A DNA stretch of 64,000 nucleotides from Rhodothermales bacterium (GTDB taxonomy: Bacteria > Bacteroidota > Rhodothermia > Rhodothermales > UBA10348), in assembly GCA_028284865.1 (NCBI GenBank), contig JANQQV010000020.1, positions 62,001 through 126,000 on the forward strand, read 5' to 3'. A model generated the notes under the pieces. It made no database searches, was not told where the DNA came from, and saw only the letters and a program-made list of their open reading frames with translations. Below, one piece after another: positions 1-64,000 of this stretch (position 1 is the stretch's first letter; each line of letters starts with the position of its first letter). A program made the position numbers and the translations under genes.

Positions 1-1
1 G

Positions 2-1498
2 GATAAGGACATGGCCGAACCCTGGGGCAAGGCTGCTATTCCTTGGCGCGGCCCCGAACTCAAGCGCTGGCGACTGGCGCGCTACAGTAACCCCGATCAA
101 TCAGGGAGGCATGTCCTTCTGGGTTTGTTCAGGGTCAATCACGGATTCGGTTTGGCCTCCGGAGCGAGACGGTCCGTATTTCCTTCTCGAGGCAATCCTC
201 TGCGCCTCCCTGGAAAGCTCGCATCGGCGCGTTCGTACGCCGGGACCGTATCCGGAGCCGTCAGAATGGGAGCCATGGTGGGCCTGGAAGGTAGGTATGG
301 CGTGATCCGATTCTGGCAATCGTCGCATCGAGCAACGGCTTCCACTCGCAGTTTGCAAGATATCGATGGGCTATCCATTCAGGATGTGTCGGGGACGTCG
401 TCTTTCACGTCCGAATCAAGCTTGAAGCGACGCAACGCATTGCGTCTTCAGTCGACCGGCATACAGACCGTTCTTGGTTCACCTGGTGTTCAGGTAGCGT
501 TGCTTGCTGAGCATATCCGAACAAGGTTGTCGCGTGATTGGCAGGACTTGTCTGTCGCAGATGACGAGCACACCTCCATAGAGCTTGAAATGCCTGCGTC
601 AATGGTAATTGGAAGTGTTTCGTATCGGATCAGTGTCCGCTCGATCTCCTGGGCGCATGAAGCAGCGTTTTCCGGCGGTTGGAAGCCGAATCAGCGACTT
701 GCGATTCGCTGGCGACAAGGACCGGGTCGCGGAATGCTCATCGACCGCGAAGTATCTCAGCAACCTGTTGGCAGCCCCTATTCGTCACGAGGTAGGTTTT
801 TCTCGCCGTATCTCAAGGACGAAAAGACTATTGCAGCAGGCAGCTGGCGATTCGGCAACGCGAACGACGCACACATACGGCTGCTTCAGCAGAACCGAAA
901 CAAGCTCGACGGGACCCAGACTACCCGACGGTTGAGCGTGGATTGGATACGAAGGCCCAGAGGGCTGAACCGACGCAATAGGCTGCTTGAAGTCGGTGTC
1001 CACGCTACCTCCCATTTGGTCAACTCGAAACTTGATTCTCGCGCCACGCGCCTGACCGTTCGAAAGCAGGATGGATTCAGCCAACAGTGGATCTACGACC
1101 TCCAAGGACAAGCTGGGTACCGACGTGTATCAGGCAACGAGACAGGAATCACGTGGCTGATGGGCGCCACCGTCAGGAGGTTGTTTTCGGGACGTTCAGA
1201 TGGAAGTCTCAGGGAAGCCAGAAGCTTTGGCTTAGGCTCTGTCTCGGACTGGTCCACTATGATTCTCATTCGGCGATCAGGTGATGTCCGAACCACCTTG
1301 TATGCTGTTCAACCTGCTTTGGCTGACGGTTTTCCAGTGCTTTCAGGATCGGGAGAGGCCCTCATCATCATCCAGCGGCTTCGATGGGCCATTTCTCAGC
1401 ATGTCACCATGCAGGCACTCACACGAGTGGACCACCGGCAAGACGAACCGCGGTGGAGTGTCAGAACGTCGATTCTATTGCGTGCCCGGCTCGACTGA
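2..1498 (+). CDS. C-terminal part of a putative helix-hairpin-helix (ComEA-like) / beta-barrel protein, truncated by window edge
   Basis: The frame is open from base 2, so the ATG at base 11 is probably internal and the true start lies outside the window. The visible ~498 residues have no catalytic motif. They are rich in alternating polar/aromatic strands with many Arg, Ser and Gly, and end in 'SILLRARLD', the style of a strand-rich envelope protein. Stretches such as 'LLGLFRVNHGFGLASG' and 'TSESSLKRRNALRL' resemble the C-terminal strand region of large FCB-group proteins that carry helix-hairpin-helix modules at the N terminus. That N-terminal part is not visible here, so the family is inferred from pattern memory. 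It converges on the blaR1-like gene with a 16-base gap. It could equally be an unrelated outer-membrane barrel. Confidence 0.5.
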   Translation, partial: DKDMAEPWGKAAIPWRGPELKRWRLARYSNPDQSGRHVLLGLFRVNHGFGLASGARRSVFPSRGNPLRLPGKLASARSYAGTVSGAVRMGAMVGLEGRYGVIRFWQSSHRATASTRSLQDIDGLSIQDVSGTSSFTSESSLKRRNALRLQSTGIQTVLGSPGVQVALLAEHIRTRLSRDWQDLSVADDEHTSIELEMPASMVIGSVSYRISVRSISWAHEAAFSGGWKPNQRLAIRWRQGPGRGMLIDREVSQQPVGSPYSSRGRFFSPYLKDEKTIAAGSWRFGNANDAHIRLLQQNRNKLDGTQTTRRLSVDWIRRPRGLNRRNRLLEVGVHATSHLVNSKLDSRATRLTVRKQDGFSQQWIYDLQGQAGYRRVSGNETGITWLMGATVRRLFSGRSDGSLREARSFGLGSVSDWSTMILIRRSGDVRTTLYAVQPALADGFPVLSGSGEALIIIQRLRWAISQHVTMQALTRVDHRQDEPRWSVRTSILLRARLD

Positions 1499-1514
1499 CT
1501 GAATTTGGCGCGTC

Positions 1515-3290
1515 CTACTGCTTCTGGATCGGACGATACCCCAAGCGATCGAGCGCCGAGACAGAGGCGTCTGTGTCCATTTCGAGCAACGCAGTCAATG
1601 CTCGTCGTGCCTTGTCTGTACCCTTGTTCTCACGGATGACTTTTTCGAGTTCCACTGCAATGGCGTCCTGCATCTTGCCCGCGAACCGCGAAACAGCCGT
1701 GTCCAATTGAATCTCCTCACCATCATCCAGCGCGCCATCTCGGTTCTCGAAGGACCAGCCGTCCCCCTCGATATCCCAGGTAGCCTCTCCAAGCACCTCA
1801 CTCCAGTCGATTTCTTCGACGGTGTAGGCCAACTCATTCAGAACGGTATCTGCCAGACGAATCCCTGCAACAGCGAGGATATCACCCAACGATTCATTGT
1901 CCACCCGGCTGATGTCCTCCATGGTTATGCCGGGAGCCATCTCTTGATCGAGATCCAAGCGACTTTCCGGAATATCCACGTCGGGCTGTGGTAACGCGAA
2001 TGGACCAGGGGTCTGAACTTCAATATTTGGCGTAGCCGGGGTCTTCACTGCCAGGTCTTCACCCGACTCCTTCTGAGGCTTCTGCCATTGCTCGGTGTTG
2101 ATCTCAGCATCGTCTACCGTCGCGCCATCCGAGGAAGCAGTTGCCGTCGGATCTAGTAGTGATGCCGGCGTAGGTGCTGCGGCAGCAGTGAACAATGCTG
2201 CAAACGTCACGCTTGCCACTAGTCCCCAGCGACTGTAAGGCTTGCCTGATTCACCTTTGTAATTGAGCACGGACAGAACGCGGCCTTCCAACTGCGATGG
2301 TCGCGCAATCGTCATGGCGAACTGCGGGGCCGGTCGATGCTGACGCATTTCCTTGGCGACATCGATAAGCATGCGCGCATACTCTTCAGGCTGCGCACCC
2401 AGCGCAAGTACTTCCGAGTCGCAAGAGGTTTCGCGTTGCGCTTTCAGCTCGGTGCGCATCGACCATGCCAGCGGATTGAACCAGTTCGCGGCGACGACCA
2501 CCGAAGCGACAACATCATGAACAGCGTCTCGTCGCCGGATGTGTACAAGCTCGTGCATGATGGCATTCAGCTTGCGTTCACTGGACCATTCCCTCGCTTC
2601 CAGCGGCAACAAAAGCTTGGGCGCCTGGATGCCCCACGTCATCGGAGATCGAATGCCCGCAACTTCCCGTGTTTCGAATTCTCGTGTCAAGAAGACACGA
2701 TCACCAGCTTCTTCGAGCAGGTCACTCCAGTGATTGGTATCAACAGACCTGGAAGCTTTCCACAAACGCCGGAGTGACCATCGGGAGTGTATCGCGCGCA
2801 TTCCGACCATCATTGCCCCAAATGCCCAGAGCAATGCTGCGAGCTCAATGATGGAAAGAGACCGGAATCCGTTGAACAGATATCCCATGGCCTCAACCAT
2901 CCCATTGGAAGCAGCACCTCCAGCTTCTTCCTGTTCAATCACGGGAACGCCTGACTCGGATCTTGTGTCGAGCTTAGTAGACCCAGTCTGCTGAGTCGGC
3001 AACACTGACGAATGACTCGACTCACCAAGTTCCGTGATGTCACCGCCGGTCAACGCAGACCAAATAGGTGTTTCCGAGACCTGTTGAGGCACGGGCACAA
3101 TGTTCAGCGCTGGCAAAGCAACGTGCAGTAACGGGATTGCCAAGCAGGCCGCCATGGTCATTACCACGGCTTCGTATCGCAATTTGGGAGACGCTTTCCG
3201 GAGCATCCGGACGGCCAACAAACCCAGAACCAGAATGATGGTAGTTCGGACGGCGATCGTGATCATCAGGGATAAGTCAATGCCAGTCAT
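1515..3290 (-). CDS. BlaR1/MecR1-type M56 membrane metallopeptidase with an unusual C-terminal domain
   Basis: This 591-residue protein has hydrophobic segments near residues 8-30, 40-65, 145-165 and 355-372, and a zinc-peptidase motif HELVH at 246-250 followed by 'IRRRD', typical of family M56. In BlaR1/MecR1 an external signal activates this cytoplasmic-face protease, which relieves repression by BlaI. Here the domain after the last membrane segment (about 375-591) is acidic and Pro/Thr-rich at first, then helical. It shows no SxxK or KTG motifs of a penicillin-binding sensor, so the ligand is unlikely to be a beta-lactam. It overlaps the upstream blaI-like gene by four bases (ATGA), indicating translational coupling. 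The family call is strong; the signal is unknown. Confidence 0.88.
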   Translation of the reverse strand: MTGIDLSLMITIAVRTTIILVLGLLAVRMLRKASPKLRYEAVVMTMAACLAIPLLHVALPALNIVPVPQQVSETPIWSALTGGDITELGESSHSSVLPTQQTGSTKLDTRSESGVPVIEQEEAGGAASNGMVEAMGYLFNGFRSLSIIELAALLWAFGAMMVGMRAIHSRWSLRRLWKASRSVDTNHWSDLLEEAGDRVFLTREFETREVAGIRSPMTWGIQAPKLLLPLEAREWSSERKLNAIMHELVHIRRRDAVHDVVASVVVAANWFNPLAWSMRTELKAQRETSCDSEVLALGAQPEEYARMLIDVAKEMRQHRPAPQFAMTIARPSQLEGRVLSVLNYKGESGKPYSRWGLVASVTFAALFTAAAAPTPASLLDPTATASSDGATVDDAEINTEQWQKPQKESGEDLAVKTPATPNIEVQTPGPFALPQPDVDIPESRLDLDQEMAPGITMEDISRVDNESLGDILAVAGIRLADTVLNELAYTVEEIDWSEVLGEATWDIEGDGWSFENRDGALDDGEEIQLDTAVSRFAGKMQDAIAVELEKVIRENKGTDKARRALTALLEMDTDASVSALDRLGYRPIQKQ

Positions 3291-3691
3291 GACGTCCCTC
3301 CTTTTCGTTTACGTCGCTCCTCAATGAGCTTCTCCAAGCGTTCGAGGTCATCCTCTTTGAGATTGGTCTCCGATGAGTCAAGCAACGCGGCCACGGCCTT
3401 AGAAACGGATCCCTTGAAAAACGTGGAGACCGTGTGCTTCATGGCTCGCTCACCCGCTTCGTCTTTCGGCGTAATGGGTTCATACACGTAGCGAGGACCG
3501 ACCTGTTCGTGCTGGATGTGTCCCTTCTCCTCGAGTATTCGGAGCATGGCTCGAACCGCAGAGTAGCCAGGACCGTCTGGAAGGCGATCCATGACCTGTG
3601 CTGCCGTACTGGGACCGTGTTTGAACAAAACATCCATGATCTGTCTCTCTCGACGACTCAGATCACGTGATGGATGGGGCGAAGGACTCAT
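3287..3691 (-). CDS. BlaI/MecI/CopY-family transcriptional repressor
   Basis: The 134-residue protein opens with 'LSRRERQIMDVLFKHG', the characteristic first helix of the BlaI/MecI winged-helix family. 'TAAQVMDRLP' and 'YSAVRAMLRILEEKGHI' supply the rest of the DNA-binding domain, and a C-terminal dimerisation part ends in a basic tail (RRKRKGG). Family members bind dyad operators as dimers and are inactivated by cleavage by a partner M56 protease, encoded here immediately downstream with a 4-base overlap. The 135 bases upstream contain an 8-base palindrome CAGCGCTG but no obvious TACA-N-TGTA dyad. Targets are probably its own operon and perhaps neighbours. Confidence 0.9.
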   Translation of the reverse strand: MSPSPHPSRDLSRRERQIMDVLFKHGPSTAAQVMDRLPDGPGYSAVRAMLRILEEKGHIQHEQVGPRYVYEPITPKDEAGERAMKHTVSTFFKGSVSKAVAALLDSSETNLKEDDLERLEKLIEERRKRKGGTS

Positions 3692-3826
3692 GACCGAAAT
3701 GGCAGGTTGGAGAAACAGCGGTGTCCTGAATACAAAGATCCAGCGCTGCTAATTATTTACCACCTACGGTCCAATCCTGAAGCTGTTGCAATCAGACACC
3801 AAGAAATCGCCCGACGAGAATCGACT

Positions 3827-6769
3827 CTAATTCTCAGACACCGTTGTCCAGACCGTATCCCAGTCTTTGGTCTGGAGCCGATAGGCTGCTTGCCAGGAGA
3901 TATCCATATCGAAGAAGTGCCAGATCCTGAACTTGATGCCGGCGCCAACGCTCACACTGCTGTATCGCTCGTTCGTGCTTGCCAGATTGACCAGCGATTC
4001 CGCACCTGCCCGGAGATAAACGGCTCGGATATATCCCGGAATCGTCAACCAACCGTTGTCGGGAAAAGCGACCGGCTGCATGATCCTGAGACCGTATCTA
4101 GCCCAATGGTCGTCTCCGACTCGCGCATCATCCCAGCCGGTGGGTCTGAAAAACGCCAATCCGAAGATTCCAGGCCGGTTCTGATACAAGTGTCCTGCAT
4201 CGAGGCGAATCGATGTATTGGACCTCCTCAACCATGGGAAATAGGCATTGGCGAATGTGATGCTGCCCCTGTTCATTTCTCCTACGTCCCGGTTGAGCTC
4301 GATATCTGCGAACCAAGACACGCTTTGACCTCTCGATGGCCACAGGTCACGCGAATTACGCTGCAACTTCCGGCCAAAAAACAACGATGGGAGCATGGAC
4401 AGACGACTTCGTCTATCCTGAAGGACCGTCAGACCATCGTCGAGGAATCGATCCGATCGAAAACTGAAAGCCAGCGCGGGTACCACACTCGTCCGGTGCA
4501 CGTTCTGTTCGATGGTGTAGGGTAATCGCGTTGATACCGTCCAGCTGATACGATCACGAATGACCCGTTGCAATTCGTTCCTTCCCGGAACGATGGCATC
4601 GACCGTGGTGGGACGCCGCTCTACGTTCACCCCGGGCCTGAATGCCCAACGGGCGGATTGGACGCCCAATTCACCCCAGAGGCGATTCTTCTGGACGACT
4701 CCCTCGCCGTACCACGCCATCCGCTGCAACGGATCCGTTCCCTGCATCGCTACGCCGATACCAAGTCCCAGCCTGGCATCGTCTGGACGTTCACGTGGAT
4801 TGTCCAGGTAAGCGGTTGGATAGATCATTCGTGGAGCCATGCGCTTCCATGAGCGATACGGCTTGGCATCAGCAAACGATGAATCCAGAGCCGAAAAGGG
4901 CCTGACCTCATTCATCCGGACTTGCCACGGCAGGTTCCACGTATGGTTTGCCTGGTCCCTGTTAACGGTTTCGACCCAATCGCCCGTCAAGTCAGCCGTT
5001 CGGAGGTCAAACTGCTCCTCGCCATACTCGACGAAGGCCAGCGACTGCCCATCCGAGCTGACATGACCTTCCATGGCCCCGTAGAGGGCGTTGGTCGCCT
5101 GAATGATCTGTTCGGTCCACGCATCAAGCACGTAGACATTCATGATGCCCGTACGGTCGGAGGTAAACGCGAAATAGCGTCCCGTTTCATTCCAGCTGCC
5201 GTCGTAGATCGTAGACGACTCGAACCCGATCCATGGTGACAGTTGCCATTGCTCCGCTGACGTGTCAACCAGATAGACGCCCTGATGCGTTCCGACCTTG
5301 GCAATGACGGCCAACGAATCAGATCCAGGCCGGGGCGCCATGGACACGATTTCCAGCGAGGGATGACGCAAACGCTCCTCCTGTTCTCCGGTGGTCAACT
5401 CGACAATTCGATTGAATTGACCAAAGGAACGAATCGCCAAGATGCGATCGTCAGAAAGGATGACCGGATTGTAGGTATGCCCCGCTCCTTCGATTCGCTC
5501 CTCTTCTCCGGTATTCAGGTCGACCCTGTAGGACCATGATGTCCGCGCTTCCGGAGCCAGCGGGTTCTCCGAATACCGCGAATAGAAGGCTTCGCCACTG
5601 CGAGGTGGTACAAACAGCACGGCATCATCAGTAATCTCATTCCAGGTAAGGCGCCTCATGGAGCCATCATCCGTGACCCGATGGAAACCGCGCGGCAGAT
5701 TATACCCAAGCGCGTACGTCACGATGGTGTTGTCCCCGAGCCAGAACGGGCGGCGGTGCGTTTGACCCAGTCGAGAAACAAGCTTTGTCGATGGATACAA
5801 TGTTCCGATCGCCTGGCGAATGGAATCCTCTCGATTCCAGAACCAATCGCGGAATGAAGACTCCAGCTTGGACGGAGATTGGTCTACTGCCAGGCGAAGA
5901 TTGGATCCGAAGCCAGACAGCGGAATGTGCTGTTGCCATTTCATCGACTCGTGGACAGCCGATTCGCCGAACGTGTCCACCAGATAATCCACGAACAACG
6001 CCCCACCGAGATAGAATCGATTGAAGGGTCGCGTATACGATGGCTCCTCGAGCGCTTGAGACAGTGACCACCCTCCGCGTTCAATCATGCCCGCACGTGC
6101 CTGGGCCATGAAATACGGGTGATTCAACCGGCCAGCACCATCTGGTATCTCGCTTTCGCGATATACGGCCAATCCTTCCACCATTCCGGAAGGTTGGAAC
6201 AGACTCAAAGCGCGGGCGAAATCCGGAGAAATACGGCCAGCAATCCCTGTGGCACTTCGATTGATGCGGAAAGCACCCTGGGCAGCGTGGACCAACTCAT
6301 GGGCCGTGACGACCTCAGTCCACGACGTATGCTCCCTTGAGAGCGCACGCCCACGCAACGCAATGGCGTTGATCTCGGTCTTGAATGGAAAGGGCGTCAC
6401 ATAGCCGTTTCCAGAATCGGATTGATCCGAAAGGACAGCTGTGAGGGAGTAGTCGTGCCGCAGGCCCAGAAAGGCATTCGTGCGGGCGGCGGTCGTCCGG
6501 AGCGTCCAGAGGGTCTCACGAGCCTGCTGCTCATGCCGGTCAGGATAGATGATCTCGAAGGGGCCATCTTTGACGATCATCCATCGTTCACCCGGCGGGC
6601 GATACTGGACATCGTAGAGGGAAACGACCTGAGCCGACGTCGGAATCACACATGTGAGTGCGATCACCGCCAGCAGGCACACGATCATCGATGCAAACCT
6701 GTTCAAGTTTGCTCCCTTTCCCTGTTCAAACGTCTGCGGTGGCGTCATGCCTGGCAAGATACGCTCCAT
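3827..6769 (-). CDS. Secreted gluzincin-like metallopeptidase fused to a TolB-like propeller and C-terminal barrel
   Basis: A signal peptide is visible (hydrophobic core about residues 27-45, cleavage near 'PTSAQ'). A peptidase-MA-like domain carries HELVH at 157-161 as the zinc-binding/catalytic HExxH. After about residue 330 come WD40/TolB-like blades ('GRYFAFTSDRTGIMNVYVLD', 'GQSLAFVEYG'), and the last ~300 residues are amphipathic strands like an outer-membrane barrel. It is probably a surface or periplasmic protease or a peptidase-like binding protein. The ATG at 6769 gives a 21-residue prefix before the signal peptide; a TTG at 6706 preceded by GGGAG would give a cleaner signal peptide and may be the true start. 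It lies 135 bases upstream of blaI on the same strand. Confidence 0.75.
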   Translation of the reverse strand: MERILPGMTPPQTFEQGKGANLNRFASMIVCLLAVIALTCVIPTSAQVVSLYDVQYRPPGERWMIVKDGPFEIIYPDRHEQQARETLWTLRTTAARTNAFLGLRHDYSLTAVLSDQSDSGNGYVTPFPFKTEINAIALRGRALSREHTSWTEVVTAHELVHAAQGAFRINRSATGIAGRISPDFARALSLFQPSGMVEGLAVYRESEIPDGAGRLNHPYFMAQARAGMIERGGWSLSQALEEPSYTRPFNRFYLGGALFVDYLVDTFGESAVHESMKWQQHIPLSGFGSNLRLAVDQSPSKLESSFRDWFWNREDSIRQAIGTLYPSTKLVSRLGQTHRRPFWLGDNTIVTYALGYNLPRGFHRVTDDGSMRRLTWNEITDDAVLFVPPRSGEAFYSRYSENPLAPEARTSWSYRVDLNTGEEERIEGAGHTYNPVILSDDRILAIRSFGQFNRIVELTTGEQEERLRHPSLEIVSMAPRPGSDSLAVIAKVGTHQGVYLVDTSAEQWQLSPWIGFESSTIYDGSWNETGRYFAFTSDRTGIMNVYVLDAWTEQIIQATNALYGAMEGHVSSDGQSLAFVEYGEEQFDLRTADLTGDWVETVNRDQANHTWNLPWQVRMNEVRPFSALDSSFADAKPYRSWKRMAPRMIYPTAYLDNPRERPDDARLGLGIGVAMQGTDPLQRMAWYGEGVVQKNRLWGELGVQSARWAFRPGVNVERRPTTVDAIVPGRNELQRVIRDRISWTVSTRLPYTIEQNVHRTSVVPALAFSFRSDRFLDDGLTVLQDRRSRLSMLPSLFFGRKLQRNSRDLWPSRGQSVSWFADIELNRDVGEMNRGSITFANAYFPWLRRSNTSIRLDAGHLYQNRPGIFGLAFFRPTGWDDARVGDDHWARYGLRIMQPVAFPDNGWLTIPGYIRAVYLRAGAESLVNLASTNERYSSVSVGAGIKFRIWHFFDMDISWQAAYRLQTKDWDTVWTTVSEN

Positions 6770-6836
6770 GCCAGGTCACGAACACGGGGAATTGTTTCGT
6801 CCAGTCGCCCCAATGCCCGCCGCTCGTTTTTGGCGA

Positions 6837-8291
6837 TTACTCGCCCTGCCCCAGAGAGTACCCGCGTTCACCGTCGAAGGTGTAGAGGTGCTCTGTCTTG
6901 ATGACATCGCATGAGGCATCATTCAGGGCACCCAAGAGACGCAAAACGTCTGAGAACGTGAGGGCCGAACCGTCCGGGGAAATGAAGCGGCAACGCCAGT
7001 GATCCGTCCAGAACGTCTCTGGAAGGCCATCCGGGTAAACCTTGACCCCACGGTTCGTGATCATCTTCAGCTTCCACCCTTCCGGGCAAGCATCTTCAAG
7101 GATCTTGCCAAGTCGGTCCGGGTGACGGTCTCCGTCGGCCCAGTCCAGGAAAACGTCAATGCCTTCCAGCTCCTTCTTTGGTGGCGTGTTGCGGACCGGA
7201 GGAACGTGGATTTCAGCAGACTGGAAATGAGCAGCTTTCAGACGACGCGGCATCTGTCCCAGTCGTTCAATGATGGCGTCGGTAAAGGCTTTCGTACCCA
7301 CTTCGCGTTCGCTGAGCCCCGGACGGAAGACATCAGCCGTGTGGATACCGTCTTCCAGGGTAACCAGCCACGCGTTGTTGATCTTCTCAGCTTGCTCAGC
7401 AAAACCGAGATGCACGAGCATCTGGATCGCGCCATTTAGCAGACCTGATGGGTTGGCAACGTCCTTTCCTGCGATATCCGGTGCAGAGCCGTGAACGGCT
7501 TCGAACATGGAAACGGTAGAACCAATGTTGGCCGAACCAGCCAATCCAACCGAACCCGCAACCTGGGCGGCGATGTCCGAAATGATGTCACCGTAAAGGT
7601 TGAGCGTGACAATCACATCGAACGTTTCGGGCATTGCAGCAACGCGTGCCGAGCCGATATCGATGATCTGGTGATTGCTCTCGATGTTCGGGTATTCCTT
7701 CGCGATCTCGTCGAACACCTTGTGGAAAAGACCGTCCGTGTGCTTCATGATGTTGTCTTTCGACATACACGTGACGGTCTTACGGCCATGCGCTTCCGCA
7801 TATTCGAATGCGTAGCGAATGATGCGCTCACTCCCCGGTCGAGTGATAAGCTTCAGGACCTGGGTGACTTCGGCCGTCTGCTGATGCTCGATGCCAGCGT
7901 AGAGGTCCTCTTCGTTCTCACGAACGATGACCATGTCCATTCCCGTGTGAGGGGAGTTGACGTACGGAGCGTACGACTTCGTTGGACGCACATTGGCGAA
8001 CAGACCAAGCGACTTGCGGATGGTCACGTTGAGGCTCTTGTAACCACCGCCCTGTGGCGTGGTGATGGGCGCTTTCAGGAAGGCCTTGTTGCGACGAATC
8101 GTGTCCCAGGCCTCTGCAGGAATTCCGGATGTGTTTCCGGACAGGTAAGCCTTCTCCCCGATCTCCACGACCTGATAGTCCAGCGGAGCACCGGCCGCAT
8201 CCAGAATCCGGATGACGGATTCCATGATTTCGGGACCGATTCCGTCTCCGTATGCAACTGTTACTGGTGTTTTTTCTGCTGTGGCCGTCAT
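6837..8291 (-). CDS. icd: Isocitrate dehydrogenase, T. thermophilus-like long form, probably NAD-dependent
   Basis: This is a full-length 484-residue beta-decarboxylating dehydrogenase converting isocitrate to 2-oxoglutarate in the TCA cycle. Seen: substrate loop 'SLNVTIRKS' (86-94), the family signature 'NLYGDIISD' (231-239) with downstream Gly-rich segment, and 'HGSAPDIAGKDVANP' (267-281). About 150 residues follow the catalytic fold and end 'FDGERGYSLGQGE', matching the extra C-terminal domain of the Thermus enzyme. At the coenzyme-selecting positions it has Asp272-Ile273, where NADP enzymes of E. coli and Thermus have Lys-Tyr. This pair is associated with NAD specificity, so NAD use is inferred. 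It stands alone, with about 150 bases of leader. Confidence 0.95.
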   Translation of the reverse strand: MTATAEKTPVTVAYGDGIGPEIMESVIRILDAAGAPLDYQVVEIGEKAYLSGNTSGIPAEAWDTIRRNKAFLKAPITTPQGGGYKSLNVTIRKSLGLFANVRPTKSYAPYVNSPHTGMDMVIVRENEEDLYAGIEHQQTAEVTQVLKLITRPGSERIIRYAFEYAEAHGRKTVTCMSKDNIMKHTDGLFHKVFDEIAKEYPNIESNHQIIDIGSARVAAMPETFDVIVTLNLYGDIISDIAAQVAGSVGLAGSANIGSTVSMFEAVHGSAPDIAGKDVANPSGLLNGAIQMLVHLGFAEQAEKINNAWLVTLEDGIHTADVFRPGLSEREVGTKAFTDAIIERLGQMPRRLKAAHFQSAEIHVPPVRNTPPKKELEGIDVFLDWADGDRHPDRLGKILEDACPEGWKLKMITNRGVKVYPDGLPETFWTDHWRCRFISPDGSALTFSDVLRLLGALNDASCDVIKTEHLYTFDGERGYSLGQGE

Positions 8292-8435
8292 GATGCGGGG
8301 TGAAAATGGGGTGTTCGTAAAATCACTGCGCGCCTTCTATCGGAGCCCCGTTATGCCAGTTCCGCGGGTTCCGTGAAACATTGAATTGGAATGCGCTGAT
8401 GGAATTTGAAGTCGTCGATTGGCAATGAAAAAGAG

Positions 8436-8456
8436 CCGGGCTGATTCTCAGTCCGA
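8436..8456 (-). terminator. Putative intrinsic terminator overlapping the stop codon of the cytochrome/propeller gene
   Basis: On the minus strand a nine-pair stem with one mismatch and a GAA loop is followed within a few bases by TTTTT (8428-8432). The 5' arm contains the TGA stop codon of the gene ending at 8448, so the hairpin would form only as ribosomes finish. Orientation and U-tract fit Rho-independent termination. Confidence 0.45.
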
Positions 8457-11117
8457 GGCCTCCAGATCATAGATGGTGTTCTGGATGGAGCCGGAAAACG
8501 CTGTTCCGTCTTCAGAAAACAGGTCGTAGTCGATCTGCATGATCCATGTTGGCTCGATATCCGGAAGGGTCAGATGAACTGTCTTGCCGTCGCTGGATAC
8601 GGTAACGTCGCTGACGACAAGCTCCTTGGTGTCCAGTCTTTCTGAACCGTAGTTGCGCGTCCGTTCGAGCTGCCAGGTCGAGACGACATACCGCTCGGGA
8701 TCCATTGCAGCCTCTTCATCGAGCGCCTCGGAAAACGTCAACTCCATGCCGGACTCCAATGCACGCATTGACACGGGCAAGTTCAGATCGTTTCCGGTAT
8801 ATCGAATACGGTAGATGCCCCCGACCTGGATCATCTGATTGGTCGCCCAAGCAGACATTCCGAGAACATAGAGCTGGCCGTCTTGTGGATTCATGCGGCC
8901 GCGGATGATTCCCGTCGGGAATTCAGCGATCGGTAGCCGAACCACACCTCCTTGTCGGATGTCATCCGTCATCTGAGGAAGGACCAGGAATACATGCCCG
9001 TACCCGTACGACAGGCTCAATAGCTCGCCGCTCAATGGTCCCCACTTGTCGCTGTCGGCCCACACCAGTTCGGCAGGTGAGCGATCTACGCGTTGATCGA
9101 TCCAGACGAGTGGCTGAATCATGGCTTCGTCCGAAGAGTCAGCCGGGGCGCCGTAGCCGTACATATTGCCGTAGAACCCACCCTCTTCAACCCAATTGAC
9201 GCGGTTCATCGGATTCCAGTGTCCCTCCTGATCGGTCACGATGAATGAACCGTCCGGGTTGATGGCGACACCGTTGGCTGCTCTGAAGCCGGTTGCGAGG
9301 ATCTCGGATGTTTCCCCATCGGGACTGACGCGAATCAGCGTTCCGTGCTGCGGAACGAGAGCCGTCCTGGCGTGGCGGGCACTCTTGGCGTAGTAGAAAT
9401 TGCCGTCGTCATCAGTCTGAAGACCCATGGCGAATTCGTGGAAATGCTCCGTGACCTGATGATCGCTGTTGAAGCTCTCATAGAAATCGGTTTCGCCGTC
9501 TCCGTTCAGATCGCGCAGGACTACAATCTGATCTCTGCATCCTACGTAGATGTCACCATCGACGACCTTGATTCCCAACGGTTGAAAGAGCCCGGTTGCG
9601 ATGCGATGCCAGCGCAGTTCTCCTCTCGTCCGGCTGATTCCTTCAATCCGCCACACTTCTCCATCGATCGTGCTGACCACGGCTTCATCCCCACTTTCCA
9701 AAAAGTCGATTCCGGTGGGTCGCATGCGGCTTAGCCAGGGGTTGTCCATCGGCAAGCTGATCACATCTACGGCGTAGGCCGGATCAGAATCGCCCCTGAT
9801 CATAGGCGTCGTGAGTACCTGGGGCCAACGTGAAGGACCGCCTTGTGAGTACTGACTCAGGTCTTCTGCAGACTCAGCAGCATCGATCTCGACGGACGCA
9901 TCTGCCGTCATCCATACTTTGAAGCGAACATCCGAGCCAGCCGGAATCAGGGCTTCGTGGAATCCTCGCTCGCTAGTCGTGACAACTCCATTCGAAGCAA
10001 CTACTTGGACATTCGAGGGAGCCAACCGCAACCGTAGATCGGTGGAAGGCGCCTCGATATTCAGCGTGCGGCTGATGACGCCCTCTTCGTCCAGGTCGTA
10101 CGTCTCCAGCACAGCTGTTCCTGCGACGGTGTACGCAATGATCACCCGGTCGTCGTGATGGTAGAGCCCTTTGTAGTGCGTCCATTCTCTCGGCAAAGGG
10201 CCGAATTGCCGGCCATCCACTGCCGTAAAACGCGGATCATCATATAGTCCGGTGGCGGGGTTGGCCCATCCGGGTGCAACAGGGTTCTCGAACTCGATCT
10301 CGCCGACCGTTCGCGGGAAGATGTTGTGTCGATCGTTGAGCAGGATATCCTCGTAGTCGATGAAGCCTTCCCCGGTCCAGAATCCGGTCAGACGCATCAG
10401 ATCGTGGTCAAAAAGGACGAATGCATTCCCTGCAGCGACACCACCTTCTCCTTCATCGAGTCGGATTGCGATTCCCTTGTATGCGAAGTTGACATCACCG
10501 AAATCCTCATTTGGCAGCGGGCTTCGGCCGCCTGAAATCCCTCGAGGCGGGTCATCTGAATTGGCCAACTCATACGTGCGCATGAGGAAATCGCCGTAAT
10601 CCATCTCCGCCCACGGCTTGTACGGCTTGGGGTCGGGCCCCAGCGTATTTCCGGCCGGCAAGCCGGCCAGCCATTCATCCGTCACCTCGAAATACTGATC
10701 GGGATTGTCATCCTTGACGAACTCCTCCCGAATGAAGTGGATGACCTCGTACTTCTCCCGCGGCGTCAGTCTGACCTGCGGAGGCATGAGCCCGTAGCCA
10801 CGCGTGAGCGTTTCGTATTGCGAATGGGGGTCTGCGCCATTCAGAAACGCCTCAGACCAGAACTTCCTCGACGTGGGGATCGATCCTGGTTGCTCCCGAT
10901 CGCCGTGGCACGCAAAGCACGCCTCCCGATAGATGACCATACCCTTGTGATAGAACTCCTCGTTCCATTCGGCCATGAGTGCAGCGTGATCGAGATTCGC
11001 TTCGTACTCCGGCAGATCTGTCTCTGCCAGGATGAATGTCCCAGGAGGCGGAACTGCCTCCTGGCAAGCAACGAGCGGAAGAAACAACAGCCAGGGAAGG
11101 TGGCGAGTGACACGCAT
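8448..11117 (-). CDS. Lipoprotein with an N-terminal cytochrome c domain and a sugar-dehydrogenase-like beta-propeller
   Basis: An 889-residue protein. Residues 1-18 form a lipoprotein signal ending 'LPLVAC', so it is probably membrane anchored. A mono-heme cytochrome c domain has CFACH at 67-71 and a likely axial Met in 'GLMPPQ' about 40 residues later. The middle region has strand-rich sequence of no clear family. From about 460 to 760 are blades resembling glucose/sorbosone dehydrogenases ('RPTGIDFLESGDEAVVST', 'GVAINPDGSFIVTDQ'), including Ca-binding-like 'DLNGDGETD'. The heme-plus-propeller layout suggests periplasmic oxidation of a sugar or alcohol with electrons passed to the heme; this is inference. 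Similar architectures occur in planctomycete-type secreted proteins. A downstream hairpin overlaps its stop codon. Confidence 0.8.
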   Translation of the reverse strand: MRVTRHLPWLLFLPLVACQEAVPPPGTFILAETDLPEYEANLDHAALMAEWNEEFYHKGMVIYREACFACHGDREQPGSIPTSRKFWSEAFLNGADPHSQYETLTRGYGLMPPQVRLTPREKYEVIHFIREEFVKDDNPDQYFEVTDEWLAGLPAGNTLGPDPKPYKPWAEMDYGDFLMRTYELANSDDPPRGISGGRSPLPNEDFGDVNFAYKGIAIRLDEGEGGVAAGNAFVLFDHDLMRLTGFWTGEGFIDYEDILLNDRHNIFPRTVGEIEFENPVAPGWANPATGLYDDPRFTAVDGRQFGPLPREWTHYKGLYHHDDRVIIAYTVAGTAVLETYDLDEEGVISRTLNIEAPSTDLRLRLAPSNVQVVASNGVVTTSERGFHEALIPAGSDVRFKVWMTADASVEIDAAESAEDLSQYSQGGPSRWPQVLTTPMIRGDSDPAYAVDVISLPMDNPWLSRMRPTGIDFLESGDEAVVSTIDGEVWRIEGISRTRGELRWHRIATGLFQPLGIKVVDGDIYVGCRDQIVVLRDLNGDGETDFYESFNSDHQVTEHFHEFAMGLQTDDDGNFYYAKSARHARTALVPQHGTLIRVSPDGETSEILATGFRAANGVAINPDGSFIVTDQEGHWNPMNRVNWVEEGGFYGNMYGYGAPADSSDEAMIQPLVWIDQRVDRSPAELVWADSDKWGPLSGELLSLSYGYGHVFLVLPQMTDDIRQGGVVRLPIAEFPTGIIRGRMNPQDGQLYVLGMSAWATNQMIQVGGIYRIRYTGNDLNLPVSMRALESGMELTFSEALDEEAAMDPERYVVSTWQLERTRNYGSERLDTKELVVSDVTVSSDGKTVHLTLPDIEPTWIMQIDYDLFSEDGTAFSGSIQNTIYDLEASD

Positions 11118-11184
11118 GGCGGGGCGACAAAAGAGTGATGGGCGGAACTGTAGATGGCGAGGACTTTGCTGGATTCCTCTAAGC

Positions 11185-11616
11185 TCACCCCATGCAGATC
11201 ATCCGAATCATGATCTGTTCGGTAGGTTTGTGGAAATAGCGATTGGTCTCGCGGAATCCGTACCGCTCATAGAAGCGCTTGCCGATGTGGTTGCCTTCGA
11301 ACACTTCGGTCAGCAACGGCTCGTGTCGCAGCGATGCCCAATCCATCAGCGAACGACCTATTCCCCTACCCTGTGCGGCCGGTCTGACAAACAGGCCTCC
11401 AACTTCATTGCCGATAAGCGCAATGAAGCCTTGGATGTTTACTCCGTCGTCGAATACCCACGTTTCAGCCGAGGGCAACCACACCTCGCGAATTTGCCGG
11501 CGCGTTTCCCCCAGGAAATCGACTGACAGGAACGGCGTTGCGATCATGCTGGCTTCATGCCAGACCTCGATAATCGCATCGGTGTCGTCGGGATGATATG
11601 CGCGAATCGGATTCAC
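11185..11616 (-). CDS. GNAT family N-acetyltransferase
   Basis: 143 residues with 'IRAYHPDDTDAIIEVWHEA' at the N terminus, 'LFVRPAAQGRGIGRSLMDW' as the acetyl-CoA pyrophosphate-binding loop (R/Q-x-x-G-x-G/A) and 'NHIGKRFYERYGFRETNRY' as the C-terminal motif. It resembles the YjaB-type small acetyltransferases; the substrate is unknown. The predicted start is GTG at 11616. It lies between the cytochrome/propeller gene and a small membrane-protein gene, all on the minus strand. Confidence 0.88.
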   Translation of the reverse strand: MNPIRAYHPDDTDAIIEVWHEASMIATPFLSVDFLGETRRQIREVWLPSAETWVFDDGVNIQGFIALIGNEVGGLFVRPAAQGRGIGRSLMDWASLRHEPLLTEVFEGNHIGKRFYERYGFRETNRYFHKPTEQIMIRMICMG

Positions 11617-11648
11617 TCTGATATCCGTGTTTTGCCTGGGATTGCTTG

Positions 11649-12038
11649 CTATCCGGATGACTGCCTGAGGTCTCTACGCATATCAACAACTGTCCAGATT
11701 GACATGGCGATATACGGTAGCGTCGAGGCTGAAATAAGCCACGATCCACTCAGGAAGCCGATGACAAACATGAAATAGAGCAGTACTCCGACAAATCCAA
11801 TGCCCAGGAATGACAATCGCATACTGGGGGTATTCTTGAATCCGGCAATGAGCAGGAGTACTTGCCCGAAAAGCGGCATCCAGATCAGTGGGTGCAACGT
11901 GTCCCCAAAGTTGGTGAATACCATCTTGATCACGTCCCATTCAATCTGGATCAGGAGCATTTGCTGATCATCACCCCACTCGAGGTAGCCGATGAACGAG
12001 GCCAGAACCAGTCCAATGTGCTGAAGTCGTCGTTTCAT
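11649..12038 (-). CDS. Small multi-pass membrane protein of unknown function
   Basis: About 129 residues from the ATG at 12038 ('MKRRLQHIGLVLASF'). This start is preferred over 12101 because the longer form would overlap the sulfatase gene and add a hydrophilic prefix. Four hydrophobic segments are visible, including 'LIWMPLFGQVLLLIAGF' and 'LGIGFVGVLLYFMFVIGF', followed by a basic tail 'DMRRDLRQSSG'. No catalytic motif was seen. It follows the sulfatase gene by about 40 bases and may be co-transcribed with it. Confidence 0.7.
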   Translation of the reverse strand: MKRRLQHIGLVLASFIGYLEWGDDQQMLLIQIEWDVIKMVFTNFGDTLHPLIWMPLFGQVLLLIAGFKNTPSMRLSFLGIGFVGVLLYFMFVIGFLSGSWLISASTLPYIAMSIWTVVDMRRDLRQSSG

Positions 12039-12079
12039 GAGGCCCTTTGAGGTTGGTCTAACCGAGTGATCAACCCGGA

Positions 12080-13651
12080 TCAATCGAATCGGGTCATCCA
12101 CGCCGCTCTCTCCTCCGAGAAAAAGTACTCCTCAGACCGGAACGGCGGTACGTGATGCTCCATGAGCGGAATCAGAGACTCTTCGGGGAGATCGATCGGG
12201 TTGTCCGGGATGAAGCCTGCGAGCATCGCTTTCGTGTCGGAAAGGCCTACTTCGCGAGCTCGATTGTTCCATTCTTCCGGATCGGTTTCCAGATCGTAAA
12301 GCTCCTCCGAACCGTCGATGTAGCGGATGTAGTGCCAATTCTCGTAGCGGATCGAGTAGCTCCCGTAGTCATACGTGGAAATGATCGGCCGTACTACAGG
12401 CGTGGACGGATCTGCCAACATGCCCGTGAGCGACATCCCATCATAGTCGGTTCTCGGAGACAGCTGACAGAGTTCTGCCAACGTCGGATAGATGTCCAGC
12501 AGTGATGTCAGGTTGCCGGTCGAAGTGCCAGGAGCGGACCCTTCTGGTAATGCCTGAATACCTTCGGGCACACGCATCATGAACACCGTCCGGATCACGT
12601 TCTCCCACAAGGCGAACTTGCGCCAGTGCTCCTTTTCACCGAGTTGCCATCCGTGGTCGGACCAGATGACAACGATGGTATTGTCGGCATAGGGACTGGC
12701 TTCGAGGGCATCGAGCAGATGTCCCAACATGGCATCGGCATAAGCGACCGACGCGAGATATCCCTGGATAGCCTCTTCCCATTGATCGGCCTCAACCACG
12801 TGCTTGTGGTAGTTGCCTCCTCGCACGATCAGTTCTTGAGCGACCGGCCCCAAATCGCCAATATCGTCTTCGAGCAGAGCCGGCTTCTGGACATCCTCAA
12901 TCGGAAATCGATCGAAGTACTCCTGCGGGACATACCAGGGCAAATGGGGTCGGTAGATACCAGCAGCCAGGAAAAACGGTTTGTCGTGTTCGCGTTGAAG
13001 CTGATCTGATATGTAAGAAACGGTCTGGTAGTCGGCAGTCTCCTCGTCCGATAATTCCAGCGGAGCCCAATCGAACATGTTGTACATGAACGGAAAGGCG
13101 GTCATGTTCACCGGACGGTCCTCAGGCAAGAACTCCTGTGGCATCGGGTTGGCGATGCTCGGGTAGTAGTCGTCCCAACCGATGGAGTCCACCTGGCTGT
13201 AGTGGAAGATTTTCCCCGCTCCGGCCGTGTAGTACCCGCTTTCCCGAAAGTGCTGGCCAATAGTTTGAACCTGCTGAAGAACAGGCACCTCTCTCCAATC
13301 CTGATAGTTCGAGTACATCCCGGATGTCACAGGATGCAAACCCGTCAACATGGCTGAACGAGACGGATTGCATCCGGGACTCGGAGCATAGTTACGGGTG
13401 AAGTTCACCCCCGTCTGTGCAAAGCGGTCCAACTGTGGCGTCACCGCTTGAGGATGCCCACCGAGAGGCTTGACCCAGTCGTTCATGTCGTCGAGCGAGA
13501 TGAACAGCACATTGGGGTGTTCGATCAAGTCGCTCTGAGGCTGTTGACACCCAATGCCAGAGATGGTCAGCATGGCGACCGCCACCGTGAGTCGCATTGA
13601 TGACCAGAAACGGGTATACAGCGATGTGTGCACCGTCAGGTTCACCATCAT
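12080..13651 (-). CDS. Formylglycine-dependent sulfatase (iduronate-2-sulfatase/arylsulfatase-like lipoprotein)
   Basis: 523 residues. A lipobox 'ISGIGC' places the lipidated Cys at 35. 'FISLDDMNDW' supplies the metal-binding Asp pair (54-55), and Cys94-Asn-Pro-Ser-Arg98 is the C-x-P-S-R sulfatase signature in which Cys is converted to formylglycine. 'WSDHGWQLGEKEHWRKF' is the conserved second metal-binding block. It is predicted to hydrolyse sulfate esters, plausibly of marine polysaccharides, at the periplasmic face. A FGly-generating enzyme is not in this window. The start at 13651 overlaps the upstream stop (TGATG); an ATG at 13597 would give a shorter, more typical lipoprotein signal. 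Confidence 0.93.
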   Translation of the reverse strand: MMVNLTVHTSLYTRFWSSMRLTVAVAMLTISGIGCQQPQSDLIEHPNVLFISLDDMNDWVKPLGGHPQAVTPQLDRFAQTGVNFTRNYAPSPGCNPSRSAMLTGLHPVTSGMYSNYQDWREVPVLQQVQTIGQHFRESGYYTAGAGKIFHYSQVDSIGWDDYYPSIANPMPQEFLPEDRPVNMTAFPFMYNMFDWAPLELSDEETADYQTVSYISDQLQREHDKPFFLAAGIYRPHLPWYVPQEYFDRFPIEDVQKPALLEDDIGDLGPVAQELIVRGGNYHKHVVEADQWEEAIQGYLASVAYADAMLGHLLDALEASPYADNTIVVIWSDHGWQLGEKEHWRKFALWENVIRTVFMMRVPEGIQALPEGSAPGTSTGNLTSLLDIYPTLAELCQLSPRTDYDGMSLTGMLADPSTPVVRPIISTYDYGSYSIRYENWHYIRYIDGSEELYDLETDPEEWNNRAREVGLSDTKAMLAGFIPDNPIDLPEESLIPLMEHHVPPFRSEEYFFSEERAAWMTRFD

Positions 13652-14073
13652 CAGGCTGAGGTAGAGTCTCCGCCGGCAAGCCGTAAGGCCAAGAGTGCCA
13701 TCGGGATATAGGCGAACGTCAAGTCAACGACGATGAAGATCAAGGAGCCGCCGATCATGCTCGCGGCCACGATCCCTCCAATCATGAAGAACACGCCGAT
13801 CCCAAGCGCAATTCGCTTCTGGTGACTGGCAGCAAGTTTGACGGCAAGGAAGGCACCTATCAGTGTCCCGAGTGCATGACCCAAGAATGGCGGCACGTAG
13901 TTCCAAAACGTGAACAGGTGCATGCTTTCAGCCAAGGACTCCATCGAGGACACATCAGCTCCCTCTGGCAGCGGAATGATGGATGGGCCGATGTTTACGA
14001 TCCCGGAGTTGACCATGCTGCCAACGATGACGCCGGCAACGACAGCGATGATGTTCTTGACCAGTGGACTCAT
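13651..14073 (-). CDS. Small four-helix membrane protein upstream of the sulfatase
   Basis: About 140 residues from 'MSPLVKNIIAVVAG' (ATG at 14073). An upstream ATG at 14115 adds only a polar prefix. Hydrophobic segments: 'IIAVVAGVIVGSMV', a central 'FLGHALGTLIGAFLAVKL', 'IALGIGVFFMIGGIVAA' and 'GGSLIFIVVDLTFAYIPMALLALRL'. Many glycines suggest tight helix packing. The family is not recognised. Its stop overlaps the sulfatase start by one base, implying coupled expression. Confidence 0.7.
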   Translation of the reverse strand: MSPLVKNIIAVVAGVIVGSMVNSGIVNIGPSIIPLPEGADVSSMESLAESMHLFTFWNYVPPFLGHALGTLIGAFLAVKLAASHQKRIALGIGVFFMIGGIVAASMIGGSLIFIVVDLTFAYIPMALLALRLAGGDSTSA

Positions 14074-14193
14074 GAGAAAGGCGGGTTGGTTGCGGGTGGT
14101 TGAGTCGTTCAGCACAGTCTCGGTAAATCAGACGTGGATTGTCAATAGAGCTCCCAAGGCACGACTGATCGGTCCGACAAAGCCATTGCGTGC

Positions 14194-15948
14194 CTACTCC
14201 ATGAACCGCCAGCTCGATGTGTGATCCGGCTCCAACTGCTGTCCCGTGAGACGGGCACGTACCATCTCCACCGGCATGCGTCCACCCTTCATAACGGCAT
14301 CGTGGAATTCGCGTGCCGTCATCTGGCCTGAATCGACGAGCTCCTTGTACAGCTCGCGAAATTGGATCCCTCCCATCATGTAGGCCACCTGATAGAGCGG
14401 TGAGTACCCGCCCTGGAATGATCGTCTCACCTCTGCTTCGGCATTTGCCCGTTCATGACCTACCCGATCAACCAGGAAATCGACTGCTTCCTGTGGTGTC
14501 ATGCGCTCTAGGTGGAATGACAGGGAGAATATGATCCGCGCGGCCCGATGCATACGCCAGAACAACATGCCGATCTCGTCTTCCGGGCCGCGAGGGAATC
14601 CCGCATCCCAGAGCACCATTTCCCAATAAAGCGCCCATCCTTCGGTCCAGAACGGCGTTCCGAACATGCCGCGGTGCTCATTGAACCGGTTGGTCATGAA
14701 GCCTTGTAGGTGATGCCCCGGAATCAACTCGTGATGGACTGTCGCCCGGTTAAAATGTGGGTTGTTGCCGCGCATGCTCATCAGCTTTTCCGCGTGCGTC
14801 ATCCCGTCTGTCGGATACGATATCCAGATGGACTCTCCTCCCAGGAAGAACGGCGACACACGCTGCTGCTCAGGCGTGATCATGCGCATTCGCCAGACTT
14901 CGCTGGCCATCAATGGCAACGTGATCCAGTCCCGCTCATTGATGAAGTCGATCGACTGCTTTTCAAGCTCAACCACGACGCCCGGCTTTTCACCCGGCGG
15001 AACGGCCATGTTCTTGACAGCCTCTTGCGCAGCTTTCCAATCATCGCCGTATCCCATCTCCTGTGCGGCTTCGATCAGTGCTTCTTCCATCCACGCGAAC
15101 TCAGCCTCTGCTATCTCGATGAGCTCATCGGCAGTGTATGGAATCATTTCGTGCTTCAAATGGGCACGTAGACCTTGTTCGCCAATCGGATTGCCGACTA
15201 CTGGGCCACTCTCGAGATCGCCGATGTAGGCCTGTTCGATGGCCAGCGCGTGTGCATCCAACGCATCGCCCAGTCGATCCCACGTCTGCGGCACCCACCA
15301 GCTGAATTGGGGATCGTAGCTGTTATAGTAGCCAAACCATTGACTCATGGAACGCTTGACGGCCCTGAGATGCTGGGCGGCACGCATCGCCACAACCGTA
15401 TCAATGCCCTCGGGTCGCTCTCCAGCGTCCAAGGCGGCAGCCAGCTCGTTGGCATGCTCAGCCGTGGCGTGGAGTAAGTCAGCCGCAGCTCGCGCCTCTA
15501 CGGGCTCTCGATCCCTCCAAGTCACGCGTAGCTCAACCAGCTCTGGCAAGTACGGAGCCAGCACGTGAACGCGATCCGCCATCTCTGATTCCTGACGCAG
15601 CATCTCGATCTCGAACTCAATGCGATTGCGCAGCATCACATAGTCCAACCGACCCTCGTGGTTGAGGGCGTCGAAATTCATTCGAGTAAGCGCGTCTTGC
15701 CAGTTCAGATAAAAGGCATGCATACGCTCGAAGGTCGAGGCAGCCATTGGCGTGTCATGCCGGCGAAGCAATACAGCCCGGTCCTCACGGTAGCGCACAA
15801 CAGCGGCACGAAAATCACTGACGTCCTGCTCAAAGGCTACCAGGGCATCCAGCACCGGTGTTGGCGCGAGCGTTGGATCCTGGGCGTCAGCCGAAGGCGC
15901 AACGAGCAACGAAAGGACAACGAGAGCGAGTAGTGCTTGAATACGCAT
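14194..15948 (-). CDS. DUF885 family secreted zinc-peptidase-like protein
   Basis: 585 residues from 'MRIQALLALVVLSLLVAPSADAQ', a clear signal peptide; the ATG at 15981 would add an 11-residue prefix. The C-terminal half carries 'VHHELIPGHHLQGFM', the HExxxH-type zinc-ligand motif of DUF885 proteins, followed by 'WTEGWALYWE', which supplies the downstream Glu. The N-terminal half is helical. DUF885 proteins resemble carboxypeptidase-like gluzincins, and their substrates are mostly undefined. It is likely periplasmic. It stands between the small membrane protein and the SulP transporter, same strand. Confidence 0.85.
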   Translation of the reverse strand: MRIQALLALVVLSLLVAPSADAQDPTLAPTPVLDALVAFEQDVSDFRAAVVRYREDRAVLLRRHDTPMAASTFERMHAFYLNWQDALTRMNFDALNHEGRLDYVMLRNRIEFEIEMLRQESEMADRVHVLAPYLPELVELRVTWRDREPVEARAAADLLHATAEHANELAAALDAGERPEGIDTVVAMRAAQHLRAVKRSMSQWFGYYNSYDPQFSWWVPQTWDRLGDALDAHALAIEQAYIGDLESGPVVGNPIGEQGLRAHLKHEMIPYTADELIEIAEAEFAWMEEALIEAAQEMGYGDDWKAAQEAVKNMAVPPGEKPGVVVELEKQSIDFINERDWITLPLMASEVWRMRMITPEQQRVSPFFLGGESIWISYPTDGMTHAEKLMSMRGNNPHFNRATVHHELIPGHHLQGFMTNRFNEHRGMFGTPFWTEGWALYWEMVLWDAGFPRGPEDEIGMLFWRMHRAARIIFSLSFHLERMTPQEAVDFLVDRVGHERANAEAEVRRSFQGGYSPLYQVAYMMGGIQFRELYKELVDSGQMTAREFHDAVMKGGRMPVEMVRARLTGQQLEPDHTSSWRFME

Positions 15949-16035
15949 GACGACGGTGCAGCAGTGACAGAAACGCAGCAATATAGTCGCGTCCGCTCAC
16001 TCGTCGTCAACCCCTCAAACAATCCTTCCTGTTAA

Positions 16036-17682
16036 TCAATCAAGGGCGTCGTCCGCGATATGCCACTCCAGATCCTCGATCACACTGAGCTCCACAATAT
16101 TGTCGGCCCGTCCAAGAAGCGCCTGGCACTCCTTGCTGAGATTCAGAAGGTGCAGTTTCTTCCCGTTCTGATTGTACCGCTCTGTAATGTTTTGCAGTGC
16201 CTCGATTCCAGAGTGGTCCCACACACGTGAATCGGCGAAATCGATGATAACGTGCTCTTTGTCCTTCTTGAACTTGAACAGGTTCTTGAATGACGTGACA
16301 GACCCAAAGAACAGCGGTCCTTCGAGATGATAGTGCGTTCGGCCTTCGAGGGTTTTGCGTTCTGCGTGCATCACTTTTCCGTGCTCCCAGGCAAAAACGA
16401 GCGCAGAAACGATGATCCCAACCAAGACGGCGATTGCAAGATCTGCCAGAACGGTCACTACGGAGACGATTACGATGACGAGCACATCGGACAGGGGGAT
16501 CTTTCCGAACAGGCGCAAGCTTGACCATTCAAACGTGCCGATAACCACCATGAACATGACACCCACGAGGGCAGCCAATGGAATCTGCTCAATAAGAGTC
16601 GCTCCAAAAAGCAGAAAACCAAGAAGGGCAAGTGCCGCCACGATTCCGGAAAGCCTGCCTCTGCCACCTCCGCGAATGTTGATCATGCTTTGCCCGATCA
16701 TTGCACAACCTCCCATGCCACCGAAAAAGCCGTTGGCGATGTTGGCTACACCCTGCCCGATACACTCCTTGTTACCGCGCCCACGCGTTTCTGTCAATTC
16801 ATCGACCAGCGTCAGTGTCATGAGTGATTCGATCAAGCCGACGGCTGCCGCAAGGATGGCGTAAGGCAGGATGACCTTGAATGCCTCAAGCGAAAACGGA
16901 ATGTCCGGCAAGTTGAACACGGGCAGCCCTGCCGCGATGGTGGTTATGCCCGCATTCTTGTCTTGTACGAAGTCCAGAACAGTACGGACGGCTCCCGGCG
17001 TCGAATCGTTGATCAGGGTACCGATCACTGTGACCACAACGATTCCGACCAGTGTCGCAGGGACGGCTTTGGTCAGCTTGGGGAGCATTATGGCGATGCC
17101 CATGGTCAACAGGATCAAACCAAGCATGAGGAATAGAGGCCCACTTGGTAGGAGTTCGCCTCCGACCTTGAATTGCTCCAGCTGAGACATGAAGATGATG
17201 ATGGCCAATCCATTTACGAAGCCAAGCATTACTGGATGTGGCACCAGTCGAATGAACTTCCCCAGTCGCAGCACGCCGAACACAACCTGAATCAGTCCCA
17301 TCAGAATAACAGCTGCAAACAGGTAACCCAGTGATTGCTGAACAACGATATCTGCGGTCAAGCCGGCTGCCTGCCCTTGCTCCACAATCTTGGCGACGAG
17401 CGGTGCGAATATGACGGCTACTGCTCCTGTAGCGCCTGAAATCATACCCGGACGGCCACCAAGAATCGCAGTAGTCAGCCCCATCATGAACGCAGCATAC
17501 AGACCAACTTTGGGATCAACTCCTGCGACGAAGGCAAACGCAATCGCTTCGGGTACCAATGCCAGCGAAACAGTCAATCCCGACAAGATGTCGTTCTTGA
17601 CGTTCGAAGGGCGTTGGATCATGAGCTGCACAAGCCTGTTGCGGGCTGAATGAAGCTGCATGGAAGGTTTTCTCTCAGTCAT
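16036..17682 (-). CDS. SulP family inorganic anion transporter with C-terminal STAS domain
   Basis: 548 residues with about eleven to twelve hydrophobic segments between residues 30 and 430. Typical SulP landmarks are 'SLALVPEAIAFAFVAG', 'GLYAAFMMGL', 'GRPGMISGATGAVAV' and 'GMGGCAMIGQSMIN'. The last ~110 residues are a STAS domain ('IIDFADSRVWDHSGIEAL'). Members move sulfate, bicarbonate or related anions; the sulfatase gene 2.4 kb away makes sulfate attractive but bicarbonate is equally possible. A strong hairpin with eight U residues ends 26 bases before its ATG (see terminator at 17709), so leader attenuation is possible. Confidence 0.93.
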   Translation of the reverse strand: MTERKPSMQLHSARNRLVQLMIQRPSNVKNDILSGLTVSLALVPEAIAFAFVAGVDPKVGLYAAFMMGLTTAILGGRPGMISGATGAVAVIFAPLVAKIVEQGQAAGLTADIVVQQSLGYLFAAVILMGLIQVVFGVLRLGKFIRLVPHPVMLGFVNGLAIIIFMSQLEQFKVGGELLPSGPLFLMLGLILLTMGIAIMLPKLTKAVPATLVGIVVVTVIGTLINDSTPGAVRTVLDFVQDKNAGITTIAAGLPVFNLPDIPFSLEAFKVILPYAILAAAVGLIESLMTLTLVDELTETRGRGNKECIGQGVANIANGFFGGMGGCAMIGQSMINIRGGGRGRLSGIVAALALLGFLLFGATLIEQIPLAALVGVMFMVVIGTFEWSSLRLFGKIPLSDVLVIVIVSVVTVLADLAIAVLVGIIVSALVFAWEHGKVMHAERKTLEGRTHYHLEGPLFFGSVTSFKNLFKFKKDKEHVIIDFADSRVWDHSGIEALQNITERYNQNGKKLHLLNLSKECQALLGRADNIVELSVIEDLEWHIADDALD

Positions 17683-17708
17683 GTAGTGCTATCTGGGACC
17701 GTCTTAAA

Positions 17709-17745
17709 CAAAAAAAATCAGGAGCGGCTGGGTGCCGTTCCTGAT
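17709..17745 (-). terminator. Strong intrinsic terminator immediately upstream of the SulP start codon
   Basis: Minus strand: 12-base arms ATCAGGAACGGC / GCCGCTCCTGAT with one wobble, loop ACCCA, then TTTTTTTT (17709-17716). It lies 26 bases upstream of the SulP ATG and about 190 bases downstream of the helicase stop. It could end helicase readthrough, end a short leader RNA, or act as an attenuator of SulP. Confidence 0.75.
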
Positions 17746-17774
17746 CGACAATGGCGCATCGACTGATGCTTTTA

Positions 17775-17782
17775 CAAAGTTA
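17775..17782 (-). promoter_or_regulatory. Candidate Bacteroidota-type -7 promoter box (TAACTTTG)
   Basis: The minus strand reads TAACTTTG, an exact TAnnTTTG match, with a TTG 16 bases upstream (the spacing is shorter than usual). Transcription from here would run through a small GCATC/GATGC hairpin into the terminator at 17709-17745 and then SulP. The box is short and could be chance. Confidence 0.3.
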
Positions 17783-17854
17783 CCCCGCTTGCCCGGGGCA
17801 ATTACCGGACTTGTTTGAAGAAGCAGGTAATGGAAGCCCTTTTCTTGAAGCAAA

Positions 17855-17885
17855 CAGGCGGGTGGCTTGAAAAGCCACCCGCCTG
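17855..17885 (-). terminator. Perfect 14-bp hairpin downstream of the DEAD-box helicase, likely terminator
   Basis: CAGGCGGGTGGCTT and its exact reverse complement are separated by three bases. On the minus strand it follows the helicase stop by about 54 bases, and is followed by TTTGCTTC, a poor U-tract. It is probably a terminator or a 3'-end stabilising stem for the helicase mRNA. Confidence 0.6.
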
Positions 17886-17938
17886 TGCCCTGTCTGACCT
17901 GGACCAAAACGAAATGAATCTCCCGTTGGCGATTCCGT

Positions 17939-19240
17939 TTATCGCTGGGAGTAAGAGCCCCGGCTTTTCTGCGTCTTGCGACGGTGCTTGCGCGTGCCGC
18001 CTCCGTTGCGGTTTCTGCCGCTGTGACGTGACTTGCCATTGCGACGGCCACCACCACCGCGATTACCTCTGGCTGTGGTATCAGCTTCAGAGAAGTCGGG
18101 TGCAAAACCATCGGCCTGGAGCCGCTCGATCGGCGCACCAATCATTCGCTCCGTGGCGCGTAACCAACCAATGTCATTGCCTGTGACGAACGTATACGCC
18201 ATTCCTTCGGCCTCAGACCGCCCGGTTCGACCGATGCGATGTGTATAGGCCTGTGGCGTGTTAGGCACGTCATAATTGATGACATGGGACACTTTCTCTA
18301 CGTCAATCCCGCGTGCAGCAATGTCCGTGGCAACGAGGATGTCATATTCGCCGTTCCGAAATCCTTTCATAGCCCGGTCTCTGGCTACCTGAGACATGTT
18401 TCCCTGTAGCGCAATGCTCCGATGGCCATTCTGCTCAAGCTGACGAGCCAGTCGCTTCGCGCGATGTTTGGTTCGCGTAAAGACGATTGCTGTTCGCAGA
18501 TCATCCGCTTCGAGAAGCTGATCAAGCAGGTCGCGTTTGCTACGCTCCTGGATGTTGTAAAGACCATGATCAATGGTTGATGCTGGAGCATCATCGGCCA
18601 ACTCAACTACGTGCGGTTCATACAGCATGTCGTCAGCCAGCTTCCGAATGTCGCGTGGCATCGTCGCAGAGAACAACAGGTTCTGTCGATCTTCAGGAAG
18701 ACGATCGACAATTTTCCGAATGTCCGGCAGAAAGCCCATGTCGAACATGTGGTCCGCCTCGTCCAGGACGAGTGTGTCCAGTTCGCGCAGATCCAGATGA
18801 CCTTGTTGCATTAGATCCAGCACGCGGCCAGGACAGCCGACAATGATCTTCGGTCCGCGGCGCACCGTCTTGATCTGTTTCGCCATCGACGTACCACCGT
18901 AAACAGTGGTAAACGAGACGTCCGTGTAGCGGCAGAAGACCTCGATCTCGTCTGCAATCTGATTAGCCAATTCTCGCGTCGGAGCGAGAATCAAAGCCGA
19001 TGTGCGGCGAGGCCGGTATCTGAGAATCGAGTCAATAACAGGGAGCGCAAAGGCTGCGGTCTTCCCTGTACCTGTTTGAGCCAGGCCGAGAACGTCACGA
19101 CCTTCCTGGGCCGGCGCGATGGCTTCGCGCTGAATCGGTCGTGGATGCGTGAATCCGGCATCCTGGATGCCGCGCATGATACTTTTGTGGAGTCCGAACT
19201 GGATGAAGCCGTTCGGGGAGCTGGTCTTTTTCGTAGACAT
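17939..19240 (-). CDS. DEAD-box ATP-dependent RNA helicase (RhlE-like)
   Basis: 433 residues from ATG 19240. Core motifs in order: 'AQTGTGKT' (54-61), 'PTRELANQ' (~88), 'GGTS', 'DEAD' (160-163), 'SAT', and C-terminal 'ARGIDV' and 'HRIGRTGR'. The tail after about residue 370 is Gly/Arg/Asn-rich ('GNRGGGGRRNGKSRHSG'), typical of non-specific RNA-binding extensions in RhlE-type helicases. It remodels RNA duplexes, e.g. in ribosome assembly or cold adaptation. An upstream in-frame ATG at 19261 adds seven residues and is less likely. A leader hairpin lies about 33 bases upstream of the start, and a 14-bp hairpin follows the gene. Confidence 0.95.
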   Translation of the reverse strand: MSTKKTSSPNGFIQFGLHKSIMRGIQDAGFTHPRPIQREAIAPAQEGRDVLGLAQTGTGKTAAFALPVIDSILRYRPRRTSALILAPTRELANQIADEIEVFCRYTDVSFTTVYGGTSMAKQIKTVRRGPKIIVGCPGRVLDLMQQGHLDLRELDTLVLDEADHMFDMGFLPDIRKIVDRLPEDRQNLLFSATMPRDIRKLADDMLYEPHVVELADDAPASTIDHGLYNIQERSKRDLLDQLLEADDLRTAIVFTRTKHRAKRLARQLEQNGHRSIALQGNMSQVARDRAMKGFRNGEYDILVATDIAARGIDVEKVSHVINYDVPNTPQAYTHRIGRTGRSEAEGMAYTFVTGNDIGWLRATERMIGAPIERLQADGFAPDFSEADTTARGNRGGGGRRNGKSRHSGRNRNGGGTRKHRRKTQKSRGSYSQR

Positions 19241-19583
19241 AAAGATGTTTGGGAGCCGCACAATCAGCGATCCAATGCCAGACAGGCATTGTTCTGAAAC
19301 TCGTTGGGAACGCTGGTCTTCGGGACGCTCGTGAATGAGTGCGTCAACCGATTAGCTCGGTACGGTAAATGATCAAACCCGTACAACAGAGAGGGGAAAG
19401 AGAAAACTTGGCCATGCCTCCCAAAAATGACTGCCGAAGAATGACTCGGCTCGCGGAGCGGGTTGAATGTTCATGTCCCGCGCGATGGAGGCCCTGCTGT
19501 CCGCCGGAGAAGCGGTGCCAGAGTAGGCAGCGTGAATGGACGCGATTCAAGCAGGTTCCGTCTTCACGGTAAACGCTTGATGC
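19241..19583. other. Non-coding gap between helicase and FG-GAP gene
   Basis: This 343-base stretch has short open frames in several frames, none with a convincing start, composition or motif. It should hold the helicase promoter and leader (minus strand). The only structured element noted is the perfect inverted repeat at 19273-19291; GTACGG and CCGTAC about 19358-19385 form a weaker pair. Confidence 0.5.
19273..19291 (-). promoter_or_regulatory. Hairpin in the predicted 5' leader of the helicase mRNA
   Basis: CAATGCC and GGCATTG form a perfect 7-bp inverted repeat around a 5-base loop, ending 33 bases upstream of the helicase ATG. It could be an RNA stem affecting translation or an operator; there is no direct evidence for either. 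Confidence 0.35.
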
Positions 19584-20768
19584 TCAACGGGATTCGCTTG
19601 AAGGGAACAGAAGGTCCGATGCACCCGACCGGGCCTGTGCGATGTCGATTCTGCCATCACCATTCACGTCGCCCGTGCCGTAGCCGTATGCAGCTCCGAG
19701 ACTGTCCCCTATCACCATTTGCTCGAGACCAGTTTCGCCGTTCAAGAACAGAATGGTAGGCGCCTGGCGATACCCGACGATGATGTCTTCGTGGGCATCC
19801 CCATTGATGTCTGCTACCTCAAGGGCGTAAGGCATAGCCTCTCCTTGGTCGACACGGGTGCCTTCGTCAAACCCGAATGGCTGCACTTGGAGGAAAAGCG
19901 TCGTAGTCCTTTCGCGGTCATTGATGGCAACGATGTCGACCAGGCCATCACGATTGGCGTCTACAGCCAAAGCCGCCCGGAACGAAGCATTGTCCGGCCC
20001 AAACGGGATATATGCATTGAAAACTCCTGTCCCATCACCCAGGAACACGTGGCTTTGACCGCCATCGCGGTATGGAACGATAACATCAATCACATCGTCA
20101 TCGTTGAGATCTGCTGCAGCAATCGTTGTGGCTGAGCCTGACGAAAAGGCGTGACATGTGATGGAAATCGGTGATCCCGGCTCGTTGATGCAGACGTAAT
20201 TGTCACCGCCAAGAGCCAGCGATCCGGGCTCGAGAGCCTCGGTGCGCGGATCGCCAGACCGGTTGGCCACGAGAATGTCTGGACGTCCATCGTGATTCAC
20301 GTCCGCTACGGTGCTGTTTCGGGTGGGCCAGTCGGCGTCTCCGAAGTCCATCCGCTCACCAAATCCTCCATCACCGTCATTGAACAGGATGTAGTTGATG
20401 TCCGGTCGATCGTTGGAGACCACGAGATCCAGGTCGCCATCCCCGTCCAGATCCGCGGCTGACATCGAATACGTCCGGTCTCCGGGGCTGGAGAGCGTAT
20501 CCACCCTGGTGAAGGCACCAGTTCCGTCACCAAAGAGGATCATGTTCTGTCTAGGCCAGTGCCGCCCAATGGCAAGAACGACATCCATATGCCCGTCCTG
20601 ATTGAAGTCAGCGATCTCGGCATTGGCCGACAGATGGGGCTCGGCTTCCAGGACAACCGGTTCGCCGAATACCACATCGTGAGGTATCGGTGCGGATTCC
20701 TGACATCCGGTGGCGACAAACAGCATCAGCACCAGCCACACGGATGGATTCAGTCGGGTATCTTGCAT
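19584..20768 (-). CDS. FG-GAP/VCBS-repeat lipoprotein
   Basis: 394 residues from ATG 20768, chosen because it gives a lipoprotein signal ('WLVLMLFVATGC', Cys22); the longer frame from 20843 adds an unlikely prefix. Seven repeats carry Asp-rich calcium-binding turns, such as 'ADFNQDGHMDVVLA', 'ADLDGDGDLDLVVS', 'ADVNHDGRPDILVA', 'ADLNDDDVIDVIVP' and 'GDVNGDGRIDIAQA'. These build an integrin-alpha-like propeller. It is probably outer-membrane or periplasmic and involved in binding rather than catalysis. It is divergent from the DUF1080 gene, with about 75 bases between starts. Confidence 0.9.
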   Translation of the reverse strand: MQDTRLNPSVWLVLMLFVATGCQESAPIPHDVVFGEPVVLEAEPHLSANAEIADFNQDGHMDVVLAIGRHWPRQNMILFGDGTGAFTRVDTLSSPGDRTYSMSAADLDGDGDLDLVVSNDRPDINYILFNDGDGGFGERMDFGDADWPTRNSTVADVNHDGRPDILVANRSGDPRTEALEPGSLALGGDNYVCINEPGSPISITCHAFSSGSATTIAAADLNDDDVIDVIVPYRDGGQSHVFLGDGTGVFNAYIPFGPDNASFRAALAVDANRDGLVDIVAINDRERTTTLFLQVQPFGFDEGTRVDQGEAMPYALEVADINGDAHEDIIVGYRQAPTILFLNGETGLEQMVIGDSLGAAYGYGTGDVNGDGRIDIAQARSGASDLLFPSSESR

Positions 20769-20843
20769 GGGAAACGGCTCAATGAGATGATCGGCTTCGA
20801 GAGTGTAACCCATCCACGCCCAGCTTACCAACCCGCTTGACAC

Positions 20844-21560
20844 ATGAGATATGCCTTTCTGATCCTGCTATTGGTCACATCAGGCTGTACGCGTTCTGAC
20901 TCGGACGTCGTCGAACCTACTCTCAATCAACCTCCAGAGGGATTCACGGTGCTCTTCAACGGTCAGGACCTGGATGGCTGGTTCGGCCATGGCACCGAGG
21001 ATCCGCGCAATTTGTGGGCAATGTCACCAGAAGAATTGGCGGCTCACAAGGACAGCACGCGAAACAACATTCGTGAGCATTGGTGGGTCGAGGATGGCGA
21101 GCTGGTCAACGATGGTGAAGGGCTCTATCTGACCACAAACGAGGATTATGGCGACTTTGAGCTCTTGCTGGAATACAAGACAGTACCAGGCGCTGACAGC
21201 GGTATCTATCTGAGGGGCGTCCCACAGGTTCAGATCTGGGATACCACGGAAGAGGGTGGTAAATGGGAGCTTGGTGCAGACAAAGGGTCCGGTGGACTCT
21301 GGAACAACAGCGCCGGCGCACCCGGAAAGGATCCATTGCACCACATGGACAAGCCGTTCGGTGAGTGGAACAGCTTTAAGGTTCGGATAATTGGCGAACG
21401 CGTTTCCGTATGGATGAACGAGACCCTAATCGTGGACGATGCCGTCATGGAAAACTACTTCGACCGATCGAGTCCCATCTTCGAACGCGGCCCGATCCAG
21501 CTCCAGACACATGGCGGAGAGATTCGCTGGCGCAATGTGTTCATTCGCGAATTGAGCTGA
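20844..21560 (+). CDS. DUF1080 (3-keto-disaccharide hydrolase-like) lipoprotein
   Basis: 238 residues with a lipoprotein signal 'LILLLVTSGC' (Cys15). A concanavalin-like fold typical of DUF1080 is recognisable in 'FTVLFNGQDLDGWFGHG', 'NDGEGLYLTTNEDYGDFEL', 'GADSGIYLRGVPQVQIWD' and 'EWNSFKVRIIGERVSVWMN', ending 'GPIQLQTHGGEIRWRNVFI'. Members of this family hydrolyse 3-keto-glycosides or bind glycans. It is one of the few plus-strand genes in the first half of the window and converges directly (next base) with the disrupted lipoprotein gene. Confidence 0.92.
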   Translation: MRYAFLILLLVTSGCTRSDSDVVEPTLNQPPEGFTVLFNGQDLDGWFGHGTEDPRNLWAMSPEELAAHKDSTRNNIREHWWVEDGELVNDGEGLYLTTNEDYGDFELLLEYKTVPGADSGIYLRGVPQVQIWDTTEEGGKWELGADKGSGGLWNNSAGAPGKDPLHHMDKPFGEWNSFKVRIIGERVSVWMNETLIVDDAVMENYFDRSSPIFERGPIQLQTHGGEIRWRNVFIRELS

Positions 21561-21977
21561 TCAGTCCGATGGCGGATTCATGGTCACGAGTGCCCATTTA
21601 CCAGTTTCGTCCGCACATCGGCCCTCAAAGGCCGGTTCGATTCCCTTCGCCAGCGCACAATTGAGCTCTACCCCGACTTCCGGTTCATTGAACGCGAATC
21701 TCAAAGTGTCTCCGTCAACACGCGCATTACGGATCGGAACTTGAATTCCTTCGGGACCACCCAGAACCATGGCCAATTCATCGTCCTGATACGTGATGTC
21801 AAATGAAAGCGGCGTCACCTGATCGAGGTGATTCATAGGAGTAAGCCCGCCAGACCACATGCCCTCCTATAAGCGCTCTTGCTCGTCAGGCGCAGATGAT
21901 TCAGAAGCTTCTTCCTGAGGCGAACAGGCAGAACTACCCAGAATGATCAGTGCGGAGAAAACCAGGCGTTTCATCAT
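21561..21977 (-). pseudogene. Small lipoprotein gene interrupted by an in-frame amber codon
   Basis: Reading the minus strand from 21977 gives a lipoprotein signal ('MMKRLVFSALIILGSSAC') and an acidic linker ending 'PDEQERL', then TAG at 21869-21867. The same frame continues without shift as 'EGMWSGGLTPM' and a strand-rich domain to 21561 ('ITYQDDELAMVLGGPEG', 'GDTLRFAFNEP', 'AKGIEPAFEGRCADETG'). Together these make one coherent ~137-residue lipoprotein with a lipocalin-like or DUF-type domain, so the TAG looks like a recent nonsense mutation or a sequencing error. Alternatives: readthrough, or reinitiation at the ATG at 21860, which follows GGAGG by only two bases. It lies 31 bases downstream of DinB on the same strand. 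Confidence 0.65.
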
Positions 21978-22008
21978 CGATTCGTCGTCGCTATGCTGTG
22001 AATGCAGA

Positions 22009-22521
22009 CTATTCTGGCCATTCAGCCGACGGCCGGCCAGCCCAGGCCCAGGCAATGAATTCAACCAGCGGAGGTTTCTGTCCCAGCTCGCGAATGCGAC
22101 GAATGACTTGACCGCGATGATGCATTGAATGAGAGGGAAGCTGGTGCAAAACGTCCTGTAGCGTCGTTTCATCCGGGTCCCGACCGAGAGTGCGACTGAA
22201 GAAGGCCGCCCAGGGCAGCACGCATGGTTCATCCATGCGCGAATCGGTCACGGACTCCAAGAACACGGCCACATCCCGATGAAACTGCTCTCCCCATGCG
22301 CAAATGTCGCGTACTGTGGCAAAATCCTCTCGCTTCACCCGTTCCATTGGCTTCCCCAACCACACATTCAGGAAGGAGTGCTGTGCCTGATGGATGTGAA
22401 ACATGGTTTCGGCGACGTATTCGTCTCTCGCCGCTGCATCAAATTCCATGACCGCGGACCAAGCAGTCGCATCCGCCCATTCCATGTGGTGGAAAACGTC
22501 CTTGATGTGTTCAGATAGCAT
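22009..22521 (-). CDS. DinB family four-helix protein
   Basis: 170 residues. 'LSEHIKDVFHHMEWADATAWSAV' is the first helix with the metal-ligand-like His, and 'HSMHHRGQVIRRIRELGQKP' is the C-terminal DinB/YfiT signature that supplies further His ligands. DinB proteins are small metal-binding bundles, some of which act as thiol transferases; the substrate here is unknown. The upstream region is shared with the divergent secreted protein starting at 22635. Confidence 0.85.
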   Translation of the reverse strand: MLSEHIKDVFHHMEWADATAWSAVMEFDAAARDEYVAETMFHIHQAQHSFLNVWLGKPMERVKREDFATVRDICAWGEQFHRDVAVFLESVTDSRMDEPCVLPWAAFFSRTLGRDPDETTLQDVLHQLPSHSMHHRGQVIRRIRELGQKPPLVEFIAWAWAGRPSAEWPE

Positions 22522-22634
22522 AGTGTCTCTGGTTCGTGCGATTCGAAACTAGCTGACGCCGACCTGAAAACATACCTTTCGGCTACTGTCAGCTCGCCGA
22601 CATCGACTTCTGTCACAGATTGCATCCTCGCCCC

Positions 22635-23207
22635 ATGAAACGACTCGCTGCCATCGGCCTGATTGCTTGTTGCCTTTCTGGGCTCTCATTCGCGCAATCA
22701 AGCACGTCTAAATCGGACGGCGGAGATTCCCACCCTCACTCCCAACTCGACGCATGGATCGGCACGTGGGAAGGCTCCATGTCCAATCTGACGACGGACG
22801 GAAGTGGGATGCCCATTCCCGTTCGGATGACTATCAAGCGTTTGGATAACGGCGCTTACGTGTGGCGCACTGTGTACAATAACGACGACGTGATGGGCCT
22901 GCGAGATTATCGCTTGATTCCGGATCCAGACCGACCAGGACACTACGTCACCGATGAACAGAATGGCATACTGCTCAGGACCCAACTCATCGGAAACGAG
23001 CTTCATTCTGCATTTTCGGTGGATGCTCAAAATCTCACGTCGACCTATCGGATCCAAGCGGACACCCTGATCCATGAAGTCGCTTTCTGGTCATCCGATG
23101 ACGTTGAAACGACGACGGGAACGGGTGTTGCCGGCGAGGATGGCAAACCTGTGTTGTCCTATCTCGTGTCCGGTATTCAACGAAGCGTGATGACCCGAAC
23201 GAAATAG
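22635..23207 (+). CDS. Secreted protein with a DUF1579/nitrobindin-like domain
   Basis: 190 residues from ATG 22635, chosen because it begins a signal peptide ('MKRLAAIGLIACCLSGLSFAQ'). The mature part starts with 'LDAWIGTWEGSMSNL', the typical opening of small lipocalin-like beta-barrels that measure about 150 residues. It continues with strand-rich sequence ('VRMTIKRLDNGAYVWRTVY', 'LLRTQLIGNELHSAFSV'). No heme ligand can be assigned by eye, so function is open. A hairpin starts at its stop codon. Confidence 0.6.
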   Translation: MKRLAAIGLIACCLSGLSFAQSSTSKSDGGDSHPHSQLDAWIGTWEGSMSNLTTDGSGMPIPVRMTIKRLDNGAYVWRTVYNNDDVMGLRDYRLIPDPDRPGHYVTDEQNGILLRTQLIGNELHSAFSVDAQNLTSTYRIQADTLIHEVAFWSSDDVETTTGTGVAGEDGKPVLSYLVSGIQRSVMTRTK

Positions 23208-23237
23208 CCCGTCCCGGTCACATGACCGAGACGGGCT
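23206..23237. terminator. Hairpin between convergent genes, weak terminator candidate
   Basis: AGCCCGTC-C-CGGTCA and its near-perfect complement TGACCG-A-GACGGGCT form a 14-pair stem with one mismatch that overlaps the TAG stop of the upstream gene. There is no U-tract on the plus strand, and only ATTTC on the minus strand. It may terminate weakly in both directions or just protect 3' ends. Confidence 0.4.
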
Positions 23238-23286
23238 GAAATCAGGCCGGACCTGAAAAGTGTCTGACCGATTTTCTGATTCAGGC

Positions 23287-25686
23287 TTACATCTCCTTTT
23301 TCTTGCTCTTCAGGAAGAAAACGCCTTCGCGAAGACTGGTAATCATCACCGTTCCGCTCTCATAAAACGGATACGTGCTCCAAGCACCACTGAAGCCCGG
23401 GCCTTCCATGAATGGCGATGTGTCGAAGTAGCCCACCTCAACAGGGTTCTCCGGATCTGTTGCGTCCAGCACGTGCAGACCGTAGCGATAGTTCGCCTGG
23501 TAGGCATAACCGTCCTTGAGATACAGGTTGTGGGCGCTGGCCGGCATCGATCCCATGAACTCGTTGACCAGAATGGGGTCCTCCAAATCTGAGATGTCCC
23601 AAACCAACGTGCGAGTCGTCTCGACATTACCACGGATCACGTCGGACTCATCGTCCTGATAGAAGTAGCGCATGTCGTCCGTTAGCCAGCCCTGGTGGAT
23701 GTACGCGGCGTTTGGCGAAGAGGCCGTCGACAGCGCAACCGGATTCGATTTGTCCGTCACATCCTGGATCTCGAAGTAGGCGCCATTCGAGTTCAGGCAG
23801 ATCTCGTTGCCGGTGTAGCGGGTGTCGGGGCCTGAATAGACCACGCACTGCGAATCGTGCGTTCCGCGCTCGCCTGTTTTGGCACATCCGACAAAGGTTG
23901 GATTCAGCGGATCCTTGATGTCCATCATGTACAGCCCGCCGCCACACGTAGGGCCATCAATGAGGTAGGCAAAGCCGGTTTCTTCATTGATGATGACATT
24001 GTGTGAGCTGGCGATGCCTTCGTAGTGAACATCGGGCTCAAAGGTCACCGGGATATCGGTTATATCGCGCAGACGCGTAAGATCGAATACCTGCATGCCG
24101 TGATCGCCGGCACCATCGGCTACGATGAACGCATAGCCTTTGTAGGTCTTGATATCACGCCAAAGCTGCGAAGGAGGCGTTCCCCATGGCTTGGGCAGAT
24201 CACCAACCAGCACAGGATTGGTTGGATCGGTGATGTCGATGAAGCTCGTTCCATCGTTGCGGCCGACCAGAGCCCACTCGCGACCCGTTTCAGGATCGGT
24301 CCAGCCCCAGTTGTCATTGGTTCTAACGCCTCTGGCGTTGTCGCCGCCGCGGAGAATGGTGTTGGGCACGAACGAAAGCAGGTCGACATCCTGGCAATCG
24401 AACGGACCGATTTTGCCATCCTCACACTCCAGCTCCTCTCCCGTGATGGCAGCAAGTCCATCCGGAGGGCCAACAAGGCGCTGTCCTTCTGGCATGGCTT
24501 CTGAATAGGCGAACAGGGCACCCGACTGATGGTGCATGCCCGGCGACTCCACGATTACATGCCCACCGACAGCAGCAATGAAATCGCCAAACCAGTCACG
24601 CTCAACGGTTTCTTCGAGCTGCATGCGCTCTGGCGTGTCGGAAAGCTTTCCATCTTCCATGCTGTAGACGAACACTGATCCGGTCTCATTGCCACGCTGA
24701 GCCGGCGCTCCGATCCAGACTTGATCACCCGAATAGGCGATACCGCTACCGAAGCGATCTCCGATTTCTCCATCAGAGAGTTTCATCACACGCGTGGGCA
24801 CCCACTTGTCCATGTGCTTCTCATAGACGAACACGCCGCCACGACTGCGGTGCGCACCTGGAGCGCCAACCATGATCTGGCTTCCGTCTGAGGCGATGGC
24901 ATGGCCGAAATTGGCGGTTGGCTCTGAGAAGAACGGCAGGACGCTTTCTTCTACCCAGATGTTCGCCTCTACGACGAACTCGACAACGCGGCCGACCTGC
25001 TCGAGACCTGCGTAGTCGTCATTCCAACCCGGTGCGCCGATGAATGCGCGGCCATTCTCCATGTGGATGGTCTGTCCAAAACGGTCGCCGTTGGTCGGCA
25101 TGTTGGACTGCATGGCCGTCTCATAGTTGAACGTTCCATCATCGCCACGTGAGTACACGTGCACCTTTCCCTGAGGGGCCTCAGGTACCTCCGTCTGACC
25201 ACGTCGGCGCTGTGGAATCTCACCGGGCTCGCCAATCAGAAGCCAGTCGCGATCCAGCGCTAACGTGACTCCGAAATCCGTGCCGCAGTATCCGTACTGC
25301 TGACAGCCAGGGTCGAGGCCCTCCGTACCTCCACCGGTCAAGACTCCTGCGTGCTGCCAGGAGCCCGTTGAACCGTCATACACGTGGATGGGACCATTCT
25401 TCTGACCAACCAGCAGGGTGCGACCATCGCGGGCCAACACGGTGCCGAATCCGTCTGCGCGCTCCGCATCGGGCGCCGTCAAACGATCCTGCAAAGTCCA
25501 TCCGTTCGCGCCGTGTGCATACACATAGACGGATCCTTCGCGAAATGAGGTGTTTGGTTCACCGACGAGCAGCTCGTCGCCATCAAGGGCTATCGTGGTT
25601 CCGAACGAACCGGATTGAGCGTGCGAGTCGCTGGCAAACAACAGAGGAATGATGGCAACGAAACAGGCTGACAGGGTGCGGCGCAT
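23287..25686 (-). CDS. Choice-of-anchor B family protein with N-terminal FG-GAP-like repeats
   Basis: 799 residues from ATG 25686, chosen for its signal peptide ('LSACFVAIIPLLFASDSHAQ'). Roughly residues 25-390 hold seven FG-GAP-like blades ('FGTVLARDGRTLLVG', 'FGQTIHMENGRAFIGAPG', 'FGSGIAYSGDQVWIGAP'). The rest is an LVIVD-type propeller of the choice-of-anchor B family ('GTSFIDITDPTNPVLVGDL', 'ASSHNVIINEETGFAYLID', 'LHVLDATDPENPVEVGYF'). Relatives are exported and usually end in one of several surface-anchoring tails. This one ends 'FFLKSKKKEM' with no recognisable sorting signal. Function unknown; probably a large surface or secreted binding protein. Confidence 0.87.
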   Translation of the reverse strand: MRRTLSACFVAIIPLLFASDSHAQSGSFGTTIALDGDELLVGEPNTSFREGSVYVYAHGANGWTLQDRLTAPDAERADGFGTVLARDGRTLLVGQKNGPIHVYDGSTGSWQHAGVLTGGGTEGLDPGCQQYGYCGTDFGVTLALDRDWLLIGEPGEIPQRRRGQTEVPEAPQGKVHVYSRGDDGTFNYETAMQSNMPTNGDRFGQTIHMENGRAFIGAPGWNDDYAGLEQVGRVVEFVVEANIWVEESVLPFFSEPTANFGHAIASDGSQIMVGAPGAHRSRGGVFVYEKHMDKWVPTRVMKLSDGEIGDRFGSGIAYSGDQVWIGAPAQRGNETGSVFVYSMEDGKLSDTPERMQLEETVERDWFGDFIAAVGGHVIVESPGMHHQSGALFAYSEAMPEGQRLVGPPDGLAAITGEELECEDGKIGPFDCQDVDLLSFVPNTILRGGDNARGVRTNDNWGWTDPETGREWALVGRNDGTSFIDITDPTNPVLVGDLPKPWGTPPSQLWRDIKTYKGYAFIVADGAGDHGMQVFDLTRLRDITDIPVTFEPDVHYEGIASSHNVIINEETGFAYLIDGPTCGGGLYMMDIKDPLNPTFVGCAKTGERGTHDSQCVVYSGPDTRYTGNEICLNSNGAYFEIQDVTDKSNPVALSTASSPNAAYIHQGWLTDDMRYFYQDDESDVIRGNVETTRTLVWDISDLEDPILVNEFMGSMPASAHNLYLKDGYAYQANYRYGLHVLDATDPENPVEVGYFDTSPFMEGPGFSGAWSTYPFYESGTVMITSLREGVFFLKSKKKEM

Positions 25687-25752
25687 GGCAATTCCGGAAG
25701 ATTGGTTGGGAGAGCCCTCAATCTCGCGTCCAATACCCAGCGTTGTCAATGC

Positions 25753-27192
25753 CTATTGCTTGATCCATTTCCGGATTTCGGTTCCGACGCGGATGAAGTA
25801 CAGACCCGGCTGCAAGTGATCAACGTACAGGGTTGATGTGCCCTGTGACATCCGGGATTCAGTAACGACTCGCCCCAGACTATCGAATACAAGCAGATCG
25901 GTGTTTTCCGGGCCGGAGTAGTCTACTCGAAGTGTGCTTTGTACCGGATTGGGGTAAACAGAGAGACGTCCATCGCTCGGTGGCACTTCCTTTGATGACT
26001 CCACACCGGTGGACACACCCGTCATAAGCCACAGATAGAGATCTGCAAACTGTCCCTCCCAGAACCAGAGTGCATGTTCACTGGGCGAGACTACCTCTGA
26101 CCGAATATTGGACATGTCGTAACCGGCCGCTTGAAGGTGGGAAACAGCTTCCAGTTGCCCATCGGAAAAGGATCCTGCAAGGCAGGGGCCGATGAACTCT
26201 TCTGGCCCGCTCACAAAGGCCATTCGCAAGAAGGATTCCGACGGCGCTGTCTCGGTGATGACCTCGTACATCGGTTGATTCAGGCAGAATGACGCTGAAA
26301 AGATCAGATACCGGCCAAAAACATCGGGCCGCATCATCGCGGCGTATGTCCCGAAGACGCCGCCATTACTGATTCCGAAAAACGCCGTGTGCTCCCGGTC
26401 TGCAAGTGTTCGGAAGTTGGCGTCGACGTACGGTTTCAACGTGTCTGTGATGAATGCCAGGGTCTGTTCAGCCTGACCACCGCCAAGATTTGGTACAAAG
26501 AATGGCAAATATTCGTTGTTGCGGAATGCAAAGTCGGCCTCGACGGCAACCACAATAGCACCAGGATCCCCCGCGGCAAACAGGGAATCCATCTGCTCAT
26601 CCATGCGGATCTCTCCCCATTCCGAACGAATCGTCCCATCAAACAGGAATTGAGAGTCCAACGCATAGATGACCGGGTAGCGCCGTCCGGAGGTCTCGTA
26701 GTTTGGTGGCGTGTAGGTCATCACGCGACGAATTCGACCGAGCTGAGGCATCTCAAACGTGGAACTCAATAATCCGACTCCGGCCGTCACCGTCGAATTG
26801 GCAAATGGCCAGGACCAGTACTGCCAGGCATCGATCGTTCCATTGTATTCCGCCGGCGTATTCGCCTGGATCGTTACAACGCGATTGGGAGTGCTTTCCT
26901 GACGATCGTTCGTTTCATACCAGTCTCCGTCGCCCAGGGTGAACTTGAACTGCAGTTCGCCTGCCAGGAATGAAGGCAACACGATTTCCCACATGCCGGG
27001 AGATGTCTCAGTCAACGCGTACGCGGCGTGTGCCGGATTCCAGTTGTTCCAGTTGCCAGCCACATAGACCGTGTAGCCATCAGGCGTAGAATCAGGCACC
27101 TGCATGCGCAGCGTCAACTGAGCGTTTGCAGGAATCACGGTCATCAGAGCAACACAAATCACGCCAAGAAAGACAGAAGTGAATCGAGGCAT
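25753..27192 (-). CDS. Secreted alpha/beta-hydrolase esterase with starch-binding-like N domain and T9SS sorting tail
   Basis: 479 residues from ATG 27192, chosen for the signal peptide ('FLGVICVALMTVIPANAQ'). Next comes a CBM20/48-like domain ('YTVYVAGNWNNWNPA', 'GELQFKFTLGDGDWYETN'), then an esterase-D-like hydrolase with nucleophile elbow 'FGISNGGVFG' (G-x-S-x-G). The last ~75 residues form a type A Por/T9SS sorting domain ('LSVYPNPVQSTLRVDYSG' to 'LQPGLYFIRVGTEIRKWI'). The protein is therefore predicted to cross the outer membrane by type IX secretion. The substrate may be an acyl ester on a polysaccharide or siderophore. It is strong evidence for the FCB lineage of the host. Confidence 0.9.
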   Translation of the reverse strand: MPRFTSVFLGVICVALMTVIPANAQLTLRMQVPDSTPDGYTVYVAGNWNNWNPAHAAYALTETSPGMWEIVLPSFLAGELQFKFTLGDGDWYETNDRQESTPNRVVTIQANTPAEYNGTIDAWQYWSWPFANSTVTAGVGLLSSTFEMPQLGRIRRVMTYTPPNYETSGRRYPVIYALDSQFLFDGTIRSEWGEIRMDEQMDSLFAAGDPGAIVVAVEADFAFRNNEYLPFFVPNLGGGQAEQTLAFITDTLKPYVDANFRTLADREHTAFFGISNGGVFGTYAAMMRPDVFGRYLIFSASFCLNQPMYEVITETAPSESFLRMAFVSGPEEFIGPCLAGSFSDGQLEAVSHLQAAGYDMSNIRSEVVSPSEHALWFWEGQFADLYLWLMTGVSTGVESSKEVPPSDGRLSVYPNPVQSTLRVDYSGPENTDLLVFDSLGRVVTESRMSQGTSTLYVDHLQPGLYFIRVGTEIRKWIKQ

Positions 27193-27257
27193 CACGTTGG
27201 GAGTCAAGGTTTTGGGTTCGCCAATCTCCTGCCTCATCTCAACGAAAGCAAGCCCGC

Positions 27258-27788
27258 TTACTGAATCACCCGCTCCAATACCAGGTCAACCTGATCGTCC
27301 GTTCCCAGACGGAATACGTGCTCACCAATCACCTCGAAGCCCCATTTCCGATAAAAACTGAGAGCCAGGTGATTCTCTTCCCAAACCCCCAGCCACAATG
27401 TCCGGTATCCATCGGCAATGGCCCGTGACAGGCACCGCTTCATCAGAGCTGTTCCTATACCCTTGCCGATCGCATTCTCGTCTAAATAGATCCGCTGAAG
27501 CTCGACGGGAGCAGGACCGAGATTGGGGACATCATCGGCTCCGGGGCGCAGTTTGGCGTAACCAACCATGGCGCGATCAATCTTGGACTCAGCCACGAAG
27601 AACACACTTCCTTCCTCGACCAGTTCTTGGGAGATCTTCATTACGGACAATGCCTCCTGCACGTAGGAGTGCATGTCCATCGGGTCATTATGGGCCAAAA
27701 AAGCGGCCAGAAAGGTGCGTTGCGCCAATGATGCGATGCGCGGGGCGTCCTCGAAACTGGCCTCGCGGATAACAACAGACTCACTCAT
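27258..27788 (-). CDS. GNAT family N-acetyltransferase
   Basis: 176 residues. 'IREASFEDAPRIASLAQRTF' opens the domain, 'LQRIYLDENAIGKGIGTALM' is the beta4 strand plus acetyl-CoA loop, and 'ENHLALSFYRKWGFEVIGEH' is the C-terminal motif. It resembles the spermidine/ribosomal-protein acetyltransferase group; the substrate cannot be read from the sequence. It overlaps the upstream ABM-like gene by eight bases, implying an operon. Confidence 0.9.
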   Translation of the reverse strand: MSESVVIREASFEDAPRIASLAQRTFLAAFLAHNDPMDMHSYVQEALSVMKISQELVEEGSVFFVAESKIDRAMVGYAKLRPGADDVPNLGPAPVELQRIYLDENAIGKGIGTALMKRCLSRAIADGYRTLWLGVWEENHLALSFYRKWGFEVIGEHVFRLGTDDQVDLVLERVIQ

Positions 27789-28089
27789 CCGTCTCGAAGT
27801 GCAAACAAGTCTGATCCCAGCGTTTCAGTACGGCCTGCGCCGCCTCAGGCACATAGGCACGCTCGTAATCCGCTCCCTGAAGCCCCACAATGTTGGAGAG
27901 ATCATCAAATGTCATGATGGTCATGAATTCCACTTCGTCACCAAGATCGCGAGACAGAAGTTCAAGGCTGCGATAGCCATCAATATTCTTGGCTTCAATT
28001 CCCGGACACACGTGGTTCTTCAGCAGGTCTCGATAAGGATCGGCGTTCTCGGGTGTGGTCCACCCTCTCCAGATTCGTTTGACGGCCAT
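27781..28089 (-). CDS. Antibiotic-biosynthesis-monooxygenase-like (dimeric ferredoxin-fold) protein
   Basis: 102 residues with the alternating strand/helix layout of small ABM/YgiN-like proteins: 'VKRIWRGWTTPENADPYRD', 'GIEAKNIDGYRSLELLSRD', 'EVEFMTIMTFDDLSNIVG'. No cofactor site is visible, as is usual for the family, so an enzymatic role is not certain. It overlaps the GNAT gene by eight bases. Confidence 0.65.
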   Translation of the reverse strand: MAVKRIWRGWTTPENADPYRDLLKNHVCPGIEAKNIDGYRSLELLSRDLGDEVEFMTIMTFDDLSNIVGLQGADYERAYVPEAAQAVLKRWDQTCLHFETDE

Positions 28090-28141
28090 GATCGAGACAC
28101 GCTGGGCTGTTCAATGGGAAGCAATCGGGTCTGAAGATAGC

Positions 28142-29248
28142 CTAATCAGACGATGCCCCAATCTCTGGCTGTTGCTGAGTCGTGCAATGAATCCCTCCTC
28201 CACCTGATGCAATCGCGTCGATATTGATCTGGATCACCTCGCGATCCGGGTAGAGCAGCTTAAGCGTTTCGCGACATTGCTCGTCGCGTGGTGGATCACC
28301 GAACTCAGGCGCGATCACGGCGCCATTGACCACATAGTAGTTGACGTAACCGGGCGCGAAGTCCTGATTATCGTATCTGGCCCGCCACGTCCGCGGTGCT
28401 TCCAGCGTATGCACCGATAGCCGCTCCCCGGATGCATCGGTAGCATCACGTAGAATGGAGAGGTGTTCACGCGTCACATCATAGTCGTAGGACTGCGGAT
28501 CCTGTTCGAGGGCGGCAACGACGGTGCCCGGTGCCGTAAATCGAGCGTAGAAATCCGTGTGACCATCAGTAATGTCCATGCCCTTGATCCCTGGAAGCCA
28601 GATGATCTTTCGCAAACCCAACGTGGCCTTGAGACGCTGTGTCAGCTCCTCCCGGGTCAATTCTGGGTTCCTGTTGTCGTTGACGAAACAGCTTTCCGTG
28701 ATGATGGCCGTACCCGCTCCGTCCACCTCAATGCCACCACCTTCTCCAACGAACGGCGCTTGTACAATCGTTGCACCAGCCAACTCCGCGATACGTTCGG
28801 CTACGAATCGGTCCTGACCGTGCCGCTGTTTGTTACCCCATCCATTGAAGTTGAGGTTGACGGCACCGAGCTGATCATCATCGCTTGCAACGAACACGGG
28901 GCCAGTATCTCGGACCCAGAAGTCGTCCAGCTCCATGGGGATCAACCTGACATTCTTTGAGCACCAGCGTTTTGCTCGCGACATGTGTTTGGCCGGTGTC
29001 AGCATCCAAACAGGTTCGTGAGCGGCTATGGTGTTGGCGATGAGGGCCAAGTCACGAAGAACCGGTCGGACCATTCTGCGGCCCCACAAACGCCGATCGC
29101 ACACGAAACCCATCCATGTCCGCACGTGTGGTGCTGATTCGTCCGGCATCCACCAATTCGTACTGGAATTGACTGCAGGCAACGACCTTGAAGCCAGTCC
29201 TGCAAGTGAGAGTCCGGCGCTCGTGAGCAGGAAGCGTCTCCGATTCAT
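28142..29248 (-). CDS. Agmatine deiminase / peptidyl-arginine deiminase family protein with Tat-like signal
   Basis: 368 residues. The N terminus 'MNRRRFLLTSAGLSLAG' looks like a twin-arginine export signal. The domain shows 'MPDESAPHVRTWMGF', 'DDFWVRDTGPVFV' (substrate carboxylate/Asp), 'VGEGGGIEVDGAGT', 'DGHTDFYARF' with catalytic His, and 'GGGGIHCTTQQQP' with catalytic Cys355. All elements of the guanidine-hydrolase active site are therefore present. The likely reaction is agmatine to N-carbamoylputrescine plus ammonia; a peptidyl-arginine substrate is possible given the export signal. The start overlaps the small upstream gene by four bases (ATGA). Confidence 0.92.
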   Translation of the reverse strand: MNRRRFLLTSAGLSLAGLASRSLPAVNSSTNWWMPDESAPHVRTWMGFVCDRRLWGRRMVRPVLRDLALIANTIAAHEPVWMLTPAKHMSRAKRWCSKNVRLIPMELDDFWVRDTGPVFVASDDDQLGAVNLNFNGWGNKQRHGQDRFVAERIAELAGATIVQAPFVGEGGGIEVDGAGTAIITESCFVNDNRNPELTREELTQRLKATLGLRKIIWLPGIKGMDITDGHTDFYARFTAPGTVVAALEQDPQSYDYDVTREHLSILRDATDASGERLSVHTLEAPRTWRARYDNQDFAPGYVNYYVVNGAVIAPEFGDPPRDEQCRETLKLLYPDREVIQINIDAIASGGGGIHCTTQQQPEIGASSD

Positions 29249-29427
29249 CCAGCCTGTTCGCTTTGCGCGTCCTTTTCTTCGTCCTCGTCAGCTTTCGACT
29301 TCTGCCGTTTGTCGTGCGCAGCACCGAAGATCAGGCCGAAGAGGATTCCCAAGGCCAGATTGTCCAGGAGTAGTCCGAACAACAAGCCAATCAACAGACC
29401 GGCGCCTATTCCCTTGCGTTCTTCCAT
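29245..29427 (-). CDS. Very small glycine-zipper membrane protein
   Basis: 60 residues: a short polar start (MEERK), one long hydrophobic stretch 'GIGAGLLIGLLFGLLLDN' continuing to 'GLIFGAAHDKRQ', then a highly charged tail (Lys/Asp/Glu-rich). Gly at regular 3-4 residue spacing suggests tight helix association. The four-base overlap with the deiminase gene argues that it is a real coding sequence rather than chance. Function unknown. Confidence 0.65.
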   Translation of the reverse strand: MEERKGIGAGLLIGLLFGLLLDNLALGILFGLIFGAAHDKRQKSKADEDEEKDAQSEQAG

Positions 29428-29478
29428 GGTGATCCTCCAAGTCTTCTGTTTGTGCTGATGTTGATCAACTAATTGAAA

Positions 29479-30273
29479 TCACTTTCGTCCCGGCTTGCCC
29501 AACGGACGCGTCTTCGAGGTACTCCATAGCCAATACCCAACGGCAATGACCGGGATGGACAGGAATTGTCCCATGGAGAGCCCCAGCGGCAAGGAGAACG
29601 CCGCCTGCTGCGTTTTGACGATCTCCAGCAAGAATCGGGCAGAGAACACCAGCATGAAAAAGAGGCCGATGAACTCGCCCTGGCGAATCGCCCCTTTTCG
29701 CTGGTCATAGAGCTTCCACAGAAAGCCAAAGATCAGGAAGTAGGCGATCGACTCGTATAGCTGCACCGGGTGACGAGCGATATCATCGCCCAGGCGCGCG
29801 AACGTCACTCCCCACGGAACAGAGGTTGGTTCGCCAACGATCTCTGAATTGAACAGATTTCCGAGACGAATCAGGGCACCCGCCAACGCTGCGGGAATCG
29901 CAATCCGATCCAGAAGCCACAAGAACGGCTGCTTCTTGTGCCGTTTGGAGTACATCCACAGCCCGATCGTGATACCGATGGCGCCACCGTGACTGGCCAG
30001 TCCTCCCTGATGGACTTTCAGTATCTCTATGGGATTGGCCAGATAGTAGCCTGGCTCGTAGAACAGGCAATGGCCGAGACGCGCACCGACGATGGTCGCG
30101 ACCATCATGTAGATCAACAGCGATCCAACATCATCTTCCGGCTTCTTTTCCAGACGATAGATGCGCGTCATGACGGCCGTGCCGATCAGGAATCCGGTCG
30201 CGAACAGCAAACCGTACCACTTGATCGTCAGCGGACCGAGCGTAAACAATACCGGGTCAACGTCCCAGATCAT
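29479..30273 (-). CDS. lgt: Phosphatidylglycerol--prolipoprotein diacylglyceryl transferase
   Basis: 264 residues, a seven-segment inner-membrane enzyme that transfers diacylglycerol to the Cys of prolipoproteins. Landmarks: 'IKWYGLLFATGFLIG', 'GARLGHCLFYEPGYYL', 'GGLASHGGAIGI' (essential His), 'ALIRLGNLFNSEIVGEPT' (the Lgt signature with Arg and Asn) and 'HPVQLYESIAYF'. It serves the many lipoproteins encoded around it. It is followed, 16 bases away, by the His-rich lipoprotein gene on the same strand, which is transcribed first. Confidence 0.97.
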   Translation of the reverse strand: MIWDVDPVLFTLGPLTIKWYGLLFATGFLIGTAVMTRIYRLEKKPEDDVGSLLIYMMVATIVGARLGHCLFYEPGYYLANPIEILKVHQGGLASHGGAIGITIGLWMYSKRHKKQPFLWLLDRIAIPAALAGALIRLGNLFNSEIVGEPTSVPWGVTFARLGDDIARHPVQLYESIAYFLIFGFLWKLYDQRKGAIRQGEFIGLFFMLVFSARFLLEIVKTQQAAFSLPLGLSMGQFLSIPVIAVGYWLWSTSKTRPLGKPGRK

Positions 30274-30289
30274 GCCGATTTACAGGCGA

Positions 30290-30787
30290 TTAGTTGGAGG
30301 AGGCGTCCTGTCCGAGTGACTCCATCCTCGACTTGAGCGAAGTAATCTCGTCAAGAAGGGCCCGCTGAACTTCAACCATCTGCTCCGGCGTGAGATCGGG
30401 TGCAGGCTCATGGCTGTGGTCGTGGTCATGATCGTGGCCATGATCGTCATCACCCTCATGAGCACCTGCAGGCTCAACCACGTACTCCGCCCAGTTATCG
30501 TAGACAATCTGGAAGGCATTCAGCGAATCGACCATGGCCTGCTCCAGGCCATTCTCTTGCGCGGCTGTATTCCACTCCTCGAACATGGCCAGGACGGAAG
30601 CCTCAACTTCAACCAGCTGGTTATGAATGGCGATGGCCGCTTCATTGCGCTCTTCACCTTCATGATCATGGTCGTGATCATCGTGGCATCCTGTCAGAAG
30701 GACAACAAGCGCCAGACTTGTAATCAGTGAAGGGAATGATACGCCAGCAACGGCACCTCGAATGCCCGTCAGGAAATTGGTGGTCAT
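30290..30787 (-). CDS. Histidine-rich lipoprotein, candidate metal-binding protein
   Basis: 165 residues from ATG 30787, chosen because it gives a lipoprotein signal ending 'VVLLTGC' (Cys34). Directly after the lipidated Cys is 'HDDHDHDHEG', and a second cluster lies at 110-126 ('HEGDDDHGHDHDHDHSH'). There are 12 His in total, separated by a helical region (50-105). The C terminus is helical/acidic. Such H-D repeats commonly bind Zn, Ni or Cu, so storage or handing of metal at the outer membrane is inferred. No metal transporter is adjacent. It is transcribed just before lgt. Confidence 0.75.
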   Translation of the reverse strand: MTTNFLTGIRGAVAGVSFPSLITSLALVVLLTGCHDDHDHDHEGEERNEAAIAIHNQLVEVEASVLAMFEEWNTAAQENGLEQAMVDSLNAFQIVYDNWAEYVVEPAGAHEGDDDHGHDHDHDHSHEPAPDLTPEQMVEVQRALLDEITSLKSRMESLGQDASSN

Positions 30788-30894
30788 AGTTCTGGGGGGT
30801 TCTTGGGGGTTGAGCTGCGGGTCCGCCAATACCGGACTTTCCACTTTGAGTGACCCGCACGGCGGTTACGTTGCATCAGTCACAATAGCGCGCG

Positions 30895-31302
30895 TTACGC
30901 ATCACGTCTCAGCAAGTGCCAGGTTATCGCGCCCAAAATGGGGTCCAGGATGGCAAACGTCAGCAGAACGTGGGGAAACACGTCGGCGATGGCCAGCGGG
31001 ATGAGCACAACAGGGACCAGAATCATGCGATCCACCACCGAGGCCGCTGCTATTTGCCGTGCCCCTGCCCTTCCTCCAAAGAAGTAGAACCAGCCGATGA
31101 CGGCCACGCACATGCCTATCACACGAAAGAGGGCCGCCTCGTTGCCTTGGAAGGCGGGATCTCGAAAGATGATCTGCACGGACGCGGGCCACACAAGCAT
31201 CATGGCACCGGCCAGCATGTAGAACACGCCGTTCCACTTGGTGAAAGCTGCTGATTTAGAAAGCGCTGGTGGCGTGTGCAGGAGATCCTTTATGAGGGAC
31301 AT
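30895..31302 (-). CDS. Small integral membrane protein of unknown function
   Basis: 135 residues with about four hydrophobic segments: 'GVFYMLAGAMMLVWPASV', 'FRVIGMCVAVIGWFYFF', 'ILVPVVLIPLAIADVFP' and 'VLLTFAILDPILGAITW'. The layout resembles small DoxX-like or DUF4345-like proteins, but no diagnostic residue can be named. It is separated by one base from the upstream DinB stop and is probably in the same transcript. Confidence 0.7.
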   Translation of the reverse strand: MSLIKDLLHTPPALSKSAAFTKWNGVFYMLAGAMMLVWPASVQIIFRDPAFQGNEAALFRVIGMCVAVIGWFYFFGGRAGARQIAAASVVDRMILVPVVLIPLAIADVFPHVLLTFAILDPILGAITWHLLRRDA

Positions 31303-31303
31303 G

Positions 31304-31825
31304 TCAGTGGAGAATAGTCAGGTACTTCTTCCAGGGGCCAACCTCGTTGCCGAGTTGCTTCGAAGCGATGCGCACGATCTGGCTGATGTGCCCGAGATCA
31401 TGCACGACCCAGGCAGAGATCAGCGCTTGAAGCGTCACGGCTCCGAATTCAGGATGAACGCCCTCCTTCTGGAGATCGGTTTCGGTCAGTTGCCACTCTT
31501 TCAGTTCTGCGAGATTCGCCGATCGGAGACGGCTGAACTCCTGAAGGAGAGTCTGGATGTCCTTGCCGCGATTGCGATCGTAGTGCCGAAAACGGTCGTA
31601 CGGTTCGAAAGCCTTTGATTCACTGTCCGACAGAATGATACGCGCGCGAGGGATCCAGTCTGTCTCCTCGCCGTCGATCAGATGACCAACGACGTCGAAG
31701 GGTGAGAACGTTTCGGGCCCCTCATTCATGTGCGCCCAGTCGTCGTCCAGGCCAGCAAATAGCTGCTCAAGGACAGCAGGCGTGCTGCTGAGCGACTGAA
31801 TGGATCGGGAAAGGCTGAATTCCAT
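31304..31825 (-). CDS. DinB family protein (second copy)
   Basis: 173 residues with 'PAVLEQLFAGLDDDWAH', a central 'FDVVGHLIDGEETDWIPR' with the first His ligand, and the C-terminal 'VVHDLGHISQIVRIASKQLG' in which two His complete the usual DinB metal site. It differs clearly in sequence from the DinB at 22.0-22.5 kb, so it is not a recent duplicate. It sits between the EEP hydrolase and the small membrane protein, same strand, with short gaps (operon-like). Confidence 0.85.
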   Translation of the reverse strand: MEFSLSRSIQSLSSTPAVLEQLFAGLDDDWAHMNEGPETFSPFDVVGHLIDGEETDWIPRARIILSDSESKAFEPYDRFRHYDRNRGKDIQTLLQEFSRLRSANLAELKEWQLTETDLQKEGVHPEFGAVTLQALISAWVVHDLGHISQIVRIASKQLGNEVGPWKKYLTILH

Positions 31826-31843
31826 TGAGGACAGTGATAGAGA

Positions 31844-32689
31844 TCAGTGATCGGCGTCTCCTGATTGATGCACGACCACGTCGATGATCAGCGGACGATG
31901 ATCGGAGATCACAGGCTCATCCAGCATCTCTTGATGGATGATGCTGAACGCGTCGGATGGCTGCCACATGAAGTAGTCAATCTCGCGGTCGGGCTCCCAG
32001 GATGGAAAGGTATTCTCGTCCTCCCCTTTGTCAACGACGTACCAGCCTTGCTCGAGGTGTGTCATGACAGAGTCACCGCGATAGGAATTAAAATCACCTG
32101 CCAGCATCGTGGGCATCGTCTCCTGGTCGTCGAGCCAGGCTTCAAGTGCCGTCGCCTGAGCGTAGCGCTCTTGCTCCGAACGGTAGAAATGGATGCCGTT
32201 GAAACGCAGCGCATTACCCGAGGGCAGGTCGATGACTGCCGAGACGACACTTCGGGGCTCGTCGCCATCCGGCAGGCGGACGTTGGTCGATTCGAGCACA
32301 GGCAGTCGTGAAAGCACTGCCATGCCGTATGCGCCACCCTGATAGGCCATGAATCGGCCGAAGATGGGCTGCATGTTGGTCAGGCGACCAATTTCAGCGG
32401 CTTGATCAACGCCATTGGTGCGTGTCACGACGCTGTCCACTTCTTGCAGGGCGACTAAGTCAGGATCGACCTCATTGATCAAGTCGGCGATTCGCTGCAG
32501 GTCAATGACCTCATCCATCCCTTCGCCGTGATGGATGTTGTAGGCCAGGACGCGGAGGGTGTCGGATTGAGCGACGCTTTCTGATTCGCTAGTCCCAGAT
32601 TGGCAGCCGGTCAGCAGAACCAACGCGAAAACAGCCGTTGCAACGATGAAGAAGGGCTTGGAAAGTCGTCCAAAAGCCTGAAGAGCCAT
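31844..32689 (-). CDS. Endonuclease/exonuclease/phosphatase (EEP) family lipoprotein
   Basis: 281 residues from ATG 32689; a GTG at 32704 would add five residues. A lipoprotein signal ends 'VLLTGC'. EEP motifs: 'LRVLAYNIHHGEGMD', 'DLVALQEVDS' (metal-binding Glu), 'FNGIHFYR', 'MLAGDFNSY' and 'VISDHRPLI' (catalytic Asp-His). All catalytic positions look intact, so it is probably an active phosphodiesterase or phosphatase at the envelope. Substrate unknown; candidates are lipids, nucleic acids or inositol phosphates. Confidence 0.9.
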   Translation of the reverse strand: MALQAFGRLSKPFFIVATAVFALVLLTGCQSGTSESESVAQSDTLRVLAYNIHHGEGMDEVIDLQRIADLINEVDPDLVALQEVDSVVTRTNGVDQAAEIGRLTNMQPIFGRFMAYQGGAYGMAVLSRLPVLESTNVRLPDGDEPRSVVSAVIDLPSGNALRFNGIHFYRSEQERYAQATALEAWLDDQETMPTMLAGDFNSYRGDSVMTHLEQGWYVVDKGEDENTFPSWEPDREIDYFMWQPSDAFSIIHQEMLDEPVISDHRPLIIDVVVHQSGDADH

Positions 32690-32770
32690 GACAGATGGGG
32701 TCACCTAGGTGATCAACGCTTCAACCGAATACGGCGGAGCATCTGTCGATCCCCCTCCGATCAGAGACGT

Positions 32771-34363
32771 CTACTTGAATCGATCCGTCGTTTCCCGTGC
32801 AGGCAGGCGACAGTTTGGCCACGTGCGAGGCTCATTGGATCGCGGATCAACTCCTAGATCACGCTGTGCACGCGATGTCCGTTCGCCTTCAGAAGCGAGG
32901 TAGACCAAGTAAGCAATCAAGGTGGCGTTTCCTTTCAGGTCATCCGGAGCAATCTTGTCGAAGGTGTCCCGGTTGGTGTGCCAAGTTGCCGTCCCGTAGT
33001 CGAATGATGTGGACGATAAGGAGAACGCGGGTGCGCCGGCACAGATGAATGATGCGTAGTCCGAACCTCCGCTACCCGGGAATCCCGGAGCGATCAGCTG
33101 GATGTCACCCACAAGCAATCTTGGCAACTGGGCGAACCACTTCGAGAAGTCAGCTGCGGCTTCCACCAGACCCTGCGTAGAAACGCGTGCGATACGACCC
33201 GTTCCGTTGTCCTGATTGAGGAGCAGCTGCAAGCCTTCTACGACTTCAGGGTGATCGGCCACGAATGCGCGACTACCATTCAGGCCTTGCTCTTCCCCAC
33301 CCCACAATCCGACCATGATAGTCCGCTTGGGATTAGGGTAGGTCTCCCGGAGAATGCGAAGAGCTTCCAGCATAGCCACCGATCCGGTTCCGTTGTCCGT
33401 CGTACCGCTGGCGCCATCCCATGAGTCATAGTGAGCAGAAAGGAGCACGTATTCATCCGGAAGCTCGGTGCCAGGAATCGTGCCAATCACGTTGTAAACG
33501 GGCTGCTCGCCAAGATCCTCGGCTTCCGCGTTGGCGCGCAGGACCGGTCCCTGTCCATTTTCCGTCAAGCGATATACAAGGCCATAGTCTTCACAGCTGA
33601 GGTTGAATGCGGCCACATTGCGATTCATCGCACGGAAGGAGTACGCCATTGGGAAAATCCGCTCGGTGCCCCAAGAGCCCGTCCAGTAGTTGGTCATGAA
33701 GCCGAGAGCGCCAGCATCTTCAATCGCGTTGACGATATCCTGCCTATCCATGCCGATGGCTTCAATACGGGCGTTCCATGCCTCACGTGCAGCTCGGCGA
33801 GCGTTGTTAAAGTCGTCGACGGCGTTGCTGGTACCATACTCTTCCCAACTCGAGGCAGGCCGACAGCTGGGCTCTGCGTGGGACAAAAGGACGAACTTGC
33901 CCTCGACGCTGGGCAGCCATGCTTCGAAATCACCTTCGGGCAACATCGTGACGGCTCCTTCAACAGCGCCATCGGTACCGGCACTCCAGCCAAGCATTTG
34001 GCCTTCCAATGAACGAACGCGCGGCTCCAACAGATGAACGCTGGACACACCGCGCTGCCACGAGCGCCAGGTGCCGTACTGCTCGAGCTCTGCTTCCATG
34101 CCCCATGACCTCATCTGCTCTGCGGCCCATTCCGCGGCTGCATTGTAGCCCGGCGAACCGGTGAGACGAGGACCGAGCACGTCGGACATGTACTGTGCCA
34201 TGGCCTGGACCTGAGAGGCTTCCATGCCTTCAGCCCAGATGGCTCTCAAAACAGGGTCATCTACGGGAAAGTCGGGCTCGGTTTGCTGGAAGCCGCCGGG
34301 TTGGGCGAAGGCAGAGCCTGCAACCAGGAGTAGAACGAGAAATGATGGGATGATGCGTTTCAT
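32771..34363 (-). CDS. M28 family zinc aminopeptidase, secreted
   Basis: 530 residues from ATG 34363, chosen for the signal peptide ('IIPSFLVLLLVAGSAFAQ'); the open frame reaches 34606 but that prefix has no coding character. Zinc-site motifs: 'SAHYDSWDGASGTTDNGTG' (His and bridging Asp), 'GLWGGEEQGLNGS' (catalytic Glu pair), and a later Asp/His region ('LNQDNGTG', 'TATWHTNRDTFD'). A PA-like insert is probable between about residues 100 and 230. It releases N-terminal residues from peptides outside the cytoplasm. It is divergent from the K+ channel gene with about 265 bases between. Confidence 0.93.
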   Translation of the reverse strand: MKRIIPSFLVLLLVAGSAFAQPGGFQQTEPDFPVDDPVLRAIWAEGMEASQVQAMAQYMSDVLGPRLTGSPGYNAAAEWAAEQMRSWGMEAELEQYGTWRSWQRGVSSVHLLEPRVRSLEGQMLGWSAGTDGAVEGAVTMLPEGDFEAWLPSVEGKFVLLSHAEPSCRPASSWEEYGTSNAVDDFNNARRAAREAWNARIEAIGMDRQDIVNAIEDAGALGFMTNYWTGSWGTERIFPMAYSFRAMNRNVAAFNLSCEDYGLVYRLTENGQGPVLRANAEAEDLGEQPVYNVIGTIPGTELPDEYVLLSAHYDSWDGASGTTDNGTGSVAMLEALRILRETYPNPKRTIMVGLWGGEEQGLNGSRAFVADHPEVVEGLQLLLNQDNGTGRIARVSTQGLVEAAADFSKWFAQLPRLLVGDIQLIAPGFPGSGGSDYASFICAGAPAFSLSSTSFDYGTATWHTNRDTFDKIAPDDLKGNATLIAYLVYLASEGERTSRAQRDLGVDPRSNEPRTWPNCRLPARETTDRFK

Positions 34364-34543
34364 GGTGTGGCGGGGTTGCATGATCTGCTTGATGGATGAT
34401 TCGCGAGCGAACGGCTCAAGATAAGCGCGTGGAGTTGGATCGCGGCAAGTGACCTCGAGCAGGACCCATCGCGTCGAATTCTGTACCGGTATTGCCGGTC
34501 GGCTCCAGCCTTCCGCTTGATCTACCGTCAATTCAGGGAGGAC

Positions 34544-34551
34544 TATATTTG
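34544..34551 (+). promoter_or_regulatory. Candidate TAnnTTTG promoter box for the potassium channel gene
   Basis: TATATTTG matches the Bacteroidota -7 consensus, with TTG 24 bases upstream, slightly more than usual. It lies 77 bases before the ATG at 34628, in the divergent region with the M28 gene. A reasonable but unproven promoter. Confidence 0.4.
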
Positions 34552-34627
34552 ATTTACGGTCCCCGCAGACGTGGAAGCAGCGGCTAAGTGTGGACCTCCT
34601 CGACATATTCAGCTACAGCCAGGGCCC

Positions 34628-36331
34628 ATGAAGCTCGTCAGCACGCAGCTTTCCTATTTCTTCAGCGACAAAACCGTCCGGCGCAATGTGCGGGCGCTGC
34701 TGAAGTACGTGGCCTTTGTGGCGATTGTGATTGTGGTCTTTGCAGAGCTGTTCCACCTGATCATGGTGCACGTCGAGGGCCAGGAGCACTCGTGGTTCAC
34801 CGGCCTCTACTGGACGCTGACGGTGATGAGCACGCTGGGCTTTGGCGATATCACGTTCCAGAGCGATCTGGGGCGAATCTTCAGTATGGTTGTTCTGGTT
34901 TCCGGGATCGTGCTGCTGCTGATTGTGCTGCCGTTCGCGTTCATTCGCTTCTTCTATGCGCCCTGGCTGGAGACGCAGATTCGCCACCGAGCTCCAAAGA
35001 GGGTGCCTGCCGACACGACAGGCCACGTGATCATCTGTGCCTACGACACGATTGCCCCGGGATTGATTGAGCGCCTCAAAGAGAAGGACATTCCTTATTT
35101 CGTCCTCGAGCCGGACCCAACGCTTGCCTCAGACCGACACTTGGACGGGATTTCGACGATCGTTGGTGACCTGGATAACAGAGCGACGTATCAGGCTCTG
35201 CGGCTGGATAAAGCGCGGATGGTGGTGGCCAACCGAGAAGACACGGTCAATACGAACATTATCCTCACTGTCAGGGAGGTTGCGCCGAATGTACCCATCA
35301 TTGCGACGGCCGGAAAGGAACACTCGGTTGATGTTCTCAAGCTGAGTGGGGCTGATCATGTTCTTTGCCTGAAGAAATTCCTGGGCGAACAACTTGCAAA
35401 CCGTGTTACTGCTTCCCGTGCTCATTCGTATGTCGTCGGTCAATTGAAGGACCTCCTGATCGCCGAATTGCCGTTGCACCGCACGCCGTTTGCCGGAAAG
35501 ACGATCCGGGAAACGAAATTGCGCGAGATCTCGGGGGTGAGCATCATCGGGGTCTGGGAGCAAGGCCGAATGAAGCCAGCCCGACCGGATATCCCGCTGA
35601 CCGACTCCAGTGTTCTGGTCATCATCGGCACCGAAGCTCAGCTAGAAGAGCTCGATGACCTGCTCCTCATTTACAACATCAACGACAATCCGGTGCTCAT
35701 TATCGGTGGTGGCGTGGTGGGTACGGCGGCGGCGAAAGCCCTGCAAGAGCAGGACGTACCGGTCCACATTGTTGAGCAAAACCCGGCAATCTGCAAACGC
35801 GCTGGAGCTCATTGCCAGGCCGTTTTCGTCGGGGATGCGGAGGACTATGACCTACTGAATGAAGCCGGCGTCCTGGAGGCTCCTTCTGTGTTGCTGACGA
35901 CCCATGACGATGCGATGAACATTTATCTGGCTTCGTACTGCCGGCAGCTGAATCCTGATATACGCCTCGTCAGCCGCATTACGCACGAGCGCAATATGGA
36001 AGCCATCCACCGCGCCGGAGCTGACTTTGTATTGAGCTACGCCTCACTGGGCGTGGAATCCATCTATTCCATCCTGCAGGGCAAAGAGCTCATCATGCTT
36101 GCTGAGGGCGTCGACCTATTCTCGGTAGAGCTGCCGCGCTCGTTGTATGGCAAAGAGCTGGCCGATACGGACATCGGCGCCAAGACAGGACTCAATGTCG
36201 TGGCCATGCAAGGTGATGGTGAGATTCGCACCAATCTGTCAGGCTCGACAGTACTTGAACCTGGTACGGAGCTCCTGATGCTAGGTAGCAATCAGCAGCG
36301 GCAGGAGTTTATCGAGGTGTTTGGGGAGTGA
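34628..36331 (+). CDS. Two-TM potassium channel subunit with two RCK (TrkA-N/TrkA-C) domains
   Basis: 567 residues from ATG 34628; an ATG at 34571 gives a prefix of 19 residues with no membrane or domain sense. TM1 at 26-46, pore helix and selectivity filter 'TLGFGD' (69-74, in place of TVGYGD), TM2 at 83-108. The first Rossmann/RCK domain starts near 133 ('HVIICAYDTIAPGLIERL') without the G-x-G-x-x-G glycines. A second RCK near 357 has an intact 'VLIIGGGVVGTAAAKAL'. Each is followed by a TrkA-C-like part. Tandem RCKs in one chain mean a tetramer carries the full eight-domain gating ring. It is predicted to be a ligand-gated K+ (or related cation) channel. Confidence 0.93.
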   Translation: MKLVSTQLSYFFSDKTVRRNVRALLKYVAFVAIVIVVFAELFHLIMVHVEGQEHSWFTGLYWTLTVMSTLGFGDITFQSDLGRIFSMVVLVSGIVLLLIVLPFAFIRFFYAPWLETQIRHRAPKRVPADTTGHVIICAYDTIAPGLIERLKEKDIPYFVLEPDPTLASDRHLDGISTIVGDLDNRATYQALRLDKARMVVANREDTVNTNIILTVREVAPNVPIIATAGKEHSVDVLKLSGADHVLCLKKFLGEQLANRVTASRAHSYVVGQLKDLLIAELPLHRTPFAGKTIRETKLREISGVSIIGVWEQGRMKPARPDIPLTDSSVLVIIGTEAQLEELDDLLLIYNINDNPVLIIGGGVVGTAAAKALQEQDVPVHIVEQNPAICKRAGAHCQAVFVGDAEDYDLLNEAGVLEAPSVLLTTHDDAMNIYLASYCRQLNPDIRLVSRITHERNMEAIHRAGADFVLSYASLGVESIYSILQGKELIMLAEGVDLFSVELPRSLYGKELADTDIGAKTGLNVVAMQGDGEIRTNLSGSTVLEPGTELLMLGSNQQRQEFIEVFGE

Positions 36332-36367
36332 TGGATTAGTGTAGGGAGCTTCTGCAGTTGGACTCAA

Positions 36368-39064
36368 CTAGTCGTCCTGAGGGAACGAGTTAAACCAGTT
36401 GACCACAACTTCCAGATCTCTGGCAGGCCTCCCAGCATCGCCCTCGTCTAATGAAGCGCTATTGATAAACGCTAGAAAACGTTCCTCCAGCGGATGGACA
36501 TCAAATTGTCGCAAAGCGTCAACTGGAGCGGAAGTTATTTGTACCGGCACGCCTGCTGTTCCACGCTCTACATCTACCGGAATGCGAGACAAGGTGAATT
36601 GATCCACAGCCGTGTAGACGGCTGTGCCATCGCTCGACCAGTGTACTTTTTTGGCACCCGGTGCAAATTCAAACCGGTCTTCTCCACCGGGAAATCGCTG
36701 AATGACCAAATTGGTCTCCGGATCACCGCTTTCGTACGCAATCCATTGGCCATCAGGTGACAGCTGCGCGTAGTCATAGTCGGTACTACTCTTCTGAAAC
36801 GGATAAGCCCGGCGAGTATCAACATCGAGATAGTTTACGTCCGTCTGATTAAGCTCCCCCGAATTAAACAGGATGGTTGAGCCATCAGACGACCAGAAAG
36901 TCGCGTCCAGAAATTCTTCAGAGGAGTGAAGGGTGTCAGCAACGCTCAGGTCTTCAATCGACGTGCGAATCAAATGCATTCCCGTTCCATCGGTATAGAC
37001 AAAGTGCTCACCGTCCGGAGCCCAAACAGCATAGCTGGCACTTTCCAGGATGCGCTCAACGGTGCCCAGAGTGGTGTTCATGAGCCATATCTCACTGAAC
37101 GAATTGGGAACAACATCTCCAACCATCAGCAAGGCTTGCTTTCCATCAGGACTGAGGTCCATGGATTGATAGTTTCGATTGTCTGTATTGAGTTGAGTGA
37201 TAGATCCCTGTTCATCAATCCAATACGGGGTCCTGGTCGAATTCCCACTAGCTCCAGTGCTTCTCTGTTTTATCAGAATACCGTTATCAGACACATCGTA
37301 TTCAGGATTGAACGGGTTGTTGAGCGCCGACATAACCTCATCCATGACAACGACCCGATTACCTTCGGGGAGGCCTGAATCAAGGTCGAATCGAATCGCA
37401 TACAGCAATCCTGATTCCCAATAAACAAGGTGGCCAGTTGACACGTATCGAGGGGACACCCCTCCGAAAACGACAGGCTCGGCTTCGCCAGACTTGGTGT
37501 CATACCGATAGATATCACCCGCAGGCGATTCTCCTCCTAGAACTCCTCTGGTAAATAGAACATGTCGATCACCCGGCAACACGTAAGCATTGGTGACCCA
37601 GTCTTGGATTCCATTCAGGGTCTCAGTTTGCCAAAGTATCTCAAGGTCGCCGCCATCTGACGAAACCCGAGCTAGTCGGCCCTGGGACATCCCAAAATAG
37701 ATGTGTCCATCAGCTGCCCAGTGCGATCCCGATATCCCAACAAACCTGCCGTCGCTTCGCCCTCCGTCAATCGATACAATTACTCGACGAGACCCTCCTG
37801 CGACGTCGGTTTTCATTAGTTGACCAGATCCTTCATCGTAATACGAAATCCAATTCCCGTCTGGTGAAAAGGCGATATCTCTAGCCGTGGTCAGATCCAA
37901 CAAAAGCACTTCGTCTTCATTTTCCGTAGTCCGGCGTAAATGGATACCGCTGCGGGAGACGTATGCAAGTCGCGTTCCATCACGAGAGATGATCAGCGAG
38001 TTTCTTGAACGATGGGTGGGATTATCAGCCAATTCAACGGAGAAGCGTAAGACAGGCAGATCGGGCACAACGGGTACTGGCTTCAGCAACCAGGTAATTC
38101 CTACCCCCAGGATGAGAGCCCCTATGATTGTGCCGTAAGCCCAACCTGGTAGACCAGAAGCACTTGGAGCAGCATGTAAGCTAGCTGCACTCATCGCTGA
38201 CATCGACCGGGTGGAGAGTCCACCTTCGGACAAGTCCACCGTTTTGAGGTCTACCAGCAGATCGCTAGCAGATTGGTATCTGTATCCGGCGTCCTTTGCC
38301 AGCAGCTTATTCACAATCCACTCGAGCTGCATGGGCACTCCCGTACGAACTGCAGTGAGTGGTTCCGGAGCTTCATTCAGAATGCTGTAGACGACGGCCT
38401 GTTCATAGTCACCTGCGAACGGAAGTCGGCCCGCCACCAACTCGTACAACATCGTGCCCAGCGAGTATAGATCCGTGCGGCCATCGACCTCTTCACCTCG
38501 TGCTTGCTCTGGACTCATGTACGCAACCGTCCCGAGCGTGGACCCCATGCGTGTCAGCATGGTCGACTGGTTTGTCTTGGCCAATCCAAAGTCGAGGACT
38601 TTCGCAATGCCATCCTCCGTGATCATGACATTAGCACTCTTAATGTCACGGTGCACGATGCCCTTGGCGTGCGCAGCTTTCAAGGCCTCGGCTACTTGCG
38701 ATGCGATCTTGACAGCATCAGAAAGTGCGAGTGGTGCGTCCTTGATACGGTCCTGAAGTGTTCCTCCTGCGATGTACTCCATTGCGATGAATGGAGACGG
38801 AAGCGTGCCATGCGGAGCGTCTGAAGGCACCGCTTCATCGATCTGGTAGATCTGGGCGATGTTCGGGTGGTTGAGGGCGGCTGCCGCCTTGGCCTCACGG
38901 TAGAATCGTGCTCGGTCATCTTCGCTAGCCAATGCTGCCGCTGGGAGCACCTTTATTGCGACATCCCGATCCAGCTTCGTGTCCCGAGCCTGATACACAA
39001 TGCCCATGCCGCCGCGGCCTAGCTCAGCGGTGACTTCATAATGCGAAATGGAATGGCCAATCAT
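36368..39064 (-). CDS. Membrane Ser/Thr protein kinase with extracytoplasmic TolB-like propeller (paralog 1)
   Basis: 898 residues. An N-terminal PknB-type kinase has 'LGRGGMGIVYQA' (15-26), catalytic Lys38 (VAIK), 'HRD' 138-140, 'DFG' 158-160 and 'MSPEQARGEE'. A membrane segment at ~308-327 ('YGTIIGALILGVGITWLL') is followed by a ~570-residue WD40/TolB-like propeller outside ('RDIAFSPDGNWISYYDEG', 'SPDGQWIAYES'). This layout fits a receptor kinase that reads a periplasmic signal and phosphorylates cytoplasmic Ser/Thr targets. Signal and targets are unknown. It is paralogous to the next gene and converges on the K+ channel gene (36 bases apart). Confidence 0.95.
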   Translation of the reverse strand: MIGHSISHYEVTAELGRGGMGIVYQARDTKLDRDVAIKVLPAAALASEDDRARFYREAKAAAALNHPNIAQIYQIDEAVPSDAPHGTLPSPFIAMEYIAGGTLQDRIKDAPLALSDAVKIASQVAEALKAAHAKGIVHRDIKSANVMITEDGIAKVLDFGLAKTNQSTMLTRMGSTLGTVAYMSPEQARGEEVDGRTDLYSLGTMLYELVAGRLPFAGDYEQAVVYSILNEAPEPLTAVRTGVPMQLEWIVNKLLAKDAGYRYQSASDLLVDLKTVDLSEGGLSTRSMSAMSAASLHAAPSASGLPGWAYGTIIGALILGVGITWLLKPVPVVPDLPVLRFSVELADNPTHRSRNSLIISRDGTRLAYVSRSGIHLRRTTENEDEVLLLDLTTARDIAFSPDGNWISYYDEGSGQLMKTDVAGGSRRVIVSIDGGRSDGRFVGISGSHWAADGHIYFGMSQGRLARVSSDGGDLEILWQTETLNGIQDWVTNAYVLPGDRHVLFTRGVLGGESPAGDIYRYDTKSGEAEPVVFGGVSPRYVSTGHLVYWESGLLYAIRFDLDSGLPEGNRVVVMDEVMSALNNPFNPEYDVSDNGILIKQRSTGASGNSTRTPYWIDEQGSITQLNTDNRNYQSMDLSPDGKQALLMVGDVVPNSFSEIWLMNTTLGTVERILESASYAVWAPDGEHFVYTDGTGMHLIRTSIEDLSVADTLHSSEEFLDATFWSSDGSTILFNSGELNQTDVNYLDVDTRRAYPFQKSSTDYDYAQLSPDGQWIAYESGDPETNLVIQRFPGGEDRFEFAPGAKKVHWSSDGTAVYTAVDQFTLSRIPVDVERGTAGVPVQITSAPVDALRQFDVHPLEERFLAFINSASLDEGDAGRPARDLEVVVNWFNSFPQDD

Positions 39065-39161
39065 ACAATGCTCAGAGATTGGCTCAAGAAAGGGAATCGG
39101 TTGGCAATTAGAAAATCTCCCTCAAGTCGATTCAATCGGAATTTGTCCCCGCAGGGACGAA

Positions 39162-41777
39162 CTACTCCGACTCCAGTGACGCGGCATAGTTTTGCCACCA
39201 GTGCAGAACGCTGTAATCGTCAACGTAATCTGCGCCGATTGTCAAGAATCTGTCCGGAAGGACAGCGACCAGCTCAGAAGCCGTCCCATCAATGGTGAAC
39301 ACCGATTCGATGGGTCCCGTCACAGTGAAACCACCTTCATAAGTGTATGGCGCCCTGATCACTTGGCCGTCCTGATGACCGTAAAGGTAGTCTCCCGAAG
39401 GTCCCCATCGATCCAGCTCGGAAGGGACCTCGTATCTATCGAGTGTATCGAAGTTGATGACCCACCTCCTGTCATCCATTCCGAAAGTAAAATATCTGCC
39501 GTCAGGTGAAAAATACCCTCCTGAAAAAGAGGCTGTGGAAAGTCCTGAGTCGATGGTTCTTTCTTGCATCGATACTTCGTTTCGAATTCGAACAATCGCA
39601 CTATCGAGCCCCTGGGATGGCACGATGTAATACGATCGTCTTCTGTCGGGCGAATACTTTTTATGGAAATGACGCTCTATCTCCGTCTCATTTCCGATTC
39701 CATTCACCTGGACGCTAAAAAACTGTGCGACCTCCACTCCAGGGGTTATGAACTCGATCCTCGATTCGTCTGCGCTCCAACGCGGGTTTTCAATTCCGGG
39801 CCGTGCATCGACCACGGTTTCCAGTTCACCGGTGCGAGCATTCATAATGACGATGCTGCGGGTAATGGAAGACCCTGAAAGATGAACTGTGCCTACCAGA
39901 TGGCTTCCAGCGCGGTTGGAAGACCAGGCATTTGAAAATTCAGGTAGCACCCTGGAATCAAGGAGCTCACCTTCCAGTGAATACGTTTTCAGCACCTGCT
40001 TCGCCTCGGAAACATCAAAGTATAGCAGGTCGCCGTCCGCTGTTGTCTGGTATCTAACCCAGTCAGCTTGCGGAAGTACGTCGACCGGACGACCTAACGA
40101 TTCTACAGCTTGGAGGTTAACCGATTGAAGGAGCAGCTCTCCGCCATCCTCAAACTGGTAGGCCACATAATTGGCACCAACAAATACGCCATTCATTCCA
40201 CCTTCAGCAATGACATGTGATTCTCCCGATCGAGATTCGTACACATACATGATGGGCGGACTACCGTCCAGGAATTCGTGGTTGTAAAGGAGTAGGCCAT
40301 TCTCATGGCTTACATCGGAGAAGTACAATCCGCCGCCCCGTTCATCGCCTCGAATATCTACAAAAGGCTGTTTGGTTGACGAGGTGATATCGAACGTAAA
40401 TGAATGTCGATGCCCCCGTGCACGCCCACCAACCGTATTGTCGTCCAGCCAGAACATGGAATCCAGCGAATCAGGAATCGTCTGTGGTCGTCCGTTTGGT
40501 AGCAGGATGAATTCTGACCTCCTTTCATCGCCATCCTCGCCCAGGAAGACGTATGCCAGTCGCGTACCGTCAGGACTCAATACAGGCCACCAGGCATGCG
40601 AGACAATCAAACTTTGTTCGCCGGTCTCCAAATCAAGCTGGAAAATCCCGATCACTCCCGAGGTGTCTATTCCGCCGAAATAGATCAGCGATTCTTCTGC
40701 GTTCATCTGAGGAAAATACCCATCCTGAACTCCCGGAATCCGCAACTCGAGCTTCCTGAGTTGGGAATCCTGAACCGTTTCGTGATTGCCGAAGCCCCAG
40801 AATGAAAGGGACACCAGTAGCGCGGTCGCAACCACGGAGACTCCGATATGCAGCAAAGAAGGCGACGACTGCTTCGATCCAGCAACAGCGGCCGAAGGTG
40901 TTGCTTTGGACGTCGTTCGTGAAGTCGTTGAAAGTCGACCCGAAACGATATCAATGTTTTCGAGGTCAACGATCAAGTCTGTTGCCGACTGATACCTTGA
41001 TCTCTCCTCTTTCGCCATACACTTGTTCACAATGCGTTCCAATTCCATCGGTACGCCAGTGCGAAGTGCGGTGAGAGCTTCGGGGTCCTGGTTTAGTATT
41101 TCATAGACAACAGCCTGTTCGTAGGTACCCGGAAACGGAGAGCGACCGGAAACCAACTCGTACAAAATCACGCCGAGCGACCAGAGATCCGTCCTTGCAT
41201 CGACCTCCTCTCCTCTAGCCTGTTCGGGGCTCATGTAGGCCACCGTCCCGACCGTCGTTCCCATTCGTGTCAGTTTTGTCGACTGGGATGTCTGGGCCAA
41301 ACCAAAGTCTAACACCTTCGCAACTCCATCAGTCGTCAACATGACGTTTTGACTCTTGATGTCGCGGTGCACAATTCCTTTTTTATGCGCCGCTTCGAGA
41401 GCGGAGGCAATCTCCCGGGCAATCCGGACCGCCTTCTTCAGATCCATAGGGCCCGATTCAATCACCGACGAAAGTGCTTCACCGTCGATGAATTCCATGG
41501 CTATGAATGGCCGGAGCTCCTCATCTCTTGCTCCCTCCGGCACGGCCTCGTCGATCTCAAAAACACTGGCAATGTGCGGATGGTGGAGCTGGGCTGAAGC
41601 CTTTGCCTCTCGATAAAAGCGGGCTCTATCGTCCGCGTTCGCTAACGCCGCAGCTGGCAGAACTTTGATCGCCACCGTTCTGTCGAGCTTCGTATCCGCA
41701 GCACGATACACTATTCCCATTCCGCCGCGGCCGAGTTCGGATTCGATCCTGTAATGAGATAAGTGCTTACCGACCAT
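39162..41777 (-). CDS. Membrane Ser/Thr protein kinase with extracytoplasmic propeller (paralog 2)
   Basis: 871 residues with the same architecture as the gene just downstream. Kinase motifs: 'LGRGGMGIVYRA', Lys38, 'HRD' 137-139, 'DFG' 157-159, 'YMSPEQARGEEVDARTDLW'. A membrane segment at ~309-328 ('HIGVSVVATALLVSLSFWGF') precedes a long strand-rich extracytoplasmic part with blades such as 'SPDGTRLAYVFLGEDG' and 'SPDRRRSYYIVP'. The kinase halves of the two paralogs agree at most positions, whereas the sensor halves are much more divergent. This suggests duplication followed by sensor specialisation. Two inverted repeats lie upstream of its start (41790-41816 and 41929-41947). Confidence 0.95.
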   Translation of the reverse strand: MVGKHLSHYRIESELGRGGMGIVYRAADTKLDRTVAIKVLPAAALANADDRARFYREAKASAQLHHPHIASVFEIDEAVPEGARDEELRPFIAMEFIDGEALSSVIESGPMDLKKAVRIAREIASALEAAHKKGIVHRDIKSQNVMLTTDGVAKVLDFGLAQTSQSTKLTRMGTTVGTVAYMSPEQARGEEVDARTDLWSLGVILYELVSGRSPFPGTYEQAVVYEILNQDPEALTALRTGVPMELERIVNKCMAKEERSRYQSATDLIVDLENIDIVSGRLSTTSRTTSKATPSAAVAGSKQSSPSLLHIGVSVVATALLVSLSFWGFGNHETVQDSQLRKLELRIPGVQDGYFPQMNAEESLIYFGGIDTSGVIGIFQLDLETGEQSLIVSHAWWPVLSPDGTRLAYVFLGEDGDERRSEFILLPNGRPQTIPDSLDSMFWLDDNTVGGRARGHRHSFTFDITSSTKQPFVDIRGDERGGGLYFSDVSHENGLLLYNHEFLDGSPPIMYVYESRSGESHVIAEGGMNGVFVGANYVAYQFEDGGELLLQSVNLQAVESLGRPVDVLPQADWVRYQTTADGDLLYFDVSEAKQVLKTYSLEGELLDSRVLPEFSNAWSSNRAGSHLVGTVHLSGSSITRSIVIMNARTGELETVVDARPGIENPRWSADESRIEFITPGVEVAQFFSVQVNGIGNETEIERHFHKKYSPDRRRSYYIVPSQGLDSAIVRIRNEVSMQERTIDSGLSTASFSGGYFSPDGRYFTFGMDDRRWVINFDTLDRYEVPSELDRWGPSGDYLYGHQDGQVIRAPYTYEGGFTVTGPIESVFTIDGTASELVAVLPDRFLTIGADYVDDYSVLHWWQNYAASLESE

Positions 41778-41789
41778 GATTCATGCTGT

Positions 41790-41816
41790 TAGTGCGCTAG
41801 AAGAAACTGCACTAAT
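41790..41816. promoter_or_regulatory. Inverted repeat 13 bases upstream of the kinase start
   Basis: TTAGTGC and GCACTAA form a perfect 7-bp inverted repeat with a 13-base spacer, very close to the ATG of the kinase at 41777. It could be a protein operator or an RNA stem blocking ribosome access. Confidence 0.35.
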
Positions 41817-41928
41817 CATCGAACACCAAAATCTGCGGTGGTATCGCGGATTGAATCTCTGCCCTATTACACTCCTCTTATTGCCGACAGCCGTAGATGG
41901 TCGCCAGGCTCGGCAAGTAGCGGCCGAA

Positions 41929-41947
41929 TGTAACTGATTGTGTTACA
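41929..41947. promoter_or_regulatory. Dyad TGTAAC-N7-GTTACA overlapping a possible promoter
   Basis: A perfect 6-bp dyad with a 7-base spacer, immediately followed by AATATTTTG. On the plus strand that run resembles a -7/-10 promoter region for the candidate RNA at 41955-42146. On the minus strand it is about 150 bases upstream of the kinase gene. The form is typical of helix-turn-helix operators; the regulator is unknown. Confidence 0.35.
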
Positions 41948-41954
41948 ATATTTT

Positions 41955-42146
41955 GCCCGTTGCAATCGAATCGTCGTTGTGAGCATATCAACGGGGAGTT
42001 TTTCTCTTGCAAAATCAATGCGGAGAATCAGGCAGTTGGGAAATCGCCAAGCGTGATGAGGGATTACGCTCGCTGCGCTCGCGTGCATCCCTGAGTACTC
42101 CTTAGCAATGTGAACCCCGGCCCGCTCTGCGGGCTCTGGGGTTTCT
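41955..42146 (+). ncRNA. Candidate structured non-coding RNA
   Basis: No convincing coding frame was seen on the plus strand across ~190 bases between a promoter-like run (TACAATATTTTG) and a good plus-strand terminator. Internal pairing is consistent with one folded RNA. CGTTGC (41958-41963) pairs with GCAATG (42105-42110) as a closing stem; CGTTG (41975-41979) pairs with CAACG (41989-41993); and GGGAT-ACGC (42060-42069) pairs with GCGT-ATCCC (42081-42091). The length and enclosed shape would suit a 6S-like RNA, but I could not match a known family, so the call stays generic. Confidence 0.35.
42113..42146 (+). terminator. Plus-strand intrinsic terminator
   Basis: AACCCC-GG-CCCGC, loop TCT, GCGGG-CTCT-GGGGTT, then TTCTTTC. 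The U-rich end is on the plus strand only. No plus-strand protein gene precedes it, which is the main reason to suspect a non-coding transcript here. Confidence 0.6.
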
Positions 42147-42188
42147 TTCATGCTCCTCCCGGAGCAAGCTCCGTCCGGACCAAACAAG

Positions 42189-42220
42189 AAACCCCAGCTG
42201 CCTTTTGGCAGCCGGGGTTT
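42189..42220 (-). terminator. Terminator of the tRNA-Ser (and possibly alaS) transcript
   Basis: AAACCCC-GCTGCC hairpin with one mismatch and a 4-5 base loop, beginning about 11 bases past the tRNA 3' end on the minus strand. It ends in TTT-CTTGTTT. It may work in both directions because the other strand also ends in TTT. Confidence 0.6.
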
Positions 42221-42230
42221 ACGTTGCACG

Positions 42231-42317
42231 CGGAGAGGGAGGGATTCGAACCCTCGGTACCCCAAAGGGCACAACGGTTTTCGAGACCGCCCCGTTCGAC
42301 CACTCCGGCACCTCTCC
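42231..42317 (-). tRNA. tRNA-Ser (anticodon CGA)
   Basis: 87-nt class II tRNA on the minus strand. The acceptor stem GGAGAGG/CCTCTCC is perfect with discriminator G. The D arm starts GCCGGAGTGGTCGAACGG. The anticodon arm has CT-CGA-AA between GCGGT and ACCGT. A long variable arm (GTGCCCTTTGGGGTAC) and a T arm with GGTTCGAATCC follow. Anticodon CGA reads UCG serine codons. The 3' CCA is not encoded. It follows alaS by about 107 bases on the same strand and precedes a terminator, so the two may share a transcript. Confidence 0.97.
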
Positions 42318-42424
42318 GGGGAGAAATCTAGGGCTCTATCTCATTCGGTCCAACGTGGGACCGGTCAAGTGTTTTCGAAGAACGTCGGGGAACGGACTAC
42401 AAGAAGGCCGCTCAATCCAGCGAA

Positions 42425-45256
42425 CTAGCCCAGCATTTCGCCGAGGATGCCAGGAACGGCCTGGAGGGCGTCGTCGAGATTCTCGGGTTTCTTGCCACCG
42501 GCTGTGGCCAGCTGGGGGCGGCCTCCGCCGCCACCGCCTACGAGGCGGGCGACTTGGCCAACGAGTTTGCCGGCCTGGATACCTTTGCCGATCAGATCGT
42601 CCGAGACGCTTGCGCACATCATGACTTTGCCTGCGTCCATGTCGGCAGAGCCCAATACACACACGTGCCCCTCTCCTACTTGATCACGCAAGTCGCTGAC
42701 GAGCGTCTGCAATGCATTGGCGTCGGCGCCATCGACCCGGCCTGCGATCAAGTTCACGCCACCCACGTCCTGAGCGCTGGCAATCAGCGAAGACATCTTG
42801 CCGCGCAGGGCTTCGACGCGCAGGGACTCTGCTTCTTTCTCCAGAGCCTTGGTTCGGGCCAGGAGATCAGCCACTTCTTCGTCCGTGGGGCGCTGGAGCG
42901 TCTTGAACTGTCCACGCACGCGACCGAGTTCGTCGGCCTCGTTACGGGTGTAAGCGAGAGCATCCATGCCGGCGACGGCCTCAACGCGGCGAATACCCGC
43001 AGCTACAGATCCTTCGCTTGTGAAACGGAACAGGCCAATCTCACCCGTGGCATCGACGTGGATACCACCGCAGAGCTCGATCGAATACTGGGGATCGAAG
43101 GTGATCATGCGCACGGTCTCACCGTACTTCTCGCCGAAAAGAGCTGTGGCGCCGCGGGACAGAGCGTCCTTAATCGGAACGTCACGCTCTTCCTGCTTGG
43201 CGATGTTGCGCTGGATGACCGCATTGACGCGGTCCTCGATGGCCTTCAGATCTTCGGGCCCGACTTTCTCGAAATGCGAGAAGTCGAAGCGCAGATGGTT
43301 CGGAGCAACGAGCGATCCTTTCTGGGCCACGTGATCACCCAGGCGCTCGCGCAAGGCAGCGTGCATCAAGTGCGTCACAGAGTGATGCTTGACAATGCGT
43401 TCGCGACGGGCTGCGTCTACTGAGGCGCGTACATCAGACGAAGCGTCTTCAGGAAGGCGATCGACGAGGTGGATGATGCGTCCTCCCTGCTTCTGCGTAT
43501 CCAGCACGCGGATCTCTTCGCCGCCAACGTTCAGAAGGCCAGTATCTCCTACCTGACCACCGCTTTCGGCATAGAAAGGCGTCTCGTCCAGAACAAGCTC
43601 ATGCAGTGACTCGCCATCCTTGCCCTCAACCGTACGCATGGCACGGATGCGGCCTGAACCTTCGCCCGACTCGTAGCCGGTAAACGCTGAGTCATTGCCA
43701 TCGGAGACATGTGTCCAGCCGCCATCGCCCGAGAGATCAACTTTGAATGAGGAGGCTGCACGGGCACGCTCTTTCTGTTCGCTCATCAGCTCCGCGTATC
43801 GCTTCATGTCCACGTCGAAGCCAGCTTCGCGTGCCATAAGCTGCGTGAGGTCGACCGGGAATCCATACGTGTCGTGCAGCAGGAAGGCGATTTCGCCAGC
43901 CAGATTGCCGTCAGCAGCCTTCGCCAGGAAATCGGCAACGGAGTCCTCTTTCGACTCACCGTGTGTCCAGGCTTTGCCCAGCAGGTCCATGGCGGCCCGA
44001 TCACCTTTCACGCTGTCAGCCGATGCGGCATCACCCGAAAGGTGCTTGGATACGGCTTCAAATGATTCAATACCCAGGCCCAGTGTCTCGAGGAAGCTCT
44101 CTTCTTCGGCCTTGACAACACGCTTGATGTAATCCTTACCCTTGACCAGCTCGGGGAACTGCTCGCCCATTTCGCTGACTACGATATCGACCAAATCGGT
44201 CATGGTCGGCTGGCGGAATCCCAGCGTCTGGTATCCGTAGCGCACGGCACGGCGAAGGATGCGGCGGATAACATACCCGCGACCGGCATTACCAGGCATC
44301 ACGCCATCAGCTACGGCAAAACAAATCGTCCGCAGGTGGTCTGCCATCACGCGCAGGGCAATCGCCTGCTTGAGGGCCTCGTCAGACGTGTCTCCGTCAA
44401 TTTCCGTGTACGGCTTTCCGCCAGTTACTTCTGACTTGGCCGAGATGGCGTCGAGAATGGGCAGGAAAACGTCGGTGTCATAGTTGGAGCGTTTGCCCTG
44501 CAGGACAGCGACGACGCGCTCGAAGCCCATTCCGGTATCGACGTGCTGAGCCGGTAGTGGCTTCAGGGATCCGTCCGACTGGGCGTTGTACTGGATGAAA
44601 ACCAGGTTCCAGATTTCGATGACCTGCGGATGGTCTTCGTTCACCAGCTCGATGCCGGGCTTGGCCGCGCGCTCTTCGTCCGAGCGCATGTCATAATGCA
44701 GCTCTGAGCACGGCCCACAAGGACCAGTGTCGCCCATCATCCAGAAGTTGTCCTTCGACCCGCAATACATGATGTGCTCGTGCGGGATCGTGGTTTCCGA
44801 TCGCCAAAAACCAGCTGCCTCTTCGTCGGCGTCCAGACCCAGCTTTTCATCGCCCTCGTGCACGGTAGCGTACATGCGAGCGGGATCCAGTCCCCACTTT
44901 TCCGTGAGCAACTCCCAGGCCCAGCTAATGGCTTCCTGCTTGAAGTAGTCGCCGAACGACCAGTTGCCGAGCATCTCGAAGAAGGTGTGGTGATACGTGT
45001 CGTATCCCACCTCGTCGAGGTCGTTGTGCTTCCCGGAGACGCGCAGGCACTTCTGCGTGTCGGCGGCGCGCACGTACGAACGCTCTCCTTCGCCAAGAAA
45101 GACGTCCTTGAACTGGTTCATGCCCGCGTTGGTGAACATCAGCGTGGGATCATTGCCGGGGACAAGGGAATCCGAGGGCACGACCGCGTGCTTCTTCTCC
45201 TCGAAGAAGGACAGGAATTCAGCGCGGATCTGATTGGCCGATTTGGTAGAGCTCAC
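42425..45256 (-). CDS. alaS: Alanine--tRNA ligase
   Basis: 943 residues, normal to slightly long for bacterial AlaRS. Aminoacylation domain: 'TLMFTNAGMNQFKDVFLG', 'CLRVSGKHNDLDEVGYDTYH', 'FFEMLGNWSFGDYF'. The editing domain has 'HHSVTHLMHAALRERLG' and 'CGGIHVDATGEIG' (zinc-binding His/Cys), and the C-terminal oligomerisation part ends with a poly-Gly run 'GGGGGGRPQLATAGG'. It charges tRNA-Ala in the cytoplasm and clears Ser/Gly mischarging. It lies upstream of tRNA-Ser on the same strand and is divergent from the DUF4097 gene. Confidence 0.98.
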   Translation of the reverse strand: MSSTKSANQIRAEFLSFFEEKKHAVVPSDSLVPGNDPTLMFTNAGMNQFKDVFLGEGERSYVRAADTQKCLRVSGKHNDLDEVGYDTYHHTFFEMLGNWSFGDYFKQEAISWAWELLTEKWGLDPARMYATVHEGDEKLGLDADEEAAGFWRSETTIPHEHIMYCGSKDNFWMMGDTGPCGPCSELHYDMRSDEERAAKPGIELVNEDHPQVIEIWNLVFIQYNAQSDGSLKPLPAQHVDTGMGFERVVAVLQGKRSNYDTDVFLPILDAISAKSEVTGGKPYTEIDGDTSDEALKQAIALRVMADHLRTICFAVADGVMPGNAGRGYVIRRILRRAVRYGYQTLGFRQPTMTDLVDIVVSEMGEQFPELVKGKDYIKRVVKAEEESFLETLGLGIESFEAVSKHLSGDAASADSVKGDRAAMDLLGKAWTHGESKEDSVADFLAKAADGNLAGEIAFLLHDTYGFPVDLTQLMAREAGFDVDMKRYAELMSEQKERARAASSFKVDLSGDGGWTHVSDGNDSAFTGYESGEGSGRIRAMRTVEGKDGESLHELVLDETPFYAESGGQVGDTGLLNVGGEEIRVLDTQKQGGRIIHLVDRLPEDASSDVRASVDAARRERIVKHHSVTHLMHAALRERLGDHVAQKGSLVAPNHLRFDFSHFEKVGPEDLKAIEDRVNAVIQRNIAKQEERDVPIKDALSRGATALFGEKYGETVRMITFDPQYSIELCGGIHVDATGEIGLFRFTSEGSVAAGIRRVEAVAGMDALAYTRNEADELGRVRGQFKTLQRPTDEEVADLLARTKALEKEAESLRVEALRGKMSSLIASAQDVGGVNLIAGRVDGADANALQTLVSDLRDQVGEGHVCVLGSADMDAGKVMMCASVSDDLIGKGIQAGKLVGQVARLVGGGGGGRPQLATAGGKKPENLDDALQAVPGILGEMLG

Positions 45257-45478
45257 GTTCGAAGACGGGTTGGAAGCAGAAAAACAGTTCGTGGTGTTTG
45301 CCCGCGCAGATCGCAGGAAAACCGATCAAAAAATATACGGTGTGCAAACCATTGGCCGGGACGAGGAATCCAAGAAGTATCCGGGCGATCAGCTCGCGAT
45401 GTAACCGTTCGTCGGCCTGCCCCGTAGAGCGGTCATAATCCACTCTCCTTCCTGCAACGCACCCATTCGGTCCTTTCC

Positions 45479-46603
45479 ATGCGTACGAAAGTCATTGCCG
45501 CTTTGCTCGCCGTTCTGACCGCCCTCGGCGGCCTCAACCTGTTCCAGAGCATCAAGAACAAATTGACCCACAACGACCAGGTTCACACCGAAGCGGTTGT
45601 CCTGGCTGAAGATGAAGGGATCACGGTCCGCGAAGAAGGCAATCGCATCGTCATCCGGACATCCGGTGTCGCTGTTTCGCATGCAGAAGCTGATGTCGAT
45701 GTAGACGTGGATACCGACTTCGACTTTGATTTTGAGTTCGCCTTTGATGCCGACGAGGCTTCAAACGACGAGGAAGTCATGATTTCCGAGCGATTCGATG
45801 TCAAAGAGGGCTCGACGCTGATGATCGACATCTCTCACGCTGACGTGGAGATCATCACGGGCAACAGCAACGAGGCCCATGTTGAGGTAACGCTCCACTC
45901 CAACCGCATGAACCGGGCTCGTGAGCGCTTTGAGGACATGAACTGGGAAGTCACGCAGGAAGATGGCGACATCATCGTTACTGCTGATGATCCGAGTGGA
46001 TGGAATAACTGGAATTTCTCTGTGGACGTCCGCGTGCACATCCCGACGCAGTTCAACATCGACATGGAAACGAGTCACGGTGATGTGGATCTCGGCAACC
46101 TTGAAGGCGAGATTGCTGTCAAGACCAGCCACGGCGACGTGGAGATGGGTGACGTGACGAGCAGTCGCATCTGGGTCAAGTCATCCCATGGCGATATCGA
46201 AGGCCGTACCCTGAATGCTGGCATCATCGATCTGCAGACTTCCCATTCGGACATTGAGTTCGACGCCATCGAGTCGAAGGAATTCTCAGCGACCACTTCA
46301 CACGCAGACGTCGAGATTGGCGAACTCTGGGGCGAAACGCGCATCCGCACATCGCACGGCGATGTTCAGGTGATGCTTGCCGATGCTGAAGGCGCTGACA
46401 TCGAGACGGTGCACGGCGACGTAGAGATCCGCATGGTCGAGGGCGCATCGATGGACGTTGACCTTCGCGGTGGTGAAGTCACTGTCGGACGCAATGTCGA
46501 CCTGGTCGGTCGTGTGTCCGAAGACGAAGTCGATGGCGAAATCAACGGCGGTGGCGCCATGCTGCGGGTTCGCACCTCGCACGGCGAAATTGTAGTTCGC
46601 TAG
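45479..46603 (+). CDS. DUF4097-like beta-helix repeat protein with an acidic tract
   Basis: 374 residues with a hydrophobic N terminus ('IAALLAVLTALGGLNLF') acting as signal or anchor. Residues 67-95 form a striking alternating acidic tract ('DVDVDVDTDFDFDFEFAFD'). The rest is a right-handed strand-repeat domain of the DUF4097 (YvlB) type. The motif [T/S/V]-x-H-[G/A/S]-D/E-[V/I] starts at 119, 199, 217, 236, 255, 274, 292, 311 and 367, with an 18-19 residue period across 199-311. Such repeats are structural or binding modules on the cell surface. It is divergent from alaS and ends in a strong terminator. Confidence 0.85.
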   Translation: MRTKVIAALLAVLTALGGLNLFQSIKNKLTHNDQVHTEAVVLAEDEGITVREEGNRIVIRTSGVAVSHAEADVDVDVDTDFDFDFEFAFDADEASNDEEVMISERFDVKEGSTLMIDISHADVEIITGNSNEAHVEVTLHSNRMNRARERFEDMNWEVTQEDGDIIVTADDPSGWNNWNFSVDVRVHIPTQFNIDMETSHGDVDLGNLEGEIAVKTSHGDVEMGDVTSSRIWVKSSHGDIEGRTLNAGIIDLQTSHSDIEFDAIESKEFSATTSHADVEIGELWGETRIRTSHGDVQVMLADAEGADIETVHGDVEIRMVEGASMDVDLRGGEVTVGRNVDLVGRVSEDEVDGEINGGGAMLRVRTSHGEIVVR

Positions 46604-46645
46604 ATAATAAAGCTAGGCTTTCCAAGCTCAGCCACTTGAAACGAG

Positions 46646-46680
46646 AAAGGCGGGGCGTCCGATTGGACGCCCCGCCTTTT
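46646..46680. terminator. Strong bidirectional intrinsic terminator
   Basis: AAAGGCGGGGCGTCC and its perfect reverse complement flank a four-base loop (15-bp stem). It ends in TTTTCTTTTT on the plus strand (for the DUF4097 gene) and in a weaker T-rich run on the minus strand (for M14). It lies between convergent genes. Confidence 0.85.
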
Positions 46681-46723
46681 CTTTTTGACCATCCCTGTGG
46701 AGTTGGGCGCTTTTCGTGTTACC

Positions 46724-49303
46724 CTAGAACGTGCCGCCGAATACGACCGCGTTCATGAACAGGCGCTGGGTGCCATGCCAGTAGGCGCGGAAGTTCAACC
46801 GCTCCTGGAACAGGATCACGTTCCCACCGCCATAACCGGATGCCAGAACGGCCGCTTGTCCCGGGAATTGGGCCTTCTTGGTTTTCGACAGATACCCGGA
46901 CAGCAGCGGCTCATCCGAATACCGGCCGACCACTTCCGTAATCGAGCCATTGTGTGTCCACATCGTCGACCCCTGACGGAAAACCGGCAGTGTTTCGGGA
47001 AGTCCGTACGCCAATGGGTGCGTGGTGTCGAGATTGACCTCGAAGATCGAGCCGCCAATTCCCTGCGCGCCGCGCGCGTCGCCGAACTGGTTGAACGAAA
47101 GGCTGGCATAGATCGAGTCCATGTTGATCGACTGCGTCTCCATGTCAAACAGCTCATTCGTCATGGCCCAACGGTTTGCCGCCGGCATCACGACCAGCGT
47201 GCCACCCTGGCGCGTCCACGACTTTACGGACTCGGTTGCAGACTGTGAGAGGCCGCCTGCGGTGAGCACCAATACGCTATAGCGCGAAAGATCTAGCCCA
47301 GCAAGCCTCGATGGTTCGAGCAGCGACACTGGCATCTGGAAGCGCTCGGACATGGCGTGCCACGCTTCACCCGTTGCATTCGTCGATGCACCGGAGCCCG
47401 CAGTCAACGCGATGCTGAGCGGCTCCAGAGAATCCGTGCTGGCGCCCCCGAGATCAGGCCCATCAGGAGTCGCACCCGTGTCAGCCAGGTACACCTCAAC
47501 ATGATCTTCGGCAATCGCGGTCTGGATGATATCGTGGATATGACTGTGATCGGAGGCCTCGCCCGGCATCAGTCGGCGCTCCAACTGTACGATGATGGTG
47601 CCACGATCAAACCAGACCTTCTTTCCGTCGATGAGGGCGCTGAAAGGGTTATTGGCCATCCTTAACGGCACACCGGCAGCCTGCAGGCGATACACGGTGC
47701 GCGGCGCAAACAAGCGATTCCACTTGATCAGGTACGCAACGCCGTTCTCGTCGCCCGTAAGCGATCCGCCATCCAGCGCCACTGGAGAATCGATTACCTC
47801 TCCTGCGATGTCTTCGATGTTGGCGCGCGTCTCCAGCCAATCGATATCGAAGGCCAGTGGAAGCGTCCAGGTGGACACATCGTAGAACAGGGAATCCTCG
47901 TAGGCCAACGTGCGCTCGGTGAACGCACGAATGGCACGATACTGCGGCTGTTCGGCAGGCACGACATAGCCACTGCCAGCACGCACGGTCATGCCATCAA
48001 TCGTGACATCCTCTGTCAGCTCATGAAACTGCACGCGATGGCGCTGCATGAGCTGCACGAATCGCTGTGCGCGCGTTCGCCCGCGCTCCAGTGACACCAC
48101 CCAGCCCGAATTGTCTGCTCGACGAGCCTCCGCCAGGCCATCACGGTAGAAATCCCGCTGGTAGCGGAGCAGCTTGTCACGCATGCTCACACCAGCCTTC
48201 ATCGTCGTCAGCGAGGTCACGAACTGATTACGGACGGTATAGGCGTAGTGCAGCAATCCGTCGTTGGTTGAGGCAATCAGAGCTCGCGAAGATCCCTGTT
48301 CAAACAGGATCCCGATGCTTCCCTGGACATCCGGGAAGGCCGAACCTTTACCGAGGAAAAAGTCATCAAAGCTCTCTTCCGCGTAGTAGGCCGCGCCAAT
48401 TTCGTCCAGACCGGCTGCATGGTAGGTCGCGATTTCAGCCGTCAGTTCGGTGTTCAGCTTGGGCGTTCTCGGGTTATTGCGAGACGGAATGCCAGGCTGG
48501 AAAAAGAACGTTGAGTTGCCGCCCATCTCGTGGTGATCTGTCAGGATGTGCGGGCGCCATTCGTGGAAGACACCAATACGACCAACGCTCTCCGGATGCT
48601 GGGCGACCATCCAGTCCCGGTTCAGGTCGAACAGATAATGATTCGTACGACCGCCCGGCCATGCTTCATTGTGCTCACGATCCTGCCGGTCCGCCGTCGC
48701 AACCGCGCCGCGATTCCGGTTCACCCAGTCTGCAAATCGATCACGACCATCCGGATTGAACAATGGGTCGATGATGATGATGGCATTCTCGAGCACGTTC
48801 TCAACCTCCGCACCCTGGCCAGCAGCGAGGTGATACAGGTACAGGACGGCCGCTTCGGTTCCTGAGGACTCATTGCCGTGAATGCTGTATCCCTGATGCA
48901 GAACGACCGGCATGTCAGCCAGCATCTCGTCCGTCACGCTTTCCGGGTCGTCGGCAACCCGCTGCTGTGCTGCAAGAATCTCATCCAACCGTGCATGATT
49001 GGTTGGAGACGTCACGATGGCGTGGATCAGATTGCGCCCTTCATAGGACTTGCCCTGTGATCGGTATACCACGCGATCACTCGCATCGGCCACCGCCCGA
49101 AAATACCAATCCACTTCGTGCGGCGTGGTGTGCTTCGTGCCAATCACGTGCCCGATGACATCCTCAGGCGTGGGAATGGAAGCATCGTAGGCGTCGACGC
49201 CCGTTGGGACATCCATGGCGAAAGGCATCTGCTGGGCCATCGCCGCAGATGGTATCAGCAGAAAGGCAGTTACAAGAGTCAGCGTCCAGTTCAGGGTGCG
49301 CAT
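46724..49303 (-). CDS. M14 family zinc carboxypeptidase, secreted, with C-terminal GATase-like domain
   Basis: 859 residues with a signal peptide ('LVTAFLLIPSAAMAQ'). M14 zinc ligands: 'GYSIHGNESSGTEA' (His142 and Glu145) and a downstream His in 'LTDHHEMGGNSTFFF'. 'IIIDPLFNPDGRDRFADW' and 'LFDLNRDWM' give the Asn/Arg substrate-binding residues. After about residue 600 is a class-I-glutamine-amidotransferase-like domain ('SRYSVLVLTAGGLSQSATE') with no visible nucleophile. It removes C-terminal residues from peptides in the periplasm or outside. It is preceded by the glycosylasparaginase gene, same strand, 57 bases away. Confidence 0.92.
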   Translation of the reverse strand: MRTLNWTLTLVTAFLLIPSAAMAQQMPFAMDVPTGVDAYDASIPTPEDVIGHVIGTKHTTPHEVDWYFRAVADASDRVVYRSQGKSYEGRNLIHAIVTSPTNHARLDEILAAQQRVADDPESVTDEMLADMPVVLHQGYSIHGNESSGTEAAVLYLYHLAAGQGAEVENVLENAIIIIDPLFNPDGRDRFADWVNRNRGAVATADRQDREHNEAWPGGRTNHYLFDLNRDWMVAQHPESVGRIGVFHEWRPHILTDHHEMGGNSTFFFQPGIPSRNNPRTPKLNTELTAEIATYHAAGLDEIGAAYYAEESFDDFFLGKGSAFPDVQGSIGILFEQGSSRALIASTNDGLLHYAYTVRNQFVTSLTTMKAGVSMRDKLLRYQRDFYRDGLAEARRADNSGWVVSLERGRTRAQRFVQLMQRHRVQFHELTEDVTIDGMTVRAGSGYVVPAEQPQYRAIRAFTERTLAYEDSLFYDVSTWTLPLAFDIDWLETRANIEDIAGEVIDSPVALDGGSLTGDENGVAYLIKWNRLFAPRTVYRLQAAGVPLRMANNPFSALIDGKKVWFDRGTIIVQLERRLMPGEASDHSHIHDIIQTAIAEDHVEVYLADTGATPDGPDLGGASTDSLEPLSIALTAGSGASTNATGEAWHAMSERFQMPVSLLEPSRLAGLDLSRYSVLVLTAGGLSQSATESVKSWTRQGGTLVVMPAANRWAMTNELFDMETQSINMDSIYASLSFNQFGDARGAQGIGGSIFEVNLDTTHPLAYGLPETLPVFRQGSTMWTHNGSITEVVGRYSDEPLLSGYLSKTKKAQFPGQAAVLASGYGGGNVILFQERLNFRAYWHGTQRLFMNAVVFGGTF

Positions 49304-49360
49304 GAGGTTGAAAATCGGGATTGAAGGAATGAAATGGGGATTACGAACTGCGACATCACG

Positions 49361-50446
49361 CTAGTCGCGCTTGTAGAGGTAGGCCATGTCCACCAGGAAC
49401 GAGCCGTCAGCATTGGCAGCTGCAAATTGGCTGTTGCCACCTCGGATCTCGGCGCCACCGACCTCGCCAGCAGCGTTCAGTGCGTAGAACTTGACGTTGA
49501 AGTCAGGCTCTCCTTTGTCATTGAGCAAATAGGCCTTCCGGGTATGATCAGCGATGCGCTCGCAAGCAAACAGGCAGGCCTGCTCAGGCGAATCGCCGGC
49601 GCGCATGCGCTCGACAATCAGGAAGGACGCGCAATTTTCCAGGTTGGCTTCTCCACGACCCGTCGATCCGGCTGCCCCGACTTCATTGTCGCAATACAGA
49701 CCAGCACCGATGATCGGCGAGTCGCCGACGCGACCAGGGATTTTGAACGCCAGACCGGAGGTCGTCGTCACTGACGAAATGTTGCCAGAAAGATCAATGG
49801 CTGAGCAGTGGATGGTCCCCCAAGTACGCTGCTGTTCGATGTAGTCGGCACCGATGGAATCGTCATCCGCTTCGTGTGGAGGCAGATAATCGTCCCGATT
49901 AGAGAGATTCTCCCGCCAGCGGACCCAGCGCTCGCGTGCGCGCTCGGTCAGCAGGTTCTCCAGCGGAAAACCGTGCATGATCGCAAACTCCTGCGCGCCT
50001 TTCCCGACCAGATTGACGTGATCGGTGCGTTCCAGGACCAGCTTGGCCACTTTTGAGGGATATTTGATCTGCTCAATGCAGGCCACGGAGCCGGCTCGAG
50101 CTGTCGGGCCGTGCATGACTGCTGCATCCAACTGCACGACTCCGTCGGCATTGGGGAGTCCACCATATCCGACACTGGTGTCGTTGGGGTCCTCTTCCAC
50201 CAGATTGACACCGGCAACAACGGCATCCAAAGCGTCCGCACCACTCTGGAGAACCTCCATCGCGCGCTCTACCGCATTCATTCCGTTGCGACTGCTGATA
50301 ACGACCGGGCCGTTGGCTCGCTTGATCGAAGCCGGCGTTCTCGCTCCGACAACCCGGGGTGCGCTTCCCAATGTGGCGGCGCCAACGGAAGCTGCAGCAG
50401 TGGTTTTGAGGAATTGGCGACGGGAGTTGGTGGGGTGCTTGGCCAT
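49361..50446 (-). CDS. Tat-exported glycosylasparaginase (N4-(beta-N-acetylglucosaminyl)-L-asparaginase)
   Basis: 361 residues from ATG 50446, whose N terminus 'NSRRQFLKTTAAASVGAA' is a twin-arginine signal; an upstream ATG at 50488 adds 14 residues. It is an Ntn-hydrolase. The autocleavage site lies at 'RTWGTIHCSAIDLSG', where the Thr of 'GTIHC' becomes the N-terminal nucleophile. 'GRVGDSPIIGAGLYCDNEVG' is the family's substrate-binding signature. It cleaves the GlcNAc-Asn bond of glycoprotein fragments, fitting a diet of extracellular protein, and sits before the M14 peptidase gene. Confidence 0.92.
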   Translation of the reverse strand: MAKHPTNSRRQFLKTTAAASVGAATLGSAPRVVGARTPASIKRANGPVVISSRNGMNAVERAMEVLQSGADALDAVVAGVNLVEEDPNDTSVGYGGLPNADGVVQLDAAVMHGPTARAGSVACIEQIKYPSKVAKLVLERTDHVNLVGKGAQEFAIMHGFPLENLLTERARERWVRWRENLSNRDDYLPPHEADDDSIGADYIEQQRTWGTIHCSAIDLSGNISSVTTTSGLAFKIPGRVGDSPIIGAGLYCDNEVGAAGSTGRGEANLENCASFLIVERMRAGDSPEQACLFACERIADHTRKAYLLNDKGEPDFNVKFYALNAAGEVGGAEIRGGNSQFAAANADGSFLVDMAYLYKRD

Positions 50447-50517
50447 ACTTCTGAGCCCTTCAACGATTAAATTGGATGGTCCGCCCAACGTACTGAATAG
50501 CAGCGCTTTCGAGCAAC

Positions 50518-51174
50518 ATGCCGCGTGACACCGGGGACTCCCGTATCGGACGCCTTCACGTCCTTACCGACTTCTCTTTTCAACAGCGCTTCTCACATGC
50601 CGAATTAGCCGAATTGGCTATCCGCGGGGGTGCAGACACGATCCAGTTTCGTCAAAAGCACGGCACTTTCCGGGATATCCTGTTCAATGCTCGCGAAGTA
50701 GCCGAGGTATGCCGCTCCCACCGAGTGGCCCTGCTGATCGATGACCACGTGGACATTGCCCTTGCCGTTGAGGCCGATGGGGTTCACCTCGGTCAGACCG
50801 ACATGCCATTGAAAGATGCTCGACGCGTGCTGGGACCGGAAGCCATCATCGGTATCACGACTCCCAGCGTCTCCCTTGCTCGGGCTGCTGTTGACGGTGG
50901 GGCCGATTACGTTGGCTTTGGACCCGTCTATCCCACCAAGTCCAAGGCGAACCCGCTGTCCGTCAAGGGCCTGGAAGGGGTGCTGGAAATGGCCAACGCT
51001 GTCGACATTCCAGTCGTCGGTATTGCCGGGATTACAGCTCGCCGCGCGGCCGATGTGTTGCGAGCCGGTGCCCACGGAGTCGCGGTCATGACAGCCGTAT
51101 CGTGCGCAGATGACCCGGAAGCTGCAACGGCCCAGTTTGCATCAGCCATTGAAGCCCTGCGGCTGCAGACCTAG
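50518..51174 (+). CDS. thiE: Thiamine-phosphate synthase
   Basis: 218 residues, standard ThiE size. 'LHVLTDFSFQQRF' at the N terminus, 'GGADTIQFRQKH' (pyrimidine/diphosphate binding), 'EADGVHLGQTDMPL', 'VGFGPVYPTKSK' and 'GVAVMTAV' are conserved TIM-barrel signatures. It joins HMP-PP and the thiazole phosphate to make thiamine monophosphate. No other thi gene and no room for a TPP riboswitch is seen; the leader shared with the divergent gene is only ~70 bases. Confidence 0.96.
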   Translation: MPRDTGDSRIGRLHVLTDFSFQQRFSHAELAELAIRGGADTIQFRQKHGTFRDILFNAREVAEVCRSHRVALLIDDHVDIALAVEADGVHLGQTDMPLKDARRVLGPEAIIGITTPSVSLARAAVDGGADYVGFGPVYPTKSKANPLSVKGLEGVLEMANAVDIPVVGIAGITARRAADVLRAGAHGVAVMTAVSCADDPEAATAQFASAIEALRLQT

Positions 51175-51270
51175 ATTGACGCTGACGGCTTGGTCGTGCT
51201 TTCTGATTGGCGAACCAGGCCGGCACCATCACCCGAACCGTCCTGCCCCCTTTCACAAACCTGAGCTCTC

Positions 51271-52392
51271 ATGTCGTCACCCACAGCACTGCGTCAGGAC
51301 GCGCTTCGCAAAGCCATGCAGGACAACGGTCTTGATGCCGTCCTCCTGAATCCCGGACCTTCGCTTCCGTATCTGACGGATCTCCATTTTCACATCAGCG
51401 AGCGCCCAGTTGTATTTGCGCTGCCTGCTTCGGGCACGCCCAACATCACCGTTCCAGAACTGGAGTCCCAGAAATTGGCGCACGCTTCCTTTGAATTGAA
51501 TCGCGTGACGTACACCGAGGACGTTTCCCTCTGGGGTGATGCCTTCCGCGATGCGCTCTCCTCACTGGGATTGTCTTCAGGAGCCCGCGTGGGCATCGAA
51601 CCACGCAGTCTGCGCGTGCTGGAACTGCGATACATTGAGCAGGCGTTGCCGGATGTCGAGTTGGTCTCCTGCGAAGAAGCCATCGCCTCCTTGCGTTCCC
51701 GAAAGGATCAGTCCGAAATCAACCAGATGCGTGAAGCCGTGCGCATGGCACAGGACGCACTGGACGCCACGCTGCCTTATGTCAAAGTTGGCGTTTCCGA
51801 GAGAGAAATCTCCGGGCGACTGATTGCCAACCTGCTGGCTGAAGGCTCAGGCGGCGAACTGCCCTTCCAGCCTATCATCGCATTCGGGGCCAATTCGGCC
51901 AATCCACACGCTGTACCGACCGATTATCGGGCCAAAGAAGGCGATCTGATCCTTTTTGACTGGGGAGCCAACAACAACGGCTACTTCTCAGACATCACGC
52001 GGACATTCGCCCTCGGCGAACCAACAGATCGCTGTCGAACGATTTATCACGCCGTTGAAGCCGCAAACCGGGCCGGCCGGGAAGCATCCGCACCGGGCGT
52101 CATGGCTGGTGCTGTAGACGATGCGGCGCGCACCACGATCGAACAGACGGGATTCGGAGAGTTTTTCACCCACCGTACCGGGCATGGCTTGGGACTCGAG
52201 GTTCACGAGGAGCCCTATATCCGGGATGGAAACGAGAAGATCCTCGAAGTGGGCATGACGTTCACGGTCGAGCCTGGCATTTACCTGCCTGGCGAAGGCG
52301 GCGTCCGCATAGAGGATGACATGGTGATCACCGCTGGTGGCGCAGAGAGCCTGACCGACTATGATCGTTCACTGCGCATCTTGCCCGTATGA
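51271..52392 (+). CDS. M24 family Xaa-Pro dipeptidase/aminopeptidase
   Basis: 373 residues. An N-terminal creatinase-like domain ('PYLTDLHFHISERPV') is followed by a pita-bread domain with all five metal ligands: Asp in 'LFDWGANNNGYFSD', the second Asp of 'SDITRTF', His in 'HRTGHGLGLEVHEEP', Glu in 'FTVEPGIYL' and the last Glu in 'VRIEDDMVI'. No signal peptide, so cytosolic peptide turnover, cleaving Xaa-Pro bonds. Its stop overlaps the start of the histidine kinase (ATGA), so translation is coupled. Confidence 0.95.
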   Translation: MSSPTALRQDALRKAMQDNGLDAVLLNPGPSLPYLTDLHFHISERPVVFALPASGTPNITVPELESQKLAHASFELNRVTYTEDVSLWGDAFRDALSSLGLSSGARVGIEPRSLRVLELRYIEQALPDVELVSCEEAIASLRSRKDQSEINQMREAVRMAQDALDATLPYVKVGVSEREISGRLIANLLAEGSGGELPFQPIIAFGANSANPHAVPTDYRAKEGDLILFDWGANNNGYFSDITRTFALGEPTDRCRTIYHAVEAANRAGREASAPGVMAGAVDDAARTTIEQTGFGEFFTHRTGHGLGLEVHEEPYIRDGNEKILEVGMTFTVEPGIYLPGEGGVRIEDDMVITAGGAESLTDYDRSLRILPV

Positions 52393-53804
52393 CGCCGGCA
52401 CTGCGCATTTTAGGAGTTTCGCTATCTGAAGACGGACTCCATTGGCTGAGCGACGGGCTCGGAAGTGATCCCGCCGCCATGGACGTCTGTAGTCCTGATG
52501 AACTGCCAGTGGATCTATCCGCCTACGATGTTGCCGTTTTCAATCAGGATATTGAGCCGGATCAAGCGCGCAATACCCTGGCGAACATGCTTCGCCTGCG
52601 CACAGGGCTTCCCATTCTGTTTGGCATTGACAGCGCCGCCGTTGATGCCTGGGAGCCGCTGCTGCGTTTGGGTGGCCACGATTTGATCTTCCGTGACGTG
52701 GACTCGGCAGCGCAGATCAAGCGGCGACTCGCTCGCGCGATCAGCCAGACCGGTCTGCTGCTTGCCGTCCAGGAGGCGGAAATACGACTCCGAACCATCA
52801 TCGAGAACATTGATGATGGTGTGCTGATTCTCGATGCGAGCGGCATGATCCTGTTCGCCAATCCGGCCACCGAATCGCTTCTCGATCGACCGCTGGATGA
52901 ATTGTTCGGCCTTCAGGTCCCCTTTTCCCTTCCGGAGAAGCGCGAAGATGTCATTGACCTTTCATTGCTGACAGGAGCCCCGCGCGTTTTGCACCTCAAA
53001 ACCTACCCGGTGACCTGGGAAGGCCTCGAAGCGCATTTGATCACGCTCCGCGACATCACGGCTGAACAGGAAATCAGGCAGCAGCTGCGATTGGCCCGGA
53101 AGTCGGCCGAGGAAGCGGCGGCCATGAAGAGCACCTTCCTGGCGAACATGAGTCATGAACTGCGCATGCCTCTGGCCTCCATCATTGGCTTTGCGCAACT
53201 CATCGGCGAAGGCACCGACGATCCCGACTTTCAGGAGTTTGCCGAGGCCATTGAGGATAGTGGTAATCGCCTGTTGACCACGATCAACGCCGTTCTGGAA
53301 GCGACGCGCCTTGAGAAGGATCACATCGAGCCTTTCATGCAGGCCGTTCGCGTCGATTCCGTGGTCGAAGAGGTCGTCGCCTCGCTGCAGCCGCTGATTC
53401 AGAGCGATGCCGTCGTTTTATCCTGCAGCGGCACGGGCACACCCACGGTTCAGGCCGATGAGGACTTCCTGGTGCGTATTCTCAACAACCTCATCGGAAA
53501 CGCCGCGAAGTTCACCGACGCGGGTTCGATCACGGTGACCTGGTCGGTTGAAGACGCGTTTGCCCGCATCAACGTGACCGATACGGGCAAGGGCATCTCG
53601 GAAGAGTTCATCCCGGAGCTATTCAATGAGTTCACACAGGAAAGCACCGGTAAAGGGCGATCCCACGAAGGCACCGGACTCGGACTGACCATCGTAAAAG
53701 GACTGGTTGACCTGCTGGAAGGCCGTATCGAGGTCACCAGCACACCCGGCGAGGGATCCCGATTCAGCGTGTATATTCCGCTCGCTGCCGAGGGAGTGGC
53801 CTGA
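52389..53804 (+). CDS. Histidine kinase with pseudo-receiver, PAS, HisKA and HATPase domains
   Basis: 471 residues. Residues 1-118 resemble a response-regulator receiver fold, but the phosphoacceptor region reads 'DVAVFNQDIEP', with Asn in the usual Asp place. A PAS domain follows at ~125-235 ('IIENIDDGVLILDASGMI'). The HisKA H-box is 'NMSHELRMPLASIIGF' (note M for the usual T), and the ATPase has 'NNLIGNAAKFTD', 'DTGKGIS' and 'HEGTGLGLTIVKGLVDLL'. It is soluble, with no TM segment, and has no adjacent response regulator (orphan). It overlaps the M24 peptidase gene by four bases. The signal is probably an intracellular redox or ligand cue through PAS. Confidence 0.93.
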   Translation: MTPALRILGVSLSEDGLHWLSDGLGSDPAAMDVCSPDELPVDLSAYDVAVFNQDIEPDQARNTLANMLRLRTGLPILFGIDSAAVDAWEPLLRLGGHDLIFRDVDSAAQIKRRLARAISQTGLLLAVQEAEIRLRTIIENIDDGVLILDASGMILFANPATESLLDRPLDELFGLQVPFSLPEKREDVIDLSLLTGAPRVLHLKTYPVTWEGLEAHLITLRDITAEQEIRQQLRLARKSAEEAAAMKSTFLANMSHELRMPLASIIGFAQLIGEGTDDPDFQEFAEAIEDSGNRLLTTINAVLEATRLEKDHIEPFMQAVRVDSVVEEVVASLQPLIQSDAVVLSCSGTGTPTVQADEDFLVRILNNLIGNAAKFTDAGSITVTWSVEDAFARINVTDTGKGISEEFIPELFNEFTQESTGKGRSHEGTGLGLTIVKGLVDLLEGRIEVTSTPGEGSRFSVYIPLAAEGVA

Positions 53805-53866
53805 CGCCAGCTACAGACTCAACACATCCACAGACCTAGCCCAAATAGACTCACCCAGGTGACACC

Positions 53867-55042
53867 GTGGTAACCGAACCGAATCAACTCTTTGCCCTGC
53901 TGGCTGGTGTGCTGGCGCTCGTTTTCTGGTTGAGCACGATTCCCGCTTTCAAGAAGGTGTTCACCATCCTGCCGCCGGTGATTTGGGCTTATTTCGTGCC
54001 CATGTTCCTGACGACCACGGGTATAACCCCGTCGTCCTCAGAGGTGTATTCGTGGATGTCGCGGTACCTGTTGCCGTTCTCCCTCTTCCTGCTGATGATC
54101 ACGGTGGACCTCCCGTCCATCCTCAAGCTGGGACGAAAAGCCATCATCATGATGGTGGTCGGAACAGCGGGAATCGTGATCGGCGGACCCCTCGCCTATC
54201 TGATTTTTGGCGCCTTTTTGCCTGCTGATGCGTGGCAGGGCTTTGCAACGCTTTCGGGAAGCTGGATCGGTGGCACGGCCAACATGCTCGCCATCAAGGA
54301 GAGTGTCGGCGCCCCTGACTCCGTTCTAGGCCCCATTATCGTGGTGGATACGGTCGTCGGTTACGGCTGGATGGGCGTCCTGATCTTCCTGAGCGCCTTC
54401 CAGGAGCGCTTCGACAAGTGGGTCAAAGCGGACAACAGCGCTATTGAGCAGGCCAATGCGCGCCTCTCCGAGATCGATCAGACCCGCCGTCCCGTGCAGC
54501 TGAACGATCTGGTATACATCGTTGGTCTGACGCTGGTCGCCACCATCCTTGCCATCGCCATCGGTGATCGTCTTCCTGCCGTCGGTGACCCAACCATTGT
54601 CTCTCCAGCCACCTGGGCCATCCTGATCGTCGTGACGGTTGGATTGACGCTTTCCTTCACGCCTCTTCGCAAAATGGAATCAGCTGGAGCCTCACGTGTT
54701 GGTTTCCTCGCGCTGTACCTCCTGCTGACGTCCATTGGTGCACGGGCAGACTTGAAAGCGGTCCTTGATGCACCCCTCTACCTGGCAGCCGGTGCGGTGT
54801 GGATCTCCGTCCACGTGGCTTTGCTCATGATCTTCGCCAAGGCCATCAAGGCTCCGCTGTTCTTCGTAGCAACGGGCAGTATGGCAAATGTCGGAGGTGC
54901 GGCCAGTGCGCCGGTCGTAGCCAGTGTGTATCACCCCTCCATGGCGCCCGTGGGGCTACTCATGGGGGTATCCGGGTACATCCTGGGAATCTACGCAGCA
55001 CTCGGCTGCGCATGGATCCTCGGCCAAATGGCATTTATGTAG
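53867..55042 (+). CDS. DUF819 family multi-pass membrane protein
   Basis: 391 residues starting at GTG 53867. About ten hydrophobic segments with a hydrophilic loop around residues 185-210 ('RLSEIDQTRRPVQLND'). Recognisable DUF819 blocks: 'PAFKKVFTILPPVIWAYF', 'ATLSGSWIGGTANMLAIKE', 'VATGSMANVGGAASAPVVA' and 'LLMGVSGYILGIYAALGCAW'. The Gly-rich blocks resemble ion- or carboxylate-transport folds, so a permease-like role is plausible but unproven. It ends 17 bases from the convergent pepF stop. Confidence 0.9.
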   Translation: MVTEPNQLFALLAGVLALVFWLSTIPAFKKVFTILPPVIWAYFVPMFLTTTGITPSSSEVYSWMSRYLLPFSLFLLMITVDLPSILKLGRKAIIMMVVGTAGIVIGGPLAYLIFGAFLPADAWQGFATLSGSWIGGTANMLAIKESVGAPDSVLGPIIVVDTVVGYGWMGVLIFLSAFQERFDKWVKADNSAIEQANARLSEIDQTRRPVQLNDLVYIVGLTLVATILAIAIGDRLPAVGDPTIVSPATWAILIVVTVGLTLSFTPLRKMESAGASRVGFLALYLLLTSIGARADLKAVLDAPLYLAAGAVWISVHVALLMIFAKAIKAPLFFVATGSMANVGGAASAPVVASVYHPSMAPVGLLMGVSGYILGIYAALGCAWILGQMAFM

Positions 55043-55058
55043 CGCACATCCAGCGGAA

Positions 55059-56912
55059 TCAGGCGTCCAGCCCAACTGCGAGTGCTTCCGCTTCATCGAC
55101 CATGTCACCGATAGCCTGCACGCCGCCTGCCCAGAAAGCAGGATCTCGCAGGTCTACACCCAGCTTGCCCACCAGCTCGTGCGGCCAATCCTTGCCGCCG
55201 CTGCGCAGCAGCTCGATGTATTGATCGGCGAATCCACTTCCTGATTCCTGGTATTTCTGATACAAGGCAAGTACGAGCAGCTCGCCGAAGGCATAGGCGT
55301 ACACGTAGCCTGGTGTATGGAGGAAATGCGGGATGTAGCTCCACCAGACCGAGTAGTTGTCGCTCAAGGCCACCGAGTCGCCAAACATGGGCCGCTGCGT
55401 ATCCATCCAGGCCTTGCTAAAGGCTTCAGCTGATAGCTCTCCGCCGGAGCGACGCTCCGTGTGGATGCGATCCTCGAAGCGATTCATCGACACCTGGCGG
55501 AAGACCGTGGCAATCGTGTCGTCGATCTTGCCCATCAGCATGGCCAGGCGATTCTGAGGATCCGATTCGGATTTTATCAGGCGTTGGAAGACCAACATTT
55601 CGCCAAAGACCGAAGCCGTTTCGGCGGTAGTCAGCGGCGTGTCCGCATGGAATATGCCCTGATCGCGCGACAGGTACTGATGAACCCCGTGTCCAAGCTC
55701 GTGGGCCAGGGTCTGCACGTCCCGGATTTTCCCGGTGTAGTTCATAAGGATGTAGGGATGCGCAGACGGCACACACCCGTGACTGAACGCTCCTCCGCGC
55801 TTGGCTTCGCCCAGCGCCGCATCGATCCAGTTCTCATCGAAGAACCGCTCGGTGATGGCACCCATCTGGGGATGAAACTCGGTGTAGGACGAAAGCACCA
55901 TCTCCCGTGCCGTGGCCCAATCAATGTGACGATCCGCTTCGCCAATGGGCGCGTAGCGATCGTATTCCGTCATGGAATCGATGCCCAGCAGTCGCTGTTT
56001 GATCTGATAGAAACGCTGAACGTGGGTATAGCCGTCCTGAACCGCTCCGATGAGCGCCTCGACATCCTCGTCCGCCACCTCATTCGACATGTTGCGAGCC
56101 GTAATCCAGGACGGGTAGCCTCGCAGCCGGTCATCCAGCGCTTTGTCAGCCAGAATCGTATTGAAGATGAAGGTCAACGTGCGAAGGTTGCCTTTCAGCC
56201 CTTGCGTGAAGGATTCGGCTGCTTCGCGCCGAACACCCCGGTCCGCATCGTGCAAACGAGCAAGAACCTGCTGCTGGGTCAGCGACTCGTCACCGACGTG
56301 GAATCGCATATCGGAGATCGACTCATCAAACAGGCGATTCCAGGCTGATCGTCCCGTATTGGACTTCTCGATCAGGATTTTCTCCTCGGGCTCGCTGAGC
56401 AGATAGGGCTTCTGCAGGCGGGCTACTTCGAGATAGTGCTTGCAGAAATCCAGACGCTCGTCCTGAAGCAGCGCCTCCGCTTGTTCGTCTGGAACGCGCG
56501 TCCATTCCAGGTCAAAAAAGAGAAGCTTGGTCGAAATGGCCGTGTAGGCTTCTCGCACCTGCTGCAGCAACGCGCCGCGCTCCGGACTGGCCGTGTCCGT
56601 AGACCAGTTGAGGTACGCGTAGGTGTACGCTTTGCCCACATCATCCTGCAACGCCCCTAATGCCTTCATGGCGCTCTCCATGCCCTCAGCACTGAGCTGT
56701 GCAACGTGATCACGAAAGTCAGCCGCGAATGCATCCGCTGCATCAGCAGCACGCTTGAGGGTGGCGTGCAGGTCGTCGGTGCTGTCAAACAGCTGAGTCA
56801 AATCCCAGGTGACGTCCTCAGCTCCTGTCTCCTTTCCGGCACTCTCAGAAGCAGCGAGTAGCAGGGATTCGAAGGCCTTTGTGGGGTCGGAATGCAATGA
56901 GAATGGGCGCAT
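55059..56912 (-). CDS. pepF: M3 family oligoendopeptidase (PepF-like)
   Basis: 617 residues, normal PepF length. The catalytic zinc motif 'HELGHGVHQYL' lies near residue 402, with the downstream Glu ligand region 'TTAETASVFGEMLV'. 'YPSWITARNMSNEVADEDV' is typical of the substrate-binding half. No signal peptide, so cytosolic degradation of 6-18-residue peptides. It converges on the DUF819 gene and is divergent from the thioredoxin-like gene. Confidence 0.94.
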   Translation of the reverse strand: MRPFSLHSDPTKAFESLLLAASESAGKETGAEDVTWDLTQLFDSTDDLHATLKRAADAADAFAADFRDHVAQLSAEGMESAMKALGALQDDVGKAYTYAYLNWSTDTASPERGALLQQVREAYTAISTKLLFFDLEWTRVPDEQAEALLQDERLDFCKHYLEVARLQKPYLLSEPEEKILIEKSNTGRSAWNRLFDESISDMRFHVGDESLTQQQVLARLHDADRGVRREAAESFTQGLKGNLRTLTFIFNTILADKALDDRLRGYPSWITARNMSNEVADEDVEALIGAVQDGYTHVQRFYQIKQRLLGIDSMTEYDRYAPIGEADRHIDWATAREMVLSSYTEFHPQMGAITERFFDENWIDAALGEAKRGGAFSHGCVPSAHPYILMNYTGKIRDVQTLAHELGHGVHQYLSRDQGIFHADTPLTTAETASVFGEMLVFQRLIKSESDPQNRLAMLMGKIDDTIATVFRQVSMNRFEDRIHTERRSGGELSAEAFSKAWMDTQRPMFGDSVALSDNYSVWWSYIPHFLHTPGYVYAYAFGELLVLALYQKYQESGSGFADQYIELLRSGGKDWPHELVGKLGVDLRDPAFWAGGVQAIGDMVDEAEALAVGLDA

Positions 56913-57054
56913 GGGAATCGAGGTACCAATCGAGGGAATCGCGGCGGTCGTTCATGTAACGCCGCGGCTTACTCCGGCACTTCGTATTGGGTCCGGGAAC
57001 GGAATGAGTTTCCAAGGACTTAACACCGCTGAGCACCCCATAAGGACCGAACTC

Positions 57055-57618
57055 ATGATCCGCCGATTCAAAACCATCGTTGCCGGCCCTCTGCTGATTG
57101 TTGCTGCTGTCGCCCTTGCCGGATGTACCACGCAGGAAGAAAAGCCGCTGTTTGCAGACGTGCCTGAAATCGGCCGCATGCCAACGGCTGAGATGCTTCC
57201 CACAATCGATCATGAGCGTCTGACCGGCGAACGATTGACCAACGCCGACTTCGAAGGCAAGGTGAGCGTGGTCAACTTCTGGGCAACGTGGTGCGGTCCC
57301 TGCATCGTCGAGATTCCCGAATTCGTGGCGCTTCAAGAAGAGTGGAAAGATCGCCCCTTCCAGTTCATAGGGGTGTCCCAGGATGAGGAGGGCTTCGACG
57401 TTGTTCGCCCATTCGTGGACGACTTCATGATGCAGTATCCCCAGATCCTCGACCCTCGCGGCGAGCTGGGTGAAGCTTTTGGAGGCGCCTACGTCCTTCC
57501 GGCCACCTTCGTGGTAGACGGCGACGGTACTATCCTGGCTGGATACGGCGGCCTATTCCCACTGCATGACTTCAAACCGGATCTGGACCGGCTCGTCACG
57601 AAATGGGAGAACTCCTGA
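57055..57618 (+). CDS. TlpA/ResA-like thioredoxin-fold lipoprotein
   Basis: 187 residues from ATG 57055, chosen because it gives a lipoprotein signal 'VAAVALAGC' (Cys at ~24); the longer frame from 56809 overlaps pepF and is rejected. The redox motif 'NFWATWCGPCIVEIPEF' gives a CGPC active site, followed by 'GVSQDEEGFDVVRPFV' and the cis-Pro region 'VLPATFVVDGDG'. It is a periplasm-facing thiol-disulfide reductase, possibly for cytochrome c maturation or protein thiol repair. It converges with the M16 gene (7-base gap). Confidence 0.93.
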   Translation: MIRRFKTIVAGPLLIVAAVALAGCTTQEEKPLFADVPEIGRMPTAEMLPTIDHERLTGERLTNADFEGKVSVVNFWATWCGPCIVEIPEFVALQEEWKDRPFQFIGVSQDEEGFDVVRPFVDDFMMQYPQILDPRGELGEAFGGAYVLPATFVVDGDGTILAGYGGLFPLHDFKPDLDRLVTKWENS

Positions 57619-57625
57619 GCAGGCG

Positions 57626-58939
57626 TCAAGCCAGCTGCGCTTCTTCTTTGGGCAGATAGACGCCTGTCGTTTTTCCATCGGCAACGAAGACCTGAGTGGC
57701 CGCTTCCTGGATCTGCTCGGGCGTAACCGTACGGATCGTCTCCAGGAATCGGGGCAACAGACGCCAATCGCCGGCTGCAATGGCCTCGTTGAGCTGGGAA
57801 GCCAGTGAAAACGAGCCATCGCGGGCATACAGGGTTTCGGCCTCCAGCTTGGCCAGTGCACGCTCCATTTCTGCTTCGTCCACAAGCTCTGTCTTCAGGC
57901 GATCCAACTCTTCGGTGATAACCACTTCGACTTCGTCTGGCCCGGCCTCTCCAGTGAGCATAGCCATAACGGTAAAAAGACCCGGGTCGCGGAATGACGA
58001 CGCGCCCGCCGATACCGATGTCGCCCAGCCTCCATCAACCAGTCGCTTGTAGAGTCGGCTTGTGCGGCCTTGCGTCAGGATCATTCCCGCCAGATGCAAC
58101 GGGGTAACCGCCTCGTCAAGCGCTGCCGGAGACTTGAACCCCATGATTACGGCAGGCATCCCACCTTGCATGCGAATTGTGGTGCGTCGCTCTCCCATCT
58201 GTTCGGGCTCGCGCAAATCGAGCTTTGGGACATCCGGACCCCGTGGGATCGCGCCAAAATGGGCACTGATAGACGCCATAACGGTGGCAGCATCAAAACC
58301 ACCGATCACCGATACCGTCGCGTTGGGCGGCCAGTAGAAGCGATCGTAAAAGCTCCTCAGCCCGTCAGCAGTGATGTTCTCAATGTCCTGTCGCCAACCG
58401 ATGGTCGGATGGTGATACGTGTGGGCCTCAAAGGCGGTAGACCAGAGCGCGTGGTACAGCTTCCGGATAGGCTGATTTTCCCCGCGGTCAAATTCGTTCA
58501 GAATGACGGTACGCTCCGACTCAACCTCTTCCGGGTCCAGCGACAGGTTCCGCATGCGGTCTGCTTCGATCTCGAAGGCCAGGTCGAGGTGCTCCTCGGG
58601 GAGCAGTTCGTAGTAATTCGTGCGATCATTCCATGTGGTCGCATTGACGCGAGCCCCACGCGCCTGAAGGACGTTGAAAATCGTCCGCCCGCTTTTCTTG
58701 GAGAAGCGCTCCGTTCCCTTGAACATCATGTGCTCGAGGAAATGGGTTGCTCCGGTCTCCCCCTGACGCTCATTGCGGCTTCCCACCTGGTAGGTGATCA
58801 TGACGGTCGCAACGCGCGCCTCACCCTGCGGGCAAAGCAAAACCTGCAAGCCGTTGCTGTCCATGCGATAGCTGTGAATGCCGCCTTCGCTTTCGACCCA
58901 GGTGAACCCGTCGTAGTGCGTGTCCTCTGCAACTTCCAT
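57626..58939 (-). CDS. M16 family (pitrilysin-type) zinc peptidase
   Basis: 437 residues, one-chain M16B-size protein. The inverted zinc motif HxxEH is 'HFLEH' at 66-70, and the distal Glu ligand lies in 'ESERTVILNEFDRGEN'. The C-terminal half contains 'GGWATSVSAGASSFRDPGLF' and 'SRLYKRLVDGG', the substrate-binding R/Y region of the M16 fold. No signal peptide. The start overlaps the polA stop by one base (TGATG), so it is translationally coupled to DNA polymerase I, an unexpected pairing. Confidence 0.95.
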   Translation of the reverse strand: MEVAEDTHYDGFTWVESEGGIHSYRMDSNGLQVLLCPQGEARVATVMITYQVGSRNERQGETGATHFLEHMMFKGTERFSKKSGRTIFNVLQARGARVNATTWNDRTNYYELLPEEHLDLAFEIEADRMRNLSLDPEEVESERTVILNEFDRGENQPIRKLYHALWSTAFEAHTYHHPTIGWRQDIENITADGLRSFYDRFYWPPNATVSVIGGFDAATVMASISAHFGAIPRGPDVPKLDLREPEQMGERRTTIRMQGGMPAVIMGFKSPAALDEAVTPLHLAGMILTQGRTSRLYKRLVDGGWATSVSAGASSFRDPGLFTVMAMLTGEAGPDEVEVVITEELDRLKTELVDEAEMERALAKLEAETLYARDGSFSLASQLNEAIAAGDWRLLPRFLETIRTVTPEQIQEAATQVFVADGKTTGVYLPKEEAQLA

Positions 58940-61722
58940 CAGTGCGCCTCCAGCCAGTTGTTTCCAGTACCAGTGGTGACCTCTACGGGAATGCTCAGCG
59001 GCAAGGCCTGCGCCATTTCCTGGATGACCATGTCGCGGACACGATCCACTTCATCGACCGGTACTTCGAACACCAGTTCGTCATGGACCTGCAGCAGCAT
59101 CTTGGTCCTGAAGTCGCCCTCGGCTAGAATCCGATCAATAGTGATCATGGCCAGCTTGATCATGTCCGCCTGCGTGCCCTGGATGGGCATATTGACGGCT
59201 ACACGTTCAGCGGCCGATCGAACGTTGCGGTTTCGGGCATTGATGTCCGGGAGATAGCGCCTACGCCCAAGCATGGTCTCTGCATAGCCATTCTCACGGG
59301 CCTTCTCGACCTGCTCAACCAGGAACGACGCCACCGCCGGGAAACTGCGATTGTAGGTGTCGATCAGCTCCTGTGCTTCCGATACGGAGCATCTGAGACG
59401 ATTGGACAGGCCAAACGATGAGATGCCGTACGGAATACCGTAGTTGACCTCCTTGGCCTTGCTCCGCTGTTCGCGGGTTACAGCATCCGGCTCAACGCCA
59501 AATACGCGCGCAGCCGTGGTCGTGTGGATGTCGACACCGTCCCGGTAGGCTTGCTGCATAGCCTCGTCGCCAGCCAGTGAGGCCAGGATGCGAAGCTCGA
59601 TCTGGGCGTAATCGGCCGAAAGCAGGACATGCCCCTGAGGCGCGACGAAGGAGCGCCGAATCTCGCGGCCACGAGCCGTCCGGATCGGAATATTCTGCAG
59701 GTTCGGATTAGAACTCGACAGACGGCCCGTGGCCGCCGTTGTCTGCGAATAGGACGTGTGAATGCGACCTGTTTCCGGATGCACGAGGTCGCCTAGCGCA
59801 TCGATGTAGGTCGATTTGAGCTTGGCCAGTTCGCGCCAATCGAGAATCATCCCAGGGAGTTCGTGCTCGGCGGCCAATTCGGTTAGCACGCTCTCTTTAG
59901 TGGACGGCTTACCCGTCGACGTCTTCGAGACCACGCGGAGCCCGAGCTTTTCGAATAAAATGACGCCGATCTGAGCCGGAGAGCCAATGTTGAACTCCTC
60001 GCCGGCCACACCATAAATCTGCTCTTCCAACTGGGCCAGATCTTCCGTCGCCCGTTCGGACAGCTCCATCAGGACCGATCGATCCAGTTCGATGCCCTCA
60101 CTTTCCATGCGAGCGAGCACGGGTACTAGCGGAAACTCGAGGTCGTTCGCCAGATCCTTGACTCCTGAGGTCTCCAGTCGCGGGCGAAGGACCTCCGAAA
60201 GCTGCAGCGTGATATCAGCATCCTCACAGGCATAGGTGGCGACCTCCGCTGGCGGTATGTCGCGCATGGACTTGGCGTCCTTTCCTTTACCAATCAACGA
60301 AGAGATCGGGATGGTCTGATAGTTCAATTCCCGACGCGCCAGCGCATCGAGACCATGCGGCTCTTCGGGTGCAATCAAATAGTGCGCGACCATGGTGTCG
60401 AAGAATGGACCCTGCACCTTCACGCCATGGCGGGCCATGACTAACCAATCATATTTCACATTTTGTCCTGTCTTTTCGCCTTCGCTCTCAAGAAGGGGAG
60501 CAACGATCTTCAACACCTGCTGAGTCGAGGTACCGTCGGGAAGAGGGGTCGGAATGTATACAGCCTTGTCTGTCTCCACCGCCAGGGCAATACCAACCAG
60601 CGATGCGATCATCGGATCGGTCGACGTGGTTTCGGTATCGAAAGAGAGCGGAAATCGGCCGCTGAAGGCCTCGACGACCTCCTTCACATCATCCATCGTC
60701 GCGAGCATGCGATAGTCCGCGCGCTCCTCGTCGTAGCTCCTTAGCCCACCATCATCAAACAACCCGCCTTGTTCGCCTTCCTCAGCCGTTGGTGCCGCGT
60801 TGGCAGCTGCTTTGGGCGAGAGGATGCGCTCGACACGGTCAAAGAGACGGTTGAACTCGAGATCATTGAACAGCGAGCGAATCTCGCGCAGGTCGGGTGC
60901 CTTACACAAGAAATCGCTCCATCCCAAACTCAGCGGGACGTCTGTCTTGATCGTGACGAGCTTTTTCGACAGAAGTGCCATGTCCGCCTCGTTCTGCATC
61001 CCTTCGCGGGCACGCTTCCCCTTCAGATCGTCGGCGTGCTCAATGAGTTTCTCAACACTCCCGTACTCGGCAACCAGCTTCATGGCCGTCTTTTCGCCAA
61101 TTCCGCTCACGCCGGGGACATTGTCCGCCGAATCGCCCATCAACGCAAGAATATCGATGAACTGGATCGGTTCGACGCCATATTTCTCCCTGAAGCTTTC
61201 CGGAGTGATCGGATCAAACGACTCTCCTCGGTAGGCCGGGCGAAACTGCGTGATGTGGGGATCAATGAGCTGCTGAAAGTCCTTGTCCGGCGAAACGATC
61301 ACTGCATCCACGCCTTCTGCTGATACCTGCTTCGCCAGCGTGCCGATCACGTCGTCGGCCTCAACGCCTTCTACTTCCACCACGGGGATGTCCATCGCCT
61401 CCACGACCCGCTTGATGTGCGGGAGATTGGCAATCAGCTCTTCTGGTGGTGGATCGCGATGACCTTTGTAGTCCTCGTAGAGCTCATCTCGAAACGTGCC
61501 GCCTTCTCCCATGACATCGAACACAACCGCCATGTGGTCGATACGATGATCCTCGATCAGTTTTATGAGCGCTGACGTGAATCCATAAGTCGCGCTTGTA
61601 TTGAACCCTTTCGAGTTGATCAGCGGTCTGCTGATGAAAATGAAATGGGCGCGATAGGCCAGGGCCATCGCGTCAAGGAGGTAAAGGGTCTTTTTGCGAT
61701 CGCTGGTGGGCGCGTCGGACAT
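58939..61722 (-). CDS. polA: DNA polymerase I
   Basis: 927 residues with three domains. The 5'-3' exonuclease/FEN has 'YLLDAMALAYRAHFIF', 'VDAVIVSPDKDF' and 'GDSADNVPGVSGIGEKTA'. The 3'-5' proofreading exonuclease near residue 350 has the DxE motif 'SFDTETTSTDP' intact. The polymerase has 'LLSADYAQIELRILASLAGD', 'RSKAKEVNYGIPYGISSFGL' and 'LQVHDELVFEVP'. It fills gaps and removes primers during replication and repair. Retaining proofreading differs from Taq-type PolA. It is divergent from rfbB and overlaps the M16 gene by one base. Confidence 0.98.
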   Translation of the reverse strand: MSDAPTSDRKKTLYLLDAMALAYRAHFIFISRPLINSKGFNTSATYGFTSALIKLIEDHRIDHMAVVFDVMGEGGTFRDELYEDYKGHRDPPPEELIANLPHIKRVVEAMDIPVVEVEGVEADDVIGTLAKQVSAEGVDAVIVSPDKDFQQLIDPHITQFRPAYRGESFDPITPESFREKYGVEPIQFIDILALMGDSADNVPGVSGIGEKTAMKLVAEYGSVEKLIEHADDLKGKRAREGMQNEADMALLSKKLVTIKTDVPLSLGWSDFLCKAPDLREIRSLFNDLEFNRLFDRVERILSPKAAANAAPTAEEGEQGGLFDDGGLRSYDEERADYRMLATMDDVKEVVEAFSGRFPLSFDTETTSTDPMIASLVGIALAVETDKAVYIPTPLPDGTSTQQVLKIVAPLLESEGEKTGQNVKYDWLVMARHGVKVQGPFFDTMVAHYLIAPEEPHGLDALARRELNYQTIPISSLIGKGKDAKSMRDIPPAEVATYACEDADITLQLSEVLRPRLETSGVKDLANDLEFPLVPVLARMESEGIELDRSVLMELSERATEDLAQLEEQIYGVAGEEFNIGSPAQIGVILFEKLGLRVVSKTSTGKPSTKESVLTELAAEHELPGMILDWRELAKLKSTYIDALGDLVHPETGRIHTSYSQTTAATGRLSSSNPNLQNIPIRTARGREIRRSFVAPQGHVLLSADYAQIELRILASLAGDEAMQQAYRDGVDIHTTTAARVFGVEPDAVTREQRSKAKEVNYGIPYGISSFGLSNRLRCSVSEAQELIDTYNRSFPAVASFLVEQVEKARENGYAETMLGRRRYLPDINARNRNVRSAAERVAVNMPIQGTQADMIKLAMITIDRILAEGDFRTKMLLQVHDELVFEVPVDEVDRVRDMVIQEMAQALPLSIPVEVTTGTGNNWLEAH

Positions 61723-61875
61723 ATTCCGGAGGTTCGAGGTGGGACGGGTTCAAGCGTGGAGGCGGAACACTGAACGACCTGGACCTTACACGGTTCGCTT
61801 GCTACCGGAGTCACGCGTCGTCTTTCGAGCAAGCACCTGACGATAACGAAAACGCGCTGATCGGGACTCGATTCC

Positions 61876-62949
61876 ATGTCGTTTACGCCTACTTCCGTCC
61901 TCGTAACCGGTGGAGCCGGATTCATCGGTTCCAACTACCTCCTGCACGTCGTGCCTGCGCATCCGGACACGCAGTATGTAAACCTGGACGCTTTGACCTA
62001 CGCCGGGAATCTGGCCAACCTGCGTGCCATCGAAGAGGCAGACAACTACGCATTCGTGCACGGCGACATCAACGAAGGTGCATTGATCGATCGTCTCTTT
62101 GAGGAGCATCAGTTCGATGCCGTCGTGCACTTCGCCGCTGAATCCCACGTGGATCGCAGCATCCTCGATCCTACAGCTTTCGTGACGACAAATGTGCACG
62201 GAACGCTCGTCCTGCTACAAGCCGCTCGCAAGGCGTGGGAAGGCGCCAAACACGCCTGTCGCTTCCATCACGTCTCTACCGATGAGGTATTCGGTACGCT
62301 GGGAATGGAAGGCCACTTCACGGCCGATACGCCCTACGCACCACGGTCGCCCTACGCAGCGTCCAAAGCTGCGGCGGATCACCTGGTTCGTGCCTTCGGA
62401 ACGACCTACGATTTCCCGTACGTCATCACCAACACGTCGAATAACTACGGTCCTTACCAATTCCCGGAGAAGCTCATTCCCCTGGTCATCCGCAATGCCG
62501 TCGTCGGGGACCCCATCCCCGTGTATGGCAAGGGAGAAAATGTCCGTGACTGGCTTTTCGTGGAGGATCACTGCGAGGCGCTGGACAGCGTGTTGCACCA
62601 AGCCGGCGATCAGACCACATGGCTTATCGGTGGCGATCAGGAAATCACCAATCTGGAATTGGTAGAGCGGCTTCTCGACGAAGTGGATCGAGCAACAGGC
62701 AAGCCCGTCGGGACGAGAAGGTCCCTGATCCAGTTCGTGACCGATAGACCCGGACACGATTTCCGGTACGCACTGGACAGTTCGCCCGTCAAAGAAGCGC
62801 TGAAATGGACCCCAAAACACGACTTGTCATCAGGGATTGCGCGAACCGTGGCCTGGTACCTTGGCAACATGGACTGGCTCAATGACGTTCTCGACGGCGG
62901 TTATCGGGAGTACTACGCGGCACAGTATGGTTCACGAGGAATGAACTGA
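61876..62949 (+). CDS. rfbB: dTDP-glucose 4,6-dehydratase
   Basis: 357 residues. Nucleotide-binding 'LVTGGAGFIGSNYLL' at the N terminus, 'VVHFAAESHVDRSI', the catalytic region 'HVSTDEVFGTLG' and Tyr-x-x-x-Lys in 'SPYAASKAAADHLVRAF', and 'NTSNNYGPYQFPEKLIPL'. It converts dTDP-glucose to dTDP-4-keto-6-deoxyglucose, the second step towards dTDP-L-rhamnose or related 6-deoxy sugars for surface polysaccharide. It is the first gene of a cluster continued by the thymidylyltransferase and an RmlC-like protein. Confidence 0.97.
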   Translation: MSFTPTSVLVTGGAGFIGSNYLLHVVPAHPDTQYVNLDALTYAGNLANLRAIEEADNYAFVHGDINEGALIDRLFEEHQFDAVVHFAAESHVDRSILDPTAFVTTNVHGTLVLLQAARKAWEGAKHACRFHHVSTDEVFGTLGMEGHFTADTPYAPRSPYAASKAAADHLVRAFGTTYDFPYVITNTSNNYGPYQFPEKLIPLVIRNAVVGDPIPVYGKGENVRDWLFVEDHCEALDSVLHQAGDQTTWLIGGDQEITNLELVERLLDEVDRATGKPVGTRRSLIQFVTDRPGHDFRYALDSSPVKEALKWTPKHDLSSGIARTVAWYLGNMDWLNDVLDGGYREYYAAQYGSRGMN

Positions 62950-63030
62950 GCCCCGCAGACCGGCGTCGTAAGTTGCGATCGTGCGCCGAATCGATTGACC
63001 ACGGCCCCGCTTCCATTATCATTCTCTTTC

Positions 63031-63080
63031 TTCGTTCATTCGCTCATTCGCTCAAGGCATTCGTTCAACACGTTCGTTCA
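63031..63080 (+). repeat. Cluster of five TTCGYTCA octamers before the thymidylyltransferase gene
   Basis: TTCGTTCA/TTCGCTCA occurs at 63031-63038, 63039-63046 and 63047-63054 in exact head-to-tail order, then at 63060-63067 and 63073-63080 with 5-base gaps, i.e. periods of 8 then 13. The cluster ends 20 bases before the ATG. It could be a tandem-repeat tract liable to slippage or a set of regulator sites. Confidence 0.6.
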
Positions 63081-63099
63081 AAACGCTGATTTTACACGC

Positions 63100-63849
63100 A
63101 TGAAAGGAGTTGTATTGGCCGGAGGAACCGGTAGTCGCTTGTATCCCCTCACAAGGGTCACGAACAAGCACCTGCTACCCGTTGGGCGCTACCCCATGAT
63201 CTATCACCCTCTACTGCGGCTTCGCCGGGCAGGAGTGACCGACATTGTTCTGGTCACCAGTCCCGAGCACATGGGTGATGTGGTCAACTTGCTTGGATCA
63301 GGATCCCGACTGGGCATTGATCTGACGTATCGCGTTCAGGACGAACCGGGCGGCATTGCCCAGGCGCTCGGACTCTGTGAGTCATTCGTCGGCGACGAGC
63401 CGTTTGTGGTCGTGCTCGGGGACAACATTCTCGGCGAAGACATTGGAAGCGATGTCGAGGCGTTCCGGAAGCAGGCTGCTGCAGGCGGTGGCGCTCGCGT
63501 CCTTCTGAAGGAAGTACACGACCCGGAGCGGTACGGTGTACCTGAGTTCGACGGCGATCGGATCGTCCACGTGATCGAAAAACCGAGTGATCCTCCCTCC
63601 TCCTATTCGGTCATCGGTATCTATTTCTACGATGCTTCGGTATTCAACTTCATTCGTACGCTGTCCCCGTCAGAGCGCGGCGAACTGGAGATTTCTGACG
63701 TGAGCAACCGCTACGCGCAGGCGGGCAACCTGTCCCACGGTATTCTGTCTAGCTGGTGGGGTGACGCAGGTACGTTCGAGGGCCTCGAAGAAGCCAACAA
63801 GCTGGCGCGTGATCTCGTCTATGAAGAGCTTCCCGGAGTGATTGATTGA
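63100..63849 (+). CDS. Glucose-1-phosphate thymidylyltransferase (short-form RmlA-like nucleotidyltransferase)
   Basis: 249 residues from ATG 63100 ('MKGVVLAGGTGSRLYPLT'), which begins exactly at the nucleotide-binding loop. The TTG at 62995 would add 35 residues encoded partly by the octamer repeats and is rejected. 'NKHLLPVGRYPMIYHPLL', 'VVLGDNILGEDI' and 'VIEKPSDPPSSYSVIGIYFY' are standard. At 249 residues it is the short version, lacking the C-terminal helices of typical ~290-residue RmlA. It makes dTDP-glucose from dTTP and glucose-1-phosphate, feeding rfbB. It overlaps the next gene by one base. Confidence 0.92.
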   Translation: MKGVVLAGGTGSRLYPLTRVTNKHLLPVGRYPMIYHPLLRLRRAGVTDIVLVTSPEHMGDVVNLLGSGSRLGIDLTYRVQDEPGGIAQALGLCESFVGDEPFVVVLGDNILGEDIGSDVEAFRKQAAAGGGARVLLKEVHDPERYGVPEFDGDRIVHVIEKPSDPPSSYSVIGIYFYDASVFNFIRTLSPSERGELEISDVSNRYAQAGNLSHGILSSWWGDAGTFEGLEEANKLARDLVYEELPGVID

Positions 63850-64000
63850 TGAGCGAGCGACGATTTCCTGATACCTGGCGGGATGCCGACATTGACGGCG
63901 TGGAGATTACACCGTTTGCGGTCTATTCCGACGAACGAGGCTGGCTGAGTGAGCTGTTCCGACGGGACGAATTGGCCGCGGACGACTATCCGGAGATGGG
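63849..64000 (+). CDS. RmlC-like dTDP-4-keto-sugar epimerase, N-terminal part only
   Basis: The ATG at 63849 overlaps the upstream stop (TGATG). The visible ~50 residues contain 'DIDGVEITPFAVYSDERGWL' followed by 'SELFRRDEL', the typical opening of RmlC/dTDP-4-dehydrorhamnose 3,5-epimerase cupins, though catalytic His/Tyr lie beyond the window. The gene is cut by the right edge. Context in a dTDP-sugar cluster supports the call; a related 3,4-ketoisomerase is possible. Confidence 0.75.
   Translation, partial: MSERRFPDTWRDADIDGVEITPFAVYSDERGWLSELFRRDELAADDYPEM

Follow-up and report, generated by a model that had tools for sequence, protein, structure and literature searches.

What occupies the roughly 450 bases between a kinase gene and a tRNA-Ser gene in the window, by which we mean the whole analysed stretch of 64,000 nucleotides from a Rhodothermales bacterium? 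The gap extends from the start of the kinase gene (41777, minus strand) to tRNA-Ser(CGA), and we found no convincing protein gene at 41778-42229, as the initial annotation had stated. That annotation proposed for 41929-42146 a structured, 6S-like RNA read from the plus strand, with its own promoter-like run and terminator. Our verdict is that 41929-42146 is not a plus-strand 6S-like RNA gene and that the locus belongs to a family of structured elements inserted at tRNA 3′ ends. Genomes are labelled with G-numbers (G000 being the window's own genome), loci with L-numbers and contigs of G000 with C-numbers. The order on the tRNA strand is tRNA, P1 5′ strand, P2, P3, P4, P1 3′ strand, linker and P5, and the parts of the locus are as follows:

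42230-42317, minus strand: tRNA-Ser(CGA), host gene of the element (Rfam/tRNA call; CCA not encoded)
42060-42228, minus strand: whole element of 169 nt, four-way junction plus linker plus P5 (model R1 167.6 bits, model R2 164.2 bits)
42213-42227, minus strand: 5′ strand of P1, starting 3-4 nt past the tRNA discriminator base (from the sequence and pair counts)
42197-42212, minus strand: hairpin P2, GCTGCC-AAAA-GGCAGC, which a1:a2 pairing turns into the terminator hairpin of the tRNA
42137-42196, minus strand: long hairpin P3, with a purine internal loop GGA/GGA and a CTTG loop
42120-42134, minus strand: hairpin P4, GCCCGC-AGA-GCGGGC
42105-42119, minus strand: 3′ strand of P1
42092-42104, minus strand: linker TAAGGAGTACTCA, kept across the genus
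42060-42091, minus strand: hairpin P5, GGGAT..AATCCC, with tandem G.A pairs and a GCA triloop
42053-42065, minus strand: decayed direct repeat of the tRNA-Ser 3′ end, AATCCCTCATCAC vs AATCCCTCCCTCT, alone not above chance
42113-42146, plus strand: alternative a3:a4 pairing of the P3 3′ end, P4 and the P1 3′ strand, formerly described as a plus-strand terminator
41888-41947, minus strand: flank weakly similar to an integron attI-like region of G000 (77% over 60 bp), including the dyad at 41929-41947

Helices P1 to P4 form a junction nearly free of unpaired bases, and since its strands a1 (P1 5′), a2 (P3 5′), a3 (P3 3′) and a4 (P1 3′) are all C4/G4-like, the junction should be able to branch-migrate; a1:a2 pairing gives the tRNA terminator hairpin and a3:a4 pairing the hairpin formerly assigned to the plus strand. 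The minimum fold of the window copy as DNA is this same fold (-50.1 kcal/mol, z -6.9, 0 of 200 shuffles as good). With DNA parameters the minus strand of 42060-42230 reaches z -6.9 and its complement z -6.4; the plus-strand fold of 41955-42150 is modest (z -2.0, 6 of 200 shuffles as good).

The fold covaries. Across six sequences, 17 of 59 pairs had changed on both sides, with a score of 0.296 vs 0.144 shuffled and at most 0.103 slid, and in 26 model-aligned sequences, an alignment fitted to the structure and so biased toward it, the same was true of 48 of 59 pairs (288 cells), with a score of 0.490 vs 0.151 shuffled and at most 0.075 slid. The 22 model-aligned copies from other families showed, for 49 of 59 pairs, two pair types that differed at both positions and were each present in two rows or more. 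When copies from different species were compared at one and the same tRNA locus, ten copy pairs showed 40 double changes that kept the pairing, vs 0-5 when slid, together with 62 broken cells; the slid control covers 10 of 11 locus pairs, leaving out L117/L113 (both CGA, the G024 copy being closer to another locus), and including this pair gives 48 double and 22 single changes that kept the pairing, with 70 broken cells. Compensatory changes in relatives had been named by the initial annotation as a check on its structured RNA, and this test was passed strongly; the conserved covarying structure is real, but it belongs to the minus strand and spans 42060-42228, not 41929-42146. A peptide read after the AAGGAG of the linker was considered and rejected: the following ATG is not kept (CTG or CTA in L038, L046, L048 and L052), and loop length shifts the frame.

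Another check named there, an Rfam scan, gave only tRNA above the gathering threshold of Rfam 15 and nothing credible at a relaxed threshold. The likeness to 6S RNA (RF00013) does not go beyond a size near 190 nt and a closing stem: the model has no match anywhere in G000 (it found 6S RNA in 5 of 14 control genomes), and strand, junction and context all differ. A scan for sigma-70-like promoters returned 0 sites (shuffles 0.3), which leaves the promoter-like run unsupported. The dyad TGTAAC-N7-GTTACA at 41929-41947 is there, but alone it is not above chance, with about 16 perfect 6-bp dyads of fixed 7-base gap expected per 64 kb (64,000/4^6). An independent plus-strand non-coding RNA at 41929-42146 could still point to its hairpin and its dyad; it is nevertheless barely credible, given no promoter in the scan and a conserved unit that lies on the other strand with other limits.

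The hairpin at 42113-42146 is likewise present, but the scan found no plus-strand terminator in it, only the a3:a4 alternative of the junction arms being formed there. The sole terminator found by the scan lies on the minus strand at 42220-42189, behind tRNA-Ser, the one place where a G+C stem is followed by a T-run, and it accounts for one arm, not for the whole element. Two ordinary terminators back to back, that of the tRNA and one on the opposite strand, would explain this minus-strand site and the hairpin. They would not require the covariation of P3, P1 and P5, however, and L199 and L219 retain the fold without a U-tract, while the downstream gene in the window is not convergent; as a full account this explanation is refuted by the covariation and by the match of repeats to their own tRNA (see below), and we consider it very improbable.

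A DNA search of G000 gave two more strong copies (C22:87581 and C8:225595), and relatives yielded further copies joined to tRNA-Ser. Owing to the stricter filters applied, the genome counts obtained with the models are lower bounds: R1 matched at least 18 of 114 genomes of the order, every one in the own family, and R2 at least 23 of 244 genomes of the class, comprising 22 of 27 family genomes (the other 5 having no R2 match) and one weak match in another family. Over the phylum, R2 matched at least 16 of 394 genomes; at least nine of these, from five families, do not belong to the own order. Phages and plasmids contained no match to the element, and in viral contigs the P5 patterns gave 1 and 0 matches, the one (L261) having half of P5 and no tRNA. 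We rejected a dispersed REP-like repeat, as the P5 pattern occurs in G000 only at two tRNA-Ser copies (controls 0). A weak both-strand match outside the family, L205 (G047, 1874-2011), has no tRNA nearby and was treated as unrelated; it is possibly an unrelated four-way palindrome. In the openly accessible literature that we searched, we found no description of such an element.

The position of the copies is highly regular. Leaving aside overlapping and opposite-strand model matches, 70 of 78 non-overlapping copies start between -4 and +17 nt from a tRNA called by ARAGORN, and in 60 of these 70 the model start is at most 4 nt from the tRNA end. As for the remaining eight, L105 and L130 each lie at the edge of a contig on which the 3′ end of the tRNA can still be seen, L111 and L346 lie behind an element or repeat array, L189 is on a contig stub, L341 and L344 follow a truncated tRNA 3′ part, and L205 has no tRNA. 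In the own family the host is tRNA-Ser only (51 copies), with all serine tRNA kinds of the family used; elsewhere there are ten tRNA kinds (Pro 4, Ser 3, Lys 2, Val 2, Leu 2, Arg 2, and Asp, Glu, Gln and Phe 1 each). As a separate observation, ARAGORN also calls a tRNA-Cys (ACA) at 46552-46632 of the window, which overlaps a 374-aa frame, is absent from the Rfam matches and is probably false. Tandem arrays of the right half (P4, P1 3′ strand, linker and P5) or of P5 alone stand between the full element and the following sequence in L346 (1640-2330), L109 and L200.

G000 has 37 tRNA genes, and copies lie behind three of its four tRNA-Ser genes, the model finding none behind the others. At the fourth, tRNA-Ser(TGA), a 46-kb island has taken the place of the trailer, and at its far end a truncated element follows a copy of the tRNA 3′ end. 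This island (C22:14410-60820; L216-L218 and L040) has a repeat of the tRNA 3′ end at both ends, attC-like sites inside and a tyrosine recombinase at C22:59389-60639 (minus strand), and the truncated element is a displaced one. Among 52 copies, the nearest neighbour was the same isoacceptor in another genome for 26 and another locus of the same genome for 13, and because of this split both inheritance and locus changes seem to occur.

A sign of insertion lies beyond P5. The AATCC at the P5 end resembles the 3′ half of a tRNA T-arm. In many copies the sequence past it repeats the 3′ end of the copy's own tRNA, over as much as 18 bp, and the AATCCC of P5 is also the start of this repeat. In the own family, where 21 of 56 copies were dropped for having no readable AATCC end or tRNA end, 10 of the 35 testable copies scored at least 7, a value reached by at most 1% of flank windows, and the mean was 5.14 vs 3.32 (sd 0.17). 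The match past AATCCC is perfect (12/12) in L111 (TGA), L119 (GCT), L199 (TGA) and L219 (CGA) and near-perfect in L102, L133, L124, L131 and L120; in L108 and L114 the repeat sits behind a second P5. In other families, whose tRNA ends are widely different, the own tRNA fitted best in 8 of 21 copies (mean 6.76 vs 4.35 for other tRNAs), and with the second L346 copy omitted none of 20,000 reassignments was as good. Most copies nevertheless have a decayed or absent repeat (25 of 35 in the own family, 13 of 21 in others). The window copy scores 4, a value matched by 36% of flank windows, and its own repeat being decayed, its reading as a probable insertion rests on the family.

Nested copies tell the same story. 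Behind tRNA-Ser(TGA), G021 carries a new element, an 18-bp repeat and an old element, whereas G017, G024 and G011 have a single element at this tRNA, and of all copies the one at this locus in G024 most resembles the older G021 element (65%). At a tRNA-Lys of G420 an element and its repeat precede a truncated second element, and in L341, L342, L344 and L345 an ordinary terminator follows the repeat (both judged by eye). Presence also varies: between tRNA-Ser(GCT) and hisF there is an element in G005 and G003 and a plain terminator in G025, and at tRNA-Ser(GGA) the element is found in G005 and G000 and degraded in G001. At the family level, two marks of a mobile element are thus seen, a repeat of the host tRNA 3′ end and an occupied site beside its older state (G021 vs G017, G024 and G011). 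Because of the tRNA 3′-end repeats we take the locus for an element rather than a free-standing small RNA gene, and the own-tRNA repeats, the new copies ahead of old ones and the displaced terminators behind them together argue for an insertion element. There is no integrase gene within it, about 170 nt holding no gene, and it is non-autonomous at best.

Mismatches and loops both show that selection acts on one strand, the tRNA-sense strand, in single-stranded form. Folding was restricted to Watson-Crick pairs, so that wobble favours neither strand. In 40 copies of the own family (11 of 51, being opposite-strand model matches, were dropped), mismatches on the tRNA strand were A.G 84, G.T 26, G.G 12, A.A 10, A.C 5, T.T 4 and C.T 3, and 22 copies from other families gave A.G 34, A.C 11, G.T 7, A.A 7, G.G 4, A.T 3 and C.C 1. 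Both sets have an excess of purine-purine mismatches on this strand, but only the own family has a wobble excess, and wobble as proof of RNA was discarded (G.T vs A.C, 26 vs 5 in the own family and 7 vs 11 elsewhere). The strand bias of mismatches and loops likewise led us to reject a symmetric double-stranded cruciform.

As to the molecule, RNA would favour GNRA loops, and CTTG and GAAA loops are stable in RNA as well. Across 54 copies (L205, L189 and overlapping matches left out), c(GNA)g made up 60 of 75 three-base loops (GAA 24, GCA 21, GTA 8, GGA 7) and c(GNNA)g 23 of 31 four-base loops, 12 of them GNRA and 11 not; g(CNNG)c loops numbered 37, with CTTG in 31, and the pattern was repeated in other families. 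Since the loops fit GNA/GNNA and not GNRA, the one loop type on which DNA and RNA rules were compared, we lean, though not firmly, to single-stranded DNA as the selected molecule. GNA and GNNA mini-hairpins with G-C pairs are described as extraordinarily stable as DNA in an excerpt of PMC4686876, and d(cGNNAg) and d(gCNNGc) as selected stable DNA tetraloops in a title cited in PMC8373063.

The main rival is a structured trailer RNA of use to the host. Transcribed together with the tRNA and released from it when the tRNA 3′ end is processed, it might for example control 3′-end processing through the P1 stem, which abuts the acceptor stem, or act as a small RNA. The selected strand being the tRNA-sense one, the compensatory changes made in place at the same tRNA locus (40 vs 0-5) and the model start within 4 nt of the tRNA end (60 of 70 copies) would all suit it. 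Such an RNA does not account for the repeats of the host tRNA tail, the nested and truncated copies and the presence and absence within one genus, nor for the 5 of 27 family genomes without a match; furthermore, the loops obey GNNA, not GNRA, G.U is just 4.8% and 2.7% of standard pairs, and in most copies a terminator-like a1:a2 hairpin precedes P3 (by eye). We regard a trailer RNA as unlikely.

We favour, with about even confidence, a family of gene-less insertion elements of about 170 nt behind tRNA genes, which would be non-autonomous and moved in trans, probably as folded single-stranded DNA and by a tyrosine recombinase. The DNA recombinase acting in trans would most likely be one of the tyrosine recombinases that attach at tRNA 3′ ends, and its substrate, the element folded as a single strand, would be functionally like an attC site. 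P5 would imitate the T-arm and, with the AATCC of the tRNA, mark the junction, and P2 with a1:a2 pairing would give the host tRNA a terminator; because this terminator is supplied, most insertions should be harmless to the tRNA gene. As supporting context, the 46-kb island in tRNA-Ser(TGA) of G000 ends with a tyrosine recombinase bearing phage-integrase and Arm-DNA-binding domains, and tRNA-Ser already serves there as an attachment site. Against a mobile element, no recombinase is tied to it and none lies inside, phages and plasmids gave no match, and orthologous same-locus copies keep compensating, which implies a constraint unexpected of a dead insertion.

The mover of the same insertion element could instead be a transposase, Cas1/casposase-like or of another kind, with a target-site duplication of 17-18 bp. 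The clear repeats match their own tRNA across several tRNA kinds, and casposons too insert at tRNA 3′ ends, with duplications of 14-15 bp according to an excerpt of PMC6977970. Casposons, however, have genes, a homologue of cas1 and inverted repeats at their termini; by eye no terminal inverted repeats were seen in the element, being gene-less it has no cas1-solo gene in cis, and the 5′ half of P5 also suits its own T-stem (by eye), which a pure target duplication leaves unexplained. A transposase of this kind seems to us improbable.

Integrons invite a closer comparison. Like attC sites and gene cassettes, the element probably folds as a single DNA strand, and would likewise keep structure with sequence free and be moved in trans by a tyrosine recombinase; it differs in having no R/L boxes, a four-way junction and not one long hairpin, a position behind tRNAs with a 17-18 bp repeat, and no gene. 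The R″ and R′ boxes of attC read RYYYAAC..GTTRRRY, and by eye none occurs in the element copies, from which the genuine attC of these genomes differ. An integron attachment or docking site used by IntI would agree with the flank in the window that resembles the attI-like region of its own integron, with L189, where the element, an attI-like region and attC cassettes follow each other, with an attC inside the element at tRNA-Ser(TGA) of G010, and with IntI working on folded single strands (PMC2727003, in part). It is at odds with P5 lacking attC boxes, with attC recombining via the bottom strand (PMC2727003, in part) and with an IntI above the cut-off in no more than 13 of the 27 genomes of the family, G020, G023 and G014 among them with 0-1 element each. 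As integron presence does not track element presence, IntI was rejected as the mover on family-wide grounds and an IntI site is kept only as a minor, hardly probable rival.

Among other known systems, tRNA 3′ ends are classic landing sites of genomic islands. Islands, ICEs and prophages integrated there share with the element the intact tRNA 3′ end and its direct repeat at the far side, but the element has 170 nt, no integrase, no gene and heavy structure. MITEs and REP/BIME are also short, gene-less, hairpin-rich and presumably moved in trans; unlike them, the element occurs only behind tRNA genes and is not dispersed, and by eye no terminal inverted repeats were seen in its copies. It may, tentatively and somewhat short of even confidence, represent an unnamed class of Bacteroidota mobile elements, gene-less and of about 170 nt, that is kept as a four-way junction of single-stranded DNA, imitates a T-arm at its end, hops among many tRNA 3′ ends, duplicates their tails and supplies a terminator. 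If so, it would offer a minimal system for the study of how folded DNA is recombined site-specifically and would influence where tRNA transcripts end; if a trailer RNA instead, it would be a widespread unknown RNA linked to tRNA maturation. It escapes gene-based and Rfam-based annotation.

Some observations concern the integrons themselves. Family genomes have an integron integrase above the cut-off in 13 of 27 cases and attC in 22 of 27, and G000 has a chromosomal integron at C25:42769-49214 and C23:449879-456662 (integrase TIGR02249, 409 bits; attC arrays, with 14 attC in the genome). At L189, which seems to be this locus in a related species, the attI-like stretch between the element and the attC cassettes is 74.6% identical over 209 bp to the integron region of G000 (E 3e-31). 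The contig of L189 (JAPPOI010000045.1, deposited as Boseongicola) looks mis-binned: besides the P5 end of the element, the attI-like stretch and the attC cassettes, it contains a gene that in G001 lies behind tRNA-Ser(CGA). Next to the integron integrase (G000:C25:43.9k) there is a further copy of the dyad TGTAAC-N7-GTTACA, and L189 has one with a single change; the dyad is perhaps an operator of integron or cassette promoters.
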